64,000 nucleotides of DNA, from NCBI GenBank assembly GCA_025056565.1, contig JANWWA010000001.1, forward strand, positions 345,966-409,965, read 5' to 3'. Below are positions 1-64,000 of the stretch, piece by piece. The position numbers and the translations under genes are program-made. The notes below the pieces were generated by a model. The model saw only the letters and a list, made by a program, of their open reading frames with translations. It did no database searches and was not told where the DNA came from. The DNA comes from Chloroherpetonaceae bacterium. GTDB taxonomy: Bacteria; Bacteroidota; Chlorobiia; Chlorobiales; Thermochlorobacteraceae. Numbering within the stretch: the first letter of the stretch is position 1; each line of letters begins with the position of its first letter.

Positions 1-358
1 GGAAAATCTCGCTTGCTTTGCCACGAAATGCTACCAGCTGCCCACCGTTGAAATAGGCTTTACCATGCTCAAACACACCACTCAGCACTTTTTGCGCAAA
101 GACACGGTCACAAATCACCCTGCCGTTGATGAACAGCGTATCGTCTTCAAACTGGTTAATGGCGCGCTCTGGGAACACCGTGCGCCAATACGGCACCAGT
201 TGCCTACGCATTTGCAGACTAAGTGGCATAGAGGGCAGCGCGTGTTCAAATTTTTCACGCAAGGTGCGCATTCCAAGCGTGAGTTCATAAATTGGCTTTA
301 GATGCAAAAGTGGCTGAAACTTCAGCACGGCTTCGTCTTCAAAAAGCACAAGGTGCAT
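1..358 (-). CDS. GlmU-like sugar-phosphate nucleotidyltransferase, Bacteroidetes type (N-terminal part, runs off the window)
   Basis: An open minus-strand frame begins with ATG at 358 and stays open to base 1 (119 codons). The N-terminus MHLVLFEDEAVLKFQPLLHL, followed by KPIYELTLGMRTLREKFEHAL, matches the pattern I know from the Bacteroidetes-type UDP-GlcNAc diphosphorylase/glucosamine-1-phosphate acetyltransferase family, whose members begin with an 'LFDD..LLPLTFTRPVAELRVGILTIREKWE' type stretch. Family members make UDP-sugars for cell-wall synthesis in the cytoplasm. Only the first third or less is present, so neither the acyltransferase half nor the exact substrate can be confirmed. The next gene upstream is on the same strand 260 bases away. 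Confidence 0.72.
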   Translation of the reverse strand, partial: MHLVLFEDEAVLKFQPLLHLKPIYELTLGMRTLREKFEHALPSMPLSLQMRRQLVPYWRTVFPERAINQFEDDTLFINGRVICDRVFAQKVLSGVFEHGKAYFNGGQLVAFRGKASEIF

Positions 359-618
359 AGTTGCGATTTTATGTGCTGCCAAAATAGAGAAGGAATAAGG
401 TGCCTTGCAAGGCGCTTTTCCATTTTGTCCTGCATCACGTGCACAGTTGAGGGCAGCGGCGAGAACTGAGAAGCCGAAGCAAGTTGCTTTGTATTCTCGC
501 CTCTGTAGGCAGACGGCTTGTCTGAGCACCCTACTCCACATTGTGTGATTCGCACAACCTTGCGCAACTTATGCCTCCTGACCCATCAAAAGTAGCGGTG
601 TAGTCGGCAGAAATCACC

Positions 619-1617
619 TTAGGCGACCGCTATTACATTCAGCGATTGTGGCACTACCTGCACACTTACCGTTCCAGAGACTTGCTCAAAGACTTCACCA
701 TCCAAGTGCATTGACTCAGGTCGCAAAAGATGAATATCCGCCGCTTTAACTTTGGTATAAATTACTTGCGAGGTGTAGATATGCTTGCCACGCAGAAAGG
801 CATACACCCATTTCGGAAGTTGCCATATCGGAAATTCTTTCAAGATACAGATGTCCAGCCAGCCGTCGTTCATTTCTGCCTCAGGTGCAATCCAGAATTT
901 GCCACCTTCCCGCTTGCCATTGCCAATCATAATTGAAAAGACTTGTTCGTAGCAGGTTTGTTGCCCTGTCGGCGTAGTTAGTTCAATCGTCATTGGTGCT
1001 GCACGATGGGTTCTGCCAACCCACCATAGCGCGTAGAGGTAGATAAGGTCGCCGCGCAGGTATCGTACTGATTTAGCCACACGAGCAATCTCGCCCGTAA
1101 AGCCAATGCCCATTGAGTTTAGAAATGCACGTTGGTACTTGCCTCTCTGACTTTGAAACAGCACAGCACCTGTATCAATTGTCTGCACACGTTGGTTTAG
1201 CACTTTTCTTACAGCATTGTCCAGTGGCAGTCGTCTTGGGGCGGTATTGCCCGAAAGGTTGCTATAAAAATCATTTCCTGACCCCAGTGGAATGCAGCCT
1301 AATGGGGTCTCAGAGTAGATGAGCGATTGTGCCACTTCGTTGAAAGTGCCATCGCCACCACAGGCTACTACAACTTCTACTTTTCTGCGTGCCGCTTCTG
1401 CAAACGCTGTTGCATCATTAGGTTGTGTCGTCAGCTGAATGACCGTATCAATCTGATTGGCTTTCAGCACCGCCTGCAATGGCTTGACCCATCGTCTCGC
1501 TTTACCACGATTGGCAGCAGGGTTAAAAATAAACCAGTATCGCTGATGCAGTGGCTCAGGTGTTGTCTGTGGCAGCGGCGACTTCTCCAGAGCCAGATTT
1601 GCTTGACTGTAGCTCAT
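619..1617 (-). CDS. Diacylglycerol kinase family lipid kinase (YegS/LCB5-like)
   Basis: A 332-residue protein with the diacylglycerol kinase catalytic domain: an N-terminal IFNPAANRGKARR phosphate-binding segment, the nucleotide-binding CGGDGTFNEVAQSL motif and the PLGSGNDFYSNL motif, then a C-terminal beta-sandwich with the LDGE motif near the end (SMHLDGEVFE). Family members phosphorylate diacylglycerol, sphingoid or related lipids at the cytoplasmic face of the membrane; the lipid used here cannot be told from sequence. Length is typical. It lies alone between the GlmU-like gene downstream and a divergent helicase gene upstream. Start chosen at the ATG of MSYSQANL; the first 25 residues are variable in this family, so a later start is possible. 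Confidence 0.9.
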   Translation of the reverse strand: MSYSQANLALEKSPLPQTTPEPLHQRYWFIFNPAANRGKARRWVKPLQAVLKANQIDTVIQLTTQPNDATAFAEAARRKVEVVVACGGDGTFNEVAQSLIYSETPLGCIPLGSGNDFYSNLSGNTAPRRLPLDNAVRKVLNQRVQTIDTGAVLFQSQRGKYQRAFLNSMGIGFTGEIARVAKSVRYLRGDLIYLYALWWVGRTHRAAPMTIELTTPTGQQTCYEQVFSIMIGNGKREGGKFWIAPEAEMNDGWLDICILKEFPIWQLPKWVYAFLRGKHIYTSQVIYTKVKAADIHLLRPESMHLDGEVFEQVSGTVSVQVVPQSLNVIAVA

Positions 1618-1997
1618 AGCAGCGTTGTGTCAAAGGTTTATCTCTGAAAATGTTGTGGCTTAGGCGACCAGTGCAACTGACAACTTTACAAACTTGCGGA
1701 AGGTAGAAAGCTTAGCGGTGTTTGCAAAATCCGCAGAACACTGCACCATAGCGCTTTTGGTCGCTTTGCGTGCCTGTGCACCTTGCAAGTGATTTGCCTA
1801 TGCTGTTTTTGAAGCCTTAGCGTCTGGCAATTCGTTCAAGCAAGACCCTGCACGCCTAAGCTCCAAGTGAAATTTTCTCGCAACTCACGCTTTGAATCTG
1901 TATTTTCGCTCTATGTTGTATTGACACCATCAAATAAAGCGGGAGCATAGGTCTCTCTGCCTCATTCACTCAATGCAGCTTGGTGACTTCTTGCACT
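1618..1997. other. Intergenic region between divergent genes
   Basis: About 380 bases separate the diacylglycerol-kinase-family gene (minus) from the helicase gene (plus). Both promoters should be here. A TTGACA hexamer lies at 1921-1926, but the best -10 candidate 17 bases on (1944-1949) matches poorly. No convincing ORF, RNA gene or repeat is visible. Confidence 0.5.
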
Positions 1998-4082
1998 ATG
2001 CCAACGCGCACATTTGTTTTATCAGGTGACCATTTCTCGGAGACAGCTGCTTCGGGCTTTTCGCTCGCAAAGTATGAAAAGGAGCTAAATGCTGCACAGT
2101 TAGAGGCTGTGCGCACTACTGAAGGTGCTGTGCTGGTTGTCGCTGGTGCGGGCACAGGCAAAACCAAGACGCTTACTTACCGTGTAGCTTACTTAATTGA
2201 GTCTGGTGTGCCCGCTCAGTCGATTTTGCTTCTCACCTTTACGCGGCGTGCTGCAGAGGAAATGCTGTCCCGTGCAGCTATGGTTGCTGGACCCGCTTGT
2301 GCACAAATTCTCGGCGGCACCTTCCATAGCTACGCCAACCGTCTTCTGCGCCAGCATAGCACCGCAATTGGACTCTCTGAGCAATTTACCATCTTAGACC
2401 AGAGCGACTCGCGTGATGTGATTGACATTGTCCGCGCCGCACTGGGCTACGACCGAAAAGGTCTCTACAAGCGATTTCCGAAAAAAGACACGCTCCAGAC
2501 CATTATCAGCTACGCTGCGAACCGTGCCTTGCCTATTGAGGCTATTGTAGAAACCCTCTACCCGCAGTTTTTAGGCGTCGTGGAGGATATAAAAAAAGTT
2601 GCCGTTGCCTATCGTGATTACAAGCACAAAAACTCGCTGGTCGACTATGATGACTTGCTTACGCTGACGGCTACACTTCTTGCTGACAATCCGACTGTGC
2701 GCCGGCACATTTCCAGCACGTTGCGATACATTATGGTCGATGAATACCAAGATACCAACCTCGTTCAAGCCGAACTGGTTAAGCTGCTCTCCGAAGTGCA
2801 CGGCAACGTTATGGCTGTCGGCGACGATGCGCAATCCATCTATGCGTTTCGCGGTGCAAACTATCGTAATATCTTGGACTTTCCGAAACACTTTCCAAAC
2901 TGCCGCATTATTAAGCTCGAGGAGAATTATCGCAGCACACAGCATATTTTAGACCTCACTAATGCTGTCATCGCTCAGGCGAAAGAAAAATTCTCCAAGC
3001 GGCTCTATACGACCACTAAGCCTAATGGCGAGTATCCTGCAATTGTCCATGCGCCTGATGAGCAATTTCAATCCAAGTTTGTTGCTCAGCGCATCTTGGA
3101 ACTGCGTGAAGCTGGCTTAGCTCTCAACCAGATGGCGGTCCTGATGCGAAATAGCCGTGACTCATTTGACCTTGAACTGGAGCTCCGAAAACGCAACATT
3201 CCATTTGTCAAATTTGGCGGACAGAAACTCACCGAAGCCGCTCACATCAAGGATTTTGTGGCCTATCTCAAACTGCTCTACAACCCGCGCGATGTGCTCA
3301 GTTGGAATCGTGTGCTAAAATTGCTGAAAGGCATTGGGCCAAAGACGGCGCAGGACATTGCCGAGTGGGTTCAGTCTGCTCCAGACCCTTACCGCGTGGA
3401 TATGTCCAGCGTCTCACCCAAGTATTTGGAATCGCTGCGCGCACTGGCTTTGCTTCTCTCAGAGCTAAGCCAAAGCACAGCACCGCTCTTTGAAAAAGCC
3501 AAGCGCATCTACAGATACTACCTACCCCTCATGCAGGAGCAGTATCTTGATGATTACCCAAAGCGGCAGAAAGACCTTGAAAACTTCCTTGTCATCCTTC
3601 TTAACTACACCTCGCTGGAAGCCCTGCTAGCAGACTTAGCCTTAGAGCCGATTGACCTTTCGGCCATAGACACCAAAACCGCCCGTAAAGACGAGTCGCC
3701 ACTGGTGCTTTCCACGATTCACTCGGCGAAAGGTTTGGAGTGGACGGCTGTCTTTCTCATCAATGCATTAGATGGCATCTTACCTTCCTACTATGCGGTC
3801 AGCGACGAGGAGTTAGATGAGGAATTGCGCTTGCTCTATGTGGCACTGACGCGTGCAAAGGAGTATCTCTACATCTCTTTCCCAATTCTGCGAGGTCGCC
3901 AGCAAGAAGAATACTTCAGCAACCCATCGCGGTTTTTGGCACAGTTGCCCTCGGAGCTTTATGAGCGCATTTTGCTTGTGAGCGCTCGCACTGCGCCTAA
4001 AGCGCTGGCTTCGCCACGCACTTCCACTCGTCCTTCTACCTCGTCGCCTCCAGATAGTGATGCCTTCGATGCTCTCTTCTAA
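1998..4082 (+). CDS. UvrD/PcrA-like superfamily 1 DNA helicase
   Basis: A 694-residue ATP-dependent 3'-5' DNA helicase of the UvrD/Rep/PcrA family. Motifs appear in order: Q-motif region LNAAQLEAV, Walker A AGAGTGKT (about residues 49-56), motif Ia LLLTFTRRAAEEM, motif II DEYQDTN, motif III GDDAQSIYAFRGA, motif IV LEENYRSTQHI, motif V VLSTIHSAKGLEW and motif VI LLYVALTRAKEYLY. Members work in repair, replication restart or protein displacement. The ATG at 1998 (MPTRTFVLSG) is preferred over an in-frame TTG at 1980. The C-terminus is a low-complexity Ser/Thr/Pro tail. At 694 residues it is shorter than E. coli UvrD (720). The paralogue (UvrD, PcrA or Rep) cannot be assigned without phylogeny. 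Confidence 0.95.
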   Translation: MPTRTFVLSGDHFSETAASGFSLAKYEKELNAAQLEAVRTTEGAVLVVAGAGTGKTKTLTYRVAYLIESGVPAQSILLLTFTRRAAEEMLSRAAMVAGPACAQILGGTFHSYANRLLRQHSTAIGLSEQFTILDQSDSRDVIDIVRAALGYDRKGLYKRFPKKDTLQTIISYAANRALPIEAIVETLYPQFLGVVEDIKKVAVAYRDYKHKNSLVDYDDLLTLTATLLADNPTVRRHISSTLRYIMVDEYQDTNLVQAELVKLLSEVHGNVMAVGDDAQSIYAFRGANYRNILDFPKHFPNCRIIKLEENYRSTQHILDLTNAVIAQAKEKFSKRLYTTTKPNGEYPAIVHAPDEQFQSKFVAQRILELREAGLALNQMAVLMRNSRDSFDLELELRKRNIPFVKFGGQKLTEAAHIKDFVAYLKLLYNPRDVLSWNRVLKLLKGIGPKTAQDIAEWVQSAPDPYRVDMSSVSPKYLESLRALALLLSELSQSTAPLFEKAKRIYRYYLPLMQEQYLDDYPKRQKDLENFLVILLNYTSLEALLADLALEPIDLSAIDTKTARKDESPLVLSTIHSAKGLEWTAVFLINALDGILPSYYAVSDEELDEELRLLYVALTRAKEYLYISFPILRGRQQEEYFSNPSRFLAQLPSELYERILLVSARTAPKALASPRTSTRPSTSSPPDSDAFDALF

Positions 4083-4168
4083 GCCCTTCGCTGCGGCGCA
4101 AGCGGACTGTCAAACTTTTTTTTCCCTGTATCACTGCGCTTCCTCTGTATGGAAAGGTCTTTGGAGCA

Positions 4169-5626
4169 TCAGCCTAAGATGGCGCGGAACATCAAGAACA
4201 GTGTGCCTGCTAAAAGCATTGAGACAGGGAGCGTAAGAAGCCAAGCCAGCGCAATTTTGCGCACTACATCAACTTGAATGCCCGCTTTTTGTGCCACCAT
4301 TGTGCCCGCTACGCCAGATGAAAGCACATGCGTTGTGCTGACTGGTAAGCCTAAGAGTGAAGACAGCCCAATTGTGCTCATTGCAACGATTTCAGCTGCA
4401 GCCCCTTGCGAATAAGTGAGGTGAGATTTTCCGATTTTCTCGCCTACCGTTACCACAATGCGTTTCCAGCCAATCATTGTGCCAATGCCAAGTGAGAGCG
4501 CAATGGCTACAATCACCCAAGTTGGAGCATACTCCGTAATGTTGCGCAAGGCTTTTAGGCGTGCTTTAAGCGACAACAGCACTTCTTCTGGTAACGCAAG
4601 CTGTTTTTCTTTTTCCAGCTTGCTGAATGCATTCGTGATGAGCAAAATGCGCTTTCGAATTTCAAAGCGTTCTTCTTTTGGAATTTCCACCACTGAAGAT
4701 TTGCCTGCCAGCTTAGCTTGAACCACGCGCAAATTGTCTTTGAGCGTCCTAAACAGCGACTGTTTTTCTTGTTGCACTGGACTTGCCATCAGCGATGCAG
4801 GCATAATAAGTGCTGCGGTCATTTCGTGCTGCACCCACTCTTCCAGTTCTCGAGAGGCTGCCAGTGTCTCCGTTAGCTGCTCCCTGCTGCAGTCCATATT
4901 GAGGGCGTAACTGGCCGGCAAGATACCGATGAGGATGAGCATCACAAGGCCGACGCCCTTTTGTCCATCGTTGGAACCGTGTGCAAAGCTCACACCTGTA
5001 CAAGTGAAAATTAGGATCGCTCGCACCCACCAAGGAGGCGGTGTGTCGCCTTCTGGCGCTTGATGCAGTTTGGGGTTTCGTGCCAGCCTTTTGAGCAAGA
5101 GCAACAAGAGCGCTGCCAGCGTGAAACCAATGAGCGGTGAGATGAGCAGCGACAGTCCGATTTCTCCTGCTTTTGACCAATTGACCCCGCTTCCGAAAAT
5201 GTGCCCCGGCAAAAGCGAATTCGCCAGCCCCACCCCTAAAATTGAACCAATGAGTGTGTGGGAGCTGGAAGCTGGAATGCCAAAATACCAAGTGCCTACA
5301 TTCCAAATCACTGCGCCGATGAGCAAAGCAAGCACCATTGCCATTCCTGCTCCAGTGCCGCTCGAGACCAGCAAATCCACAGGTAAGAGGTTGATAATCC
5401 CGATTGCTACAGCAATCCCGCCCAGAAACACTCCCAAAAAGTTCCAGATACCTGACCAGACTACAGAAGGCACTGGTTTGAGGGATTTTGTGTAAATCAC
5501 AGTGGCTACAGCATTTGCTGTATCGTGAAACCCATTGACGAACTCAAACCCACACGCAATTGCTAGTGAGAGAAATAGGAGTATCATCATCCCGCTTGTC
5601 AGCGAACCATCAAAGAGTGCTTCCAT
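4169..5626 (-). CDS. pit: Inorganic phosphate transporter, PiT family
   Basis: A 485-residue polytopic membrane protein with the two inverted PiT signature repeats: GFEFVNGFHDTANAVATVIYT near the N-terminus and SFAHGSNDGQKGVGLVMLI in the second half. The motif GTWYFGIPASSSHTLIGSILG and its later counterpart LLGLPVSTTHVLSSGVAGTM are the family's duplicated substrate-path elements. A large charged cytoplasmic loop (roughly residues 250-360) separates the halves. PiT carriers import metal-phosphate or sodium-phosphate by ion symport. The gene is convergent with the helicase gene, with no pho regulator or PhoU-like neighbour, so it probably stands alone. Ion specificity is not visible from sequence. 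Confidence 0.95.
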   Translation of the reverse strand: MEALFDGSLTSGMMILLFLSLAIACGFEFVNGFHDTANAVATVIYTKSLKPVPSVVWSGIWNFLGVFLGGIAVAIGIINLLPVDLLVSSGTGAGMAMVLALLIGAVIWNVGTWYFGIPASSSHTLIGSILGVGLANSLLPGHIFGSGVNWSKAGEIGLSLLISPLIGFTLAALLLLLLKRLARNPKLHQAPEGDTPPPWWVRAILIFTCTGVSFAHGSNDGQKGVGLVMLILIGILPASYALNMDCSREQLTETLAASRELEEWVQHEMTAALIMPASLMASPVQQEKQSLFRTLKDNLRVVQAKLAGKSSVVEIPKEERFEIRKRILLITNAFSKLEKEKQLALPEEVLLSLKARLKALRNITEYAPTWVIVAIALSLGIGTMIGWKRIVVTVGEKIGKSHLTYSQGAAAEIVAMSTIGLSSLLGLPVSTTHVLSSGVAGTMVAQKAGIQVDVVRKIALAWLLTLPVSMLLAGTLFLMFRAILG

Positions 5627-5856
5627 ATCAGAAGATAGTTTATGCAGATGTAGATAGGCGCAGGTAACCGTAAAATTAGCAGCGCTCGGGCTTAGATGAA
5701 ACGCTCACATTCAGATTTAACAAAAATGTAACACAGGGGCAGAGCAAACTTGCCTGCCTCGTGTCATATCACCTTGCACTCCAGTTTTGCGAATTTCGCC
5801 ACAAAAATTGGAAGCAGGGGTCTTTTCACGCTGCGTGTTTGTGCCGGCACGTCTTT

Positions 5857-6156
5857 CTATGGGCGATGCGTGTGGTTGCACATACAGGGCTCGTGCATCA
5901 CTTCCGACAAGTCTCGCAAAAGGGTCAGCGGCGCGTTTTTACCAAAGCGCTGCTCATAGCGCGCCACAATTGCCTCAGCCAGTTGCTTGGCACAGCGACG
6001 CAGCGCTTCAAACTCCAGTTCACCTCTCACAAACTTGGCACGCGAAATCCAGAGTGCATACTTCAGGTCCAAAATTTCCTCTCGTGAAACTGTCTTGGCG
6101 GCGCGCACTAAGTTGCGTGGCGCATTGAGATAGCGTTTCTTTCGGCGGTTTTGCAT
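5857..6156 (-). CDS. Small hypothetical protein, basic
   Basis: A 99-residue frame starting at ATG 6156 (MQNRRKKRYLNAPRNL). A longer version from 6210 would overlap the divergent nucleotidyltransferase gene and is less likely. The composition is protein-like, with amphipathic helices (LKYALWISRAKFVRGELEFEAL), a very basic N-terminus and a C-terminal CMCNHTH cluster that could bind metal. I do not recognise a family. It lies divergently, only 40 bases from the neighbouring ATG at 6197, so the two genes would share a very short control region. No clear ribosome-binding site precedes it, and it could be spurious. Confidence 0.45.
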   Translation of the reverse strand: MQNRRKKRYLNAPRNLVRAAKTVSREEILDLKYALWISRAKFVRGELEFEALRRCAKQLAEAIVARYEQRFGKNAPLTLLRDLSEVMHEPCMCNHTHRP

Positions 6157-6196
6157 AACTTCGCACGCTGTTTTTGCAAACTTAATTTTGTTCGTT

Positions 6197-7171
6197 ATGA
6201 AAGCCATCATTCCCGTTGCAGGGGTGGGTAGCCGTTTGCGTCCTCACACCTACACGCTGCCCAAAGTTCTGCTTAATGTCGCTGGCAAACCAATTATCGG
6301 GCACATTATTGACAAAATTATTGAGGAAGGCATTAAAGAAGCGATTGTCGTGGTCGGATACTTGGGCGATATGATTGAAGAGTATCTCACACGCCACTAT
6401 GACATTCACTTCACCTTTGTTGAGCAGGAAGAACGACTGGGTCTGGGACATGCTATCTGGATTACACGCGAGCACATCGGCACTGACCCCATTTTCATCA
6501 TTTTAGGCGACACGATTTTTGAAGTTGACCTCAAAGATGTCTTTCGTCGTGAGCACTCTGCCTTGGGTGTCAAAGCCGTCGAAGACCCACGTCGATTTGG
6601 CGTGGCAGAGGTGCAAGATGGGTTCATCACGAAGCTCATTGAAAAGCCCGAACACCCTACCTCTAACCTTGCAGTGGTTGGGCTCTACTTTATCAAAAAT
6701 CCTCAGCTACTGATGCAGTGCCTTAGCCGAAACATTGAGCAGAATCGTCGCACCAAAGGGGAGTTTCAATTGACCGATGCCCTTCAAGCCATGATTGAAG
6801 CGGGCGAGAAGTTTTCTACCTTCCCTGTCGACGGCTGGTATGACTGCGGCAAGCCAGAAACACTGCTTTCGACCAATGAAAAACTGCTTAAATCCAAATC
6901 GCGCTACCGAGAAATTTACGGCTGTGTTATCAATCCGCCTGTTTTTATTGCCGAAGATGCAGAAATTGAGAATTCTATTATCGGTCCATATGCGACGATT
7001 GCCAGTAAAGCAGTGGTGAAAAATTCACTCGTGCAAAACTCAATTGTGGGTGAGCAAGCTCGAGTAACTTCAATGTTGCTCAACGAGTCTATTATCGGCA
7101 ACAATGCAATTGTGCGTGGCAAGGCGCGACGCGTCAATATCGGAGACTCTTCAGAAGTGGATTTAAGCTAA
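6197..7171 (+). CDS. NDP-sugar nucleotidyltransferase (glucose-1-phosphate thymidylyl/uridylyltransferase type)
   Basis: A 324-residue cytoplasmic enzyme that couples a nucleoside triphosphate to a sugar-1-phosphate. The N-terminus MKAIIPVAGVGSRLRPHT carries the nucleotide-binding signature GxGSRLRP followed by PKVLLNVAGKPI; further on lie the metal-binding region IIFIILGDTIFE and the sugar-binding ELIEKPE-like segment (KLIEKPEHPTSN). After about residue 240 there are hexapeptide-like left-handed helix repeats (IENSIIGPYATIASKAVV). That layout is seen in long RmlA homologues and archaeal sugar-phosphate nucleotidylyltransferases. The exact NTP and sugar cannot be stated. ATG 6197 is chosen over an upstream in-frame TTG at 6188. 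The folate gene follows 32 bases downstream, probably cotranscribed. Confidence 0.9.
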   Translation: MKAIIPVAGVGSRLRPHTYTLPKVLLNVAGKPIIGHIIDKIIEEGIKEAIVVVGYLGDMIEEYLTRHYDIHFTFVEQEERLGLGHAIWITREHIGTDPIFIILGDTIFEVDLKDVFRREHSALGVKAVEDPRRFGVAEVQDGFITKLIEKPEHPTSNLAVVGLYFIKNPQLLMQCLSRNIEQNRRTKGEFQLTDALQAMIEAGEKFSTFPVDGWYDCGKPETLLSTNEKLLKSKSRYREIYGCVINPPVFIAEDAEIENSIIGPYATIASKAVVKNSLVQNSIVGEQARVTSMLLNESIIGNNAIVRGKARRVNIGDSSEVDLS

Positions 7172-7203
7172 GCACTCTGCTGTGCTTGATTGTCAGACCT
7201 AAA

Positions 7204-7827
7204 ATGGAGTCTTCTCTTCGGCAAGTCTTAGAAGAGCGTGCGGCTATTCGCTCTCGAATGGCTGAGCAACGTGCAGCGCTCAGCGAAGCTGAGTGGCTTT
7301 TGCGTAGCCAAAAAATTTTCGAGGTGCTGAAAAGCGATTCAACCCTGCAGCGCGCCCGTGTCGTGCACTGCTTTATTTCTATCGCTAAGCGGCGAGAAGT
7401 CAACACCGAGCCTATTTTGAAGTGGCTGCAAGAGCAAGGCAAAGAAGTGCTTGTGCCTGTTATGAAGGCTCGCAACTTGCTTAGCGCCCGCTTTCTTGGA
7501 ATGGACAAATTAGCCAGTGGTGTCTTTGAAGTGTTAGAGCCAATTGACCGCACACCTGTTGACGATTCGCAAATTGAAGTGGTGCTCACCCCGCTTTTAG
7601 CCTGCGACCGCTCTGGCAATCGATTGGGTTACGGCAAAGGGTTTTACGACAATTTCTTTTCTCGTCTTGCTTCAATGGGGGTTTCGCCACGCAAAATCGG
7701 ACTAGCATTTTCTTTCCAAATCTTAGACCATATCCCACAAATCCATGAAAAAGAGCACAAGGATATTCCACTTGATGCAATTGCTACGGAGACTGGCTTA
7801 ATTGAAGTTGTGCGTCAATCCACTTGA
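7204..7827 (+). CDS. 5-formyltetrahydrofolate cyclo-ligase
   Basis: A 207-residue enzyme that converts 5-formyl-THF to 5,10-methenyl-THF using ATP, salvaging one-carbon units. The N-terminal basic helix (RAAIRSRMAEQRAALSEAEW) and the strongly conserved GNRLGYGKGFYDNFFSRL motif near the C-terminus define the family; the middle VHCFISIAKRREVNTEPIL region matches the folate-binding core. Length is typical. ATG 7204 is preferred over a TTG at 7186. It lies 32 bases after the nucleotidyltransferase gene on the same strand and is convergent with gabT. Confidence 0.93.
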   Translation: MESSLRQVLEERAAIRSRMAEQRAALSEAEWLLRSQKIFEVLKSDSTLQRARVVHCFISIAKRREVNTEPILKWLQEQGKEVLVPVMKARNLLSARFLGMDKLASGVFEVLEPIDRTPVDDSQIEVVLTPLLACDRSGNRLGYGKGFYDNFFSRLASMGVSPRKIGLAFSFQILDHIPQIHEKEHKDIPLDAIATETGLIEVVRQST

Positions 7828-7843
7828 AATGCTCTTTTCCACC

Positions 7844-9223
7844 TCAGGCAGAAGGTTGAACCGCTTGCCTTTGTGGTGTAGCTATCGGCATAGGGCTTGC
7901 TGTCAGTCTCATCAGCTCCTCTCCTAAGATGTTCAATCCTTTTTTAAGCTGCGCATCGGTAATCACCAGTGGGCATAGCACTCGAATCACATTACCATAC
8001 ACGCCAGCTGAAATAATAAACAGTCCCCTTTCGGCGCACGCGCGCACCAGCTTTGTGGTGAGTTCCGCATCGGGCTGATTTGGGTCTTGATTTTTGACCA
8101 GCTCGATGGCGACCATTGCTCCTAAGCCTCTCACATCGCCAATTGCCTTGCATTGCCGCTGCAGCTTTTTGAAAAAGTTAAAGATGATTTTTCCAATCCG
8201 CTCGCCTTTTGCGTTGATGTTAATTTTCTCCATATACTCAATGGTCGCTAAAGCGGCGGCACACGCTACTGGATTGCCTGCATATGTGCCACCTAATGTA
8301 CCTGGCGCTGCTTTGTCCATCACGGACGCCTTCCCAATGACGCAAGCGATAGGAATCCCAGACCCTATTGATTTGGCCCAAGTTGAGAGGTCAGGTATGA
8401 TGTCATAGTGTTCGTAGGCTGCCCACCTACCTGTTCTGCCAAATCCGCTCTGCACTTCATCAAGAATCAGCACAATGCCGTGCTCATCGCATATCTCTCT
8501 TAGGGCCTTCATGTAGCGGTAGGGCGTTACATAAAAACCGCCTTCACCCTGCACAGGCTCAATGATGACCGCCGCTACTTCATTTGGCGCAACCACTGAG
8601 CTGAAATACTTCTTCAGCTTAGCGATTTCTTGGTCAACAAACTCTTCAAACGATTGCCCTCTCACGGCATTGTGGTAGTAGTCAGGGAAAGGCAGTCGAT
8701 ACACTTCTGGCGCAAACGGGCCGCAGTGCTGCTTGTAGGAGACTTTGGATGTGAGCGTCATGCCGAGCAGGGTGCGACCATGAAAACCACCTGTAAAACA
8801 AATCACTGCGTTGCGTTTAGTCGCCTGCCGCGCAATTTTGACAGCATTTTCGACGGCTTCTGCGCCAGAGTTCACCATCATCACTTTGGTTTCTTCGCCG
8901 TGCGGGAAAAGTTCAATGAGTTTTTCAGCCAGCCTTATGTAGGGTTCATGCGTCAGTTGATTGAAGAAGGTGTGCATTAGCTTTCTCGACTGGCGTGCAA
9001 TAGCTTTCACGACAGGCGGCGGACAGTGCCCTGCGTTTAGCACCCCAATGCCACCAGAAAAGTCAATGTATTCTTTTCCATCGTGCGAGTAAAAGACTGC
9101 TCCCTTAGCAAAGGCTGCATCAATTGCATAGTTCATCTGCATTGCTTTGGGGACAACCTTATTCCGCCTTTGCAGCAATTCTTGCGATGTCACTTTGGGT
9201 AAATCGTTACGCATTGACTTCAT
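7844..9223 (-). CDS. gabT: Class III aminotransferase, 4-aminobutyrate aminotransferase type
   Basis: A 459-residue PLP enzyme. Visible features are the GGIGVLNAGHCPPPVV segment, the PLP phosphate-binding NSGAEAVENAVKIAR, FTGGFHGRTLLGMTLTSK, and the ILDEVQSGFGRTG block with the PLP-contacting Asp. The Schiff-base Lys lies in STWAKSIGSGIPI. This pattern fits GABA or 5-aminovalerate transaminases better than ornithine or acetylornithine enzymes. It is the last gene of the polyamine operon and overlaps the aldehyde dehydrogenase gene by 17 bases, so a role converting GABA made from putrescine to succinic semialdehyde is the natural inference. It might also act on putrescine itself, since no separate putrescine aminotransferase is present. 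Substrate needs an assay. Confidence 0.88.
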   Translation of the reverse strand: MKSMRNDLPKVTSQELLQRRNKVVPKAMQMNYAIDAAFAKGAVFYSHDGKEYIDFSGGIGVLNAGHCPPPVVKAIARQSRKLMHTFFNQLTHEPYIRLAEKLIELFPHGEETKVMMVNSGAEAVENAVKIARQATKRNAVICFTGGFHGRTLLGMTLTSKVSYKQHCGPFAPEVYRLPFPDYYHNAVRGQSFEEFVDQEIAKLKKYFSSVVAPNEVAAVIIEPVQGEGGFYVTPYRYMKALREICDEHGIVLILDEVQSGFGRTGRWAAYEHYDIIPDLSTWAKSIGSGIPIACVIGKASVMDKAAPGTLGGTYAGNPVACAAALATIEYMEKININAKGERIGKIIFNFFKKLQRQCKAIGDVRGLGAMVAIELVKNQDPNQPDAELTTKLVRACAERGLFIISAGVYGNVIRVLCPLVITDAQLKKGLNILGEELMRLTASPMPIATPQRQAVQPSA

Positions 9224-10688
9224 ACCAGCCTAATTTTCCAGAGTCCAGATTGATACTTACTTGCTTCGTTTCCAGATAGGCTTCCAGACCGTATTTGCCT
9301 AGCTCACGACCGATGCCTGACTTCTTGAAACCGCCCCAAGGCAATTCATTGAAGGTGGGGTGGTAGCAATTTACCCAGACAATTCCGGCTCGGATTTGTT
9401 TCATCACTCGATGTGCTCTGGCGATGTTTTCCGTGAAAATGCCTGCCGCCAGCCCATATTCGGTCTGATTAGCCAGCGCGATGGCCTCTTCTTCGCTATC
9501 GAATGGCGTAAAGGACATTACAGGCCCGAACACTTCATCGCGGAAAAGTGTGTGGTCGGGTTTGACATCGGCAAAAATGGTTGGTTCAATAAAGAAGCCC
9601 TTTTGATACTCTGCGCCCTCAGGGTGTTTGCCACCGCAAACCAGCCTATCTCCCTCTTCCAGTGCTTTCTTGATGTAATGCATCACCTTGTCATACTGCT
9701 CCTTCGAGACCAATGGTCCCATCTTTACATCTCTCTCCAGCCCATGTCCCAGCTTAATGCCTTCTGCAATTTTCTTCACTCTCTCAATGACTTCATTGTA
9801 AATAGGGCGCTCTACCAGAATTCGTGAACCAGCGGAGCATACTTCTCCTTGGTTTGCAAATCCAGCAAAGGCTACCCACTCAATCGCCTTGTTTAGGTCT
9901 GCATCGGCAAAGACAATTGCAGGATTTTTGCCGCCCAGCTCCAGCGTGACTCTTTTGATGCCTTTGGCGGCAGCAGCCATGATCTTCACACCTGTGTCGG
10001 TGCCACCTGTGAACGCAATTTTGTCAATGTCAGGGTGACTGACCAGCGCTGCACCAGCGGTTTCACCGACCCCTGTTATCACGTTCAGCACACCTGCGGG
10101 AATGCCGACCTCTTGCGCTAATCTCGCCAGCTCTAAGGCGGAAAGCGGGGTTAGTTCAGAGGGCTTTAAGACCACGGTGCAGCCAGCCGCCAGTGCTGGG
10201 GCGATTTTCCATGTTGCCATCAGCAAGGGGTAGTTCCAAGGAATAATCTGGGCGCACACGCCCACAGGCTCACGCAATACCATACTTTGCATATTTGCAG
10301 GCACTGCCACTGTCTCACCCATGATTTTTGTAGCTAAGCCCGCATAGTAATCAAAGCAGTTGGCTGAATCTGCCACATCGATTTCCGACTCAGCAATCGG
10401 CTTACCGCAGTTTCGTGTGTCCAGCTCAGCAAAAAAGCTGGCGTTTTCACGCAGCTTGTCTGCTAGTGCATTTAGCAGTCTGGCACGGTTCAGCGCATTG
10501 TCGCTACTGCCCCAATTAGTATGGTCGAAGGCGTAACGCGCTGCTTTTACGGCTTTGTCCACATCTTCACTGGTTGCTTCGGGCACAGTGGCAAGCACTT
10601 CACCGTTTGCTGGGTCAATAATCTGACGCGTGCCCCCATCAGCCGCATTGACCCACTCTCCATTGATGAACATCTGGTAGTGTTTCAT
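9207..10688 (-). CDS. NAD(P)-dependent aldehyde dehydrogenase, aminoaldehyde/betaine-aldehyde type
   Basis: A 493-residue aldehyde dehydrogenase superfamily enzyme. It has the [20 protein letters not shown]-terminal motif, the substrate-gating [19 protein letters not shown] segment, the catalytic Glu in [14 protein letters not shown] and the catalytic Cys in [11 protein letters not shown]. The sequence resembles the betaine-aldehyde/gamma-aminobutyraldehyde dehydrogenases. Placed between potA (4-base overlap) and gabT (17-base overlap), it most plausibly oxidises 4-aminobutanal from putrescine to GABA. That is inference from context; betaine aldehyde is the main alternative, but no choline genes are near. 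Confidence 0.92.
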
Positions 10689-11719
10689 AGTGAGTAATTG
10701 ATGATGTTAGCCTTGTCTTGCCGCCAGACGATGTAGGCTTCGCTGAGGTCACTGAGTTTTTCCACTTCATCTGGCTTAATCGTTACATCTATGCATTCTT
10801 GTCCCAATGTCTCACAGCGAATACGCCACATATTGCCTAAAAAGGTTTTATCCACAATCCTGACTTTAATACCCTCTTGGGAGCGAATGTTGAAAAAGAT
10901 GTGTTCGGGACGAATGAAGAGCATCGCTTTACCACGCACCTCTGTCTGAACAGGCAGCTCAAATCCTTTTCCTTTGAAGACGCCGTTATGCACCTCACCA
11001 ATCAGCGTATTGTTTTCACCGATGAAGTCAGCGACAAACTTTGTTCTGGGTCTTTCATACAAGGTTTGTGGGTCAGCAAGCTGCTCAATGACGCCTTTGT
11101 TCATCACCGCAATACGGTCTGACATTGTCAGGGCTTCTTCTTGGTCGTGCGTAACAAACACAAAGGTCATGCCTAACTCTCTATGTAGCTGCTTCAGTTC
11201 AATCTGCATTTGCTTTCTTAGCTTGAGGTCAAGGGCGCTTAGTGGTTCATCAAGCAGCAAGACTTTTGGCTTGTTGACAATTGCTCTGGCTAGTGCAACA
11301 CGTTGCTGCTGACCGCCAGAGAGTTCTCTGGGCTTGCGATTGATAAAATCTACCATCTGAACTTTTTCAAGCACTGCCATCACCTGTTTCTTTAGCTCCT
11401 CGCCTCTGATGCCCTTTTGCCTCAGACCGTAGGCTACATTTTCAAACACATTAAGATGCGGAAACAGTGCATAGTTCTGAAAAACAGTATTGACATTTCG
11501 GCGGTAAGGCGGCAACGGCGTGATGTCTTCTCCGTCCAACACCACAGAACCTGAGCTTGGTAGTTCAAAGCCTGCAATCATGCGCAGCAAGGTGGTCTTG
11601 CCGCAACCGCTCGGTCCCAGTAGCGTGATAAACTCTCCATCAAGAATTTCCAAACTGAGTTCGGGAATGACCAAATTGTTTCCAAACGACTTAGATATTT
11701 TGACCAGTTGCAGACTCAT
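10685..11719 (-). CDS. potA: Spermidine/putrescine ABC transporter ATP-binding protein
   Basis: A 344-residue ABC ATPase with Walker A GPSGCGKT (residues 35-42), a Q-loop at [21 protein letters not shown], the signature [15 protein letters not shown], Walker [13 protein letters not shown] and the switch His in [13 protein letters not shown]. The last 100 residues form a TOBE-like domain ([11 protein letters not shown]). It powers import through the PotB/PotC channel at the inner face of the membrane. It overlaps potC upstream and the aldehyde dehydrogenase gene downstream by 4 bases each, so it is translationally coupled. The polyamine assignment rests on the whole gene set, not on the ATPase alone. 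Confidence 0.94.
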
Positions 11720-12513
11720 ACCACCGTTGATGCCTGTTTTTCACCGAGTTTGACAAAGAGCAAAAGCGCAAAGAGAGAAATCGCAAATATCACTGTGGAA
11801 ATTGCATTGACTTCTGGCGTGATGCCGCGCCGCAGCATAGTGTAAATCTCAATTGGCAATGTGTTTTCTCTGGCAATAAGAAAGAAGGTTACGGGAATTT
11901 CATCTAGCGACAACGTAAAGGACAGCAAGGCTGCCCCAATTAGTGCGGTTCTAATGTTCGGCAATGTTACTTTCCAAAAAGTTTGCCAGCGGTTCGAGCC
12001 TAAATCCGCTGCTGCTTCTTCCAAAAATGGATCCAGTCGCCTTAGCCGCGCATAGATTTGTGTGAGCACGATGCTGATTAAAAATGTGGTGTGTCCAATC
12101 ACGACAGCAGTTAGCGAGAGCTTAATGCCAATAAGTGGGAAGAAAGATAGCATCGCCACACCTGTCAAGATACCGGGCAAGGTGATGGGCAGGAGAATGA
12201 CACGCTCAAAGAAACGCTTGAACGGGAAGTCATATTTGTGCATCGCTAATGCGCCAGTCGTGCCGATCACAAGCGCCATCAGCGTTCCTGACAGCGCCAC
12301 TGCAATGCTAATTTTTAGGCTTTGCAGCAGCGCCGAATTGGAAAATGCAATTTCATACCACTTGAGTGAAACGCCGCGCATCGGGAAGGAATTTACAGTG
12401 TCAATGTTAAAGGAGTATATGACGACTGTAACCAGCGGGAAGTATATAAAGCTCATCACGGCAAAGGCTGCCAGCGCTATCAACACACTTATAAGGTCAG
12501 GACGCTGTTTCAT
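11716..12513 (-). CDS. potC: Spermidine/putrescine ABC transporter permease PotC
   Basis: A 265-residue inner-membrane permease with about six hydrophobic segments and the BPD-transport EAA loop [22 protein letters not shown], which docks onto PotA. The N-terminus ([14 protein letters not shown]) and the later [12 protein letters not shown] stretch are characteristic of PotC. It overlaps potB and potA by 4 bases (ATGA-type junctions). Confidence 0.93.
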
Positions 12514-13379
12514 AGTCGTTGCGATTGAAACGAAGCAAATTTCTTTTCAGCCCAAGCAGACACTTCCAGCACTATCGTCACCACGATGAGCATCACGATA
12601 CCAATTGCAGAGCCTAAAGGTTTATCGTTAGATGTGCCAAACATATTTTGAAAAATGTTGGCAATAAAGAGCGTTTCTACGCCACCGAGCAGGGCTGGAG
12701 CTAGAAAATCGCCCAGAGAGAGCACAAAAGCGAACGTTGCCCCTGCAATAATGCCGGGCAAGCTTAGAGGCAGCACAATTTTGAAGAAGGTCGTTATGCG
12801 GTTTGCGCCTAAGTCTTTGGAGGCTTCGACCAAGTATTTCGGAATTTGTTCAAAGGCTGTGTATATCGGCATCAGCACAAAGGGCGTGTAGATATGTGTC
12901 ATACCTATCACCACTGCCAAGTCGCTGTAGAGCAACGCGCTAATTGGCTCTTTGACGATGCCTGTAAATATCAGGAAGGAATTCAAGATACCCTCTTTGC
13001 CCAAGATAATTTTCCAAGCATATGCCCTAACGATATAACTCACCCAAAGCGGCAAGACGATTAATGTATAAAGCAGCGTTTTGTTCTTTTCGACCTTGAA
13101 TGCGATGTAATAAGCTAGCGGAATACTAAGCAGTAAGCCTGCTGTGGTTACACTAGCCGATAGACCAAATGTCCGAATGAGCGTAGAGCGATACAGTTCT
13201 TTGGTGAAAAACTTCGTGTATGACTCTAAGGTTAGGTCAGGCTGCAAGACTCCAAAATCGTTAGTGGTGTAAAAACTTTGCGCAAATACCCTGAGATATG
13301 GCAAAATCAAAAACAGCGTCAACCAGATTCCGAGCGGCAGAAAAAGCAACCAAAAATTGAGCTCTAGCTTCTTTTGCAT
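12510..13379 (-). CDS. potB: Spermidine/putrescine ABC transporter permease PotB
   Basis: A 289-residue inner-membrane permease. It has an N-terminal transmembrane helix, the ILPYLRVFAQSFY segment seen in PotB proteins, the LVASYIVRAYAWKIIL-like region (here WVSYIVRAYAWKIILG) and the EAA loop LVEASKDLGANRITTFFKIVLP. It pairs with PotC as the heterodimeric channel. It begins 60 bases downstream of potD, past a terminator-like hairpin, and overlaps potC by 4 bases. Confidence 0.93.
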   Translation of the reverse strand: MQKKLELNFWLLFLPLGIWLTLFLILPYLRVFAQSFYTTNDFGVLQPDLTLESYTKFFTKELYRSTLIRTFGLSASVTTAGLLLSIPLAYYIAFKVEKNKTLLYTLIVLPLWVSYIVRAYAWKIILGKEGILNSFLIFTGIVKEPISALLYSDLAVVIGMTHIYTPFVLMPIYTAFEQIPKYLVEASKDLGANRITTFFKIVLPLSLPGIIAGATFAFVLSLGDFLAPALLGGVETLFIANIFQNMFGTSNDKPLGSAIGIVMLIVVTIVLEVSAWAEKKFASFQSQRL

Positions 13380-13406
13380 ACAATATCAATGTGGTTTGAT
13401 AAAAAA

Positions 13407-13430
13407 GGCAGCAGGACTTTTCCTGCTGCC
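13407..13430 (-). terminator. Hairpin with T-tract between potD and potB
   Basis: A perfect 10-base-pair stem (13407-13416 with 13421-13430) and a 4-base loop, followed in the minus-strand sense by a run of six T. It looks like an intrinsic terminator 10 bases after the potD stop codon. Because potB follows at once without an obvious new promoter, it probably attenuates readthrough so that the binding protein is made in excess over the membrane parts. Confidence 0.75.
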
Positions 13431-13439
13431 CCCAATCGC

Positions 13440-14549
13440 TTACTGCACGCCTCCTTTGACTTCATTCCAGACTTCGTTGTAGCGCTTTCGGTTTTTGACA
13501 TACTGCCAGAAATTGATGCGCTCGAAGTAGTAGTTCGTGTTATTCATCTGCGTCAGTTCGAGCTCTTCTGGCGTAAGGTATCGGGCGGCGCCAGGGTTTG
13601 CCACAGAGTAGTTCGTCACTTTGGCCACCTTTGCCATGTTTTCGGCTTGCGTGATGTAGTCTATCCATAGATGCGCCAGCTCTACATTTGGCGAGGTCTT
13701 GGTAATCATCAGTCGGTCAATCCAGCCTGTTGCACCTTCTTTTGGCACAATGCCTTTGATGTTGAGACCTTCTTTAGAGAGCGTAGCAGGTGTAATTGGC
13801 CAGCCTACCGCCGCTACCACTTCCTTGTTTTTCATGAGGTTGTCCAGCTCACCTGCCGTCATCCAGAACTTACGCACGTGTGGCTTTAGCTCGAGGAGCT
13901 TGGCTTTGACGGCTGCCAGTTGCTCTTCGGTCATATTGTAAATGGCGCTTTTATCAGGCTTATCGAAGCCCAGCCATATTGCCGCTAAGTAGAGACTGGA
14001 AATATCGTCCCACAAAGCAATTTTGCCCTTATACTTGGGGTCAAAGAAAATCATCCAAGAATCTGGATTTTTGACCTCGTCTGCATTATAGACCAGATAA
14101 TCCGGCCCCCAAGTGAACGGCACACCATACACTTTGCCATCTTTGATGACGTCTTGCATTGCTCGGAGCTTTGGCGCAAGGGAGTCGTAGTGCGTAATTT
14201 TCTTTATGTCAATAGGTTGCACCAAACCTTGCTCAATGAGCGCCTGTGCCATATCAGCAGAAGGGGACACAATGTCATAGACTTCACCACCACCTGCTGT
14301 CAGCTTAGAGATTAGCTCATCGGAAGAACCAAAATACGTTCCCTTCACAGTGCAGCCGTATTTTTGCTCGAAGGGCTTGGTGAAGAGTTCGTGGGCATAC
14401 CCTTCCCAACAGAGAATGTTAAGTGTTTTGCCTGCAAAATTAGCAGTTGTGGCTTTTTCAGATGTCGGTTTGTCCGATTTGCCTCCACCGCAGCTGCTTA
14501 GCAAGCCAATGATGCCAAGCAACAGGATTAGTTTGTTTGCCGTCCTCAT
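13440..14549 (-). CDS. potD: Spermidine/putrescine-binding lipoprotein PotD
   Basis: A 369-residue extracytoplasmic solute-binding protein. The start at ATG 14549 gives a lipoprotein signal: MRTANKLILLLGIIGLLSSC, with LSSC as lipobox; the frame upstream of this is open but unlikely to be translated. The mature part begins LNILCWEGYAHELFTKPFEQ, as in PotD/PotF proteins, with EQKYGCTVKGTYFGSSDEL and a conserved VYGVPFTWGPDYLVYN segment. It captures polyamines outside the inner membrane and delivers them to PotBC. First gene of the operon. The leader carries TATCAACAAAAC 11 bases before the ATG. Ligand preference (putrescine, spermidine or another polyamine) is not determined. Confidence 0.93.
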   Translation of the reverse strand: MRTANKLILLLGIIGLLSSCGGGKSDKPTSEKATTANFAGKTLNILCWEGYAHELFTKPFEQKYGCTVKGTYFGSSDELISKLTAGGGEVYDIVSPSADMAQALIEQGLVQPIDIKKITHYDSLAPKLRAMQDVIKDGKVYGVPFTWGPDYLVYNADEVKNPDSWMIFFDPKYKGKIALWDDISSLYLAAIWLGFDKPDKSAIYNMTEEQLAAVKAKLLELKPHVRKFWMTAGELDNLMKNKEVVAAVGWPITPATLSKEGLNIKGIVPKEGATGWIDRLMITKTSPNVELAHLWIDYITQAENMAKVAKVTNYSVANPGAARYLTPEELELTQMNNTNYYFERINFWQYVKNRKRYNEVWNEVKGGVQ

Positions 14550-14560
14550 TGTTTTTGTTA

Positions 14561-14572
14561 GTTTTGTTGATA
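14561..14572 (-). promoter_or_regulatory. Leader element TATCAACAAAAC upstream of potD
   Basis: The 12-mer TATCAACAAAAC ends 11 bases before the potD ATG and is followed by TAACAAAAACA. The identical 12-mer precedes two susC genes in this window (41096-41107 and 48103-48114). There is no Shine-Dalgarno sequence in the leader, so this A-rich element may serve ribosome binding or a shared post-transcriptional control. Confidence 0.45.
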
Positions 14573-14612
14573 GTCGAGTTCCGGTTACTTCCAACACGGT
14601 TGTAATAGCACC

Positions 14613-14641
14613 AATATAGACAAAATCACACTCGTATTCAA
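14613..14641 (-). promoter_or_regulatory. potD: Promoter candidate for the potD operon
   Basis: In the minus-strand sense, TTGAAT (14641-14636) is followed after exactly 17 bases by TATATT (14618-14613). It would start transcription near 14606 and leave a leader of about 57 bases before the potD ATG. Assigned by sequence match to a sigma-70 type promoter only. Confidence 0.5.
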
Positions 14642-15274
14642 TTGCGCAAAAAGAAGTGTTGCCCAATCTACAAGTGCCAGCAAAGCACGGGCACTGAATG
14701 TGTGCGCTGCCACAGCTGCAGAAATTTTACCTTCAGAGGAGAGCACTGGCATTATCGCCTCACTTTTCGCCACACTCACAAAGACAACTTTTTAGCGTTA
14801 CTTCTATCCCAACCTTTTAAGGTTCGTCTATGTTTGCGTCCACTCCCAATTTGAAAGGTGTTCTTTTTCGGAGATTGACCGTTTGCCACCTTGTTGCCCA
14901 TCAGAAAGACTGAGACCACGCGACATCGCGCTGAAGTGATGCGCGTCTTTTCCTTGATTTTTCTTGGGCGGCTCACAGAGGCACAACGCTGCATTCCAAA
15001 GGTTACCCCAAAAACTCCGAGTTTTTGCGGCGATACTATCGCTACGCCCAAATTGCTATTTATTCGCACCATATCAAGCGACACTTTGACTGTCGTCTGG
15101 TTGCGACGCGAGCTATTCAAACTCGCTACGGACTACATGCCACAAGACAAGTGGGAAGACAGTAACTTGGCTTAGTGTTTGCACCTTACGCTTTGCGCAG
15201 AGACAAGCGGCTTGCAGCCTACTGACAACAGTATGCACCGTGTGTGGCGAAGCGATTTTACCTACCGTTACAAG
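14642..15274. other. Gene-free stretch upstream of potD
   Basis: Over 600 bases with only short unconvincing ORFs. One plus-strand frame ending near 15165 has plausible amino-acid composition (GYPKNSEFLRRYYRYAQIAI) but no start codon and a stop just upstream, so it may be a decayed gene fragment. No RNA gene or repeat is recognised. Confidence 0.4.
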
Positions 15275-16240
15275 TTAGTGTGAGTGGTGGGAGTGACAAG
15301 GCTTGCGCTCTCTGGCTGCCACGCTTTCTGCTATTGAGCGATGCCGAATCTCAGACTGCACTTTCGCTGTCTCTAACTGAATCGTTACATGCTCAATGCC
15401 GAAGCGCTCTTTCAGCATTTTGTTAATTGCCAAAATTAGCCTTTCGCTGCAATCATACCGTTCCACGACAATGTGGCAACTGAGCGCATTGACGCCTGAG
15501 GTGATAGACCAAATATGCAGGTCGTGTAAATCACGGACATATTCCATTCGTCGCAGCGCGGTCTCAACTTCTGCAAAATTCACTTCTTTCGGGACAGACT
15601 CTAAGAGCACATCAACCGCCTCCACTACTACGCCCCAAGCGCTTCGCACAATTAATCCTGCAATCAACAGGCTAATCAGGGGGTCGACAACCAGCCAGCC
15701 TGTCAGTCGCATCACCAGCGCTCCAATCACCACGCCCACTGACCCTAACAAGTCGCTTAGCACATGCAGATACGCCGCTCGCACATTCACGCTTGCCTTG
15801 CTTGATTTGTGGAGCAGACACGCTGACGCCAGATTTGCTAGCAGCCCTGCTGCACCAAATCCCATCATTTGCTCAAGAGAAATATCCTTTGGCTCACTAA
15901 AGCGTAAAATCGCTTCATAGCAAATCACCAGTGAGAGCGCACAAAGCAGCGTGCCATTTGCAAGGGCTGCTAAAATCTCTACGCGATAGTAACCGTAAGT
16001 GCGTTCTGGAGTGGCTGGCTTTTTGGCAAACCAGATAGCTACCCAACCCAGTCCGAGTGCTAGCACATCGGTTGCCATGTGTCCTGCATCAGCCAGCAGT
16101 GCCAAGCTGCCGCTAAGAAATCCTCCTACCAGCTCCATTAGGAAAATGCTGGTGGTAATGGCAGTCGCAACGGCTAAACTCTGCTGTGCAGATTTCCCTA
16201 TTTCCAGCCGCCTAAGGTAAATGGCTTGATTGTGTTCCAC
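15275..16240 (-). CDS. Cation diffusion facilitator metal exporter (CzcD/ZnT type)
   Basis: A 321-residue CDF transporter with about six transmembrane helices. Metal-site motifs are visible: LLADAGHMATDVLALGLGW in helix 2 (the HxxxD pattern) and YLHVLSDLLGSVGVV in helix 5, giving the HD-HD type site typical of Zn-transporting members. The C-terminal cytoplasmic domain (VRDLHDLHIWSITSGVNALS) is the conserved regulatory fold, and the tail ends in a His cluster CHSHHSH. It exports Zn(II), perhaps Co or Cd, by proton antiport. It is the last gene of a four-gene minus-strand set, 18 bases after the asparaginase gene. Confidence 0.94.
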   Translation of the reverse strand: MEHNQAIYLRRLEIGKSAQQSLAVATAITTSIFLMELVGGFLSGSLALLADAGHMATDVLALGLGWVAIWFAKKPATPERTYGYYRVEILAALANGTLLCALSLVICYEAILRFSEPKDISLEQMMGFGAAGLLANLASACLLHKSSKASVNVRAAYLHVLSDLLGSVGVVIGALVMRLTGWLVVDPLISLLIAGLIVRSAWGVVVEAVDVLLESVPKEVNFAEVETALRRMEYVRDLHDLHIWSITSGVNALSCHIVVERYDCSERLILAINKMLKERFGIEHVTIQLETAKVQSEIRHRSIAESVAARERKPCHSHHSH

Positions 16241-16258
16241 AGCTTTACGCTTTCTTTG

Positions 16259-17290
16259 TTACGCCCTTGTTAATTCACCGCGCAAATTTTGCTCAATCAG
16301 CTTTTTGATTCGGCTCGGCGGATTAGTACGATTGCCTAGCAAATAAAAGAGCTTTGCTAAGGCTGCTTCGGTGGTCATATCATAGCCAGAAAGTACCCCT
16401 GCTTCTCGCAAGCGTTGTCCACCCCTGTATCGCTCCATTTCAACCCGCCCTTCTAGGCACTGCGAGACATTGACAATAAAAATGCCTCGCTTTACGGCTT
16501 CTTGGAATACTTCCATTAAGGCATCGTCGCTATCAGGCGCATTACCCACGCCATATGTTTTGAGCACAACGCCTTCAATTGGTGCCCGGAAAAAGTTTTG
16601 CACCACCTCTGGCAAGATGCCCGGAAAGAGCGTCAGCACACCAATGCGTGCTGCTTCGAGCGGCTTTACTCGAAATTTTCCCTTCGGCTTTGGCAGAATG
16701 TATGACCAGTTGGCTTCAATCTGTACTCCTGCAGTTGCCAGCGGTGGATAGTTTGGCGACTCAAATGCGTCAAAGCCACTGGCGCTCACTTTCACTGCAC
16801 GATTGCCGCGCAGGAGCTTGCCGCCGAAATACAAACACACTTCGGGAATCTGAAAGTTTGCCGCTATGAACAGCGCCCCGATAAGATTCTCACGTGCGTC
16901 GGAGCGCAACTCCATAAGCGGAATCTGAGCGCCCGTTAAAATCACGCTCTTACCCAAATGCTCAAACATAAACGACAGAGCCGACGCGGTATAGGCCATC
17001 GTATCCGTGCCGTGTAGCACCACAAAGCCATCGTAGTCGTCGTAATGCGCTTCAATATCGCTTGCAATGCGAATCCACTCGCGCGGTGTCATATTGGCAG
17101 AATCCAAGAGCGGCTCGTATTCGTGAATGTGCACCTCTGGCAAATCTGGCGATGCAAAAAGCGACAGTGCCGCAAGCTGCTTTTCCAAGAAACCTTTTTC
17201 TGGCACGTAGCCCTTCGGCGTCTGCTTCATACCGATTGTGCCACCCGTGTAGGCGATGTAGATTTTTTTCCTAACGCGTCGGCGTGCCAT
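16259..17290 (-). CDS. ansA: Type I L-asparaginase
   Basis: A 343-residue asparaginase that hydrolyses L-asparagine to aspartate and ammonia. Both catalytic triads are visible: the YTGGTIGM motif (first Thr) near residue 14, and VLHGTDTMAYTASAL (second Thr-Asp with Lys later in the FEHLGKSVILTGAQ region). No signal peptide is present, consistent with the cytoplasmic, low-affinity type I enzyme. It lies 20 bases after an exported amidohydrolase gene on the same strand. The C-terminal 40 residues vary among relatives. Confidence 0.93.
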   Translation of the reverse strand: MARRRVRKKIYIAYTGGTIGMKQTPKGYVPEKGFLEKQLAALSLFASPDLPEVHIHEYEPLLDSANMTPREWIRIASDIEAHYDDYDGFVVLHGTDTMAYTASALSFMFEHLGKSVILTGAQIPLMELRSDARENLIGALFIAANFQIPEVCLYFGGKLLRGNRAVKVSASGFDAFESPNYPPLATAGVQIEANWSYILPKPKGKFRVKPLEAARIGVLTLFPGILPEVVQNFFRAPIEGVVLKTYGVGNAPDSDDALMEVFQEAVKRGIFIVNVSQCLEGRVEMERYRGGQRLREAGVLSGYDMTTEAALAKLFYLLGNRTNPPSRIKKLIEQNLRGELTRA

Positions 17291-17310
17291 TCTTTCTCTG
17301 TGAGCCTGCT

Positions 17311-18510
17311 TTAGTTGCAGGTTTCTTTTACGACTCTGCCATTGATAATCACTTGGCAGACATGTGTCGTGTATTCAAACGGGTCGCCATCGAAGAGCAC
17401 AAGGTCTGCATCTTTGCCTTTTTCAATTGAGCCCACTCGATTAGCTACGCCCAAAATCTCCGCCGCATCAATCGTAATTGCACGCAGAGCCTCTTCAAAC
17501 GACAGTCCATTTGCGGCAGCAATTGCTGCTTCGAAGAGCACCACACGCGTCTTTGGCACATAGCTCTCGTAGCCTGACTGCAAGGCGATTTTGATGCCTG
17601 CACGCCGCAGCTTTGCAGCCGTCTCAAACGATGCATTCTCGCTTTCACCTACTGTGCGAATCATTGGCGGGTGCAGAATCACAGGCACGCCTGCTTTTTT
17701 AATTTCATCAATCACCAGATACGCCTCAGCCGCTCCATCCAGAATCAGCTTGAAGCCAAATTCTTTTTGCAAGCGAAGCGCCGTTATAATCTCAGTGGCC
17801 CGATGCACCGTAAAGAGAGCAGGTAATTTGCCTGTCAGCACTTCATTCAGAATCTCCATTCGGAGGTCGCGCGCAGGTCGCTTTGTCGGGTCTTTAGACC
17901 GCATTTTCTGCGCGTAGTCTTGTGCCTTGATGAATTCCTCGCGCAGCATCGCCGCCCCCTTAGCACGTGTGCCCGGCTTTTTGTAGTTCTGGCTGACTGA
18001 TGCGCCCAGTGTAAAGGCAACCATTGCGGGGGTCTTCACGATAGCGCTTGGCGCAGTGTTCGCATCGGTCTTGACGACCATCGTTTGACCACTTGCAAGC
18101 GCTCCTGGACCATGTCCCGTATGCACAGTTGTCACACCGTAGTCACGCAGCCACTTTACCAGTCGCTCTTCGGCGTTGTAAGCGTCTTCTGCGCGTAGCT
18201 CAGGCTGAATTGCTTCGGAGAGTTCTAACTGATCTTGGTCATGATTGTAGTTCAAAATGCCTGACAGTCCTACGACAGAGTGTGCATCGACTAAGCCGGG
18301 CGTAACGACCTTTGCGGAGAGAATACGGTATCCACTTGGAACTGCTATATTGGTGCCTACCGCTTCAACTTTGCCGTCTTTAATGAGCACTACACCGTTT
18401 TTAAGGGGCGGCCCTGACATCGTGTAAATGGTTTCGCCTTTGATGGCCAGCTGAGCCCAGCTTTGAGCCGCAAAGCTAAGCCAGACCAGAATGAGTAGTA
18501 AAGGTTTCAT
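17311..18510 (-). CDS. Exported amidohydrolase (metal-dependent hydrolase superfamily)
   Basis: A 399-residue protein with a cleavable signal peptide (MKPLLLILVWLSFAAQSWAQ). It has the amidohydrolase layout: an N-terminal beta-sandwich piece (VVLIKDGKVEAVGTN), a barrel entered at VVTPGLVDAHSVVGLSG, and a C-terminal GSIEKGKDADLVLFDGDPFEYTTHV motif seen in imidazolonepropionase/prolidase-like members. The usual first metal motif HxH is replaced by DAHSVVG, so the first His is retained but the second is Val/Ser, which suggests altered metal binding. The gene overlaps its paralogous neighbour by 4 bases (ATGA). The two may form a pair, one degenerate and one complete. Substrate unknown; periplasmic peptide or amide hydrolysis is a guess from the family. 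Confidence 0.85.
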   Translation of the reverse strand: MKPLLLILVWLSFAAQSWAQLAIKGETIYTMSGPPLKNGVVLIKDGKVEAVGTNIAVPSGYRILSAKVVTPGLVDAHSVVGLSGILNYNHDQDQLELSEAIQPELRAEDAYNAEERLVKWLRDYGVTTVHTGHGPGALASGQTMVVKTDANTAPSAIVKTPAMVAFTLGASVSQNYKKPGTRAKGAAMLREEFIKAQDYAQKMRSKDPTKRPARDLRMEILNEVLTGKLPALFTVHRATEIITALRLQKEFGFKLILDGAAEAYLVIDEIKKAGVPVILHPPMIRTVGESENASFETAAKLRRAGIKIALQSGYESYVPKTRVVLFEAAIAAANGLSFEEALRAITIDAAEILGVANRVGSIEKGKDADLVLFDGDPFEYTTHVCQVIINGRVVKETCN

Positions 18511-19838
18511 TTTTCCCCTCCCACTTCAGATTGACCGTTATCGTCTAAGGCGTCCGCACCACGATAGACGCCGAAACCTCCTACTGCATACTTGTAGTCA
18601 TCTGGGTTAGTGCGGTCATAGACTTTCTCTCCTTCCACCCAAGTCTCCAACACGTGGGTATAGACGCTAAATGGGTCGCCAGAGAGAATGATGAAATCGG
18701 CATCTTTGCCTTTTTCAAGCGAACCAATGCGGTCTTGCAAATCCAGCATTCGTGCACCTGCCAGCGTGAGTGCTTCCAGTGCCTTTTTGCGCGACATTCC
18801 TGCTCGCACCGCCAAGCCTGCTGACCGCAGAAACAGCCGTGAGTCTGTAATGCCATCGTCGGTGTGAAAAGCCACATCGACGCCTGCTTCTTCCAGCACT
18901 TTGCCATTCTCGAAGCGAATGTCTACAGCTTCCAGCTTGCCACCAGGCGAATCTAATACGATAATCGAGCACGGCGCTTTAGCTTCGGCAATTTCTTTGG
19001 CAACTTTCCACGCTTCACTGACATGATGCAGCACCACTCGAAAGCCAAACTCTTTGGCAATGCGTAGCACGGTTAGAATATCATCGTGCCGATGCGTGTG
19101 GTGATGCACAATGCGCTTGCCTTCCAAGACCTGCACCAGACATTCCATTTCAAGGTCGCGCTTTGGGAGTTTTTCTTTGTCATTGCCTGCGGCTTTGATT
19201 TTATCACGATATTCCTGTGCCTTGATGAAGAGGGCACGCACGGCTGCTGCAGACTTGCCACGCGTGCCTGTAAAGGGAAACGGTCGCAATGGATTTGTGC
19301 CGTTTGCCATTTTTAGCCCCCCAGCAATTTCATTGGTTGGGTCTTTAACAAAGAGCATTTCTTCAATCGTATTGGCATTCTTGCGCAGCTTGAGATAGAC
19401 CGTCTGTCCACTCATTAAATGCCCAGAACCGGGCAAGACATTCACGGTGGTAATGCCACCCACCAATGCTTTTTTGAAATTGCTGGCGCGTGGGTCAATC
19501 GCATCTAAGATGCGCACACTTGGGTGCAGCGTGGCAGATGCATCACCTCCATCACCACGACCAATGTGCGAATGGGTATCGACAAGCCCAGGCATAATCA
19601 CCTTGCCTCGCACATCGTGCTCCACTGCGCCTTGTGGCACAGGCACTTCGCCCGCTTTGCCAACCGCCAGAATTTTTCCGCCCTGCACGACTAAGACCCC
19701 ATTTTCAATCGGCTCGCCAGCAATCGGGTAAATCAATGCTCCACGAAAGACATGCGGTTGCTCCTGCGCAGAGAGACGAATTGCAAAAAGCGTGAAGACG
19801 ATAAGGTGGGAGACGGTTGCTGCTGCTTTGGCAGTCAT
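18507..19838 (-). CDS. Exported amidohydrolase, complete metal site
   Basis: A 443-residue paralogue of the downstream gene. ATG 19838 is chosen because an AAGGAGG Shine-Dalgarno lies 8 bases upstream and the resulting N-terminus is a signal peptide (MTAKAAATVSHLIVFTLFAI ending in RLSAQ). The metal motif MPGLVDTHSHIG keeps both His residues (HSH); further His clusters occur at IVHHHTHRHDD and RVVLHHVSEAW, and the active-site Asp region is VAFHTDDGITD. The C-terminal RIGSLEKGKDADFIILSGDPF block is typical. Family members hydrolyse amide bonds or cyclic peptides; specificity here is unknown. It heads the set amidohydrolase-amidohydrolase-asparaginase-CDF exporter. Confidence 0.87.
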   Translation of the reverse strand: MTAKAAATVSHLIVFTLFAIRLSAQEQPHVFRGALIYPIAGEPIENGVLVVQGGKILAVGKAGEVPVPQGAVEHDVRGKVIMPGLVDTHSHIGRGDGGDASATLHPSVRILDAIDPRASNFKKALVGGITTVNVLPGSGHLMSGQTVYLKLRKNANTIEEMLFVKDPTNEIAGGLKMANGTNPLRPFPFTGTRGKSAAAVRALFIKAQEYRDKIKAAGNDKEKLPKRDLEMECLVQVLEGKRIVHHHTHRHDDILTVLRIAKEFGFRVVLHHVSEAWKVAKEIAEAKAPCSIIVLDSPGGKLEAVDIRFENGKVLEEAGVDVAFHTDDGITDSRLFLRSAGLAVRAGMSRKKALEALTLAGARMLDLQDRIGSLEKGKDADFIILSGDPFSVYTHVLETWVEGEKVYDRTNPDDYKYAVGGFGVYRGADALDDNGQSEVGGEK

Positions 19839-19980
19839 CCTTTGTTCCTCCTTTTTCAATTTTTTTCGACTGCCGAAAAATAAACACTCTCCGTTTCTTT
19901 TTCACATCGTAGCGTGAACGCAAGCTACATTTGAGTAACTTTGCACAAACGCATTTTGAAACTCATAACCGGCACGCACC

Positions 19981-20190
19981 ATGAAACTGACTTGGAACGA
20001 CGCAGAAGACATCGCTATCCTTCTGCACGAAAAGTATCCTGACATTGACCCGCTTACGGTGCGCTTTACAGATTTGCACCGATATGTGACCGAGCTGCCA
20101 GATTTTTCCGACGACCCAAAGGCATCAAACGAAAGCAAACTGGAGGCTATCCAAATGGCGTGGTATGAAGAATGGAAAAGCGCAAAGTAG
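19981..20190 (+). CDS. iscX: IscX/YfhJ family iron-sulfur assembly protein
   Basis: A 69-residue acidic protein that matches IscX almost end to end: MKLTWNDAEDIAILLHEKYP, then DIDPLTVRFTDLHRYVTEL, PDFSDDPKASNE and LEAIQMAWYEEW. In E. coli IscX binds the IscS desulfurase and iron and regulates Fe-S cluster assembly. The usual isc neighbours (IscS, IscU, HscA, Fdx) are not in this window, so it appears as a stand-alone gene between the divergent amidohydrolase operon and a small membrane protein. Confidence 0.93.
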   Translation: MKLTWNDAEDIAILLHEKYPDIDPLTVRFTDLHRYVTELPDFSDDPKASNESKLEAIQMAWYEEWKSAK

Positions 20191-20306
20191 CACGGTGCTT
20201 TCTTTCTGTTGTTGGGATTCCTTCTTAATTTCGGCACTGAGTTTGCGCTGCTATGCTCCACTCAAGGTAGCAGGCAACTTTTCCCAAAATCAACCTACGC
20301 TATCGA

Positions 20307-20507
20307 ATGGCTGGACAGGGTTCAGGTGGTAATATCATTGCTGCACTGTGCAGCTTTTTCATACCGGGTTTGGGACAACTGGTGCAAGGACGCTTGCTGA
20401 TGGCCATCGTGCACTTTGTGTTAGCTGCGGTTTTGTGGATATTCTTCCTTGGCTGGATTATTCATCTCTGGTCAATTCTCGATGCTGCACGCTGGTCGCC
20501 TCGTTAA
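20307..20507 (+). CDS. TM2-like small membrane protein
   Basis: A 66-residue protein with two hydrophobic segments joined by a short loop: IIAALCSFFIPGLGQLVQG, then AIVHFVLAAVLWIFFLGWII. The FIPGLGQL-x-QGR turn is a pattern seen in TM2/DUF-type mini-membrane proteins of Bacteroidota and Chlorobi. It ends 8 bases before the convergent synthase gene. Function is unknown; the family is often found near signalling or envelope genes. Confidence 0.7.
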   Translation: MAGQGSGGNIIAALCSFFIPGLGQLVQGRLLMAIVHFVLAAVLWIFFLGWIIHLWSILDAARWSPR

Positions 20508-20515
20508 CTGAACTG

Positions 20516-21310
20516 CTACACCTCCTTTGGCAGTTTCGTATGCGTCGCCTCAATCATCTCGCGCAGGTAGAGCTTATCGCGCCGCTGCTCGAAAGCATTC
20601 CCAACCACGATAAACGACGCCCCAGCTTCTACCTTTTCGCGTGCTTCCAGTGGTGAACGAATGCCGCCGCCGACCACAATCGGAATGGACACAGTCTGTG
20701 AAACCGCTTGCACCATTGCTTCCGGCACGCTCAGCTCTGCGCCGCTCCCTGCTTCCAAATACACGAGCTTCATTCCGATATACTCAGCCGCCAGCGCGTG
20801 CACAGCTGCAATCTCAGGCTTGTAGCGCGGAATGGGTAATGTTTGCGAAATAAAACTTGCGGCGGTCATCTTGCCCGATTCAATGAATAGGTATGCGGTT
20901 GAAATAGGCTCTAAGCCCAAGTGCCGAAGAGCTGGCGCAGCAATTACATGGTTGCCAATTAAGTATTCAGGATTGCGACCACTTACCAGCGACAAATACA
21001 GCATCGCGTCAGCTTCTTTGGACACTTGCATCACGCTGCCCGGAAAAATGATTACAGGCAGTGAGACCGTAGCTTTAAGGCGCCGAATGTAGTCATCTAA
21101 GCGATGGGTTACCATTACGCTGCCGCCGATGAGAATCGCATCTGCGCCGCACTCCTCTGCATCGACTGCCAGCCTAATCATTTCATCTGCAGCGTATTTG
21201 TCTGGGTCAATGAGCAAGAGAAATCCTGCGCCTTTGCGTGCTTTGATATGCAGCAGGTAGTCGAAGGTTTTTTGAGAGAAGCCCATTCGCGATGCTTGGT
21301 TCATCGACAT
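20516..21310 (-). CDS. Geranylgeranylglyceryl phosphate synthase (PcrB family, group II)
   Basis: A 264-residue TIM-barrel prenyltransferase that joins a polyprenyl diphosphate to sn-glycerol-1-phosphate to make an ether lipid precursor. Diagnostic motifs are FLLLIDPDKYAADEMI at the N-terminus, the GADAILIGGSVMVT segment, VSLPVIIFPGSVMQVSKEADA, the YLEAGSGAELSV phosphate loop and the PIVVGGGIRSPLEA and ASFIVVGNAFEQ phosphate-binding loops. Bacterial group II members of this archaeal-like family are known from Bacteroidota/Chlorobi. It is followed upstream by ispE, 41 bases away on the same strand, so a common isoprenoid operon is likely. Chain length and lipid product cannot be read from sequence. 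Confidence 0.92.
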   Translation of the reverse strand: MSMNQASRMGFSQKTFDYLLHIKARKGAGFLLLIDPDKYAADEMIRLAVDAEECGADAILIGGSVMVTHRLDDYIRRLKATVSLPVIIFPGSVMQVSKEADAMLYLSLVSGRNPEYLIGNHVIAAPALRHLGLEPISTAYLFIESGKMTAASFISQTLPIPRYKPEIAAVHALAAEYIGMKLVYLEAGSGAELSVPEAMVQAVSQTVSIPIVVGGGIRSPLEAREKVEAGASFIVVGNAFEQRRDKLYLREMIEATHTKLPKEV

Positions 21311-21351
21311 TTAACCTTAAAAATAGGAAAATTCTCACAATCGGTCTGGTT

Positions 21352-22221
21352 TCAGTCGGTCTGGTTTTGGGCTTCTTGGGGTGAGAAAAAGGGCGGCGTG
21401 AGCGACACCGCATACTCTGCTGAGAGCTGCCGAGCCACGTCTTCAGCTCGCGAGAGATGTTCATAGACGCCAAAGACGGCTGAGCCACTCCCTGACATTA
21501 GCGCAAAATCGGCATTTACATCGTAACAAAAAATATCCTTCAGTTTTTTTACTGCTGGAAACGCAGGCAAGACCGTCGGCTCGAAATCATTTTCAAATCG
21601 GCGCAGAATCTCCAGGTCGCGTGAGACACATAGCTTTAGCGTCAAAGCCTTTAAGTCTGGCGCTGTTCTTGGGAAATTGAGACGCAGGTTTTTGTAGGCC
21701 CATGCTGTTGAGACGCGCACACTTGGAAACGCGACCACAATTGCAGCTGGAAAAGTTGCTTCTAAGTCAAAGAGCTGGTCGCCAATGCCCGTTGCATATG
21801 TCAAAGTTTGCGCCGACAGAAAATACGGCACGTCGGCACCGAGCGACACTGCCAGTTCTTTCAACTTTGCTTGTGAGATGTCCAGTTGCCAGAAATTCGT
21901 CAGTGCTTTGAGCGTGAGCGCTGCATCGCTGGAGCCGCCACCTAACCCTGCGCCGTGCGGAATGTGCTTCTGCAAGTGAATTTTGACGCCATCTTTTGTC
22001 GCCGTGAAGTCTTGCAACAGCTTTGCGGCACGCAGGCAAAGATTGGTCTCATCAGATGGAATCTCTGGGTCGGAACAGGTCATTTCCAGCCGGTCAGACG
22101 GCTCAAAAGAGAGTTCATCGAACCAGTTGATTGGTGCAAAAATGGTCTCCAGCGCGTGATAACCATTTGGCAAGCGATTGGTGATAAAGAGCGCCAGATT
22201 GATTTTGGCAAAGGCTTTCAT
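21352..22221 (-). CDS. ispE: 4-diphosphocytidyl-2-C-methyl-D-erythritol kinase
   Basis: A 289-residue GHMP kinase that phosphorylates CDP-methylerythritol in the MEP isoprenoid pathway. It starts AKINLALFITNRLPNGYHAL, has the ATP-binding HIPHGAGLGGGSSDAALTLKAL, and the C-terminal ALMSGSGSAVFGVYE motif. Length is typical. The stop region carries a 14-base-spaced duplication of a 12-mer (21341-21352 and 21355-21366), so the last residues NQTD may vary among strains. Transcribed together with the ether-lipid synthase gene. Confidence 0.95.
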   Translation of the reverse strand: MKAFAKINLALFITNRLPNGYHALETIFAPINWFDELSFEPSDRLEMTCSDPEIPSDETNLCLRAAKLLQDFTATKDGVKIHLQKHIPHGAGLGGGSSDAALTLKALTNFWQLDISQAKLKELAVSLGADVPYFLSAQTLTYATGIGDQLFDLEATFPAAIVVAFPSVRVSTAWAYKNLRLNFPRTAPDLKALTLKLCVSRDLEILRRFENDFEPTVLPAFPAVKKLKDIFCYDVNADFALMSGSGSAVFGVYEHLSRAEDVARQLSAEYAVSLTPPFFSPQEAQNQTD

Positions 22222-22310
22222 TGCACAATACTGATGCGCAAATTTACGCTGAAGCGTGCGAACTTGAAGTGCGCAAAAAATTTTATCTTCAAGCGTAAGA
22301 ATGCCAAGCT

Positions 22311-23132
22311 ATGCAGCACTCTATTCAAGAGCCATTCAGCGTTGCACCTTCGCACTTTACTGCACTGCGCTACGAAGTGCGTGAGCGTGTGGCTTACATT
22401 ACGCTCAGTCGCCCCGAAAAACGCAATGCGCTGACACCTACCTTGATTGCAGAACTGCGTCAAGCCTTCGCACATGCTAACTCGGATGACGCTGTGCGCC
22501 TTGTGATGCTGCAAGCCGACGGCAAAGCCTTCTGTGCTGGCTTAGACCTTGAAGAGCTTGCCAAAATCACTGAAAAGTCGGCAATGGACAATCTCTATGA
22601 TTCTGAGGCGATTGCCGCACTCTTCCGTGACATTTACACGCATAGAAAGCTGATTATCTCCAAGGTGCAAGGCGCGGCTTTTGCAGGAGGATGCGGGTTA
22701 GCCTGCGCAGCTGATATCGTCATTGCTGATAAAGACAATGCCAAGTTTTCTTATAGCGAAGCAAAAATTGGGTTCGTTCCTGCTATTGTCGCCGTGCTGA
22801 TTTTGCGTCGCTCGCGCCATGCTGGCATTCGGGAAATGCTTTTGCGCGCCAATGTGCTTTCGGCCGATGAAGCGCTGCGCTTGGGGCTAATTAACTATAG
22901 TGTGCCCTCTGCTGAACTTGACGCCACTGCTGAAGCTCTTGCACGAGAAATCTGCACCAGCGTCAGCCCCACTTCTACTGCATTGACCAAAAGACTGCTT
23001 TGGTCCATTGAAACAATGGATTTTGAAGATGCGCTAAATTTAGCATCGGCGCTCAACGCTTTTTCTCGCAAGACCGCAGACCTTGAACGCGGCATTCAAC
23101 TCTTTTTGCGAAAGGAGACGCTCAAATGGTAA
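22311..23132 (+). CDS. Enoyl-CoA hydratase/isomerase family protein
   Basis: A 273-residue crotonase-fold protein. It contains the early VAYITLSRPEKRNALTP stretch, the oxyanion-hole region GKAFCAGLDLEELAK, and the GGCGLACAADIVIADKDNAKFSY-type second oxyanion segment, followed by EAKIGFVPAIVA. The closest match in my memory is to methylglutaconyl-CoA hydratase/enoyl-CoA hydratase used in branched-chain or fatty-acid breakdown. Exact substrate is not decidable. First gene of a plus-strand run; the SPOR gene starts inside its last codons (7-base overlap). Confidence 0.9.
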   Translation: MQHSIQEPFSVAPSHFTALRYEVRERVAYITLSRPEKRNALTPTLIAELRQAFAHANSDDAVRLVMLQADGKAFCAGLDLEELAKITEKSAMDNLYDSEAIAALFRDIYTHRKLIISKVQGAAFAGGCGLACAADIVIADKDNAKFSYSEAKIGFVPAIVAVLILRRSRHAGIREMLLRANVLSADEALRLGLINYSVPSAELDATAEALAREICTSVSPTSTALTKRLLWSIETMDFEDALNLASALNAFSRKTADLERGIQLFLRKETLKW

Positions 23133-23755
23133 CACCTCGCATCGTAAGGCAGCTTGGCTTTGCTACGGCACTACTGATGGCGACTGCACTTAGCGCACAA
23201 ACGCAGAAGGGCAAGTTTACCGACAATATCCTGCACTTTGCTTACTCAGGCGATTGGGAGCACTTGGAGACGATGAAAGCATTACCCTTGAGCAGTGATG
23301 AGCGTTTGATGATTGATGCACTCACCACGACCGAGGGCAAGCGTGCGGCTGAGCTTTATCTGAAGTTGCTGACCGATTATCCCACTTCTGCCTTTGCACC
23401 GCTTTGCCGTGAGCGCTTAGCCGAGTATCAAACGGCTACGAAAGCCTTAGCTCATCTTGCTCCAAAACTCCCTCCGCCTTCCAAGCCTGAGCTGAAATCG
23501 GAGCGGCCTGCACCAAATTTGCCAACTACACGCTACACTTTGCAGTTCGGCAGCTTTAGTTCTCGTGCAGCGGCAGACCTGCGCGCCAATGAGTTGAAAC
23601 CGAAAGTCAAAACCAGAGTGTTAGAGGTCGAAGACGAGAAAGGACAAAAGACCTACAAAGTGCGTTGGGCGGAGTTTGCGACGCATCGAGACCAAGCACG
23701 TGCCTTTGGACAGTCGCTTGGCGTAGAGTTCTTTGTCGTGGAGGAAAGTAAGTAG
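23126..23755 (+). CDS. SPOR domain-containing exported protein
   Basis: A 209-residue protein with an N-terminal signal or anchor ([14 protein letters not shown]), a helical middle with a TPR-like single unit ([20 protein letters not shown]), a Pro-rich linker, and a C-terminal SPOR domain: [20 protein letters not shown] through [20 protein letters not shown] domains bind denuded septal peptidoglycan. It overlaps the enoyl-CoA hydratase gene by 7 bases and is followed 3 bases later by a sigma-54 activator gene, with a lytic transglycosylase gene beyond, so three of four genes in the run relate to envelope or its control. Confidence 0.86.
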
Positions 23756-23757
23756 AT

Positions 23758-24987
23758 ATGGCACAGACAGTCATCATTGGTGAATCACCTGAAATCAAGC
23801 GGTTGGTTGCCTTAGCTGAGCAAGTGGCGGCAACTGATGTAACCGTGCTGATTACGGGCGAAAGTGGCACGGGCAAAGAAGTTTTTGCCCGCTTTATTCA
23901 CGAAAAGAGCCGTCGTGCCAATGCACCTTTTATCCCTATCAACTGTGGGGCGATTCCTGAAAGCATTTTGGAATCCGAGCTGTTCGGGCACGAAAAAGGG
24001 GCCTTTACGGGCGCAGACCGCCAACGCAAAGGTTACTTCGAGAGCGCAGATGGTGGCACGATTTTTCTTGATGAAATCGGCGAAATGTCGCTCGAAGTGC
24101 AAGTCAAACTCCTGCGCGTGCTGGAAACAGGCGAGTTTCAGCGTGTCGGCTCTTCACAGACTTTGCGTTGCGACACACGGGTTATTGCCGCTACCAACCG
24201 CCGCCTCGAGGAAGAAATGGCCAAAAAGCGCTTTCGTGAAGACCTCTACTACCGACTGCGCACCGTTGAACTTCACATCCCGCCCCTGCGAGAGCGACGT
24301 GGCGATATTTTGCTGCTGACTGAAAAATTTGTGCGTGATTTTGAGCGCAAACACGGACTAAAATTTCCGGGCTTTACTGCAGAGGCAACCGAACTTTTGC
24401 TCTCTTACCACTATCCCGGAAATGTGCGCGAGCTACGCAACATTATCGAATCACTCATTGTCTTGGAGCGCGATGGCAAAATCACGGCTGAGAAATTGAT
24501 GCGCCGCCTGCAACCAGCTCCCGAAACTGAGGCAAAACCACCGCTGATGCTCCCAGCTGTCGTCCCAGCTCATCGCACACTGCCAGAACCCAGCCTTGCC
24601 TCGCATCAAGAAATGATTTACCGTGCCCTAATGAGCCTACAAGCAGATATGGCCGAGCTGAAATCAATGCTGCTCACTTTGATTGAAAAGCTGCAAGTTC
24701 AACCACCCAAAGAGACGCTTCTTTTGCCAGATGGTGCGCATGGACAATGGACAAATGGCACTGCGAATGGTAAAGATAACAGCAATAATTTACGCGAAGC
24801 CCTTAACTCGTTCTACCGCTCCTTAGCCAAAGATGGGCAAATTCCTTCGCTGGAAGACTTAGAGCGCTATGCGATTGAAGAAACCTTAAAGCGCTTTAGC
24901 GGCAACAAGCGCAAAACCGCAGAAGCCTTAGGTATCACAGAACGGACGCTCTATCGCAAATTGAACCAATATAAACTGAGTCGCTAA
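23758..24987 (+). CDS. Sigma-54-dependent transcriptional activator without a sensory domain
   Basis: A 409-residue bacterial enhancer-binding protein that begins directly with the AAA+ domain: Walker A GESGTGK (residues 34-40), the sigma-54 contact motif GAFTGA (81-86), Walker [13 protein letters not shown], then [13 protein letters not shown] spacer of about 90 residues follows, then a C-terminal Fis-type HTH ([18 protein letters not shown]). No receiver, GAF or PAS domain precedes the AAA+ part, so it is controlled either by a partner protein, like PspF, or by its own level. Targets would be -24/-12 promoters, which I have not located here. It lies 3 bases after the SPOR gene. Confidence 0.94.
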
Positions 24988-25028
24988 AGCCAAGTTATGC
25001 CTTGAAACTGATAAACCACTTGCGACCG

Positions 25029-26198
25029 ATGATTTGCTATTTGCGTCCCTGCTTTTGTGTTATGCTCTCAGTGGGTCTGCTTGCTTGCCTGTGCAGCGCT
25101 TGCGCCAAAGCTGAACCGTCTTTTATGGATTCGCTGAAAACCATCTCTCGCGACACGCTGCAGCCCACTCGCCGCTTTTCCGCCACGGAGCAGCCCAGTT
25201 TTTCATATGCGCAATTTCCGCGCAATCGAGCAGTGTATCTTTTCGGTGAGCGCCTACCCTTTGAGGACGATGAAGTCTTCGAGCGCTTCGAGCGGGAGTA
25301 CATCTACAACATCAATGACCGAGCGCAGATGATTATGTATTTCAAGCGCGCTGGTCGCTTCTTCCCTTACATTGAAGCGCGTCTTAGAGCAGACTCCCTG
25401 CCTGAGGATTTCAAATACTTAGCCGTTGCCGAAAGCCGACTGATGGACTTGCGTTCCCCTGCTGGGGCTGCAGGCATTTGGCAACTTATGCCTTCAGTGG
25501 CACGAGAGTATGGTCTCATCGTTAATGCTCAGATCGACGAGCGCTACAACTTGGACAAAGCCACCACCGCCGCTATTCGCTATCTCAAAGAGGCTTACAA
25601 AAAGTTCGGCAACTGGATTATGGTTGCCGCTGCTTACAATATGGGAATGCACGGTGCACAGGACGAGCAAGCGTATCAAGCTGAAAAAGACTACTTTAAT
25701 CTCTACCTCAACCGTGAAACAGCACGTTACATCTTTCGCATTGCCGCTATCAAGGAGATTATGGAACACCCTGAGCGATATGGGTTCGCTGATGTCGAGC
25801 CGTATAAGCCACTTGAGACAAAGGTGGTGGAAGTCAAAAGAGAGATTCCAAACCTTGCGCTTTGGGCACGTCAGCAAGGCACGACATTGAAGATGGTCAA
25901 GTATCTTAACCCTTGGATTCGCAACCGCACTGTGCCTGCTCCGCCACCTAACAAAACTTTTGCAATTCTGCTTCCCAAAATAACCTCGCCCGCATTGCCA
26001 ACTGACAACTATGCTTACACGCTCGACGCGGAAAATGCAGAGCAAAAGGCGCAAGGGTTTTACATTGTGCGTGAAGGTGACACGCTGGAAAGCATTGCAA
26101 ATCAATGCGGCTTAGAAGTGCACGAGATACGGCAGCTCAATAAGCTTAGAGACGGCGAACCTATCAAAGTAGGGCAGCGCTTGCGTATTGCGCCTTAA
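25029..26198 (+). CDS. Membrane-bound lytic transglycosylase with LysM domain (MltD-like)
   Basis: A 389-residue envelope enzyme that cleaves peptidoglycan to 1,6-anhydro products. The start at ATG 25029 gives a signal ending in the lipobox-like CLCSAC; a TTG at 25002 and an ATG at 25062 are alternatives. The SLT domain is seen at FKYLAVAESRLMDLRSPAGA with the catalytic Glu in AVAESRL, GIWQLMPSVAREYGL, and VAAAYNMGMHG. A C-terminal LysM motif (FYIVREGDTLESIANQCGL) binds glycan. It is the last gene of the plus-strand run, just downstream of the sigma-54 activator. Confidence 0.93.
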   Translation: MICYLRPCFCVMLSVGLLACLCSACAKAEPSFMDSLKTISRDTLQPTRRFSATEQPSFSYAQFPRNRAVYLFGERLPFEDDEVFERFEREYIYNINDRAQMIMYFKRAGRFFPYIEARLRADSLPEDFKYLAVAESRLMDLRSPAGAAGIWQLMPSVAREYGLIVNAQIDERYNLDKATTAAIRYLKEAYKKFGNWIMVAAAYNMGMHGAQDEQAYQAEKDYFNLYLNRETARYIFRIAAIKEIMEHPERYGFADVEPYKPLETKVVEVKREIPNLALWARQQGTTLKMVKYLNPWIRNRTVPAPPPNKTFAILLPKITSPALPTDNYAYTLDAENAEQKAQGFYIVREGDTLESIANQCGLEVHEIRQLNKLRDGEPIKVGQRLRIAP

Positions 26199-26268
26199 AG
26201 GTGTATGGCGGCGTAAGCAGGCTGCACCTAAAGCCAGTAAAGCCATTTTTGAAACCCTGCCGAGACAT

Positions 26269-27141
26269 ATGACTACTCAAGTTTTCTGTGGAGACTGCAT
26301 GCAACTTCTCCAACAGCTTACGCAAAAAGTAGATTTGACATTCCTTGACCCGCCATTTAACCAGCAGAAAGACTACGCCTTCCACAATGACGCTATGTCG
26401 CCCGACGCATACTGGGAGATGATGCAGCGCGTGTGCCAATTGATTTTTGACCTTAGTAACGATGGCGGTGCAATTTATTTTATGCAGCGTGAAAAAAATG
26501 CTGAATTTGCCTTAAGAACTTTGCGAGAAACGGGCTGGGAATTTCAGAATCTTATCGTCTGGAAAACGCGCACTTCCGCTGTGCCTGTTAGAGGCAGATA
26601 CAGCAAGCAATACCAGATTATTGCCTTTGCGACCAAAGGTGAAAAGCCGAAAACCTTTCACCGCTTACGCATCAATCCTGAGCTTCCACCTCACTACAAA
26701 TACGAACGTGAAAACGGCATCTTTGTTACAGATGTCTGGGACGATATACGTGAGCTGATCTCTGGCTATTTCGCTGGTGATGAGGCAATTAGAACTGAGA
26801 CAGGTGAGCGATTTCACAAGCAACAAGCACCTGTATCGCTGCTGCTGCGCATTATTTTGACTTCTACCAGAGTTGGGGATACTGTTTTAGACCCTTTTGC
26901 AGGCACAGGCACTACTGCCGTAGTTGCCTCGCAAATCGGTCGCCACTCCATCTCTATTGAAATAGACCCTCAAAACGTCGCCTGCATTGAGCAGCGCTTG
27001 CAACGCCTACGCGAAGCAGACTGCGTTCAGAAATACTATCAAGATTACGCCTGCACTGAAAATTTAGCAGAAATCTGGGGTCAGCCACCTGCAAATTTGC
27101 TGACACGCTTAGCCGAGCCAGACCTTTTTACGGTCTTTTGA
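26269..27141 (+). CDS. Orphan DNA methyltransferase, beta-class (N4-cytosine or N6-adenine)
   Basis: A 290-residue SAM-dependent DNA amino-methyltransferase. Motif IV LDPPFN (DPPF, residues 27-30) comes first, the target-recognition region is central, and motif I DPFAGTGTT comes near the C-terminus: the order of the beta class. An early FCGDC segment and SIEIDPQNVACIEQRL are also typical. ATG 26269 is chosen because the longer frame would overlap the transglycosylase gene. No restriction endonuclease or specificity subunit lies beside it, so it looks like a solitary methylase that could mark DNA for regulation or be a remnant of a restriction-modification system. DPPF occurs in both N4C and N6A enzymes. 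Confidence 0.93.
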   Translation: MTTQVFCGDCMQLLQQLTQKVDLTFLDPPFNQQKDYAFHNDAMSPDAYWEMMQRVCQLIFDLSNDGGAIYFMQREKNAEFALRTLRETGWEFQNLIVWKTRTSAVPVRGRYSKQYQIIAFATKGEKPKTFHRLRINPELPPHYKYERENGIFVTDVWDDIRELISGYFAGDEAIRTETGERFHKQQAPVSLLLRIILTSTRVGDTVLDPFAGTGTTAVVASQIGRHSISIEIDPQNVACIEQRLQRLREADCVQKYYQDYACTENLAEIWGQPPANLLTRLAEPDLFTVF

Positions 27142-27180
27142 ACAAGTTTGAAGAATAAAGCCAAGCTGCAACGTTTCTCT

Positions 27181-28194
27181 ATGCGTGCTTTTTTGTGGCT
27201 ATGTGGGTTTCAGCTGATATGTTTCTCTCCCTTCTTTCTTGCCGCGCAGGAGGAACCTAGTGCAAGAATTTTGCCCGTTGCAGAGTTTCAACAGGCCCGC
27301 GCTATTGCCGTTACACCGTTAGGCGAAATTTTTGTGCTGGATGGCGCCCTATCACGGCTCTATAAGTTAGACCCAACTGGAAAGAAACTTGCTCATGTCG
27401 GTGGATTTGGCATTGACCGTGAGGCTTTTGATATGCCGCTCGACCTTACGACCGATGGTCTCAATGTGTTTATTGCAGATAGAGGCAATCAGCGCATCTC
27501 ACAATTTGACCGCTACCTGAACTTCGTTACGCTCCTGCAAAACCGCCCTACTCCACTTGTGCCCTTTGGAACAATTAGCGAACCCACTAATTCTGCCAGC
27601 CAACTCTGGCGTCCAATTAGCGTCTCTATTCTGGGACAAGGTGACCTTTACATCTTAGATGAAGCACAGCGACAAGTCATTCGCATCAACCCGCTCACGT
27701 TTGCAGCCGAAATTCAGCAGCGGCAGAATCCAAATCAATTTCAGTTTGGCGGCTTTGATGCCGGCGCAGGCAACTTGATTGAACCTCGCTGCCTACAAAC
27801 CAGCCGCAGTGGGAAAATTTTTGTCGCCGATGTAGGACGAAACGCCGTTGTCGTCTATGATATGTTTGGCAATTATGTTACAGAACTCGGCAAAGGTTGG
27901 TTTAAGGCGCTGAAAGGGTTAGGTGCAGGACTTGTGCCTCCTACTGTAGAAAGTCGTCCCGACTTGCAAGAGTGGTTGGTTGTTGTAGATGAAAGCGCAC
28001 TCTTTTTCTTTCACACAGAACCACACACTGGTTTCAAGTTCTTTGGCAAGTGCCTTAAATCGGACTTGGAATTGCTCATAGGCAGTCGGGTTAGCTCGCT
28101 CAGCGATGCGGCGATTCTTAACGAGACGCTGTATTTACTAACTGAAAATGCGTTGTATCTTTTGCCACTGCGGCAACTTAAATTGGTTCAATAG
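27181..28194 (+). CDS. Secreted beta-propeller (NHL/6-bladed type) protein
   Basis: A 337-residue protein with a signal peptide (MRAFLWLCGFQLICFSPFFL AAQ). The mature part has repeated blade-like units with alternating hydrophobics and Asp-Asn turns: GEIFVLDGALSRLYKLDPTG, VFIADRGNQRISQFDR, LYILDEAQRQVIRINP, KIFVADVGRNAVVVYDMFG. This is the NHL-type beta-propeller pattern. No catalytic residues identify an enzyme; it probably binds ligand or protein in the periplasm. ATG 27181 is preferred over a TTG at 27148. It ends 12 bases before the histidine kinase gene, so the two may be functionally linked. Confidence 0.75.
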   Translation: MRAFLWLCGFQLICFSPFFLAAQEEPSARILPVAEFQQARAIAVTPLGEIFVLDGALSRLYKLDPTGKKLAHVGGFGIDREAFDMPLDLTTDGLNVFIADRGNQRISQFDRYLNFVTLLQNRPTPLVPFGTISEPTNSASQLWRPISVSILGQGDLYILDEAQRQVIRINPLTFAAEIQQRQNPNQFQFGGFDAGAGNLIEPRCLQTSRSGKIFVADVGRNAVVVYDMFGNYVTELGKGWFKALKGLGAGLVPPTVESRPDLQEWLVVVDESALFFFHTEPHTGFKFFGKCLKSDLELLIGSRVSSLSDAAILNETLYLLTENALYLLPLRQLKLVQ

Positions 28195-28206
28195 CGATTT
28201 GCACGA

Positions 28207-30315
28207 ATGGTTCGCACGATTCCGTTGGCAGTGCTTTGGTGGCTTACTGCGCTTAGCCTCTCGCTTTATGGGCAACCGAAAGTAAATCTCGATAGCCTGC
28301 GTCAGCTTTTGCCACAAGTTGATGACAGCACCCGCTTTGAAATTTTGATTCGCATCTCAGAAGAAATCCCAAGCGACAGTGCTCTTCTCTATGCTGACCA
28401 AGCGCAGCAAGTTGCAATTAAGCTTGGCTACAAAGCTGGCGTGGCGCGCTCACTGCGTGCCTTCGGCGACTACCATTACGCCCAAGCCCAATTTCAAAAC
28501 GCCCTTGAATACTACGACAAAGCCCGTCTCATCTATGAAAGTGATCAAAACATCAGTGGACTGGCTGAGATTCTGAAACGAATGGCATTCATTCAGCGCG
28601 CTCAAGGTCGCTATGCTGAAGCCTTAGACTACGCCTTTCAAGCTCATAAGCACTATGAAACCTTAGGCGATAAGCGCAGCATCGGTGATATGCTGCGCTT
28701 TATTGGCTATGTCTATAATGACCAAGAAAACGATAAGTCCGCACTGGAATACTTCCGCCGTGCTCTGAAAGTCGCAGAAGACTTGGGCGATGAACAAAAT
28801 ATCGCTGTAGCACTGCGCAGCCTTAGTGAAATTCTGGATAGACAAGGCAACAACGCCCAAGCGCTCGAATATGCTGCTCGCTCTTTGGCAATTATGCAAG
28901 AAATTGGTGATGCATGGGACATTGCGACATCCAATCGCTACTTGGGCAGAGTTTATCACAACCGCCGTGACTACAAAACTGCATTGGAATACTATCAGAA
29001 AGCCTTAGCTGCCTTTGAGAAACTGGGTGATAAACAATCTGAGGTGAATACCCGCCGCTATATGGCTGAGACTTATCTTGCCCAGAAACGCTATGAGCTT
29101 GCTGCTGCTCAAGCAGAAAAAGGCTATGAAATCGCAGACGAAATTGGTATGCAACGTGGTCTGAAAGAAACTGCCCGTGTTTTAGCTGATATCTACGATG
29201 CGCAAGGCAATGCTCGGCGTGCACTACTTTTCTACCGCAAGTATGTGGAAATGAAAGACCTTCTGCTCTCCTCAGAAGTGCAAAGCAATATCGCCAATTT
29301 GCAGACCAAAATTGCCGTTGAGGAAAAAGCGCAGCGCATTAAAGCATTAGAATTGGAAAAAAGTCGTCAAAACCTTATTCGCAATTCGCTGCTGGGCGGT
29401 TCATTCCTGCTTCTTGTGATTGTTTTGCTTATCGCATCCAGTTATCGCGCCAAACAGCGTCAGAACCTTCAGCTTCAAGCCACACTGAAACAATTGCGAG
29501 AGACCCAAGCGCAACTCATCTACGCTGAAAAAATGGCGTCAGCAGGTCAATTAGCCACCCGTATGGCACATGAGCTTCAAAATCCACTTAACTTCGTGAG
29601 CAACTTTGCCGAACTCTCCAAAGAGCGTTGCGAAAGTTTGATGCAAGAACTTGACGCCCTGAATCTCGAGCCAGAGAAGAAAAAGGCTTTACTTCCTGCG
29701 GTGAGCGACCTCCTACGCCATTCAGAGAAGATTCTCTATCACGGTGAGCGCGCTGCCAAAATTGTTCACAGTCTTTTGGAATACGCTAACCTGCATGCCG
29801 CAGAGAAGGTTGAAACTGACCTCGAGTCACTGATTAGCGAAGCCTTGAAAGCAGTATCTGGAGCGTGGCAGCGCACCAACCCTCATTTCCAAGTCAAGCT
29901 CACTTTGCAGCATGACCGCTCAATTGGCAAGGTCTTGCTTTCTCCGCAGGAAATGAGCCGTGCACTGAGCCACCTATTCAGCAATAGCTTCTATGCAATG
30001 CAGGAAAAGTGGCAATCAGGTTTGCCGAATTACCAACCTGAACTGCGTGTGCAGACTCATCGCCAAAACGGCACAGTTGAAATTCGCATCTGGGATAATG
30101 GCACAGGCATCGCCAGTGCAATCAGAGAAAAAGTTTTTCTGCCATTTTTCACCACAAAACCTAGTGTCTCAGGCAGCACGGGCTTGGGGCTGGCAATTTG
30201 CTACGAAATCATTAAAGGACATAACGGTGAAATAACCTTTGAAAGTAGCCCTAACGAATGGACGGAGTTTATCGTAAAACTGCCCATTAAACAGCCAGAG
30301 CCTTTAGCTCAATAG
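28207..30315 (+). CDS. TPR-containing sensor histidine kinase
   Basis: A 702-residue kinase. It starts with a signal-anchor (AVLWWLTALSLSLYGQ), continues with about seven TPR-like repeats (the motif 'ALEYY.KA' recurs, for example NALEYYDKARLIYE and SALEYFRRALKVAE), then a coiled-coil, one transmembrane helix (LLGGSFLLLVIVLLIASSY), a second coiled-coil, and a cytoplasmic kinase core with phospho-acceptor His455 in MAHELQNPLNFVSNF, the N box HLFSNSFYAMQ and G boxes DNGTGI and GSTGLGLAI. The TPR part is periplasmic by topology and probably the sensor. No response regulator gene is adjacent. The preceding propeller gene ends 12 bases upstream. Confidence 0.94.
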   Translation: MVRTIPLAVLWWLTALSLSLYGQPKVNLDSLRQLLPQVDDSTRFEILIRISEEIPSDSALLYADQAQQVAIKLGYKAGVARSLRAFGDYHYAQAQFQNALEYYDKARLIYESDQNISGLAEILKRMAFIQRAQGRYAEALDYAFQAHKHYETLGDKRSIGDMLRFIGYVYNDQENDKSALEYFRRALKVAEDLGDEQNIAVALRSLSEILDRQGNNAQALEYAARSLAIMQEIGDAWDIATSNRYLGRVYHNRRDYKTALEYYQKALAAFEKLGDKQSEVNTRRYMAETYLAQKRYELAAAQAEKGYEIADEIGMQRGLKETARVLADIYDAQGNARRALLFYRKYVEMKDLLLSSEVQSNIANLQTKIAVEEKAQRIKALELEKSRQNLIRNSLLGGSFLLLVIVLLIASSYRAKQRQNLQLQATLKQLRETQAQLIYAEKMASAGQLATRMAHELQNPLNFVSNFAELSKERCESLMQELDALNLEPEKKKALLPAVSDLLRHSEKILYHGERAAKIVHSLLEYANLHAAEKVETDLESLISEALKAVSGAWQRTNPHFQVKLTLQHDRSIGKVLLSPQEMSRALSHLFSNSFYAMQEKWQSGLPNYQPELRVQTHRQNGTVEIRIWDNGTGIASAIREKVFLPFFTTKPSVSGSTGLGLAICYEIIKGHNGEITFESSPNEWTEFIVKLPIKQPEPLAQ

Positions 30316-30328
30316 GAAGGAGATAGCG

Positions 30329-31441
30329 ATGCTTACTACTGAACTTATTCGCCAGATGCCCAAAGTCGCACTGCATGATCATCTAGACGGCGGCTTGCGC
30401 CCGCAAACGATTATCGAACTAGCGCGTGACCAGCGCTACACTGGCTTACCCACGACTGACCCGACTGAACTGGCTGAATGGTTCTTTCGTGGCGCCAACA
30501 AAGGCAGTTTGCCTGAGTATCTTTCTGGCTTTGCGCACACTTGTGCCGTGATGCAAACTCCCGAAGCTCTCGAGCGCGTGGCATTTGAGATGGTAGAAGA
30601 TATGTATCACGATGGCGTGTGCTATGTGGAGACGCGCTTTGCACCGATTTTTCATACGCAGAAAGGTCTGCACTGGGAAGAAGTGGTGCGTGCCGTATTG
30701 AGAGGCCTAGAACTGGGTGAGCGCACCTTTGGCGTCAAGGCACGATTGATTATCTGCGCCATGCGCAATCTCGACAGTCAACATTCGTTAGATATGGCAC
30801 AATTGGCGGTGGATTTCAGAGACCGTGGCGTGGTCGGCTTTGACCTTGCTGGCGAAGAGGGCGGATACCCTGCCAAAAAACATGTGGAAGCCTTTCACTA
30901 CTGCCAGCGCGAGAACTTTAACATCACTATTCACGCAGGTGAAGCCTTCGGGAAAGAGTCCATTTGGCAAGCCTTGCAGTGGTGCGGCGCACATCGCATT
31001 GGTCATGCCACGCGCCTCATTGACGACATGGCTGTGCTTAACAACGAAGTCATCAAATTAGGCACACTCTCGCAGTATGTGCTCGATAAGCGAATTCCAC
31101 TAGAAATTTGCCTTTCTTCGAACATTCACACAGGTGCGGCTCGCAGCTTTGCTGAACACCCTTTCTGGATTTTCTACAAGCATCGCTTCCGTGTTACGCT
31201 CAATACCGATAACCGCTTGATGAGCCGCACCAGCTTTACGCAAGAGTATAAACTTGCACACGATGTTTATGGATTGGGCCTCGACGATTTGGAGCGGCTT
31301 TCTATCAATGCAATGAAAAGTGCTTTCATTCCATACAATGAGCGCGTGGATATTATCTTCAATGTCATCAAGCCACGCTTTGCGGAGTTACGGAAAACCT
31401 TAGCCTTGCAAAACGAGAAATTCCTTGAAGCCCGCGCGTAG
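30329..31441 (+). CDS. add: Adenosine deaminase
   Basis: A 370-residue metallo-deaminase that converts adenosine to inosine in purine salvage. The N-terminal metal motif KVALHDHLDGG (His16, His18), the HAGEAFGKESIW segment carrying the catalytic Glu, the HRIGHATRL motif, and NTDNRLMS with the metal-binding Asp are all visible. A strong ribosome-binding site (GGAAGGAG) lies just before ATG. It starts 14 bases after the histidine kinase gene, so it could be read through. Adenine- or AMP-specific relatives share much of the fold, so substrate is a good but not certain call. Confidence 0.93.
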   Translation: MLTTELIRQMPKVALHDHLDGGLRPQTIIELARDQRYTGLPTTDPTELAEWFFRGANKGSLPEYLSGFAHTCAVMQTPEALERVAFEMVEDMYHDGVCYVETRFAPIFHTQKGLHWEEVVRAVLRGLELGERTFGVKARLIICAMRNLDSQHSLDMAQLAVDFRDRGVVGFDLAGEEGGYPAKKHVEAFHYCQRENFNITIHAGEAFGKESIWQALQWCGAHRIGHATRLIDDMAVLNNEVIKLGTLSQYVLDKRIPLEICLSSNIHTGAARSFAEHPFWIFYKHRFRVTLNTDNRLMSRTSFTQEYKLAHDVYGLGLDDLERLSINAMKSAFIPYNERVDIIFNVIKPRFAELRKTLALQNEKFLEARA

Positions 31442-31485
31442 CACCTTTGTTCAAAGACTGCGTGGCGGATACTGTGCAGCATCTG

Positions 31486-32274
31486 CTAATCTTGCGTGCT
31501 TGCTTTCTTACGCTGAGAGCGAACCAGTTTTAAGAGTTGCTCGCCTAATGCTGCATTCGCCGTAACGAACCCTTTGCCATAAATCGTGCGTGTGCCAGAA
31601 TAGTCAAAGCACATTCCACCTGCTTCTTCAATGATAGGGACCAGTGCAGCTGCGTCCCATGGGCTCATTTTTGGCTCAATCATCACATCGGCTTGACCTG
31701 CTGCCACAAGCGTATGTCCCCAGCAATCGCCCCACATTCGCACCAGTTTTACCTCGTGCTTGATGGCATCCAGCGGATGTGTGTGCTTTGCATTGAGCAG
31801 ATAGGATTCGCTGGATGTGAGCAACGTGGCTTCTGAGAGAGAAGCAATCGCCGAGACAGTTAGCCGTTGGACATTGCGAAACGCGCCATAACCGCGCTGT
31901 GCATAGACGGTCTCAGACAACGCCGGCAAATCAATTACCCCAAGCTCCACCTCGCCATTGATTTCTAAGCCAAGCATCACGCCATAGAGCGGCACACCAT
32001 GAATAAAGGATTTCGTGCCGTCAATCGGGTCAATAATCCAGCGGCGACCGCTTTTGCTTGGCTTTTCGCCAAACTCTTCACCTAAGAATCCATCTTTTGG
32101 AAATTTTGCACGCAGAATTGAGAGAATCTTTTTTTCAGCGCTGCGATCTGCTTCAGTAACGGGCGATGCATCGCGCTTGGTAAAAACTTTAAGGTTTCGG
32201 CGACGAAAGTAAGAGAGCGTCAGTTTTCCTGCCGCGGTTGCAGCTTCTAAGGCAATTTCCAAGTCCGTTGTCAT
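31486..32274 (-). CDS. Inositol monophosphatase family phosphatase (histidinol-phosphatase-like)
   Basis: A 262-residue Mg-dependent phosphatase. Motifs are the GEEFGE segment (metal-binding Glu), WIIDPIDGTKSFIHG with two metal-binding Asp residues and the nucleophile-activating Thr, and the C-terminal WDAAALVPIIEEAGG. The spacing and the LRAKFPKDGFLGEEFG sequence resemble the HisN-type histidinol-phosphate phosphatases, with inositol-1-phosphatase as the alternative. Convergent with the adenosine deaminase gene, 45 bases away. No his genes are near to confirm the role. Confidence 0.88.
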   Translation of the reverse strand: MTTDLEIALEAATAAGKLTLSYFRRRNLKVFTKRDASPVTEADRSAEKKILSILRAKFPKDGFLGEEFGEKPSKSGRRWIIDPIDGTKSFIHGVPLYGVMLGLEINGEVELGVIDLPALSETVYAQRGYGAFRNVQRLTVSAIASLSEATLLTSSESYLLNAKHTHPLDAIKHEVKLVRMWGDCWGHTLVAAGQADVMIEPKMSPWDAAALVPIIEEAGGMCFDYSGTRTIYGKGFVTANAALGEQLLKLVRSQRKKASTQD

Positions 32275-32325
32275 CTGCAGCGCATTTGGGTTGCCAAGCT
32301 ATGGATTTCCCATGCAGGAAAGCAG

Positions 32326-33747
32326 CTAAATTTCCAGCAGCAGTTTGCAAATTGCGTCTTCTAAGGCTTTTGCCTGTCTGGTGCGGCGACCTAAACCGTT
32401 TGCAATAATTGAGAAGATTATCTCCTTGCCACTTCTGCTTTTAAGGTAACCTGAGAGCGACACCACGCCTGTAATTGAGCCGGTTTTTGCGCGAATTTGA
32501 TGCGCCAGCGGGTGATGAATCCTCCCAGCCAGCGTGCCATCAGTCATTGGAATAGCTAGCGATTCATAGTATTCACGAAATGCTGAGCTATGCGTGCGCA
32601 TATACGCCAGTGTTTCCACAATCAAATGTGGCGTTACAAAATTCTCGTGTGAAAGACCCGACCCATCTGTCAAACGATAAGTGCTCGGCTGTGCTTTCAG
32701 TTCGTCTCTTAGAAACTTTGACACAACTGCTAGCCCCTTTTCAATAGAACCTTCTCCATAAAACTCCGCGCCCAAGGTGCGTAGTAGCTGGTCAGCATAA
32801 AAATTATCGGAAATTTTATTCGTTGCTTTTAGGGCGTCGGTCAGTGAAATAGAGTAGTGCGAGAACAGATGTCTCCAACGCGTGCGGTCAATTTTGCGAT
32901 TGTATGAGACCTTCTCGAGGCGGCTTGATGAAGGCATCACTCCTGCATCTTGAAGTGCTTGATGCAATACAGTGGCACAGTAGACATTCGGCTCAATTGA
33001 GACCAGCTTCAAGCGACTGCGACGACGAAACCCGCGCCTTACTACACGCTTTCTGCCATCCTTTGTTCTAATCACACGCACGCGTGAGACTTTTCGCAAT
33101 TGCTGCTCACTGGCACGACTAAAATTGGCAACCGTGGCAAAGCGCACATCTCGTTCCTCTGTGCTGAGCGGTCTGTTGCCCACATAGTAGCTATTGTCAA
33201 GAATCAAATTGCCTTCTATTCTTGCAATCCCGTAGTGGCGCAGCGTATCGAGCCAAGTTTTGATAATGTCGTGAATCTCCTTTTCAAAGTAACCTGAAAG
33301 CATTGGGTCAGTGCTGCCCATCATAATCAAATTTCCTTGAAGCGTGCCGCCTCTAATCTCGCCCTCTACGAAAAAATCTGTGCGGTAACGGTAGCTTGCG
33401 CCCAGCTTCTCGATTGCAACTGCTGATGTGATAAGTTTCAGGTTTGAAGCGGGCTTAAACAGTTCATCTTGGTGATAGGCATAAATTGTTTCGCCTCCGA
33501 CGGTTTGAATAGCGACACCGATTGTGCCACGTTTGCGGGATTGAACCAGTTGCTCAATCTTTTCTACGCACTCTGCAAGCCGTTCTGCTTCAGTTACGCC
33601 GCTGAGCCTTAGCGAAAAGCTGCTCATCGCTTTGGGGCGTCGTCGCTTGTGAGCATTTGCGAGAACCGTCTCGAGTGACACGCAAGTAAGCAGGCTGAAC
33701 AGCAAAAGGGCGGATATGATGCGTAACAGGTTTGCTGCTAAGCGCAT
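32326..33747 (-). CDS. dacB: D-alanyl-D-alanine carboxypeptidase/endopeptidase (PBP4/DacB type)
   Basis: A 473-residue class C low-molecular-mass penicillin-binding protein. After an N-terminal signal (LLRIISALLLFSLLTCVSLE) come the three active-site motifs: SxxK as SNLK (Ser101, in FKPASNLKLITSAV), SxN as KISDNFYADQ, and KTG as RAKTGSITGVV. The region between SxxK and SxN carries the large PBP4-type insert, here including an Arg/Lys-rich stretch (KDGRKRVVRRGFRRRSRLKL) that is unusually basic. It trims or cuts peptidoglycan cross-links in the periplasm. The gene stands alone, followed by the phosphatase gene 51 bases downstream. Confidence 0.94.
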   Translation of the reverse strand: MRLAANLLRIISALLLFSLLTCVSLETVLANAHKRRRPKAMSSFSLRLSGVTEAERLAECVEKIEQLVQSRKRGTIGVAIQTVGGETIYAYHQDELFKPASNLKLITSAVAIEKLGASYRYRTDFFVEGEIRGGTLQGNLIMMGSTDPMLSGYFEKEIHDIIKTWLDTLRHYGIARIEGNLILDNSYYVGNRPLSTEERDVRFATVANFSRASEQQLRKVSRVRVIRTKDGRKRVVRRGFRRRSRLKLVSIEPNVYCATVLHQALQDAGVMPSSSRLEKVSYNRKIDRTRWRHLFSHYSISLTDALKATNKISDNFYADQLLRTLGAEFYGEGSIEKGLAVVSKFLRDELKAQPSTYRLTDGSGLSHENFVTPHLIVETLAYMRTHSSAFREYYESLAIPMTDGTLAGRIHHPLAHQIRAKTGSITGVVSLSGYLKSRSGKEIIFSIIANGLGRRTRQAKALEDAICKLLLEI

Positions 33748-34063
33748 TTGGAATTGGTTTTTTGCTTAACGCCAGAGAGAGCCTTGTTCAGGTAACCAAG
33801 CGTGCAGGAAGATAATAAAAATTGTGCTGTGCAAAAAGGAACGTAAGCAGCGTGGCTGAAGGTAGCTACATTCCCTCTTTTTCACTACAGGGAAACAGGT
33901 GAGCTATGCAGGTTGGAATTGAGTAAGGCATATTGCTGAACCTGCTGACGTTGGCTTCTAATTCAGTGATTATGCATTTTTTGGAGCAAACACTTTTTGC
34001 TATACTTCGCTGCATACCTTTGTGAAGACAATTTTGCACGAACATCTATTCCTGCTTGAAACT
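33748..34063. other. Intergenic region between divergent dacB and a small secreted protein gene
   Basis: About 316 bases without an ORF. A TATACT hexamer at 34001-34006 is a possible -10 box for the plus-strand gene starting at 34064; the -35 side is weak (TTTTTG at 33978-33983). No RNA structure or repeat stands out. Confidence 0.4.
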
Positions 34064-34681
34064 ATGAGACGCCCGTTTTTTCTTCTCGCAGCTTTGAGCG
34101 TGGTTTTCTTTCCCGCTTCGGTTCGCGCCCAAACCATCAATACTGCTGGTCGGCAAGGTCATCTTGTGCTCAAAATCATTGCGCCCAGTCTCAACCTCAT
34201 TCAGCGCGAGCAAGTTTTTCAGCGGTTGTCTGCGCGCTTCAGTGACTTTGGCGTGCCTACTGCGGCATACACTACTGACGAAGAACACGATGCTCTTTTG
34301 CTTATCGTGATCAATCCCACACGTTCTTCATCTGGCATTTCTCCCTCGAATACCAGCGCGCGTCTAAATCGATTAATTACATACTCAACAGATTATTTAG
34401 CTACACCTTTTAACTCTACTACGAACCCGAGTGCTCTCTATGACATTTCGCTTTCGTTTAAATCGACCAATCGCGGCGCGCACTTTATTTCCCGTGCAGA
34501 ATCACACGACTTTGCCCGCTACAACTCTATGACGGTCAGCAGTGCAAGTGGCTTGGAGTGGACGACAATGCTGGCAGGCGTTAATGGCGCTGATTACATC
34601 ATTGCCGATGTCATCGTCAACGCTTTCCATCAACAGATGCAGGCAATGATGCGCGCTGCTGAAGTCAATGAAGAAAAGTGA
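34064..34681 (+). CDS. Secreted hypothetical protein
   Basis: A 205-residue protein with a clear signal peptide (MRRPFFLLAALSVVFFPASVRAQ region). I do not recognise the family. The mature part begins with a ferredoxin-like alternation (LVLKIIAPSLNLIQREQVFQ) and later has a Ser/Thr-rich middle. ATG 34064 is preferred over an upstream in-frame GTG because it gives a normal signal peptide. It ends 9 bases before the convergent TPR gene. Nothing in the neighbourhood fixes its role. Confidence 0.65.
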   Translation: MRRPFFLLAALSVVFFPASVRAQTINTAGRQGHLVLKIIAPSLNLIQREQVFQRLSARFSDFGVPTAAYTTDEEHDALLLIVINPTRSSSGISPSNTSARLNRLITYSTDYLATPFNSTTNPSALYDISLSFKSTNRGAHFISRAESHDFARYNSMTVSSASGLEWTTMLAGVNGADYIIADVIVNAFHQQMQAMMRAAEVNEEK

Positions 34682-34690
34682 GTATTGAGC

Positions 34691-36028
34691 CTACTCTTTT
34701 TTACCAGACTTTCGGTCTAAATGCTCCTGCAGGTCTGTCATTAGCTGTTGCACATTTACCAGCAGTTGAATGCGTCGCTGGCGGTCAACTGCTGCTGCAG
34801 TCTCAGGCATTGCACCACGCAGGAGATTGTCTTCTAATGTGGCTAACTCGGTAGCCATGTCCGAAATCTGTGCGATGATGTTATCGACCACTGCATCTTT
34901 TAGCTGGCGTGCTTCTTCTCTGAGGAGTCGAACGATACATAGCAAGTTGACTTCGGTGAGGCGCTTGAGCATCAAGGTCTGCTTGTTGCAATCAACTGTA
35001 TTGAAGGAGCTGATAGGACTGGGTGGCGTAGAGGGCAGAAAGGTAATTGGAGCTGTCACACTGATAATGCGCGTTGCTAAGGCATTGCGTCCACGCACAG
35101 CTAATTGCTTAGTGTCCCTCAAAGCCTCTCGATACTCTGGTCGCTCTGCTTCAACCACCACCTCAGGTGCAGAATACACATAGAGCGAATCCTCCAGCGT
35201 GCTTATCTTTCGCGCTTTGCGGCCTTTTGGTTGGTAGCCTAGCTTTCGTGCTAGGGTCGCATCTGCAATACCTTCCTCTTTTTGTCCCATTTCTGCTTTC
35301 ACGACGCCTCGCATAAAGTATGCATCAGAGAATGCTGGGCGCAAGCGCAACGCACGGTTCAGGTCACTTAGTGCACTGTTATACTGCCTTAGTTTGCGGT
35401 AAGCTATCGCACGATAGTAGTAGGCTTCTGCAGTCTCCACCAGCGAGAGCGATGCGGTAAAGTCCTCAATAGCGTCCAGTGCTTTTTCTAAACTTAGTTT
35501 CGCATACCCACGATAAAAATATGCCGAACTAGACTCCGCCACCCGCTTTAAGACCTCGCTAAAATCCTCAATGCCTAACGCATACTCTTCAATGGCCAAG
35601 CGACTTCTCCCACGCTGAAAGAAGTAGTCTGCATTGTTTGGATTCAGCAAAATCGCACGTGTGAAGTCTATATTCGCACGCGCATGCTGTCCCAACTCCT
35701 GTCTTAGAAGTCCACGGTAGTAGTATAGGTCTGCTTCATTCGGGGCTAACTCAATTGCTCTGGTGTAATCGGTCAGGGCTGCCGCTGTATCCTGCAAATA
35801 GAGCCACTGCGTGTAGGCTCTGCCCCAGTAAGCGCGCCAGTAGCTTGGGTCTTTTGCAATTGCTTTGTTGAAATCTACCAGTGCTGCGCTGTATGCTTCA
35901 TTGGAAAGATGTGCTAAGCCAGAGGCATACAGTTCATCAGCAGTCTGTGCTCGGCTCTTCGCTGCTGCAAGTAGCGTTGCGCAAAGAAGAATGCAGAGGC
36001 GCATTTTCCATCTACGGATGCTTCGCAT
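34691..36028 (-). CDS. Secreted TPR protein with an unassigned C-terminal domain, SusCD-associated
   Basis: A 445-residue protein with a signal peptide ending in AAAKSRAQ, about seven TPR units (ALVDFNKAIAKDPSYWRAYW, ALTDYTRAIELAPNEADLYY, ALSDLNRALRLRPAFSDAYF) and a C-terminal domain I cannot name. That domain carries TLEDSLYVYSAPEVVVEAE and two Cys-containing helices (VDCNKQTL, VNLLCIVRLL). The same domain layout recurs in the second TPR gene (41258-42688), where the corresponding segment is TLDSLRVYYAPQIVVEAL. It follows the first SusC-SusD pair, separated from susD by a terminator-like hairpin. It could be a periplasmic or surface partner of the uptake complex; the role is inferred only from linkage. 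An in-frame ATG at 36004 is an alternative start. Confidence 0.82.
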   Translation of the reverse strand: MRSIRRWKMRLCILLCATLLAAAKSRAQTADELYASGLAHLSNEAYSAALVDFNKAIAKDPSYWRAYWGRAYTQWLYLQDTAAALTDYTRAIELAPNEADLYYYRGLLRQELGQHARANIDFTRAILLNPNNADYFFQRGRSRLAIEEYALGIEDFSEVLKRVAESSSAYFYRGYAKLSLEKALDAIEDFTASLSLVETAEAYYYRAIAYRKLRQYNSALSDLNRALRLRPAFSDAYFMRGVVKAEMGQKEEGIADATLARKLGYQPKGRKARKISTLEDSLYVYSAPEVVVEAERPEYREALRDTKQLAVRGRNALATRIISVTAPITFLPSTPPSPISSFNTVDCNKQTLMLKRLTEVNLLCIVRLLREEARQLKDAVVDNIIAQISDMATELATLEDNLLRGAMPETAAAVDRQRRIQLLVNVQQLMTDLQEHLDRKSGKKE

Positions 36029-36067
36029 AGGGTTTCAGAGTTACTCTCTAAATGTGCTTTTTCAAAA

Positions 36068-36101
36068 GAAAATGGCGCAACAAAATTGCTGCGCCATTTT
36101 C
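36068..36101 (-). terminator. Terminator-like hairpin after susD (first SusCD unit)
   Basis: A perfect 12-base-pair stem (36068-36079 with 36090-36101) and a 10-base loop, followed in the minus-strand sense by TTTTG after the stem's own T-run. It lies between the susD stop (36122) and the TPR gene start (36028), so it probably limits readthrough into the TPR gene. Confidence 0.72.
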
Positions 36102-36121
36102 GCATTTAATTTTTCAGTCTG

Positions 36122-37630
36122 CTACAGAATAGAGTTCCCAACCAGCGCTGAGACAAGGTTGTCGTTATCGGGTGGCACATCAGGCCGCCGCAAGCGTTCA
36201 TTGATTGGATAGGTAAAGCGCAGCGGTGCGCGCCCGCCGCCGTCTGCACGGCGTGGTAGCGTGTTGGTGCGTCGCATATCATGGTAGGCTTGCCCTTCAA
36301 GGAAGAGCGCAATATACTTCTGGCGCAAAATTTCACGCACGACATCCAACTGCGTTACAGGGCCGGCGTAATTGCCCAAGTTCCCCTCTGCTCGCAGCGT
36401 GTTCAGTAGCGCCACGGCTGAGTCGAGGCTGCCTGTTCGGGCAAGGCATTCAGCGCGAATGAATGCCGTCTCACGTGCGCTCATAATTGGGAAGTCAGTG
36501 CCAAGATTGCCATAGCCACCTGTAGCGCGGTTTAGGAAAGCGGCCCCTGCAGGAGAGCGTTCAGCTGAGTCGCGCTGCGTGTTGCCTGTGCGTGCACTAA
36601 ATCGGTTAGGCACATATGCATATCCGAAGAATGAGCCACGCGCGGGTGAAGTGGTTGGGGCTTCGAAGTAGCGCCGCATTCGTGCGTCTTCCTTTCGGTC
36701 ATCACCGGGTGCTCTGGATAGAGCGTTTGGTCCAGAGATTTCGTCAATGTTTTGCAGAATGTCCATAAAGTATTTGTCGGCGCGCACAGGAAACCCCTGC
36801 TCATTAGCGAGAAATGTGCCAAAAAGGGCCTGCTCATTGACATTCGCTGCGTTTGCACGTGCCCTTACACTTGGCACTGCCCCTGAAAGTCCTGCATTTG
36901 CATTGGCTAAGGCTGCAGTATAGTTCTTGACATGGAGGAAGTAGCGCGCCTTGAGTGAACGCGTGGCGGCAATCCAGTTTGCACGGTTTCCGCCGTAAAT
37001 CAGGTCTTGCGGTAGCGTTGCGGTGCCTGCGGTGAAGCGTGCAAGTGCTGAGTCCAGATTAGCTTGCGCTTGTGCATATGCTTCGGCTTGGCTTACAAAC
37101 GGTGGCGGGTCAAAGCGCTTTACAAAATCTCCTGCGTCTTGCAAACTTTGAATCGGGATTGAGCCGAAAAGCGCCGCAAGTTCACCGATTGCCAGCGCTT
37201 TATACCAGAACGCAATGCCCATATAGGTATTCCGCAGTTCGGCAGGCATGGCAATGTTCGGCGCAAGGCGCAAAATGTCATTAGCCGATTTCATCACTTG
37301 GTAGCCTTGCAGCCAGATTAGGTTGAACTCACGCGAGGTTGATTCTACATAGTCATTCCATTGTAGAATCTGCGTGCGTCCATCAGCATTGATGATTTGC
37401 CAAGTCCAAATTGAGCAGAACATCGCTCGGTCGCCAGAGTAGAAATCACCGCCTCCTGAAATTAGTCCAACTAACAACGCATTCAGCCCATCAACCGTGC
37501 CAATGACAGATTCATTCGGTGCATTTGGCGAGTTATTGAGGTTTGGATCAATGTTGCAACCGCTTTGAAGCCAAAGAATTGCTGCAATCAGTAGTGAAGT
37601 CAGATGCAACTTAAATCTACGGTGTTTCAT
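36122..37630 (-). CDS. SusD/RagB-like substrate-binding lipoprotein (unit 1)
   Basis: A 502-residue outer-membrane lipoprotein, signal MKHRRFKLHLTSLLIAAILW then LQSGC lipobox. It has the SusD helical scaffold: SVIGTVDGLNALLVGL near the N-terminus, YMGIAFWYKALAIGELAALFG (TPR-like helices), ISGPNALSRAPGDDRKEDA, and the C-terminal ILRQKYIALFLEGQAYHDMRR segment, which is the family's typical end. SusD caps the SusC barrel and captures substrate outside the cell. It lies directly downstream of the SusC gene. No polysaccharide enzyme is near, so the substrate is unknown and may not be a sugar. Confidence 0.92.
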   Translation of the reverse strand: MKHRRFKLHLTSLLIAAILWLQSGCNIDPNLNNSPNAPNESVIGTVDGLNALLVGLISGGGDFYSGDRAMFCSIWTWQIINADGRTQILQWNDYVESTSREFNLIWLQGYQVMKSANDILRLAPNIAMPAELRNTYMGIAFWYKALAIGELAALFGSIPIQSLQDAGDFVKRFDPPPFVSQAEAYAQAQANLDSALARFTAGTATLPQDLIYGGNRANWIAATRSLKARYFLHVKNYTAALANANAGLSGAVPSVRARANAANVNEQALFGTFLANEQGFPVRADKYFMDILQNIDEISGPNALSRAPGDDRKEDARMRRYFEAPTTSPARGSFFGYAYVPNRFSARTGNTQRDSAERSPAGAAFLNRATGGYGNLGTDFPIMSARETAFIRAECLARTGSLDSAVALLNTLRAEGNLGNYAGPVTQLDVVREILRQKYIALFLEGQAYHDMRRTNTLPRRADGGGRAPLRFTYPINERLRRPDVPPDNDNLVSALVGNSIL

Positions 37631-37721
37631 AGTGTTTGAGTCTCTAAAATTTTTGGAAATCCGTTGTTTTTCAACCTTATGCTCTGAAAGCTGAGTTTTG
37701 CGATATGATTTGGGCTACTTT

Positions 37722-37754
37722 GAGGGGTGGACAGATGAATCCTGTCCACCTCTC
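37722..37754 (-). other. Strong hairpin between susC and susD (unit 1)
   Basis: A stem of 13 pairs with one G-T pair (37722-37734 with 37742-37754), 7-base loop, immediately after the susC stop codon. In the minus-strand sense it is followed by AAAG rather than T, so it looks like an RNA stability or stoichiometry element more than a terminator. Confidence 0.6.
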
Positions 37755-37756
37755 CC

Positions 37757-40700
37757 TTAATAAGTTAGCTGCACGCCAAACCGCAGCGAGCGAATTTGCG
37801 CAAACTGGAACCAGTCAATGCCGCGTGCATTTTGGTTGCCGAAAGAGTTGACCTCAGGGTCGTAGCCAGTGTAGCTCTTAAAGAAGGTGGCAAGATTACG
37901 ACCTGAGAAGATGAAGGAGAGCTGGCTAATGCCGAAGTCCTTTAAGATGTCCCAGTTGTATTGAATGGTTACATCACGCAGGCGCAGGAAGCTGCCATCC
38001 TGAATATGTGGCTCAGCAATTACGAAGCCATCGAGGAAACCACGATAAAGCACAGTGCGCTGTACCTGCTGTCCGGGCTGATAGGTTACGCCAAAGAGCG
38101 TCAGTGGTGTGGTGCGTCTTGGATCGACGATAATTGGCTCGCCTTCGAAGAAAGCCGGCTCCTCACGGTCGCGGGTCGGTCCCCATGTGCCAAAGCGAAT
38201 CATACCACCCTGTGTGCCATTGAAGACACGATTGCCAAAGACGCCATCGAACAAGATGCTAATAGAGAGATTCTTGAAAATTCTGAAATCATTGCGCAGT
38301 GAGAGCGTGTAAGCCGGCCATGGGTTTGCAAATCCGAAGATAGGCTGCCCATCTTGCACAGGTGCTCCTACCAGTCCCGTAATCGCACCGTTGTTTGCCA
38401 CATCATTTGCTGTGAATGCGCCTGCCACCACCAAGCGAGAGTTCGGTGCATTTGGTGCCACGCTGATGACACGCCCGCCTTGACGCACCATGTTGCCACT
38501 TGCATCGACTTGCACCCAAGTGATGCCTGAGCGCACAATGTTACCATTCTGGTCACGCAGCCAGCCATTGACTTGCAGCGCACCGTAAGGCTGTCCTTCG
38601 TTGATGTACGCTGCAGAACCTGCAAAGCCACCCAAGAGAATTGGTGCTGCACCAGAGAGGCTATTTACAATGTTGTGGAAGCGCGCATAGTTCAGCGTAG
38701 CGTTCCAAGTAACTTCAGGCGTGTTGAGAATTGTGCCCTGAATAGATAGCTCAAATCCCTCGTTGGTCATCGCTGCTGCATTGCGCAGCACGGAGTTATA
38801 GCCTGTTGAGGGTGCCACAGGGAACGAGACAATAATATCAAAGACGCTGGTCATATAGTAGTTGGCTTCCACATTGATGCGGTTATTCCAGAAGCCTAAG
38901 TTCAGACCAATCTCGCGCTCAACCAACCGCTCGGGTCTCACGTCTTGCGTAGCACCGCCGACTGTTGAGGCATTAAGACCAGCATTGCCTAAGCGGTTTG
39001 ACCATGTGCCACGCGCAAATGATGCGGTAATGCCACCCGTAGTATAGAGGAAGTTCGTTGCATACGGGTCAGGCTGCTGCGGTGAGCCAGATTCTCCATA
39101 TGCCGCACGAATGATGACATTATCCACAATCCCCTTTAAGCCCTCCATAAAGCTTTCTTGACCTAAGTTGTAGGAGAAGCCTGCTTTCGGGAAGAACGAG
39201 AATGGCTGATTGGTGCCGAATGCAGAGGAACCATCGCGGCGGACACTGGCTGTTACGGCAATTCGGTCGAAGAGGTCCAGTGTCAATTGTGCAAACTGTC
39301 CGATAATCACCCACTCTTGACGACTCGATGAGGCTAACTGGGTTGCACCTGAGTTCAGTTGACTGAAGAAAGGCGAAATGTCGCTGGTCTGTGCGTTGAT
39401 AGCATCACGGCGAAGTGAGATGGACTGACCGCCTGCCACCAGTGTCGCCTTGATGTCCTTGATGAAATTATACTTTAGCGTTGCCGCTATTTCCAAATTC
39501 AGTTGGTTGTCGAAGCGAGGGTCGCTGACCACTGCGCCTGTGCCACCTGGACCAAAATTCGCATCTCTTGCGCCTCGTGCAAGGATATAAGTGTTGGTTT
39601 GGTCATAGCGGTCCAAGCCTAACTGAGCGCGCAAGTTTGCTACGAAACCCGTTTCAGGGTTTTGGTAAATGTCCCAAGTGAGAGCGGAGTTATGGATAAA
39701 TCGGCTCAGGCGCGATGTGTAAGAGTTGTTCTCTTGTGTCCAGATAGGGTTGTCATATGGACCGTAGCGGCGCTGAGAGCCGTCAGGCTCATATGCACGT
39801 GTATTGTCAAAGTCTGGCGGCGTGCGCAGCGCAGAGAGGTAGATACCTGAAATACTGTTCCCAACGGTTGGAATCAGCGTCTGCGAAACGATGTAGTTAT
39901 TTGTAGTGGTGTAGCGCACGCCGGGCAGAAGCGTAAAGCCGACATTAGCGCGAAAGTTATTGCGGTTGAGGTCAGAGTTACGGAACACGCCTTGATTTTG
40001 GTCGAATGTGCCGCCTACGTAGTAGTCAAAGTATGAAGTTGCACCAGAGATACTTACGGTCTGCTGCCAGCTATTTGGGGTGCGGAAAATACCATTGAGC
40101 TGGTCATAGACAGGCTGCCCGGGTTGTATGCGCGGTCCCCAACTGAATGCGCCACCGGGCGTGCCGCGTGTTTCACCCGGACCTGGCTCACGATAGGCGT
40201 TCGGTCCTGCTACGCCATTGACACCTTGACCATATTCTTTTTGCAAATCAATTGAGCCAAGTGGGCTTGCAGTTTCATAGAAGCCTGCTGCGCTGATTTT
40301 CGTTGGGCGTTCGAGATTATTGTATTTGCCCTTCTTCGTGTTGATGATAATGACGCCATTGCCAGCTACAGCACCGTAGATTGCCGCTGCCGCTGGACCT
40401 TTCAACACTTCAATTGATTCAATGTCTTGTGGGTTAATATCAATTGCGCGTGCGCCCGCATCAACAGCTGGTTGGTTTGGGCTGGTTTGCGTGTTGTCAA
40501 TGATGACACCGTCGACAATATAGACTGGCTCAGAGCTGCCACGTGCCGACTTCGGACCACGCACCGTGATAAAGGTTGAACCACCGGGCACGCCTGAAGC
40601 ACGCGTTACTTGAATACCTGTAACTTGTCCAGATAGACCATCAATCGCTGCTGGTGAAGCAATGTTATTGATGCGCTCGCCAGCGACGTTGCCCACTGCC

Positions 40701-41080
40701 GCACCCAGCTTACTGCGATCAACTTCACCAGAAAGTCCCAGCACCACGACCTCTTCAGCTTGCGATGCTTTCACACGTAGCGCAAAGTCCAGCCTAACTG
40801 GCTCTGTGGCTGTTACCGTAACCGTCTGTGATTTGGTCTCATAACCAATCAGCTTGACTTCAACAATGTGTGTGCCAATCGGGGCTCTGAAGGAGTATTC
40901 GCCGTTTGCGTTGGTCGAGCTACCAATGCGCAGTGCAGGAATAGAGACCACTGCACCTGGCAGCCCTTCCTTTGTTTCGGCATCAATGATGCGCCCTGAA
41001 ATCGTTTGTGTTTGCTGCTGAGCGTAGCTATGCGCGCATATGCACAAAAAGGTAATGCAGCAGAGTATTGCTTTCTTCAT
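37757..41080 (-). CDS. SusC/RagA-like TonB-dependent outer-membrane transporter (unit 1)
   Basis: An 1107-residue receptor. ATG 41080 gives a signal peptide (MKKAILCCITFLCICAHSYA). Then a carboxypeptidase-regulatory-like domain (ISGRIIDAETKEGLPGAVV, VEVKLIGYETKSQTV), a plug domain (SPAAIDGLSGQVTGIQV; VYIVDGVIIDN; IEVLKGPAAAAIYGAVAGNG), and the beta-barrel ending in an aromatic residue (FGVQLTY). It imports a large ligand using TonB energy. The leader carries TATCAACAAAAC 15 bases upstream. SusD follows 126 bases downstream. Substrate not determinable from sequence. Confidence 0.95.
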   Translation of the reverse strand: MKKAILCCITFLCICAHSYAQQQTQTISGRIIDAETKEGLPGAVVSIPALRIGSSTNANGEYSFRAPIGTHIVEVKLIGYETKSQTVTVTATEPVRLDFALRVKASQAEEVVVLGLSGEVDRSKLGAAVGNVAGERINNIASPAAIDGLSGQVTGIQVTRASGVPGGSTFITVRGPKSARGSSEPVYIVDGVIIDNTQTSPNQPAVDAGARAIDINPQDIESIEVLKGPAAAAIYGAVAGNGVIIINTKKGKYNNLERPTKISAAGFYETASPLGSIDLQKEYGQGVNGVAGPNAYREPGPGETRGTPGGAFSWGPRIQPGQPVYDQLNGIFRTPNSWQQTVSISGATSYFDYYVGGTFDQNQGVFRNSDLNRNNFRANVGFTLLPGVRYTTTNNYIVSQTLIPTVGNSISGIYLSALRTPPDFDNTRAYEPDGSQRRYGPYDNPIWTQENNSYTSRLSRFIHNSALTWDIYQNPETGFVANLRAQLGLDRYDQTNTYILARGARDANFGPGGTGAVVSDPRFDNQLNLEIAATLKYNFIKDIKATLVAGGQSISLRRDAINAQTSDISPFFSQLNSGATQLASSSRQEWVIIGQFAQLTLDLFDRIAVTASVRRDGSSAFGTNQPFSFFPKAGFSYNLGQESFMEGLKGIVDNVIIRAAYGESGSPQQPDPYATNFLYTTGGITASFARGTWSNRLGNAGLNASTVGGATQDVRPERLVEREIGLNLGFWNNRINVEANYYMTSVFDIIVSFPVAPSTGYNSVLRNAAAMTNEGFELSIQGTILNTPEVTWNATLNYARFHNIVNSLSGAAPILLGGFAGSAAYINEGQPYGALQVNGWLRDQNGNIVRSGITWVQVDASGNMVRQGGRVISVAPNAPNSRLVVAGAFTANDVANNGAITGLVGAPVQDGQPIFGFANPWPAYTLSLRNDFRIFKNLSISILFDGVFGNRVFNGTQGGMIRFGTWGPTRDREEPAFFEGEPIIVDPRRTTPLTLFGVTYQPGQQVQRTVLYRGFLDGFVIAEPHIQDGSFLRLRDVTIQYNWDILKDFGISQLSFIFSGRNLATFFKSYTGYDPEVNSFGNQNARGIDWFQFAQIRSLRFGVQLTY

Positions 41081-41095
41081 AGTTCGCTGTTTGTT

Positions 41096-41107
41096 GTTTT
41101 GTTGATA
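41096..41107 (-). promoter_or_regulatory. Leader element TATCAACAAAAC upstream of susC (unit 1)
   Basis: The 12-mer ends 15 bases before the ATG at 41080 and is followed by an A-rich AACAAACAGCG stretch. It is identical to the elements before potD and the unit 2 susC. Confidence 0.45.
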
Positions 41108-41225
41108 AAGTCTTCGTATCAACTCGTTTAAAAACGGAGCAAGTCTCTCCGAGCCGATGTCTGTTGATAGAATGCGCTGTATTTACGCAAAAGTCCAGAC
41201 ACGTGCAAACGAGCAGTATGCAGCA

Positions 41226-41243
41226 CTGCTGCAAATGCAGCAG
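41226..41243. other. Palindrome between TPR gene and susC (unit 1)
   Basis: An 8-base inverted repeat (41226-41233 with 41236-41243) with a 2-base centre, CTGCTGCA/TGCAGCAG, in the 177-base gap that should hold the promoter for the unit 1 susC gene. It could be an operator or a weak transcription end for the TPR gene; in the minus-strand sense no T-tract follows. Confidence 0.35.
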
Positions 41244-41257
41244 AATTTTTGCTTTTC

Positions 41258-42688
41258 TCAATTTGTCAGTGGATAATTTTTCGCTTGCATATACTCTCGC
41301 AGCTGCTGAATCTTCTCTTCAATTTCACGAATTGCGTTTTCAGCCTCTCGCCGAGCGTCGTCAATCGTTTGTGATGTCTCTGCCATCTGCATCTGATTAT
41401 TGATTCTATCCACCAGAAATGCCATCTCTTGCACAAGCCGCACGACAAAGGCATCCTGCAGGATTTGTGCTCGCCGCTGCAACAGTATTACCACACATTG
41501 AATTGGCACTTCACGCAGTCGACTTCCTTCCAAAACCCCCAATGTTTGGCTGTTGTCTGTCGAGATTGCTGAAAGCAAAGCATTTTCATTGCAGCCAAAA
41601 AGGTTCATTCCCCCTACGCGCGCTGCTTTGAAGACAGGATGATTAAAGAGGTCTTGGGCACGACCCGAGCGCATGGAGGCGACATTTGCCCTCGCCACGC
41701 TCGTACCAGCCTGAGACATTAGCTTGATTTCCCTTACAGCAGCCGCTTGCTCAGGCGTCAGTGCCTCAACCACAATTTGCGGTGCGTAATACACCCGCAG
41801 CGAATCCAGCGTCCTGTCTTTTGAGTAATACTTGCTTAGAAGCTCTGCTGCTGGCTTGTAGCCCAGATTTTGCGCCTTGAGTACATCTGCCAGTCCCTTT
41901 TCTTTCATTCCCATTCCGAGCTTTAGTGTGCCGCTTTCAAATAGCAGTTCAGGGTGGTCTGGTCTCAGCTCCACGGCCCGCTCAAAGTCTGCCAGTGCCA
42001 GCCCATACTGTTTCTGGCGTCGGTAAAAGGCAGCGCGAAGTCTGTAGGCTTCAGCGTCTTCACGCCGCCGAATGAGCTCGGCATAATCTTTTAGTGCCAG
42101 CTCAGTCTGACCGAGACTGGCATAACATGCCGCTCGTTGTGAGAAGGCTTCATCAAATGGGGTTTTGCTGTTGATTACAGTTGTCAAGTCTTCAATTGCT
42201 TCTTCCAGCGCCCCTAGCCCAATTCTTGCCATTGCTCGGTAGAAGTAGGCTTGCACGCTATCTGGCGACAGGCTGATTGCCGCCGTAAAATCGGCATTTG
42301 CACGTGAAAAATTGCGTGCTGCTCTTGCCAGCTGTCCGCGAAAAATGTAGGCTTCAAAGTTTCGGGGGTTTATGACAAGGGCTTTATTGTAGTCAGCAAA
42401 GGCTCCGATCGTGTCACCTAAGAATTGTTTAGCGTAGCCGCGCATCAGGTAGGCACGCACATACAGCGAGTCCTTCTCAATTACCTCTGAAAAGAGGGTG
42501 GCTGCCCGTGCAAATTCTGCTTGACGCATTGCAGTTACGCCTTCCACATACAAGCTGTCGCTTATTAAAGCCTTCGCTGGCTTTTGCTTGAGAATTGCCA
42601 GTTTCGGCTGCGTCAGTGCTACGCAAGGCAGTAAGAGAATTAGAACCAGTAGCGTCCACCCTTGCTTACCTCTCACTTGTCCTGTCAT
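41258..42688 (-). CDS. Secreted TPR protein with the same unassigned C-terminal domain, SusCD-associated (unit 2)
   Basis: A 476-residue paralogue of the TPR gene at 34691-36028. A signal sequence (LLVLILLLPCVALT) is followed by about seven TPR units (AFADYNKALVINPRNFEAYI, NADFTAAISLSPDSVQAYFY, ALADFERAVELRPDHPELLF), then the shared domain: TLDSLRVYYAPQIVVEAL, FGCNENALL, VPIQCVVILLQRRAQIL. The two Cys-containing segments align with those in the first TPR protein, so they may form a disulfide or metal site. A C-terminal coiled-coil follows. The gene ends unit 2, after SusC, SusD and DUF4397 genes. A Shine-Dalgarno-like GAGG lies before ATG 42688. Confidence 0.82.
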   Translation of the reverse strand: MTGQVRGKQGWTLLVLILLLPCVALTQPKLAILKQKPAKALISDSLYVEGVTAMRQAEFARAATLFSEVIEKDSLYVRAYLMRGYAKQFLGDTIGAFADYNKALVINPRNFEAYIFRGQLARAARNFSRANADFTAAISLSPDSVQAYFYRAMARIGLGALEEAIEDLTTVINSKTPFDEAFSQRAACYASLGQTELALKDYAELIRRREDAEAYRLRAAFYRRQKQYGLALADFERAVELRPDHPELLFESGTLKLGMGMKEKGLADVLKAQNLGYKPAAELLSKYYSKDRTLDSLRVYYAPQIVVEALTPEQAAAVREIKLMSQAGTSVARANVASMRSGRAQDLFNHPVFKAARVGGMNLFGCNENALLSAISTDNSQTLGVLEGSRLREVPIQCVVILLQRRAQILQDAFVVRLVQEMAFLVDRINNQMQMAETSQTIDDARREAENAIREIEEKIQQLREYMQAKNYPLTN

Positions 42689-42749
42689 CTCTTACCTCAA
42701 TTATCTGTTCCCGCTTCCTCACCTATTGGATAGACGTCGCTAAAAAAGC

Positions 42750-42777
42750 GGAACGCCAACTTTCAGGTTGGCGTTCC
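42750..42777 (-). terminator. Terminator-like hairpin after the DUF4397 gene
   Basis: An 11-base-pair perfect stem (42750-42760 with 42767-42777), 6-base loop, followed in the minus-strand sense by GCTTTTTT. A canonical intrinsic terminator lying 18 bases after the DUF4397 stop and 62 bases before the TPR gene start. Confidence 0.8.
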
Positions 42778-42794
42778 TGCGCACCTTTTCTTGT

Positions 42795-43607
42795 TCAGTT
42801 ATTCAGATATGATGTTACGCCCAAGGCTGCTGCACCACTTGCGCCAACTAATCCTCTTGCAAGAATGGTGTAGACACGGCGTGGGGCTACAGTGAGTGTT
42901 GCGCTGGTTACTGTCTGTCCGCCAGCAACAATGTCGACACGGAACGTGCCTGTATCAATTGGCACAAAGTCGCGCACATCCTTGTAGCGCGTTTCCCCAA
43001 AGAGTTCCAAGTTGGTGATACCCGGGCTACTGGTGCGCGTAATTAGCACACGCACGGCTGGGGCATTCGGCGAGAAGTGACCAAACCGTGCACTGCCACG
43101 AAAGACCGTCAGGTCAGGGAAATTCGGCACATCATCTTGCACCACTTTGGGTTGAATACCGCCCGGTGTCCCAACTGTATCGGAAATAAAAATGGTGTAT
43201 GCGCGATTGGCTGCAACATTGACATCTACTTGCGCCACCACGCGTGGGTCAGGCGATTGCAAGGGTGGGCGCGCTGCCACACCACCTGGCGCCGCAAACA
43301 CCTTCAAATTCCGATTCCCGACATCAACGCCAATGTATCCTGTATTGCCTAAGTAAGAAACAGCTGGTCCTGTAAAGCGCGGCGGTGTGCCCGGCACGCT
43401 TCGATTCAGGAAAGCAAAGACGGTGTCGCCTACGACGCGATTGTCCAAGAGCAAATCCACAGGGCCGGCATTCGCAGAAAGATGTAGAATGCGGATGCTA
43501 CCAATTTCAGGTGTCTCACCTGTTGTTGGCAGGTTTGAGCATGACACCGTCGCAATAGACAGCGTCAGTGCCAACCCCAAGAGCAGCAAGTTTTTTTGTT
43601 TCAGCAT
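42795..43607 (-). CDS. DUF4397 domain lipoprotein (unit 2)
   Basis: A 270-residue lipoprotein; ATG 43607 gives the signal MLKQKNLLLLGLALTLSIAT ending in the VSC lipobox. The mature part has two DUF4397 repeats of Ig-like beta structure: IRILHLSANAGPVDLLLDNR, then RVLITRTSSPGITNLELFG; the phrases LSANAGPVDLLLD and FGHFSPNAPAVRVLI are characteristic of the family. Function unknown; family members are common surface lipoproteins in Bacteroidota. It is 24 bases after SusD and probably cotranscribed, followed by a strong terminator. It could act as an accessory surface binder. Confidence 0.85.
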   Translation of the reverse strand: MLKQKNLLLLGLALTLSIATVSCSNLPTTGETPEIGSIRILHLSANAGPVDLLLDNRVVGDTVFAFLNRSVPGTPPRFTGPAVSYLGNTGYIGVDVGNRNLKVFAAPGGVAARPPLQSPDPRVVAQVDVNVAANRAYTIFISDTVGTPGGIQPKVVQDDVPNFPDLTVFRGSARFGHFSPNAPAVRVLITRTSSPGITNLELFGETRYKDVRDFVPIDTGTFRVDIVAGGQTVTSATLTVAPRRVYTILARGLVGASGAAALGVTSYLNN

Positions 43608-43637
43608 TTCCAAAAGTTTTTGAAGTTCTGAGAAAGC

Positions 43638-45161
43638 TTATGGACGTCTCAGTGGGTATGCACGGTTTCGCGCTATGATACGGTTCATATCTACACCACA
43701 GGTAACGATATTGCCTGAGACCGTGAACGCGTCCATGTCGTGTGTGCCGGGATTGATATTGGCAAAGCCTGGGATGTAGGTTGGGATAACTGGTAAGTCA
43801 AACCCAGGTCCTGTGCCAATCGGGTTGACATCTAACTGGCGGCGCCAGAGTGGTAAGCGCATACCCAAGTCGCAGATGCGCCGTCCTTCTAAGAAGAAAA
43901 TCTCCTGTCGCAACAGAAAGAGCGTGCGCACCAGCTCTTCTTCGTTGTCTGGCAACGCATCAATGTCTGAGGCACGAAGACTAGTAAAGGATGTTGGATA
44001 AACGTTGATCAGACCTGGGCGCGTGCGAATCAGCCCTGGAATCGCTGGAGAAGTTGCGTCAGCTCGCACCAAAAGGTCAGCCGAGCGTGGTCGAAATCCT
44101 CCAACTGCGGGTACATTCGGGCGTGTATTCGTGCTATTGAAGCCCACAACTGAGTCAGGGCGCAATGCAGCGGCAATTGCCCGCCTCATTTGTGCTTTTG
44201 CTTCGGCAAAGTTACCTGCTGCAATCGCTACCTCTGCCAAAATCAGATGTGCTTCTTCAATTTTTAGCACAGGGATAGGTGAATCTACCGCCGTGTATTT
44301 TGGATCTAAAAAGTCTAGCCGTGGCAACGGTTGCAAGTCACGTGCTGGTCGTGTAATCAGAAACGGAATCACGCCGTTGGTAAAATTCTGCGCATCGTAG
44401 AGCGCTCGATACACATAGCCTGCGCTGCCCGGTGTGTTCAGAGCGGCGTTTGCATAGAATGCAGCACTATCCGCCTGACCCAGCAAGCGATACGCTCTTG
44501 CTAAGGCAAGACGCGGCGCTACTTGGTTAATTGCCAAGCGTGTGTCAGAGCCGGATGGCAAAAGCGACGGCAGCGCTAAGCCAGGCAACGCAGCCAAAAA
44601 GTCATTGATTGCCTCCCGCAGCACTTGGCTTGAAGTAAGCCCTGGACCACCCTCTACAAGCGGAATGTTCGCAAAGTTCTCTGCTAGCACCAGCAGCGCC
44701 ATTCCTCTGAAAAAGCGCGCTTGTGCAATTGCATTAGTTCGCTGATCTGCCGTGAGTGTTCGGTCCAGCGGAATTTGTGTAATTGCAAACTCCGCTTGTG
44801 CCCGCAATGTTTGTGCGCTAGAATACGAGGCAGGCAAGCTGATGTCGTCTGCATTGATATTGCGCGGGTTATCGGCTACTGGCGAAAGAAAAGTTGAGAT
44901 ATTGACATAGTCATCACTGACATATGCATTGTAGAGCGTAACGTTTGCGATCATCGCCGAAAATTGGTTGCGCACACCTTGCAGCACTTGGTTCGCACTG
45001 CCACCTGGAAAGGCACGCAGCGCTTCATCTGTGATGGTTGGGTTAATGACTTCAGTTGGATTAGTTTGGCAGGCATTGAAGAAAAGCATTGTACTCCCTC
45101 CGATGAGTACAAGCACGGCCGCACAAACCTGAGATTTGAAGCTAAACTTTTGTTTGTTCAT
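43638..45161 (-). CDS. SusD/RagB-like substrate-binding lipoprotein (unit 2)
   Basis: A 507-residue outer-membrane lipoprotein with signal region AAVLVLIGGSTMLFFNAC (lipobox FFNAC). SusD features: the N-terminal NPTITDEALRAFPGGSANQV, helical TPR-like region (ALARAYRLLGQADSAAFYAN), and C-terminal LLRQEIFFLEGRRICDLGMR, which matches the usual SusD end. It is diverged from the unit 1 and 3 SusD proteins. It starts 48 bases after susC, with no hairpin between them. Confidence 0.9.
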   Translation of the reverse strand: MNKQKFSFKSQVCAAVLVLIGGSTMLFFNACQTNPTEVINPTITDEALRAFPGGSANQVLQGVRNQFSAMIANVTLYNAYVSDDYVNISTFLSPVADNPRNINADDISLPASYSSAQTLRAQAEFAITQIPLDRTLTADQRTNAIAQARFFRGMALLVLAENFANIPLVEGGPGLTSSQVLREAINDFLAALPGLALPSLLPSGSDTRLAINQVAPRLALARAYRLLGQADSAAFYANAALNTPGSAGYVYRALYDAQNFTNGVIPFLITRPARDLQPLPRLDFLDPKYTAVDSPIPVLKIEEAHLILAEVAIAAGNFAEAKAQMRRAIAAALRPDSVVGFNSTNTRPNVPAVGGFRPRSADLLVRADATSPAIPGLIRTRPGLINVYPTSFTSLRASDIDALPDNEEELVRTLFLLRQEIFFLEGRRICDLGMRLPLWRRQLDVNPIGTGPGFDLPVIPTYIPGFANINPGTHDMDAFTVSGNIVTCGVDMNRIIARNRAYPLRRP

Positions 45162-45209
45162 GTCGCCTAAAGGTTAGTTTTTGCAGATTTTCAGGCTCTT
45201 TTGCGTTGC

Positions 45210-48086
45210 TTAGAAGTTGTATTCCACGGTGAACCGAATTTGCCGCGCTGGGGATAGGTTTGCACCACCTGTTGAGCCTAAGTCTAGTGCGCCTGCAGCA
45301 CGTGCCCAGTTAATTTCGGGGTCGACACCAGTCGCTGCCGTCGCAATGACCAGCGGGTTTCGGATTGCCGCACTTAGATTTGCGCCACGGAAGCCAAAGG
45401 CATTTCGATAGCGAACCGTTATATCACGCCACTTAATCCAGCGCGCATCTTCTGCGAAGAATGAACCATATGCAGCAAAGTTTCCGGGCGTTACAACCGA
45501 GTTCTGACTGAAGGAGACATACCCCGGCACACGTGCGAGTGCATCAGGATAGTTGTTTGCAATTCTTAGCACTTGCAGCGTGTTAATCAGCGCATTGCCG
45601 CCCGAGTATTCAAACAGTGCGCTAATCGTAATATCACGCATCACCACTGCTTCCAAAGTTACAGAGCCAAAGTATGTCGGAATGGATTGGGCACCGTTGA
45701 ATTGGTTAGAGATAAAACGCCCGCGATATGTGCCATCGGCTTCTCTCTCCAAGCGGTTGGCACGAATTGCTCCAATCGGACGCCCGTTCTCAACAAACAA
45801 TCCTGAGAAGGCAAACCCACCGACTCCAAACCCCGGAATCGGTCTGCCACCGATGGTGCCGATATCCGTTACTTCATTGCGCACAAACGCCATATTTACT
45901 CGAGCATTGAACTCGAAATCCGTAATCTTGATGACATTGCCGGAAATAGAGAGTTCCCAGACGCCGTTGAACACCTTACCCACGTTGCGTTGCACCAGTC
46001 CAAACCCTGTTACAGGGTCACTGGGCACGGCAAAGAGCGCGTCCGTAGTGAGGGTTGAGCTGTAAGTTGCTGAGAAAGAAATGCGGTCATCGAGGAAACC
46101 CAGTTCAATGCCACCTTCCAGTGAGGTCACAAATTCAGGTTTAATGTCAGGATTGCCTGGATTTGCTGGCGCAATAGCTGCAGAACCTAAGAATGATGGC
46201 GCGCTATAGGTGCGGTCTCTTAGGAACGGCGCTGGAAAGTTACCGGTCTGACCAATCGCTCCACGCAGCTTGAGAAATGAGACATACTTTTTCCACTCTG
46301 CAGGGTAGAACTCAAAGTCCGACAGAATGGTTGCAATGCCTCCTCTTGCCAGTGGAATGAAGGAGACATTTCGACCGAATGCCGTGCTACCGTCAAAACG
46401 CACCCCTCCATCAAGGAAAATGTGCTTTAGCACTTCTGCACGCACTTCACCAAAGACACCTGCGAGAAACACTGAGCCGACACTCTCTGAGCCTGTTACA
46501 ATACCTGCTTGGTTAAAGGTGCGTGTGCCTGCGGCAAGGTTTTGTCCCGAGCCAGTTATCACGCGCACATCTTGGCGGAAGGCTTCGCCCCCAAAGTTTA
46601 GCGAGATAGAGGCAACATCTAACTCAGGCAGCTTAATGCTCCCTGCAAAATTGATAATTGGCTGCATAAATTCTCGATCTGAGCGCGTGATGCTGCCCAG
46701 CACAGCCGAGCCGAATGCAATGCTGGCTTCAATAGGCGTAAGGAACCGTGCCTCTCGCTTGTTGTAGTCGAAGCCAATCGTTACGCGGTTGCTGAACCAC
46801 TTGAAGGGTGAGTAATTGAGCGTCAGAGAAGTAATAACGCGATTGACGTTTTCATCATACTCCGGCAGCATCCAGATAGCAAGAAGACTGTCGGGATTGT
46901 CCGTGCCTGCCGGAGTAAAGCGACGGTCACGGAACGCGGTTCCATGTTCCATCTGACCTAGCGGCGCCAGAAGGTTATTCCCCTGATTGAAGCGGCTAAA
47001 GCCGTTTCGCACAAAGGAGGTAGAAATCTCCGCATCTAAGTTTTCATTAAAAATTGCGCGTGCGCCGAAAGCTATGTTGTAAAGGTCATCTCTTGCTTGG
47101 TTTCTTGTAATAAAGCCATTGGTGCTACGTGCCATTGCAGAGATGTTGTAGGTGAAAATATCACCGCCGCCGTTCAAGTTTAGCGTGTAGTTTTGGAAGA
47201 AGCCCGTTTGGAAGAAGAGTCTGCGCGTTACTTCTTCTTGAATGAAGCGTGTTTCAGGATTATCCGCACCTAAGGTTGCGACCACTCTTACGGTTGGGGA
47301 GCCTGGCGTGCCTTTCTTAGTAAAAATCTGCGTTACACCGTTTGCCGCTTGCGTGCCGTAGAGCGTTGCCGCTGAGCCACCCAGTGCCACTTCCACGCGC
47401 TCAATTTCACCTGTTACAAGCTGTGCCATAGAGGAGCTTACGGTGCCGCCAGTGCCGATACCAAAGTTATCGCCTACATCGACACGCACATTATCAACAT
47501 AAAAGACAGGCGTCGAGTTATTAGCTGCACTTTTCACACCACGCGATTGAATGCGTGAGCCTGTCCCGGGTAAGCCCGAAGCCATCCCCACCGAAACCCC
47601 TGCAATTTGCCCCTGCAAAAGCTGATCAATCGACTGTACCGTTACGTTTTGAATCATCTGTGGCGTAATAGACTGCACTGGCGCAGAGAGCTTACGCTTT
47701 TCCGTCGCTGCTGCCAATCCTGTTACAACGACTTCCTCTGCGCTTACTGCCGAAGGAAGCAGCGCAAAGTTTACCTCAACCGTCTTGTCCGCCTCGACAG
47801 TAACCTGTTTCGTTGCGGTCTTATACCCGATATACTTGACCACCAGCGTGTATTCACCGGGTTTTAGGCGGCGCAGTGCATACTCACCGTCCAAATTGGT
47901 TACCGTTCCAATCTTCGTATCTAAAATTGCCACTTGCGCACCAACCAGCTTTTGACCATCGTTTGCGTCCGTTACAACCCCCTTGATATCACCGGTTTGC
48001 GCCCAGAGGGTGCTGCTGGATAGTATGATTAGTCCAAGTATAAAGACTGCTCCGAAAGTTCGCTTTGCTCTTGTAGACCGCATCAT
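45210..48086 (-). CDS. SusC/RagA-like TonB-dependent outer-membrane transporter (unit 2)
   Basis: A 958-residue receptor, shorter than the other two. ATG 48086 or 48083 gives the signal (FGAVFILGLIILSSSTLWAQ). Regulatory-like domain IKGVVTDANDGQKLVGAQVA with VVKYIGYKTATKQVTV, plug with VQSIDQLLQGQIAGVSVGMA, VFYVDNVRV and VEVALGGSAATLYGTQAANG, then a barrel ending IRFTVEYNF. The leader has the TATCAACAAAAC element 16 bases before the ATG. Function: TonB-driven import of an unknown ligand with the SusD partner downstream. Confidence 0.95.
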   Translation of the reverse strand: MMRSTRAKRTFGAVFILGLIILSSSTLWAQTGDIKGVVTDANDGQKLVGAQVAILDTKIGTVTNLDGEYALRRLKPGEYTLVVKYIGYKTATKQVTVEADKTVEVNFALLPSAVSAEEVVVTGLAAATEKRKLSAPVQSITPQMIQNVTVQSIDQLLQGQIAGVSVGMASGLPGTGSRIQSRGVKSAANNSTPVFYVDNVRVDVGDNFGIGTGGTVSSSMAQLVTGEIERVEVALGGSAATLYGTQAANGVTQIFTKKGTPGSPTVRVVATLGADNPETRFIQEEVTRRLFFQTGFFQNYTLNLNGGGDIFTYNISAMARSTNGFITRNQARDDLYNIAFGARAIFNENLDAEISTSFVRNGFSRFNQGNNLLAPLGQMEHGTAFRDRRFTPAGTDNPDSLLAIWMLPEYDENVNRVITSLTLNYSPFKWFSNRVTIGFDYNKREARFLTPIEASIAFGSAVLGSITRSDREFMQPIINFAGSIKLPELDVASISLNFGGEAFRQDVRVITGSGQNLAAGTRTFNQAGIVTGSESVGSVFLAGVFGEVRAEVLKHIFLDGGVRFDGSTAFGRNVSFIPLARGGIATILSDFEFYPAEWKKYVSFLKLRGAIGQTGNFPAPFLRDRTYSAPSFLGSAAIAPANPGNPDIKPEFVTSLEGGIELGFLDDRISFSATYSSTLTTDALFAVPSDPVTGFGLVQRNVGKVFNGVWELSISGNVIKITDFEFNARVNMAFVRNEVTDIGTIGGRPIPGFGVGGFAFSGLFVENGRPIGAIRANRLEREADGTYRGRFISNQFNGAQSIPTYFGSVTLEAVVMRDITISALFEYSGGNALINTLQVLRIANNYPDALARVPGYVSFSQNSVVTPGNFAAYGSFFAEDARWIKWRDITVRYRNAFGFRGANLSAAIRNPLVIATAATGVDPEINWARAAGALDLGSTGGANLSPARQIRFTVEYNF

Positions 48087-48102
48087 AGCATTTTGTTTGG
48101 TT

Positions 48103-48114
48103 GTTTTGTTGATA
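48103..48114 (-). promoter_or_regulatory. Leader element TATCAACAAAAC upstream of susC (unit 2)
   Basis: The 12-mer lies 16 bases before the ATG at 48086, inside an A-rich leader (AACCAAACAAAATGCT follows). Third exact copy in this window. Confidence 0.45.
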
Positions 48115-48231
48115 CCTTCACTTGGAATTAGCCTTCGCTGCACTACTTCGCAACTAAGCAGGAAATGGGCTGGAAAGAGTTGAAGTGTGAAGCTGGACTA
48201 ATGTTCCAACGTGCTTTCAAATTAGTCGGCG

Positions 48232-48261
48232 CAGTTTAATAAACTGTCTTCAAACTTGCAA
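48232..48261 (-). promoter_or_regulatory. Promoter candidate overlapping a palindrome before susC (unit 2)
   Basis: In the minus-strand sense TTGCAA (48261-48256) is followed after 17 bases by TAAACT (48238-48233). A perfect 7-base inverted repeat with a one-base centre (CAGTTTA-A-TAAACTG, 48232-48246) covers the -10 box, so an operator is possible. The start site would be about 140 bases before the ATG. Confidence 0.32.
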
Positions 48262-48330
48262 TTACTATCTGTGCTCACAGAGCTACTGAAGGAATACACT
48301 GTCGCCTCTCATTTTGTCCCATTGAAACTC

Positions 48331-48356
48331 AGAAGCCAGCCTACAGGCTGGCTTCT
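48331..48356 (-). terminator. Hairpin after susD (unit 3)
   Basis: A 12-base inverted repeat (48331-48342 with 48345-48356) and a very short centre, starting 13 bases after the unit 3 susD stop. In the minus-strand sense it is followed by GAGTTTC, only weakly T-rich, so termination may be partial. Confidence 0.6.
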
Positions 48357-48368
48357 GCGTATCCTACT

Positions 48369-49907
48369 CTATGGTTGTGGTTGAACTTGCCCGCCTGTAA
48401 AGCGTGTCGCATTCGGGCCGCCAAGCCATGAGTTCGACCCATCAGCTGTATTTACCCCATCACCGTTGCCACCACCGTAGGTGTATAGTGGCTCTTGGCG
48501 TGCAGCCAGCTCTACAGCTGGAACGGGGAAGTGCAGAAGTGTGCCACGCTGTAAAGCGTCTCGGCGCCGCATGTCTTTGAAGTGCAGTCCATAGTCCGTC
48601 ATCATAAGCTCAATATCTCGCTCATCAAAAATTACGCGGAGCACCTCGTCTCGTGAAGCAGTGGGTGGCAGGGGCGGCCGGCGTCCGACGGTCACACGAC
48701 GGCACTGATTGAGAATCTCTACCGCTTCTGGCACGCGATTCAGCATCGCCAACGCTTCAGCCCGCAGCAATCGGTTTGTTTCTGCATAGAGAAAAACGCA
48801 GGGACCAATGCCATTTGCATTATACAGGTCATCATAGCGACTAAACCGATAGTGACTACGGAGCTGCGGTCCCCTATCAAGGCGGAAGAAAGCCAAGTTG
48901 GTCTCATACCTAAAGTAGCCTGTGGATTCTCTCATTCGGGCATCGAGCGTGCTATCAGCACGGCGCAATGTGCCTGTTGCAGGGTAGCCTGTGGGGTAGG
49001 TTGGATCCATAATGCGAATTACACGATGGTCTGTGCGCCAATACCAGAACAGCCCAGCGATTTCTACAAACCAGTTCTCCCAGTTGTTGCCGTCAAGATT
49101 GATTACATAGTCTTGCGTCATACCGCGCTCAGTGAGTTGCAACACGCGGTTCCAGTCAGTCTGGCTGTTTTCTCGGCGGTTGCGAGCATTCTGCACAAGG
49201 AAGTTGGCAGCGTAGGTACGTGCCAAACGCCCCAGCTGATCGCTGGTATAGGGCGACGGTGTATTGATGAAGTTTGCTGGTAAGGTGAAGTTGACGCTAT
49301 CACAGATGCGAATGACGCGGTCAAAATTTCGCTGTGCCTCTGCCATCACAGCGCGGTAGTCAGAAAAGTCCAGCCGCTGACTTAGGTCTTGGGTAGGCGA
49401 GACAATATAAGCCTTATCAAATGTGTTAGCCAAGTACCCGAGAGCCATTGCTTTTACGAAGTATGCACCTGCCAGTGTTGCCGCATTCACGTCTCTGGCA
49501 CCCGCACTTTTTCCTTCTATTTCAATCGCGCGAATAACATCATTTGCGTTGGAAATCGCTGCATGCCAGCGTTGAAATGGAATGGACGCAATATCACCAT
49601 TAGAGTTTGCCAGCGTATTGTCCCATGCCACGCGTGGTTCGACCTTGAAGAAATTCCAAAATCCACGAAAGGCATTAGTCATCGTTACATAGTCTGCAGC
49701 CCATTCCATGTGGACATTATTCTGGTATCCGATGTATGGGTTATAGAGCGTTACAAAAGCGCCTGCTACGATGCCTTGCAAGTCTTGCGGTGTGGCTAAA
49801 ACGCGCCGTGTGTCAGGGTTATTCGGGTTATTCACATTGAGGTCAGCGCAACTGCTTACTGCCACGAGCAACAATACAGCCAGAATTGGAGCAATAACTT
49901 TTTTCAT
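48369..49907 (-). CDS. SusD/RagB-like substrate-binding lipoprotein (unit 3)
   Basis: A 512-residue outer-membrane lipoprotein, signal MKKVIAPILAVLLLVAVSSC with lipobox VSSC. SusD-type features: NVNNPNNPDTRRVLATPQDL at the N-terminus, helical region with AYFVKAMALGYLANTFDKAY, and C-terminal VIFDERDIELMMTDYGLHFK with DMRRRDALQ. It pairs with the SusC gene 75 bases upstream. Substrate unknown. Confidence 0.92.
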   Translation of the reverse strand: MKKVIAPILAVLLLVAVSSCADLNVNNPNNPDTRRVLATPQDLQGIVAGAFVTLYNPYIGYQNNVHMEWAADYVTMTNAFRGFWNFFKVEPRVAWDNTLANSNGDIASIPFQRWHAAISNANDVIRAIEIEGKSAGARDVNAATLAGAYFVKAMALGYLANTFDKAYIVSPTQDLSQRLDFSDYRAVMAEAQRNFDRVIRICDSVNFTLPANFINTPSPYTSDQLGRLARTYAANFLVQNARNRRENSQTDWNRVLQLTERGMTQDYVINLDGNNWENWFVEIAGLFWYWRTDHRVIRIMDPTYPTGYPATGTLRRADSTLDARMRESTGYFRYETNLAFFRLDRGPQLRSHYRFSRYDDLYNANGIGPCVFLYAETNRLLRAEALAMLNRVPEAVEILNQCRRVTVGRRPPLPPTASRDEVLRVIFDERDIELMMTDYGLHFKDMRRRDALQRGTLLHFPVPAVELAARQEPLYTYGGGNGDGVNTADGSNSWLGGPNATRFTGGQVQPQP

Positions 49908-49942
49908 TTCTGGTTCTTGGTTTAAGGTTTGAAATTTTCAGC

Positions 49943-49970
49943 GAAGGCTGCCCTGAAAGGAGCAGCCTTC
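49943..49970 (-). other. Hairpin between susC and susD (unit 3)
   Basis: A 9-base perfect stem (49943-49951 with 49962-49970), extendable by three pairs past a bulge, in the 74-base gap after the susC stop. No T-tract follows in the minus-strand sense, so it is better explained as an RNA processing or stability element than a terminator. Confidence 0.55.
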
Positions 49971-49981
49971 TTCCCAAATCT

Positions 49982-52900
49982 TTAGAATCGCACTTGTAGC
50001 GATGCAGTAAAGGTTCTGAATACAGGATAAGTAAACTGGTCAACGCGGAAGCTGGTCGCATTACCTGCTAGCGCCACTTCAGGGTTATAGCCTGAGTAGC
50101 TCGAGAAGGTAAAGAGATTGCGACCAATCAGCGCCAAGCGAATATCGCGAATGAAGTTCAAGCCGATGCTATTCAAAAGATCCGCATCAAAGGTATAGGC
50201 GACATTAATCTCGCGCACAATCAGGAAAGACCCTGATTCTACAAAATGCTGGGTCGGGTTGTTACCATTGTATAGCCCTGTGCCGTAACCAAGCTGCGTA
50301 GTCGCTGTGTAATACGGAAAAGCTTTTTTCTTGTCCTGTGGTTTTCCAGCTTGATCGAGGTCACCATGACGTCCATAATCGCCATTACCAGCGAAGTAGA
50401 GTAACTGGCGTGTCGCATTGTAGATATCACCACCAATCTGTGTATCCAGAAGGAAATAGAGCGAGAGTTTCTTCCATGACAGCGTGCCGCTAATGCTAAG
50501 GAGCCAATCAGGGTTGCTATCGCCAATCTTCGTTACAAGTGGCGAACCATCTTCGTCTGCCAGTAACCATGGTCGCTCAAACGGCGAGCCCTCTGCTGGG
50601 GTGGTGCTATTTGCTGGGTTTGTTGCAGAAATCGGTGCAAAACGGCGAATTACATACCCATCGGAGTTAATCGTAAAGTCTTCACGGCGCAAAACACCAC
50701 GGGGCAAGCCTACAAGGTTAGTTACAAAGCCGTTCTGGTCAACTTTTAGCTCATCCAGCGAGCGAGCGTGGCGATTGCCATACATCACGCCGAAAGGTTG
50801 CCCCGCCTCAATGCGGAACATTGTGTTTGCGACACCACCTGCTGACGCAACCCCAAAGTTTCCATTAGTTGGGAATGGTGGTCTGCCCAGCTCCACAATT
50901 TCTTGACGAATGCGGCTTGCCACAATGTTCATATTGAACTTCCAGTCTTCTTCTCGCAGCACTTCTGCTCCCAGCGAGAATTCAAATGTGGTGCTCTGCA
51001 TTTTGCCCGCATTTCGGAACTGCTGCGTAAAGCCCGCATATGCAAACAGCGGCACAATGAGAATCTGGTCATCGGCAATGCTATTAGCGTAGTTGAATTC
51101 AAAGGTGAATCGATTGAGAAAGAGCAAGTTTGTTCCGACTTCGAACTCCCCTACGCGTGATGGACGCAGTGCCCGATTGCCCAGCAGGTTCTTAACAGGC
51201 ACGCCATTGACAATATCGAAAGTCTCATACTGCGCCACAAAGGGCGGCCGCTGACCTGAAGTACCGTATGAGGCACGTACTTTCCACTCTTGGATATTCG
51301 GAATGTCAAAGTCCTGCGTTACCCGCCACGCACCCGAAATACGGTAGAAAAATTGCGAGCGTGCGTCAGGTCCAAAGAGTGATGACGCATCGCGGCGTAC
51401 CAGTGCTTCCAAAATGTATTTTTCCTTGTAGTCAATGATTGCATTTGCAAAGATGTTCTCTGCACGCACATCTGTGTTCGAGCCGAAGTTAGAAAGTGTC
51501 GAGGTGGTCAGCGCCTGTGGCTGAGGCACATCGCTCACGACAAACTGGCTTCCTGAGACTCGGTCAAAGAGCGTCGTGTAGCGCTCAAATTGGTATCGCA
51601 GCGTCAATGAGAGATTAAAGTCTTCAAAGCTCTTTTTGAAGTAGGAGTTTGCTGTCAAGATAAGCCCATCGGACATGCTATTATATGCAAACAGCCCACC
51701 ATTCGTGTAACCTGTCATATTGCTGTTATAAGTATTGCGCCGGGTCACATTCTTATATTCTTCGTTTGCACGGTCGTACGAGCCTTGCGCTTCCACTCTC
51801 CACCAGTCAAAAATTTGGTAGCTAAGTGATGCATTAGCTAGTACGCGGCTACGGAACAGGTCAAAGGTTGTAGTAGAAAGTGAGTATAGCGGGTTAATTG
51901 CGTTGTTATTCGAGATAGTGCTTCGCCCCCCTGGCACTAGCACTTGCCCAGGATATGCCCAATACGGCGTACCATCAGGGTTAGGTGTGTAGAGATCAAA
52001 GTCGGGCTCCAAGAGTAAGACTCCGTAAAATGGCCCGCCCTGCGTACGCTCAATTGCATCTGGTCCTACTGAATTTGTGTATCGGATCGCACCAGAGAGC
52101 TTGAACCCCCCAATCTTATGGTCTGCATTGAGATTTACATTGTAGCGGTCAAAGGCAGGCGTGAGCTCCAAAATACCTTGGTTGAAGAGCCGTGCGCCAG
52201 ACGCATAAAAGTTGGTATTCTTGCCCGTGCTACCAATAGAGAAGAAGTTCTGGTTAAAACTTCTGTTCTTGAATAGCTCCTTCTGATGATCTCGCACTTG
52301 TCCAGGGTAAGGATTATCCACATACTGATCTGCCTCTAAGGCACGAAGTGGACTTCCAGGAGTTCTGGGCACAAAATCGTTGTTCTCGACTCTCCACGCA
52401 TGGTGATTAGCCAGTGGATAGAGTTTCTGCAAATTTGTAAAGCCCCACTCAGTGCGAGCGGTAAAGTCAGTCGCACCTGGGTTATCCGCTCCACGCTTGG
52501 TAATGATTTGAATGACACCGTTTGCAGCCTGTGAGCCATAGAGCGATGCCCCTGCTGCGCCTTTGATAATCTCAATAGACTCAACGCTATTGATATCAAT
52601 ATCAGCCAGCGTGGTGCCCGGCGGCGTAATTACGCCATCAATGATAATGAGTGGCGTCGATTGCCCCTGAATGTTGGTCGAGCCGCGCAGCCGAATCGTG
52701 GGTGCGGTGCCTGGAATGCCCGTTGGCTGCACGATTGTTACGCCGGAGACTTTGCCGCGAATTGCGTTGGCTGGATCGACCGCTGGCACTTGCTTAATGG
52801 TCTCTTCATCAATCTTGCCAATCGCAAAGCCCAGTTTCTTGGTCGATGTGCCCTCTGCCACGCCTGTTACCACGATTTCTGCGACCTGCTTGGCATCAAT

Positions 52901-53191
52901 TTCGAGCGTTACATCAATTACCGTCCTATCCCCAATAGCCACTTCGATAGTACGGTAGCCAATGTAACTGAACACCAGTGTGGTCGCTCCACTGGGCACT
53001 TGAATGGAGTACTGACCATTCACATTTGTCTTCGTGCCCACTCGCGTGTCTTTCACGAGTACGGTGGCACCAATCAGCGGGCTGCCATCTTCAGCCGCTT
53101 TTACTGTCCCCCTAACGGTGCGCTCCTGTGCCCAAAGCCTACCTGTGCACAGGAAAACGACGCTGAGAAAAAGTATTACCGCTTTTTTCAT
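49982..53191 (-). CDS. SusC/RagA-like TonB-dependent outer-membrane transporter (unit 3)
   Basis: A 1069-residue receptor. ATG 53191 (signal MKKAVILFLSVVFLCTGRLW A) with GGAG directly upstream is chosen; an in-frame start at 53305 would add an unlikely leader. Regulatory domain VRGTVKAAEDGSPLIGATVL with LVFSYIGYRTIEVAIG, plug VDPANAIRGKVSGVTIVQ, TPLIIIDGVITPPG and IEIIKGAAGASLYGSQAANG, barrel ending FTASLQVRF. First transcribed gene of the three tandem units. It lacks the TATCAACAAAAC leader seen in units 1 and 2. Confidence 0.95.
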   Translation of the reverse strand: MKKAVILFLSVVFLCTGRLWAQERTVRGTVKAAEDGSPLIGATVLVKDTRVGTKTNVNGQYSIQVPSGATTLVFSYIGYRTIEVAIGDRTVIDVTLEIDAKQVAEIVVTGVAEGTSTKKLGFAIGKIDEETIKQVPAVDPANAIRGKVSGVTIVQPTGIPGTAPTIRLRGSTNIQGQSTPLIIIDGVITPPGTTLADIDINSVESIEIIKGAAGASLYGSQAANGVIQIITKRGADNPGATDFTARTEWGFTNLQKLYPLANHHAWRVENNDFVPRTPGSPLRALEADQYVDNPYPGQVRDHQKELFKNRSFNQNFFSIGSTGKNTNFYASGARLFNQGILELTPAFDRYNVNLNADHKIGGFKLSGAIRYTNSVGPDAIERTQGGPFYGVLLLEPDFDLYTPNPDGTPYWAYPGQVLVPGGRSTISNNNAINPLYSLSTTTFDLFRSRVLANASLSYQIFDWWRVEAQGSYDRANEEYKNVTRRNTYNSNMTGYTNGGLFAYNSMSDGLILTANSYFKKSFEDFNLSLTLRYQFERYTTLFDRVSGSQFVVSDVPQPQALTTSTLSNFGSNTDVRAENIFANAIIDYKEKYILEALVRRDASSLFGPDARSQFFYRISGAWRVTQDFDIPNIQEWKVRASYGTSGQRPPFVAQYETFDIVNGVPVKNLLGNRALRPSRVGEFEVGTNLLFLNRFTFEFNYANSIADDQILIVPLFAYAGFTQQFRNAGKMQSTTFEFSLGAEVLREEDWKFNMNIVASRIRQEIVELGRPPFPTNGNFGVASAGGVANTMFRIEAGQPFGVMYGNRHARSLDELKVDQNGFVTNLVGLPRGVLRREDFTINSDGYVIRRFAPISATNPANSTTPAEGSPFERPWLLADEDGSPLVTKIGDSNPDWLLSISGTLSWKKLSLYFLLDTQIGGDIYNATRQLLYFAGNGDYGRHGDLDQAGKPQDKKKAFPYYTATTQLGYGTGLYNGNNPTQHFVESGSFLIVREINVAYTFDADLLNSIGLNFIRDIRLALIGRNLFTFSSYSGYNPEVALAGNATSFRVDQFTYPVFRTFTASLQVRF

Positions 53192-53629
53192 CTCCGTTCT
53201 CTTTTTATTGTTTGAGAAAATGCAATTTTGCTCAGAGTTCAATAGGCAAAGGCTGCACTCTCCCCTACCAAGCCTGAAGAGGAAAACCTTCCTCTTTCTT
53301 GTCAAGGTGAGATTGCTTTCTCGGAGATTGGAATGAACCAGAGCTACCTCTCTCCCCTTTGCAGCGCGTGTTTTGTGATAGCGTAATGTTCAGTCAGTCT
53401 CCTCCTTTGCCACAGCGTCAATTTACATATTTCGCCCAAAAGTAAAAACTCTGCCTCAGAGGATTTTTATCACGAAATTTGCACTGAAGAGAAGTGTGCT
53501 TTCTCTCATCTCTGCGCAGGTGTTAGGGCAGTGTTTCGGCACTGCACTACCTCAGTGAAGGATTTGGAATCTCTCACGCAGGGCGGTATCTTACTCAAAA
53601 ACTTCACCCAACATTAAAAGGGAATAACT
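53192..53629. other. Divergent control region between susC (unit 3) and the radical SAM gene
   Basis: About 438 bases. A 6-base-pair stem-loop GCAGTG-TTTCGG-CACTGC lies at 53528-53545 in the leader of the radical SAM gene; I see no match to the cobalamin riboswitch core, which might be expected before a B12-dependent gene. TTGACA occurs on the minus strand near 53301-53306 without a good -10 box. No ORF of note. Confidence 0.45.
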
Positions 53630-55189
53630 ATGCCCAGCCTTGAGCCATCACTTGCCAGCAACGGATACGCTGTTACGCATCGTGAAGCAGCCCACACCAC
53701 CGATGTGCTGCCTACTTTACCCAGCAAGACTGTTCGGCAAGACCTGCTGCCGCCAGAGAGCATCAGACCGCTCAGGATTCTTTTTGTTACGCCGAAGGGC
53801 AAGAAGGAAGAAGACACTAGCCAAAAGCCGCTTTTTTCAATGGCAATAGCTGTCTTGGTGAGCATTACACCGCCGCAGCATGAGATTGAGCTTGTCGATG
53901 AACTTTTCGGTGACGAAATCAACTTCAATGGAGACTATGACCTTGTCGGCATTACGGCACGCACAATGAACGTTACACGCGCTTACGAGATTGCTGACGA
54001 ATTTCGTCGTCGTGGCAAGAAGGTCATTATGGGCGGCGTGCATGTGTCGTTTAACTATGAGGAAGCGATTCAGCACTGCGATTCGGTTGTCTGCGGCGAG
54101 GCAGAGAATCTTTGGGCATATGTGCTTCAAGATGTGGCAATGGGAAACTTGCAACCGCGCTACAATGCCACCGACTTCCCGCCTGTTACAGCAGTGCCTA
54201 TGATTGACTACGAGCGCATCTTCAAAGCGAGCAAGCGCGGCAAAGTCGATGCGCGCAAGTCTATTCCAATCTATATGACGCGCGGTTGTCCTTATACTTG
54301 CACATTTTGCGTTACCCCCAATTTCACTGGTCGGCTCTATCGCATCCAGTCGCTTGACACCATTAAAGAGCAAGTTGAGACAGCTAAGCGCGTTTGGTTC
54401 AAGAAAACCAAATACGGCGATAAGCCGTGGTTTATGTTCACGGACGAAAATTTGGGCGTCAACAAAGCCAAGATGTGGCAAATTATGGACATACTGAAAG
54501 AGTGCAACATCAAGTTTAGCTCATTTATCAGCATGAACTTCTTGGAGGATAAAGAATCCGTCCGAAAGCTGGTGGAAGCTGGTTGCGTGATGGCACTCGT
54601 AGGCTTTGAGTCTGTCAATCAAGAGACGGTCAATCACTACGACAAATGGAAGATGAACAACGTCAAGAAGTATGCACAGGTTATTCGGCAATGCCGAGAA
54701 ATGGGGCTCAATGTCCAAGGTAACTTTTTAGTCAACCCCGCTATTGATACATATGAGGACATGGCTGCGGTTGAAAAGTTTGTCGACGATAACCTTTTGA
54801 TGATGCCTATTTACTCCATTCTCACACCTTACCCAGGCACCACAATGTATAAGGAATACAAAGCCAAAGGGCTTATCGTTGATGAGGACTGGGACAAATA
54901 CACCGCTCACAACCTTGTGATTCGCTGCGACCGATACGACCCAATGGAGTTCCAAATTCGATACCTCAAGCATTTTCTCGGCTTCTACAAGTGGCGCACG
55001 ATTATCAAGCGCGTGCTTTTGAATCCGAACAAACTTATCAACCTTGTTACCAGCCTCATTTTTAAGCGTAATTTGAAAGATCAGCTTAAAAGCGTGCTCA
55101 GTGGCAAGAAAGCCCCTATTCAGAAGCAGCTCGAGGCTGCGCAGCGCCACAACACGATGCCGAAGTCACAAGTTGAGCCTGTAGCATAA
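53630..55189 (+). CDS. B12-binding domain radical SAM protein, BchQ/BchR-like candidate
   Basis: A 519-residue enzyme with a cobalamin-binding Rossmann domain (residues about 48-160, RILFVTPKG, HEIELVDELFG, GKKVIMGGVHVS) and a radical SAM core whose [4Fe-4S] ligands are Cys220, Cys224 and Cys227 (RGCPYTCTFC). Conserved WFMFTDENLGVN, MALVGFESVN and YPGTTMYKEY segments follow. It closely resembles, from memory, the green sulfur bacterial proteins that methylate C-8(2) or C-12(1) of bacteriochlorophyll c/d/e. If that is right, the host makes chlorosome pigments. Without a tree it could be another B12-radical SAM methyltransferase; I am sure of the family, not of the substrate. No other bch gene is in the window. 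Confidence 0.85.
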   Translation: MPSLEPSLASNGYAVTHREAAHTTDVLPTLPSKTVRQDLLPPESIRPLRILFVTPKGKKEEDTSQKPLFSMAIAVLVSITPPQHEIELVDELFGDEINFNGDYDLVGITARTMNVTRAYEIADEFRRRGKKVIMGGVHVSFNYEEAIQHCDSVVCGEAENLWAYVLQDVAMGNLQPRYNATDFPPVTAVPMIDYERIFKASKRGKVDARKSIPIYMTRGCPYTCTFCVTPNFTGRLYRIQSLDTIKEQVETAKRVWFKKTKYGDKPWFMFTDENLGVNKAKMWQIMDILKECNIKFSSFISMNFLEDKESVRKLVEAGCVMALVGFESVNQETVNHYDKWKMNNVKKYAQVIRQCREMGLNVQGNFLVNPAIDTYEDMAAVEKFVDDNLLMMPIYSILTPYPGTTMYKEYKAKGLIVDEDWDKYTAHNLVIRCDRYDPMEFQIRYLKHFLGFYKWRTIIKRVLLNPNKLINLVTSLIFKRNLKDQLKSVLSGKKAPIQKQLEAAQRHNTMPKSQVEPVA

Positions 55190-55343
55190 CTGCATCGGCT
55201 TAGTCCGAGCTACCTTGTTCAGTTAGCAGCGACTTGCCTGCTCTTTTCTTCTTAATGCAGGGCACTGTCTTTCGCCTGCGAGCACTCACTTTTTCTTGTC
55301 GCTTAAAAAAATTTTGATGAATATCAAAAAAATTTTTTTTATT

Positions 55344-55363
55344 TGACAAACACTTTATATAAT
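55344..55363 (+). promoter_or_regulatory. AT-rich promoter candidate for the carbonic anhydrase gene
   Basis: The segment 55305-55365 is far more AT-rich than its surroundings, with long A and T runs. TTGACA (55344-55349) and TATAAT (55358-55363) occur but only 8 bases apart, too close for one sigma-70 promoter, so the TATAAT probably pairs with the T-run upstream. The ATG follows at 55412. Confidence 0.35.
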
Positions 55364-55411
55364 TGCGCACTTTTTGTTTGCATTTTTTTGAAAATTAAAC
55401 TTAAACTGAAA

Positions 55412-56104
55412 ATGAAAAAGACACTTCTCATTCTACTCTCTTCGCTGCTTGTGCCAATGCTACTTGCACAGGAACGCAATCCTCTCACTGCTGACCAAGC
55501 CTTAGAGCGCCTCAAAGAAGGCAATCGTCGCTTCGTAGAGGGCAAGACCATTCACCCGCGTCAAGACCCTGCGCGCATTCGTGAGGTTGCAAAGGGGCAG
55601 AAGCCTTTTGCAATTATCGTTGGCTGCTCCGATAGTCGCGTGCCAAATGAAATCATCTTCGACCAAGGGTTAGGCGACCTTTTTATCGTGCGCACTGCTG
55701 GTCAGGTCTCTGCCGCTGCTTCATTTGGTAGCGTGGAGTTTGCCAGTGCAGTGCTTGGGGCCAACTTGATTGTGGTGTTGGGACATACAGAGTGTGGTGC
55801 GGTGGCAGCAGCGTGCAACTACCAAAAGCCTGTACCTGGACATATCATCACGCTGGTCAATGCTATCAAGCCCGCTGCTATCACCGTGGAGAAACTGGTT
55901 AAGATGGGAAAGCTCTCAAAAGAGCAATTCGTCAATGCTGCTGTGCGTGAGAATGTGCGCTTGCAAGTCGAGCAACTTCAGCGATTAGAGCCAATCTTGG
56001 CAGAATTAGTTAGAACAGGACAAATCAAAATCGTTGGTGCAATCTACGACCTTGCCACTGGCAAGGTGGAGTTTCTCCCTGACGGAGAGACCGCACAACG
56101 ATAG
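55412..56104 (+). CDS. Exported beta-carbonic anhydrase
   Basis: A 230-residue enzyme that interconverts CO2 and bicarbonate. ATG 55412 gives the signal peptide MKKTLLILLSSLLVPMLLAQ; a start at 55343 would bury it. Zinc ligands are Cys72 (VGCSDSRVP), His125 and Cys128 (LGHTECGA), with the Asp74-Arg76 dyad; the VRTAGQVSAAASFGSVEFA block is the dimer and active-site region. Together these mark an active beta-CA. Export to the periplasm is unusual but documented for some members. It precedes an SbtA-like bicarbonate transporter by 83 bases, with a hairpin terminator between, which suggests a role in feeding or recapturing inorganic carbon at the cell surface. Confidence 0.94.
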   Translation: MKKTLLILLSSLLVPMLLAQERNPLTADQALERLKEGNRRFVEGKTIHPRQDPARIREVAKGQKPFAIIVGCSDSRVPNEIIFDQGLGDLFIVRTAGQVSAAASFGSVEFASAVLGANLIVVLGHTECGAVAAACNYQKPVPGHIITLVNAIKPAAITVEKLVKMGKLSKEQFVNAAVRENVRLQVEQLQRLEPILAELVRTGQIKIVGAIYDLATGKVEFLPDGETAQR

Positions 56105-56115
56105 CACATTTTCGG

Positions 56116-56140
56116 TGCGGAAGAGTTTGGCTCTTCCGCA
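56116..56140 (+). terminator. Terminator after the carbonic anhydrase gene
   Basis: A 10-base-pair stem (56116-56125 with 56131-56140) with a 5-base loop, followed by TCACCTTTTTG. It lies 12 bases after the stop codon and before sbtA, so carbonic anhydrase mRNA is probably made in excess of, or separately from, the transporter mRNA. Confidence 0.75.
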
Positions 56141-56187
56141 TCACCTTTTTGTGTATTTCATGTAACCATTCAACCTCAAACAGCAAA

Positions 56188-57246
56188 ATGGGCATTCAAG
56201 ATTTTACTGTCAGTCTGCTTTCGCCAATGGTCTTGGCGTTTGTCTTAGGCATCATTGCCACGCTCATCAAGAGCGACCTTAAATTTCCTGAAGAGCTTTA
56301 CATTGCACTCACTATTTACTTACTTGTCGCCATCGGGCTGAAAGGTGGATACAAACTTTCTACAACACCGTTTGGCGAATTCTGGAAGCCCGGCGTTGTC
56401 GCAATCGCAATTTGCATACTCATTCCAATTTGGTCATACTGGATTTTGCACAGGTTTGGCAAATTTGACATTGCCAATGCCGCTGCTGTGGCGGCGCACT
56501 ATGGCTCCGTCTCTGCTGTTACGTTTGCCGAAGCTGTTGCATTTCACGATAACCTCAAAGCGGCTTTGCTGGAAGAAAACCCTGCTTTGACGGAGACTGC
56601 CTTGCGAGCGATGGGTGCAACTTATGAAGGCTTTATGCCAAGCTTACTTACGATTATGGAAGTTCCCGGTATTTTGGTTGCGCTTTTTATTGCGCGCACC
56701 AGCAAAGTAAGCCTTGCACTGGCAAATGGCGGACTGTATGAGGAGGAAAACTCTCGAGCTGGTGCAGTGCTGCGTGAACTCTTGGCAGGCAAGAGCACTT
56801 TGCTGCTTGTTGGCTGCCTTGTCATTGGCGCTCTGGCTGGCAAGCGTGGCTGGGAGCAGGTTTCGCCATTTTTTGACACACCTTTTCGTGGCATTCTGAC
56901 GCTCTTTTTGCTGGAAGCAGGGCTGGTAACGGGGCGGCGACTGGCTGACTTGAAGAAAGTCGGTGGGTTTCTCATTGGCTTTGGTCTTATTATGCCTGTT
57001 CTGCACGCGATTTTGGGTATCGTGCTGGGCAAACTTGCCGGCCTCTCGATGGGCGGCGCAACCATTTTGGGCGTCTTATCAGCTAGTGCTTCCTACATTG
57101 CCGCCCCTGCAGCGGTGCGCGTTGCTTTGCCAGAGGCCAGTCCAACTTACTTTCTCACTGCCTCGCTAGCTATTACATTTCCGTTCAACATCATTGTCGG
57201 GCTACCGCTCTACCATAGCATTGCAAAACTTATTTACGGAGCATAA
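56188..57246 (+). CDS. sbtA: SbtA-type sodium-dependent bicarbonate transporter
   Basis: A 352-residue inner-membrane protein with about ten hydrophobic segments arranged as two halves. The N-terminus MGIQDFTVSLLSPMVLAFVL and the later AAAVAAHYGSVSAVTFAEAV match the SbtA/DUF897 family, as does GGATILGVLSASASYIAAPA, the inverted-repeat counterpart. ATG 56188 is preferred to an upstream start at 56149. In cyanobacteria SbtA imports HCO3- with Na+ and is inhibited by SbtB. Here an SbtB-like gene follows 12 bases downstream. The host is not a cyanobacterium, so whether it supports fixation or anaplerotic carboxylation is open. Confidence 0.92.
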   Translation: MGIQDFTVSLLSPMVLAFVLGIIATLIKSDLKFPEELYIALTIYLLVAIGLKGGYKLSTTPFGEFWKPGVVAIAICILIPIWSYWILHRFGKFDIANAAAVAAHYGSVSAVTFAEAVAFHDNLKAALLEENPALTETALRAMGATYEGFMPSLLTIMEVPGILVALFIARTSKVSLALANGGLYEEENSRAGAVLRELLAGKSTLLLVGCLVIGALAGKRGWEQVSPFFDTPFRGILTLFLLEAGLVTGRRLADLKKVGGFLIGFGLIMPVLHAILGIVLGKLAGLSMGGATILGVLSASASYIAAPAAVRVALPEASPTYFLTASLAITFPFNIIVGLPLYHSIAKLIYGA

Positions 57247-57258
57247 GGAGTACTCTCA

Positions 57259-57561
57259 ATGAACACCACACAACTTAAACTGGTTACCATTATTGCAGAA
57301 GACGGCTTAGAGGCGCGACTGGTGCGCGACCTGAAAGCACTGGGTGCGAAAGGATACACCATTGCCAACGTGCGTGGGGTCGGTTTGCATACTGACCGCA
57401 CAAACGAGTTTGAAGGCGAAAATATCCGCATTGAAACCGTCGTGAGCGAAGCTGTTGCCGATAAAATCTTGGAGCGCTTAGCTGCGCATTACTTCGACCA
57501 GTATAGCGTTATCGCATATGTGGAGCGTGTCGAAGTGGTGCGTGGAGATCGATTTGCGTAA
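57259..57561 (+). CDS. sbtB: SbtB-like PII family regulator of SbtA
   Basis: A 100-residue PII-like protein with the ferredoxin-like beta-alpha-beta order: LKLVTIIAEDGLEARLVRDL, GAKGYTIANVRGVGLHTDRT in the T-loop region, IRIETVVSEAVADKILERL, and a C-terminal YSVIAYVERVEVVRGDRFA. A good ribosome-binding site (AAGGAG) precedes ATG 57259. In cyanobacteria SbtB trimers bind adenyl nucleotides (AMP, ADP, ATP, cAMP) and lock SbtA. The C-terminal CGPxGC motif found in many cyanobacterial SbtB proteins is absent. Its position 12 bases after sbtA makes a partner role likely. Confidence 0.9.
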   Translation: MNTTQLKLVTIIAEDGLEARLVRDLKALGAKGYTIANVRGVGLHTDRTNEFEGENIRIETVVSEAVADKILERLAAHYFDQYSVIAYVERVEVVRGDRFA

Positions 57562-57604
57562 CTAAGCCGTGAGGTATGCACGAGGCAAACTTTCAGACCG
57601 TAAG

Positions 57605-57630
57605 CCCCTTTCCTAAATGAAGGAAAGGGG
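57605..57630 (+). terminator. Terminator after sbtB
   Basis: A perfect 10-base-pair stem (57605-57614 with 57621-57630), 6-base loop, followed by ACTTTTTCG. It ends the plus-strand cassette 43 bases after the sbtB stop, facing the convergent uvrA gene. Confidence 0.85.
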
Positions 57631-57650
57631 ACTTTTTCGCTCAGAAAGTT

Positions 57651-60512
57651 CTAGACTTGAAGATACTCTCGCAAGTATCGTCCTGTATGGGAATGCAGCA
57701 CTTGCGCAACTTCTTCAGGTGTGCCTTGTGCTACTATTTCGCCCCCACGCTCGCCTGCTTCTGGCCCAAGGTCTATAATCCAATCAGCTTGCTTAATTAC
57801 ATCAAGGTTATGCTCAATGATTACAAGCGTATTGTTCTGCTCGAGCAAGCGGTTAAAACATTGAATAAGTTTTAGAATGTCGTCAAAATGCAAGCCAGTT
57901 GTGGGTTCATCAAAGATAAAGAGGCTATTTTGCGAGTCGCTGCTGGCGATGTGGTAAGCCAATTTTAGGCGTTGCGCCTCTCCGCCCGAAAGGGTGCTGC
58001 CTGATTGCCCTAACTGCAAGTAGCCTAACCCTACATCTAAGAGCACCTTGAGTTTCTTAGCAATTTGCTTTTGGTCGCTGAAAAATTCATATGCTTCGGC
58101 AATAGTCATTTCTAACACATCTGCAATAGACTTGCCTTTGTAGAGGGCATTCAGGGTATCAGGCTTGTAGCGCTTGCCGTTGCAGGCTTCACAGATGGTT
58201 TCGATATCAGCAAGAAACTGCATCTCGACACGCTGCACGCCCTCGCCTGCACAGACTTCACAGCGACCGCCGGGCACATTGAACGAAAAGTATCCTGCGT
58301 CCCAGCCCTTCATTTTGGCGTAGGGCGTTTGAGCAAACAGTGCGCGAATCTCGTCGAAGACTTTAAGGTATGTGGCAGGGTTGCTGCGACTGGTGCGTCC
58401 GATTGGCGACTGGTCAACCAGTTCCACTTTTTGAATTAAATGTGCCCCCCGTAGTGCACGATGCGTGCCAACCCGTTCTGCCGTGCCAACCGTTTGTTTA
58501 AGCAAGCCTAAGTATAGCACATCATTGACCAGCGTCGATTTACCTGAACCGCTGACGCCCGTTACGCAGGTCATCACGCCCAGAGGAAACTTGACCGTAA
58601 GGTTTTTCAGATTGTTTTCCATTGCGCCTTCGATTTCAATCGCCTTTGAAAAATCAGGTTTGCGGCGCACTTTCGGCACAGGAATCACATCTCGATGGCG
58701 CAAATACTTGCCTGTTAGTGAAACTGTCGATTGGACCATCTCAGACGGTGGTCCTTGAAAGACCACTGAACCACCATTTCGCCCTGCACCGATACCTAAG
58801 TCAATGACTTCATCTGCTGCTTCAATCATTTCACGGTCATGCTCGACCACCACGACTGTATTTCCAATATCGCGCAGGCGCTTCAAGATTTGAATGAGGC
58901 GTGCAGAATCGCGCTGATGCAGACCAATAGAGGGTTCATCTAGCACATAAATTGAACCCATCAGCGATGAACCCAGTGAGGTCGCCAAATTGATACGTTG
59001 CGACTCGCCCCCAGACAGCGTGCTGGCTGGACGCCCCAGCGAGAGATACTCCAACCCTACTTCTACCAGATAGCCCAGACGCTTTTCCAGCTCACTTAGA
59101 ATGGTTTGTGCAATTTCTCGGTCAAAGCGCGAAATCTCCATTGTCTTGATGAAAGTGTAGGCTTCGCCGATGGTCATTTGCACGATGTCAAAAATGGTCT
59201 TGCCTGCTACTTTGACGTAGAGCGCTTCTTTGCGTAGGCGCGAGCCTCCGCAGTCAGGACAAGTCGTGTAGCCACGATAGCGACTCAGCAAAACACGATA
59301 GTGCATCTTGTATTGCGCCTCTCGCTCCACTTCTTTGAAGAAGCCATCTATGCCGATGAAGCCCTCTTTGGGCACTCCTTGCCAGATGAGCTTTTTGGCG
59401 CTCGCAGGCAATTTGCTGTAAGGCACATCGAGCGGAATGCCGTATTTTGGCGCAATGCGAATCAATGCGCGCAGATGCTGTGAATGTTTATCTGAGTTCC
59501 AACATACAATTGCGCCATCACGAAGTGCTAGCGCACCATTCGGCACGACTGCATCTTCATCAATCCCTGCCACACGTCCAAAACCTTGACAGGTTGGGCA
59601 AGCTCCATACGGTGAGTTAAAGGAAAAAAGCTGCGGCGTTGGCTCTTCGTATTCGACGCCATTCAGCTCAAACTTATCGCTAAATGTGTAGTCTCGTCCG
59701 CCTAAGACACGCACAATGCAGTATCCATTGGATTCTGCAAAGGCAGTTTCTACAGCTTCAGTAATGCGAGCCTCAGTCTCGCTATCGGGCCTTAGCACCA
59801 CTCTATCCGCCAGCACCAAAAGTTTTTCTTGCTCTTTTTTTGGCATTGAGAGCAAAGCTGCTTCCTCGTATGGATTGCTCACGTCAATAATTTTTTCGCC
59901 CTGCACAATGCGATAGAAACCTTTCTGCTTCAGCGTGTGAATTTCTTCCTTGAAGGTGCGATCTTTTTTGTGTTCATCTTTGTGGTGCGGAAAAGGGAAG
60001 CAGATATAGAACCTTGTGCCCTCGTCCAGTAGGCGCAGCGTAATTAGCACATCTTCGGGCGAGTGCTTCATGACCATTTCATTTGTGTCAGGCGAGTAAG
60101 TTTTGCCAATGCGCGCAAAGAGCAGCCGCAAGTAGTCATAGATTTCCGTAACTGTGCCTACGGTTGAACGTGGGTTTTTAGAAACGGTTTTTTGTTCGAT
60201 TGCAATCGCAGGTGCGATGCCAGAGATGTAATCCACATCAGGGCGTGGTATTCGCTCAAGAAACTGGCGAATGTAGGCTGACATTGACTCCACATAGCGG
60301 CGGTGCCCTTCTGCGTAGAGCGTATCGAAGGCAAGGCTGGATTTGCCCGAGCCACTGACGCCTGTAACTACTACCAGTTTATTGCGTGGGATAAAGACAT
60401 CAATGTTCTTGAGATTATGCGTGCGCGCGCCTTTGATAAAAATACCTCGGCGAATCTCTGGGTTGGGTGCTTCAGGAGTCGCAGTTGCCTCACGAAGCGA
60501 TTTATCACTCAT
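57651..60512 (-). CDS. uvrA: Excinuclease ABC subunit A
   Basis: A 953-residue DNA damage sensor of nucleotide excision repair. Two ABC ATPase halves are visible: Walker [20 protein letters not shown] and [19 protein letters not shown], signatures [18 protein letters not shown] and [19 protein letters not shown], with [19 protein letters not shown] and [19 protein letters not shown]. Zinc-binding Cys clusters occur at [24 protein letters not shown] and CEACNGKR. Length is typical. It overlaps leuS by 8 bases and is the last gene of the minus-strand set. No uvrB or uvrC is in the window. Confidence 0.97.
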
Positions 60513-62949
60513 TTTTCACGACAAGATTAACCAGTTTATTTGGCACCACAATTTGCTTGATAATCTCTTTGCCGCTGATGAACTTGGCGACCGAATCCAC
60601 TTGTTTGGCGCGCTCAATGAGGTCTTCGTTACTCATTCCCACTGTGGCTTCAAATGTGCCACGCAGCTTGCCTGAGACTTGCACAGCAATCGTCACTGTT
60701 TCATCTTTTGCTAGTTCAGGATTGTAGGTCGGATACGGCACTTGGCTGATAGACTCTTTGTGTCCCATGGCATGCCAGAGCTCTTCGGTAATGTGGGGAG
60801 CAAACGGTGCCAAAATCAAGAGCAGATTTTCAATTGCCGTGCGGTTGTGGCAGTTTTCTTTTGTGAGCAAGTTTACAAATTCCATCATTGCCGCAATAGC
60901 GGTGTTGAAGCGCAGGTTTTCGCAATCCTCGCTTACTTTCTTAATGGTCTTGTGCATGGCGCGCTCTATCTCTGGACTCATTGGCTCATCGCTTACAATG
61001 ATGTCAAATTCATCTGTCTCGTGCGACTTGAAGACCAGTCGCCATACGCGGCCTAAGAAGCGTGAGATACCCTCTATGCCTTTGGTGCTCCAAGGTTTGA
61101 CTTGTTCCAGCGGCCCAAGAAACATCTCGTAGAGCCGCACTGCATCTGCACCGTGCTCCGCCAAGACTCTGTCAGCTGGAATCACATTGCCACGCGACTT
61201 GGACATCTTTTCATTGTCTTCGCCCAAAATCATTCCTTGGTTGAAGAGCTTTTGGAACGGCTCTTTGGTGGAGACCAGTCCTAAATCATAAAGCACTTTG
61301 TGCCAGAAGCGCGCATAGAGCAGATGCAAAACAGCATGTTCCGCACCGCCTATGTAGAGGTCAACTGCGCCCCAATACTTTTCCTTTTCAGGCGAAACAA
61401 ACTCGTTAGGGTTATTTGCATCTTTGAAGCGCAGGTAATACCAACAGCTTCCAGCCCATTGGGGCATTGTGTTAGTTTCTCGGCGGAATTTACCGTATTC
61501 ATCTTCGCCATACAGCCAATCAGTAATGTTCGCTAAGGGCGATTCACCTGTGCCAGAGGGTTCATACTTTTCAACATCGGGCAAAAGTAGCGGCAAATTG
61601 GTTTCAGGTCTTGGGATTGTGTATTCGCCCTTTTCATCTTGGTAGTACTTGATTGGGATTGGTTCTCCCCAATATCGTTGGCGTGAGAAGACCCAATCGC
61701 GTAGCTTGTAGTTCACCTTGCGCCGACCGATTCCCTTTTCTGTGAGCCAATTCACCATGCGCTCAAACGCTTCCTTGAAGCCCAAGCCATTGAGGGAAAT
61801 CTCATCATTTGCGGAATTGATGCAGACAGAGTCTTTGCCTGTATAGGCTTGCACCTCAAGGCTGTGCGATGCTTTCACCACTTCTTTGATGGGCAAACCG
61901 AATTTTTTGGCAAACTCCCAGTCGCGTTCATCGTGTCCGGGCACTGCCATGATTGCGCCAGTTCCGTAGCTCATCAAGACATAATCCGCAATCCAGATCG
62001 GCACAGGTGACTTTGTGGCTGGGTTGATAGCATAGCCACCTGTAAAGACGCCCGTTTTTTCTTTCTGCAAATCCGTGCGCTCCAAGTCGCTCTTCTTTGC
62101 CGCTTCTTCACGATAGGCCTCAACCGCAGCGCGCTGCGCAGGCGTGGTTACTTGCTCCACAAGTGGGTGTTCTGGCGAAAGCACAACATAGGTTGCACCA
62201 AATAGCGTATCGGGGCGAGTTGTAAAAACCGTAATTTTTTCGCTGCGTTCTGCCAGCGCAAAATCAATTTCGCAGCCTTCGCTTCTGCCAATCCAATTGC
62301 GCTGCATTTCTTTGATGCTCTCGCTCCAGTCCAGCTCATCCAAGTCCTGCAGCAATCGTTCTGCGTAGGCTGTGATGCGCAGAACCCATTGGCGCAGTGG
62401 CTTTCGAATCACTGTAAAGCCCTTTTCCAAGTATTCATCTACTTCTTCATTTGCTAGCACTACCTTTTGCTCCACACACCAATTGACAGGCACTTCGGCA
62501 GTGTAAGCCAAACCTTTCTCATAGAGTTTGAGAAAAATCCATTGTGTCCACTTGTAGTAGTTTGGGTCCGTTGTGTTGATTTCTCGCGACCAATCATAAG
62601 CAAAGCCAAAGCGCATTAAAGTTTGCTTGAAGCTCTGAATGTTTCGCTCGGTTGTGAGGCGCGGGTGCGTGCCCGTTTTGATGGCATACTGCTCAGCTGG
62701 CAGTCCAAAGGCGTCCCAGCCCATTGGGTGCAGTACATTGAAGCCCTTGGCACGCTTGTAGCGGGCGACGATGTCAGTAGCGGTGTAGCCTTCAAGATGT
62801 CCTACGTGCAAACCGCTGCCGCTTGGATACGGGAACATATCCAGCACATAAAACTTTGGCTTTGTAGGGTCTTCGGTTACCTCGAAGGTGCGATGGGCTT
62901 GCCAGTAGGCTTGCCACTTTTTTTCAATCTCGGTAAAGTTGTATTTCAT
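60505..62949 (-). CDS. leuS: Leucyl-tRNA synthetase
   Basis: An 814-residue class I synthetase. The HIGH-type motif is in [20 protein letters not shown] and the KMSKS motif in [15 protein letters not shown]. The CP1 editing domain ([19 protein letters not shown], and the [20 protein letters not shown] block) is intact, so mischarged tRNA can be cleared. The C-terminal anticodon domain ends in [13 protein letters not shown]. Length is slightly shorter than the E. coli enzyme (860). It starts 31 bases after the coiled-coil protein gene and overlaps uvrA by 8 bases, so all three are probably cotranscribed. Confidence 0.97.
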
Positions 62950-62980
62950 TGTGATTTATGCGTAAAGCAATATGTTTTGA

Positions 62981-63703
62981 CTAAGTTTGACCGTTGCGAT
63001 GCACATCGTTGAAATTCAGAATGTCCATCGTATTGCCGCTCATTGCCATTGCGTAGATGTTGCGCTTTGTCAGAAACGCCACCTGCGATGGATTGAGCGA
63101 GAGGCTGGAGAAAATCGGGATAAGCTTTTTGCCCTTGTACTCTGGGAAATAGTCGAAAAACTCAGGCAGCACCTCAGCGAAATCTTCTATGTGATGCTGC
63201 CGAACTGTGGCTTTAGTCTCATTTAACAAGACCGTATCGCCTGAAACTAAAATTGCATCAAACTCCCTGCCCACTCCATCAGGCTTACTGCTGCTGGCAT
63301 ACACATTGAGCAGCATTCGGTCTATTTTCTTCAGACCGAAGTAGCGGTCAGCAACAGCTGGCAAGTTCGGTGCAACAATATCCTCGACAATCGTGCCGAG
63401 TCTGTTGGACAGCTCTCCCCACTTCTTGTTTAAGTTTTTGATGACTTCCCTTGTCTCCTTCTCGAAAACCTGTACCCCATCTTTGAGTGTCAGCATTCCA
63501 TCTTTGAGTGTCAGCATTTCATCTTGAAGAACACGCACTGCCTCTTTGAGCGTCTGCATCTCTTCCCTGAAGGCTTGCATCTCCTTATCGCGTTGGGCTT
63601 GTGCAATTTCGGCACGGCGCGCCGCTAGCGCACTCTGAGCCATATACTCGCCCAGTATGGCTTCAAGGTCAGTAAGCCGACGATTGAAGTCTGAACTGTC
63701 CAT
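62981..63703 (-). CDS. Coiled-coil protein with PD-(D/E)XK-like C-terminal domain
   Basis: A 240-residue protein of two parts. Residues about 15-100 are a coiled-coil with heptad repeats, including the tandem heptads MLTLKDG-MLTLKDG encoded by a 21-base DNA duplication. The C-terminal part (residues about 105-235) has the EFDAILVSGDTVLLNETKAT pattern, which fits a PD-(D/E)XK nuclease core (acidic residue, then ExK as ETK), followed by FAEVLPEFFDYFPEYKGKK. Families of this layout (DUF3782-like) occur in multiple copies in filamentous cyanobacteria and Chlorobi, with no assigned function. Nuclease activity is unproven. It precedes leuS by 31 bases. Confidence 0.72.
   Translation of the reverse strand: MDSSDFNRRLTDLEAILGEYMAQSALAARRAEIAQAQRDKEMQAFREEMQTLKEAVRVLQDEMLTLKDGMLTLKDGVQVFEKETREVIKNLNKKWGELSNRLGTIVEDIVAPNLPAVADRYFGLKKIDRMLLNVYASSSKPDGVGREFDAILVSGDTVLLNETKATVRQHHIEDFAEVLPEFFDYFPEYKGKKLIPIFSSLSLNPSQVAFLTKRNIYAMAMSGNTMDILNFNDVHRNGQT
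63477..63518. repeat. 21-base tandem duplication inside the coiled-coil gene
   Basis: Two identical 21-base units (63477-63497 and 63498-63518), in frame, adding one heptad pair to the coiled-coil. A third, diverged unit follows. This is the sort of repeat that expands and contracts by slippage. Confidence 0.85.
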
Positions 63704-63933
63704 TGCCTGTGCATTCAGCTGTAACCTTGAAGATACTCAAACTATATCAAGTTTTGCGTCTCTCCTAACAGGGCTGCGAAAGCATAAAGTTGCAGTTTCT
63801 TCTCCCAGTTGGAAGAGGCTGCTCGCTCGAGCGCTCACTAATTGAGAATCCACTCTCGTTTTTTATCTTTCTCCGCTTTTTAGTCGACATTTAACCTTGT
63901 GAAGTAAAAAACTGAAAGACTTTCCTCTGAGCT

Positions 63934-64000
63934 ATGCAGAAACTTGCCTTTTACTTCAACCTGACGCGCCTTGCTTTCTTCCAGACATCTTTTGGCATTA
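63934..64000 (+). CDS. Start of an unidentified gene running off the window
   Basis: ATG 63934 opens a frame of 22 codons to the edge, MQKLAFYFNLTRLAFFQTSF, a hydrophobic N-terminus that suggests a membrane protein. Too short to name. Divergent from the coiled-coil gene, with about 230 bases between. Confidence 0.4.
   Translation, partial: MQKLAFYFNLTRLAFFQTSFGI

Follow-up and report, generated by a model that had tools for sequence, protein, structure and literature searches.

A close described counterpart of the locus studied here is the cyanobacterial pair Slr1512-Slr1513 (TC 2.A.83), in which an SbtA transporter is accompanied by an adjacent PII-like partner. Four residues of Slr1512 (Ser114, Tyr140, Ser324 and Ser327) have been proposed as its HCO3- contacts and mutated (PMC8352866). 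The R-loop of SbtB is missing in about half of the cyanobacterial SbtBs, and the R-loop-free proteins respond mainly to the energy state (PMC10991534). Extracellular carbonic anhydrases (CAs) are also known from cyanobacteria, their physiological role being described as largely unknown (PMC9865033). According to a review, most Chlorobiota have a single CA, with an inorganic-carbon transporter absent (PMC10880623). Ca. Thermochlorobacter aerophilum and GBChlB have been described as photoheterotrophs that lack ATP-citrate lyase (PMC9560492), and anaplerotic CO2 fixation has been hypothesized for the former (PMC5459899). We analyzed a CA-sbtA-sbtB unit from a host in the genus of Ca. T. aerophilum, located in a stretch of 64,000 nucleotides (the window).

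Results

Organization of the unit

The three-gene plus-strand unit that the original prediction placed at 55412-57630 is real: three intact open reading frames, each with an assigned domain, occupy 55412-57561 on the plus strand, and the terminator that closes the unit falls within the predicted range (Table 1). The nearest loci to the unit are those of Thermochlorobacteriaceae metagenome-assembled genomes (MAGs).

Table 1. Features of the CA-sbtA-sbtB unit (positions in the window)
Feature	Position	Strand	Evidence
Exported beta-carbonic anhydrase (CA), 230 aa	55412-56104	+	PF00484, E=4e-42
Terminator-like hairpin with U-run, CA-sbtA gap	56114-56142	+	13-pair stem, then ACCTTTTT
sbtA, Sbt_1-family (TC 2.A.83) transporter gene, 352 aa	56188-57246	+	PF05982, E=8e-110
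SbtB, PII-like regulator, 100 aa	57259-57561	+	PF00543, E=2.6e-21
Intrinsic terminator 3' of sbtB, closing the unit	57605-57630	+	10-pair GC stem, then ACTTTTT

The intergenic gaps measure 83 nt (CA to sbtA) and 12 nt (sbtA stop to sbtB). The hairpin in the first of these has a minimum free energy of -23.6 kcal/mol (z -4.8). A hairpin, unrelated in sequence, also occupies this position in Ca. T. aerophilum (locus L003; z -3.6); in the other relatives the CA-sbtA gap spans 5-21 nt, or 65 nt that form no stable fold. Because the 83-nt gap holds so strong a terminator-like hairpin, transcription may carry over from CA into sbtA only in part; partial termination would plausibly leave more CA than transporter mRNA, and the element could possibly be an attenuator or an mRNA-stability element. 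A scan of the unit against Rfam (riboswitches and known RNA elements) gave zero matches, and a promoter scan found no plus-strand site within it, the promoters of Chlorobi and Bacteroidota being different from those scanned for.

An exported carbonic anhydrase

The translated CA carries the intact C-D-H-C zinc ligands together with the Asp/Arg dyad (CSDSR and GHTECG). Its N-terminus, MKKTLLILLSSLLVPMLLA followed by QERN, is a Sec-type signal peptide (residues 1-19), judged by eye and by hydropathy from a hydrophobic leader, a small residue and then Q. The signal-bearing beta-CA with all zinc ligands that had been claimed from the sequence is accordingly present. The nearest solved structures are 2a5v and 1ym3. 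Every complete CA of the CA-sbtA-sbtB loci that we read has a leader, and the signal sequence itself drifts. The CA tree unites the enzymes of these loci in one clade (93/100), and their nearest outgroup consists of exported cyanobacterial CAs that adjoin the second SbtA class described below. The host genome has two beta-CA genes in 2.9 Mb, the second of which encodes an enzyme without an export signal. A Leptospiraceae MAG (L007:5747-5971) presents a different picture upstream of an intact sbtA-sbtB pair, where the CA is reduced to a signal peptide and a C-terminal tail; its zinc motifs are gone, and it is an internally deleted remnant.

A second class of SbtA-like transporter

The transporter matches PF05982 with 367 bits against a curated cut-off of 27 and is a member of the Sbt_1 superfamily (TC 2.A.83). 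Its AlphaFold2 model (pLDDT 92.4) found the SbtA structures 7egl, 7cyf, 8zor, 7egk and 7cye as top Foldseek matches (TM 0.75-0.86), and the predicted fold is that of SbtA. The phylogenetic position is another matter. In our tree Slr1512 and six further cyanobacterial rows, roughly 390 aa in length, split off by a very long branch (100* SH-aLRT), and the transporter groups on the opposite side with all other rows, including 330-aa proteins of the same cyanobacteria; the tree was a quick search on a sample drawn by similarity to the studied transporter, so little weight should be placed on the length of the branch. Identity to the SbtA of Acaryochloris and Pseudanabaena is 25-26%, and to cyanobacterial SbtA overall 24-26%. 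Cyanobacterial genomes hold two kinds of Sbt_1 protein, the canonical one and a second class. In cyanobacteria (L098-L108 and L114, compared with L116-L121) the second class comes with a divergent SbtB of its own, and sometimes a CA with a Tat-like leader follows (L056 and L037).

The two classes differ at the substrate site. The Slr1512 type reads FGAVS, Tyr140 and SSSDIS, whereas the second class reads YGSVS, Leu, Met or Val, and SASYIA, with slight variation in archaeal members. In the window transporter Ser109 and Ser302 are retained, the equivalents of Ser114, Ser322 and Ser324 being kept, while Tyr140 is replaced by Leu and Ser327 by Ala305. Both replacements are class-wide, with Leu, Met or Val at the 140-equivalent and Ala, or nearly always Ala, at the 327-equivalent. 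On this sequence evidence the transporter is assigned to a second, non-canonical Sbt_1 class outside the canonical Slr1512 clade, and we infer, rather than observe, SbtA-family bicarbonate transport by this class. The original prediction had called the protein an SbtA and had named a phylogeny outside SbtA as its refutation. Family and fold bear the name out (PF05982, Foldseek); the tree, the low identity and the site residues remove the protein from the canonical clade, so that the refutation applies at the level of the clade, with the same Pfam family and fold retained.

The PII-like partner

The best PDB match of SbtB is TTHA0516 (2cz4, 2e-29), followed by the SbtB of Cyanobium 7001. The model (pLDDT 88.9), disordered only in the T-loop at residues 45-52, likewise retrieved 2cz4 and then SbtB and CPII with Foldseek. 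TTHA0516, a PII-like protein of Thermus known from a structural-genomics entry, is the closest solved structure, at 55-57% identity in the Foldseek alignment. With a PII-like fold and a gene that adjoins an Sbt_1 gene, the protein qualifies as an SbtB. Cyanobacterial SbtB has a longer T-loop. The C-terminal R-loop motif CGPxGC, which the prediction had noted as missing, is indeed absent, both here and from all SbtBs paired with the second transporter class in our set; since about half of the cyanobacterial SbtBs also lack it, the loss is ordinary, and the notion that it is unusual was rejected. Given that R-loop-free SbtBs respond mainly to energy state, control by the energy state is, by analogy, the more likely mode for this SbtB. 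Control by cAMP is possible, as the host genome carries cyclases (five of class III).

Distribution and conservation

Across 98 Chlorobiales genomes, Sbt_1 genes occur in nine of the ten of the thermophilic clade and in 0/88 others. By family, they are present in 8/9 genomes of the host family and 1/1 of family f4, and in 0/86 of the Chlorobiaceae group (f2) and 0/2 of family f3. ATP-citrate lyase shows almost the reverse pattern. Nearly all of the 88 genomes outside the clade have it, among them most of f2 and both of f3, and it is lacking in the host genus, in genus g2 and in f4. Three genomes of the host family (G091, G092 and G093) have the module and the ATP-citrate-lyase domain together; the module therefore marks the thermophilic clade and is not in a strict either/or relation with autotrophy.

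The CA-sbtA-sbtB order that the prediction proposed to look for in Chlorobi and Bacteroidota was found on the same strand in all eight clade genomes that could be evaluated (G000, G089-G093, G096 and G097; set aside were G095, whose unit runs into a contig end, and G094, which is 81% complete and gave no match) and in four loci of Cyclobacteriaceae and related Bacteroidota (L008, L011, L013 from Algoriphagus sp. AK58, and L015). The flanking genes differ: among the loci examined, the upstream radical-SAM gene is common to Ca. T. aerophilum only, and the downstream genes are common to none. As the order recurs in every evaluable relative while its flanks change, it is not due to chance, and it is the triad, not the neighborhood, that is conserved. 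The upstream gene (53630-55189, plus strand) encodes a B12-binding radical-SAM protein, shared at that place only with Ca. T. aerophilum, with weak similarity to HpnJ/BchE-type families, under every NCBIfam cut-off.

In Ca. T. aerophilum the cassette (L003:5157-7371) is a mosaic. Its SbtA shares 87% identity with the SbtA of L090 and of L004 and 75% with that of the window, whereas for SbtB the corresponding figures are 54% and 83%; since the two proteins resemble different lineages, the sequences suggest that the unit has recombined across lineages. Second Sbt_1 copies occur in the host family (G091, G092, G093 and G095; L004:7714-8988, L006:1330-2304, L087 and L092), without a CA and in some cases just 3' of the first sbtB. 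Close sbtA relatives in Flavihumibacter and Flavipsychrobacter (L010, L012, L014 and L065) have neither sbtB nor CA adjacent. One contig of a MAG titled Bifidobacterium breve (L042) is possibly mis-binned: it bears an Sbt_1 gene and part of a CA-like gene, which is unexpected for this species.

The prediction had described the pair as best known from cyanobacteria. The idea that SbtA is rare outside that group was rejected: 89 of the 393 Bacteroidota genomes sampled have an Sbt_1 gene, so that its presence there is nothing unusual, and the sbtA-sbtB pair is common among them. Among the newly read Bacteroidota loci outside the clade, sbtB is adjacent in 21/28 and a CA lies beside Sbt_1 in 0/28.

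Metabolism of the host

The host genome contains a match to a type-1 reaction center and PEP carboxylase. No PF00016 match for the RuBisCO large subunit was found in it, the control search having matched in 5/14 genomes. The citrate-binding domain of ATP-citrate lyase (PF16114), for which the search was widened from the host genome alone, an uninformative control, to the order Chlorobiales, is absent from the host genome and its genus and present in 80/98 Chlorobiales. The findings fit neither a CO2-concentrating mechanism (no RuBisCO) nor reductive-TCA autotrophy (no ATP-citrate lyase). This genome check had been proposed with the unit, and the suggested photoheterotroph without CO2 fixation stands for the routes tested. 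A search for Na+-NQR as a Na+ pump gave no match over the cut-off in the genome, only ferredoxin-like domains. In a protein-SIP study of a Yellowstone mat, 3.0-3.6% of the peptides labeled from 13C-bicarbonate were those of Thermochlorobacter, which was called a photoheterotroph (PMC12542760).

Discussion

We regard it as probable that the unit is a bicarbonate acquisition module of an anoxygenic photoheterotroph, which supplies anaplerotic carboxylation. In the periplasm the CA, exported by Sec, would hydrate CO2, whether from the surroundings or lost by the cell, to HCO3-. The Sbt_1 transporter would import the product, probably working as SbtA does, as a trimeric elevator with symport of Na+ and HCO3-. 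SbtB, as a PII-like trimer, would use its T-loop to plug the transporter from the cytosolic side in response to adenyl nucleotides, shutting it as the adenylate charge drops. The imported HCO3- could serve PEP carboxylase and the synthesis of fatty acids and nucleotides, carboxylations that fall short of autotrophy, or be returned to CO2 by the second, cytosolic CA for CO2-using ferredoxin oxidoreductases. This reading draws on the conserved linkage, the kept export signals, the recruitment of CAs, the SbtB pairing, the SbtA fold and the retained serines, as well as on the two CAs (one signal-less), PEP carboxylase, the five cyclases, the protein-SIP label and the earlier anaplerotic hypothesis. 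The labeling of Thermochlorobacter peptides is compatible with the model, and cross-feeding could also bring the label. Weighing against it are the hairpin between CA and sbtA, the co-occurrence of module and ATP-citrate lyase in G091, G092 and G093, the failure to find Na+-NQR above the cut-off, the replacement of two of the four Slr1512 contacts throughout the class, and the absence of a general CA linkage (0/28 Bacteroidota loci).

Of the 85 tree rows with sufficient flanking sequence, 21 have a beta-CA gene within 1.5 kb of a second-class transporter, against a chance expectation of about 0.2% (our own arithmetic, from two beta-CA genes per 2.9 Mb), and 73 have sbtB next to the transporter. 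The neighboring CAs fall on three or more widely separated branches of the CA tree (an exported type and two signal-less types), and eight state changes are needed on the transporter tree. Sec-exported enzymes lie upstream in Chlorobi and Cyclobacteriaceae, Tat-like exported ones downstream in some cyanobacteria, and signal-less ones downstream in Sphingomonadales and other cyanobacteria. That unrelated CAs were recruited independently beside this class in different phyla points to CO2/HCO3- as its common substrate. The second class might instead move another small anion, such as formate or another monocarboxylate, with the CA managing only periplasmic pH or CO2. The site differences from canonical SbtA are class-wide (Tyr105, Leu/Met/Val at the 140-equivalent, Tyr303 and Ala305), and in Shewanella SO_3758 a substitution at the S323-equivalent gave formate tolerance, the described residues Ser-Ala-Ser fitting the second class (PMC12093963). 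An "SbtA-like" protein of Labrenzia failed in bicarbonate uptake in E. coli (PMC4275256), which counts against the bicarbonate reading; all alphaproteobacterial members found here are of the second class. Two Sbt proteins of Thiomicrospira pelophila, which may or may not be of the second class, rescue CA-deficient E. coli (PMC12628692). We consider the small-anion alternative unlikely in view of the repeated recruitment of unrelated CA genes, the pairing with SbtB and the fold shared with SbtA.

The remaining alternatives accept bicarbonate and dispute its use, or dispute the connection among the genes. The periplasmic CA could dehydrate HCO3-, with CO2 diffusing in and the transporter forming a separate route when CO2 is exhausted. 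An extracellular CA has been described as aiding CO2 uptake in Rhodopseudomonas palustris (PMC10880623), the hairpin permits separate expression of the two genes, and the genome also has a cytosolic CA. We nonetheless hold this to be improbable, as the CA is constantly linked to an importer-type gene in the clade. Siliceous hot springs are alkaline, and at their pH inorganic carbon is mostly HCO3-, which the transporter could import directly. A role in pH and Na+ homeostasis in alkaline mats, where import of Na+ and HCO3- would buffer the cytosol and not supply carbon, appears distinctly improbable, given that the same gene order is found in chemoheterotroph lineages (Algoriphagus, Cyclobacteriaceae) and that gating by SbtB suggests metabolic control. 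That CA, sbtA and sbtB are mere neighbors, as the hairpin might be taken to imply, is very improbable against an order kept in all evaluable relatives and in Cyclobacteriaceae despite changing flanks, with CAs that form one clade.

In this unit an extracellular CA is genetically tied to a probable bicarbonate importer. These photoheterotrophs carry the module, and their sulfide-using autotrophic relatives lack it; for most genomes of the latter, no inorganic-carbon transporters have been reported (PMC10880623). This suggests that a shortage of inorganic carbon can affect an aerobic photoheterotroph of mats more severely than a classical green sulfur bacterium. More tentatively, and at somewhat less than an even chance, the uncharacterized SbtA-like class, the SbtB with a short T-loop and the repeatedly acquired CAs may together be a bicarbonate supply for organisms that do not fix CO2, gained in the thermophilic Chlorobi as autotrophy eroded, with the secreted CA becoming a working part of uptake; extracellular CAs of prokaryotes would then have a defined job. 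Outside the canonical clade, the label "SbtA" covers transporters of a second class whose site residues are altered, and the name alone is therefore insufficient to assign bicarbonate function.

Comparison with known systems

The unit shares with Slr1512-Slr1513 the Pfam family, the fold, an adjacent PII-like partner and the Na/HCO3 serines 114, 322 and 324. It differs in its 24-26% identity and separate clade, in the replaced Tyr140 and Ser327, in the shorter T-loop and absent R-loop of SbtB, in the attached exported CA, and in a host without the RuBisCO large subunit. With the EcaB-type extracellular CAs of cyanobacteria and the signal-peptide beta-CAs of Gram-negative bacteria it has in common a beta-CA sent to the periplasm; several exported cyanobacterial CAs have Tat-like signals and lie downstream of sbtB, whereas the host CA has a Sec-type signal and lies upstream of sbtA. 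A CA, a putative Na-dependent bicarbonate transporter and PEP carboxylase are likewise found in Polaribacter MED152 and in Schleiferia thermophila from Yellowstone, a Bacteroidetes set that has been proposed to let a non-autotroph incorporate carbon anaplerotically under stimulation by light (PMC4148732). The anaplerotic-bicarbonate idea is thus already known, having been proposed for proteorhodopsin Bacteroidetes of the same springs. Those organisms use proteorhodopsin, whereas the present host has a type-1 reaction center, and what is new is the fixed association of an exported CA with a second-class Sbt_1/SbtB pair in a photoheterotroph of this kind.
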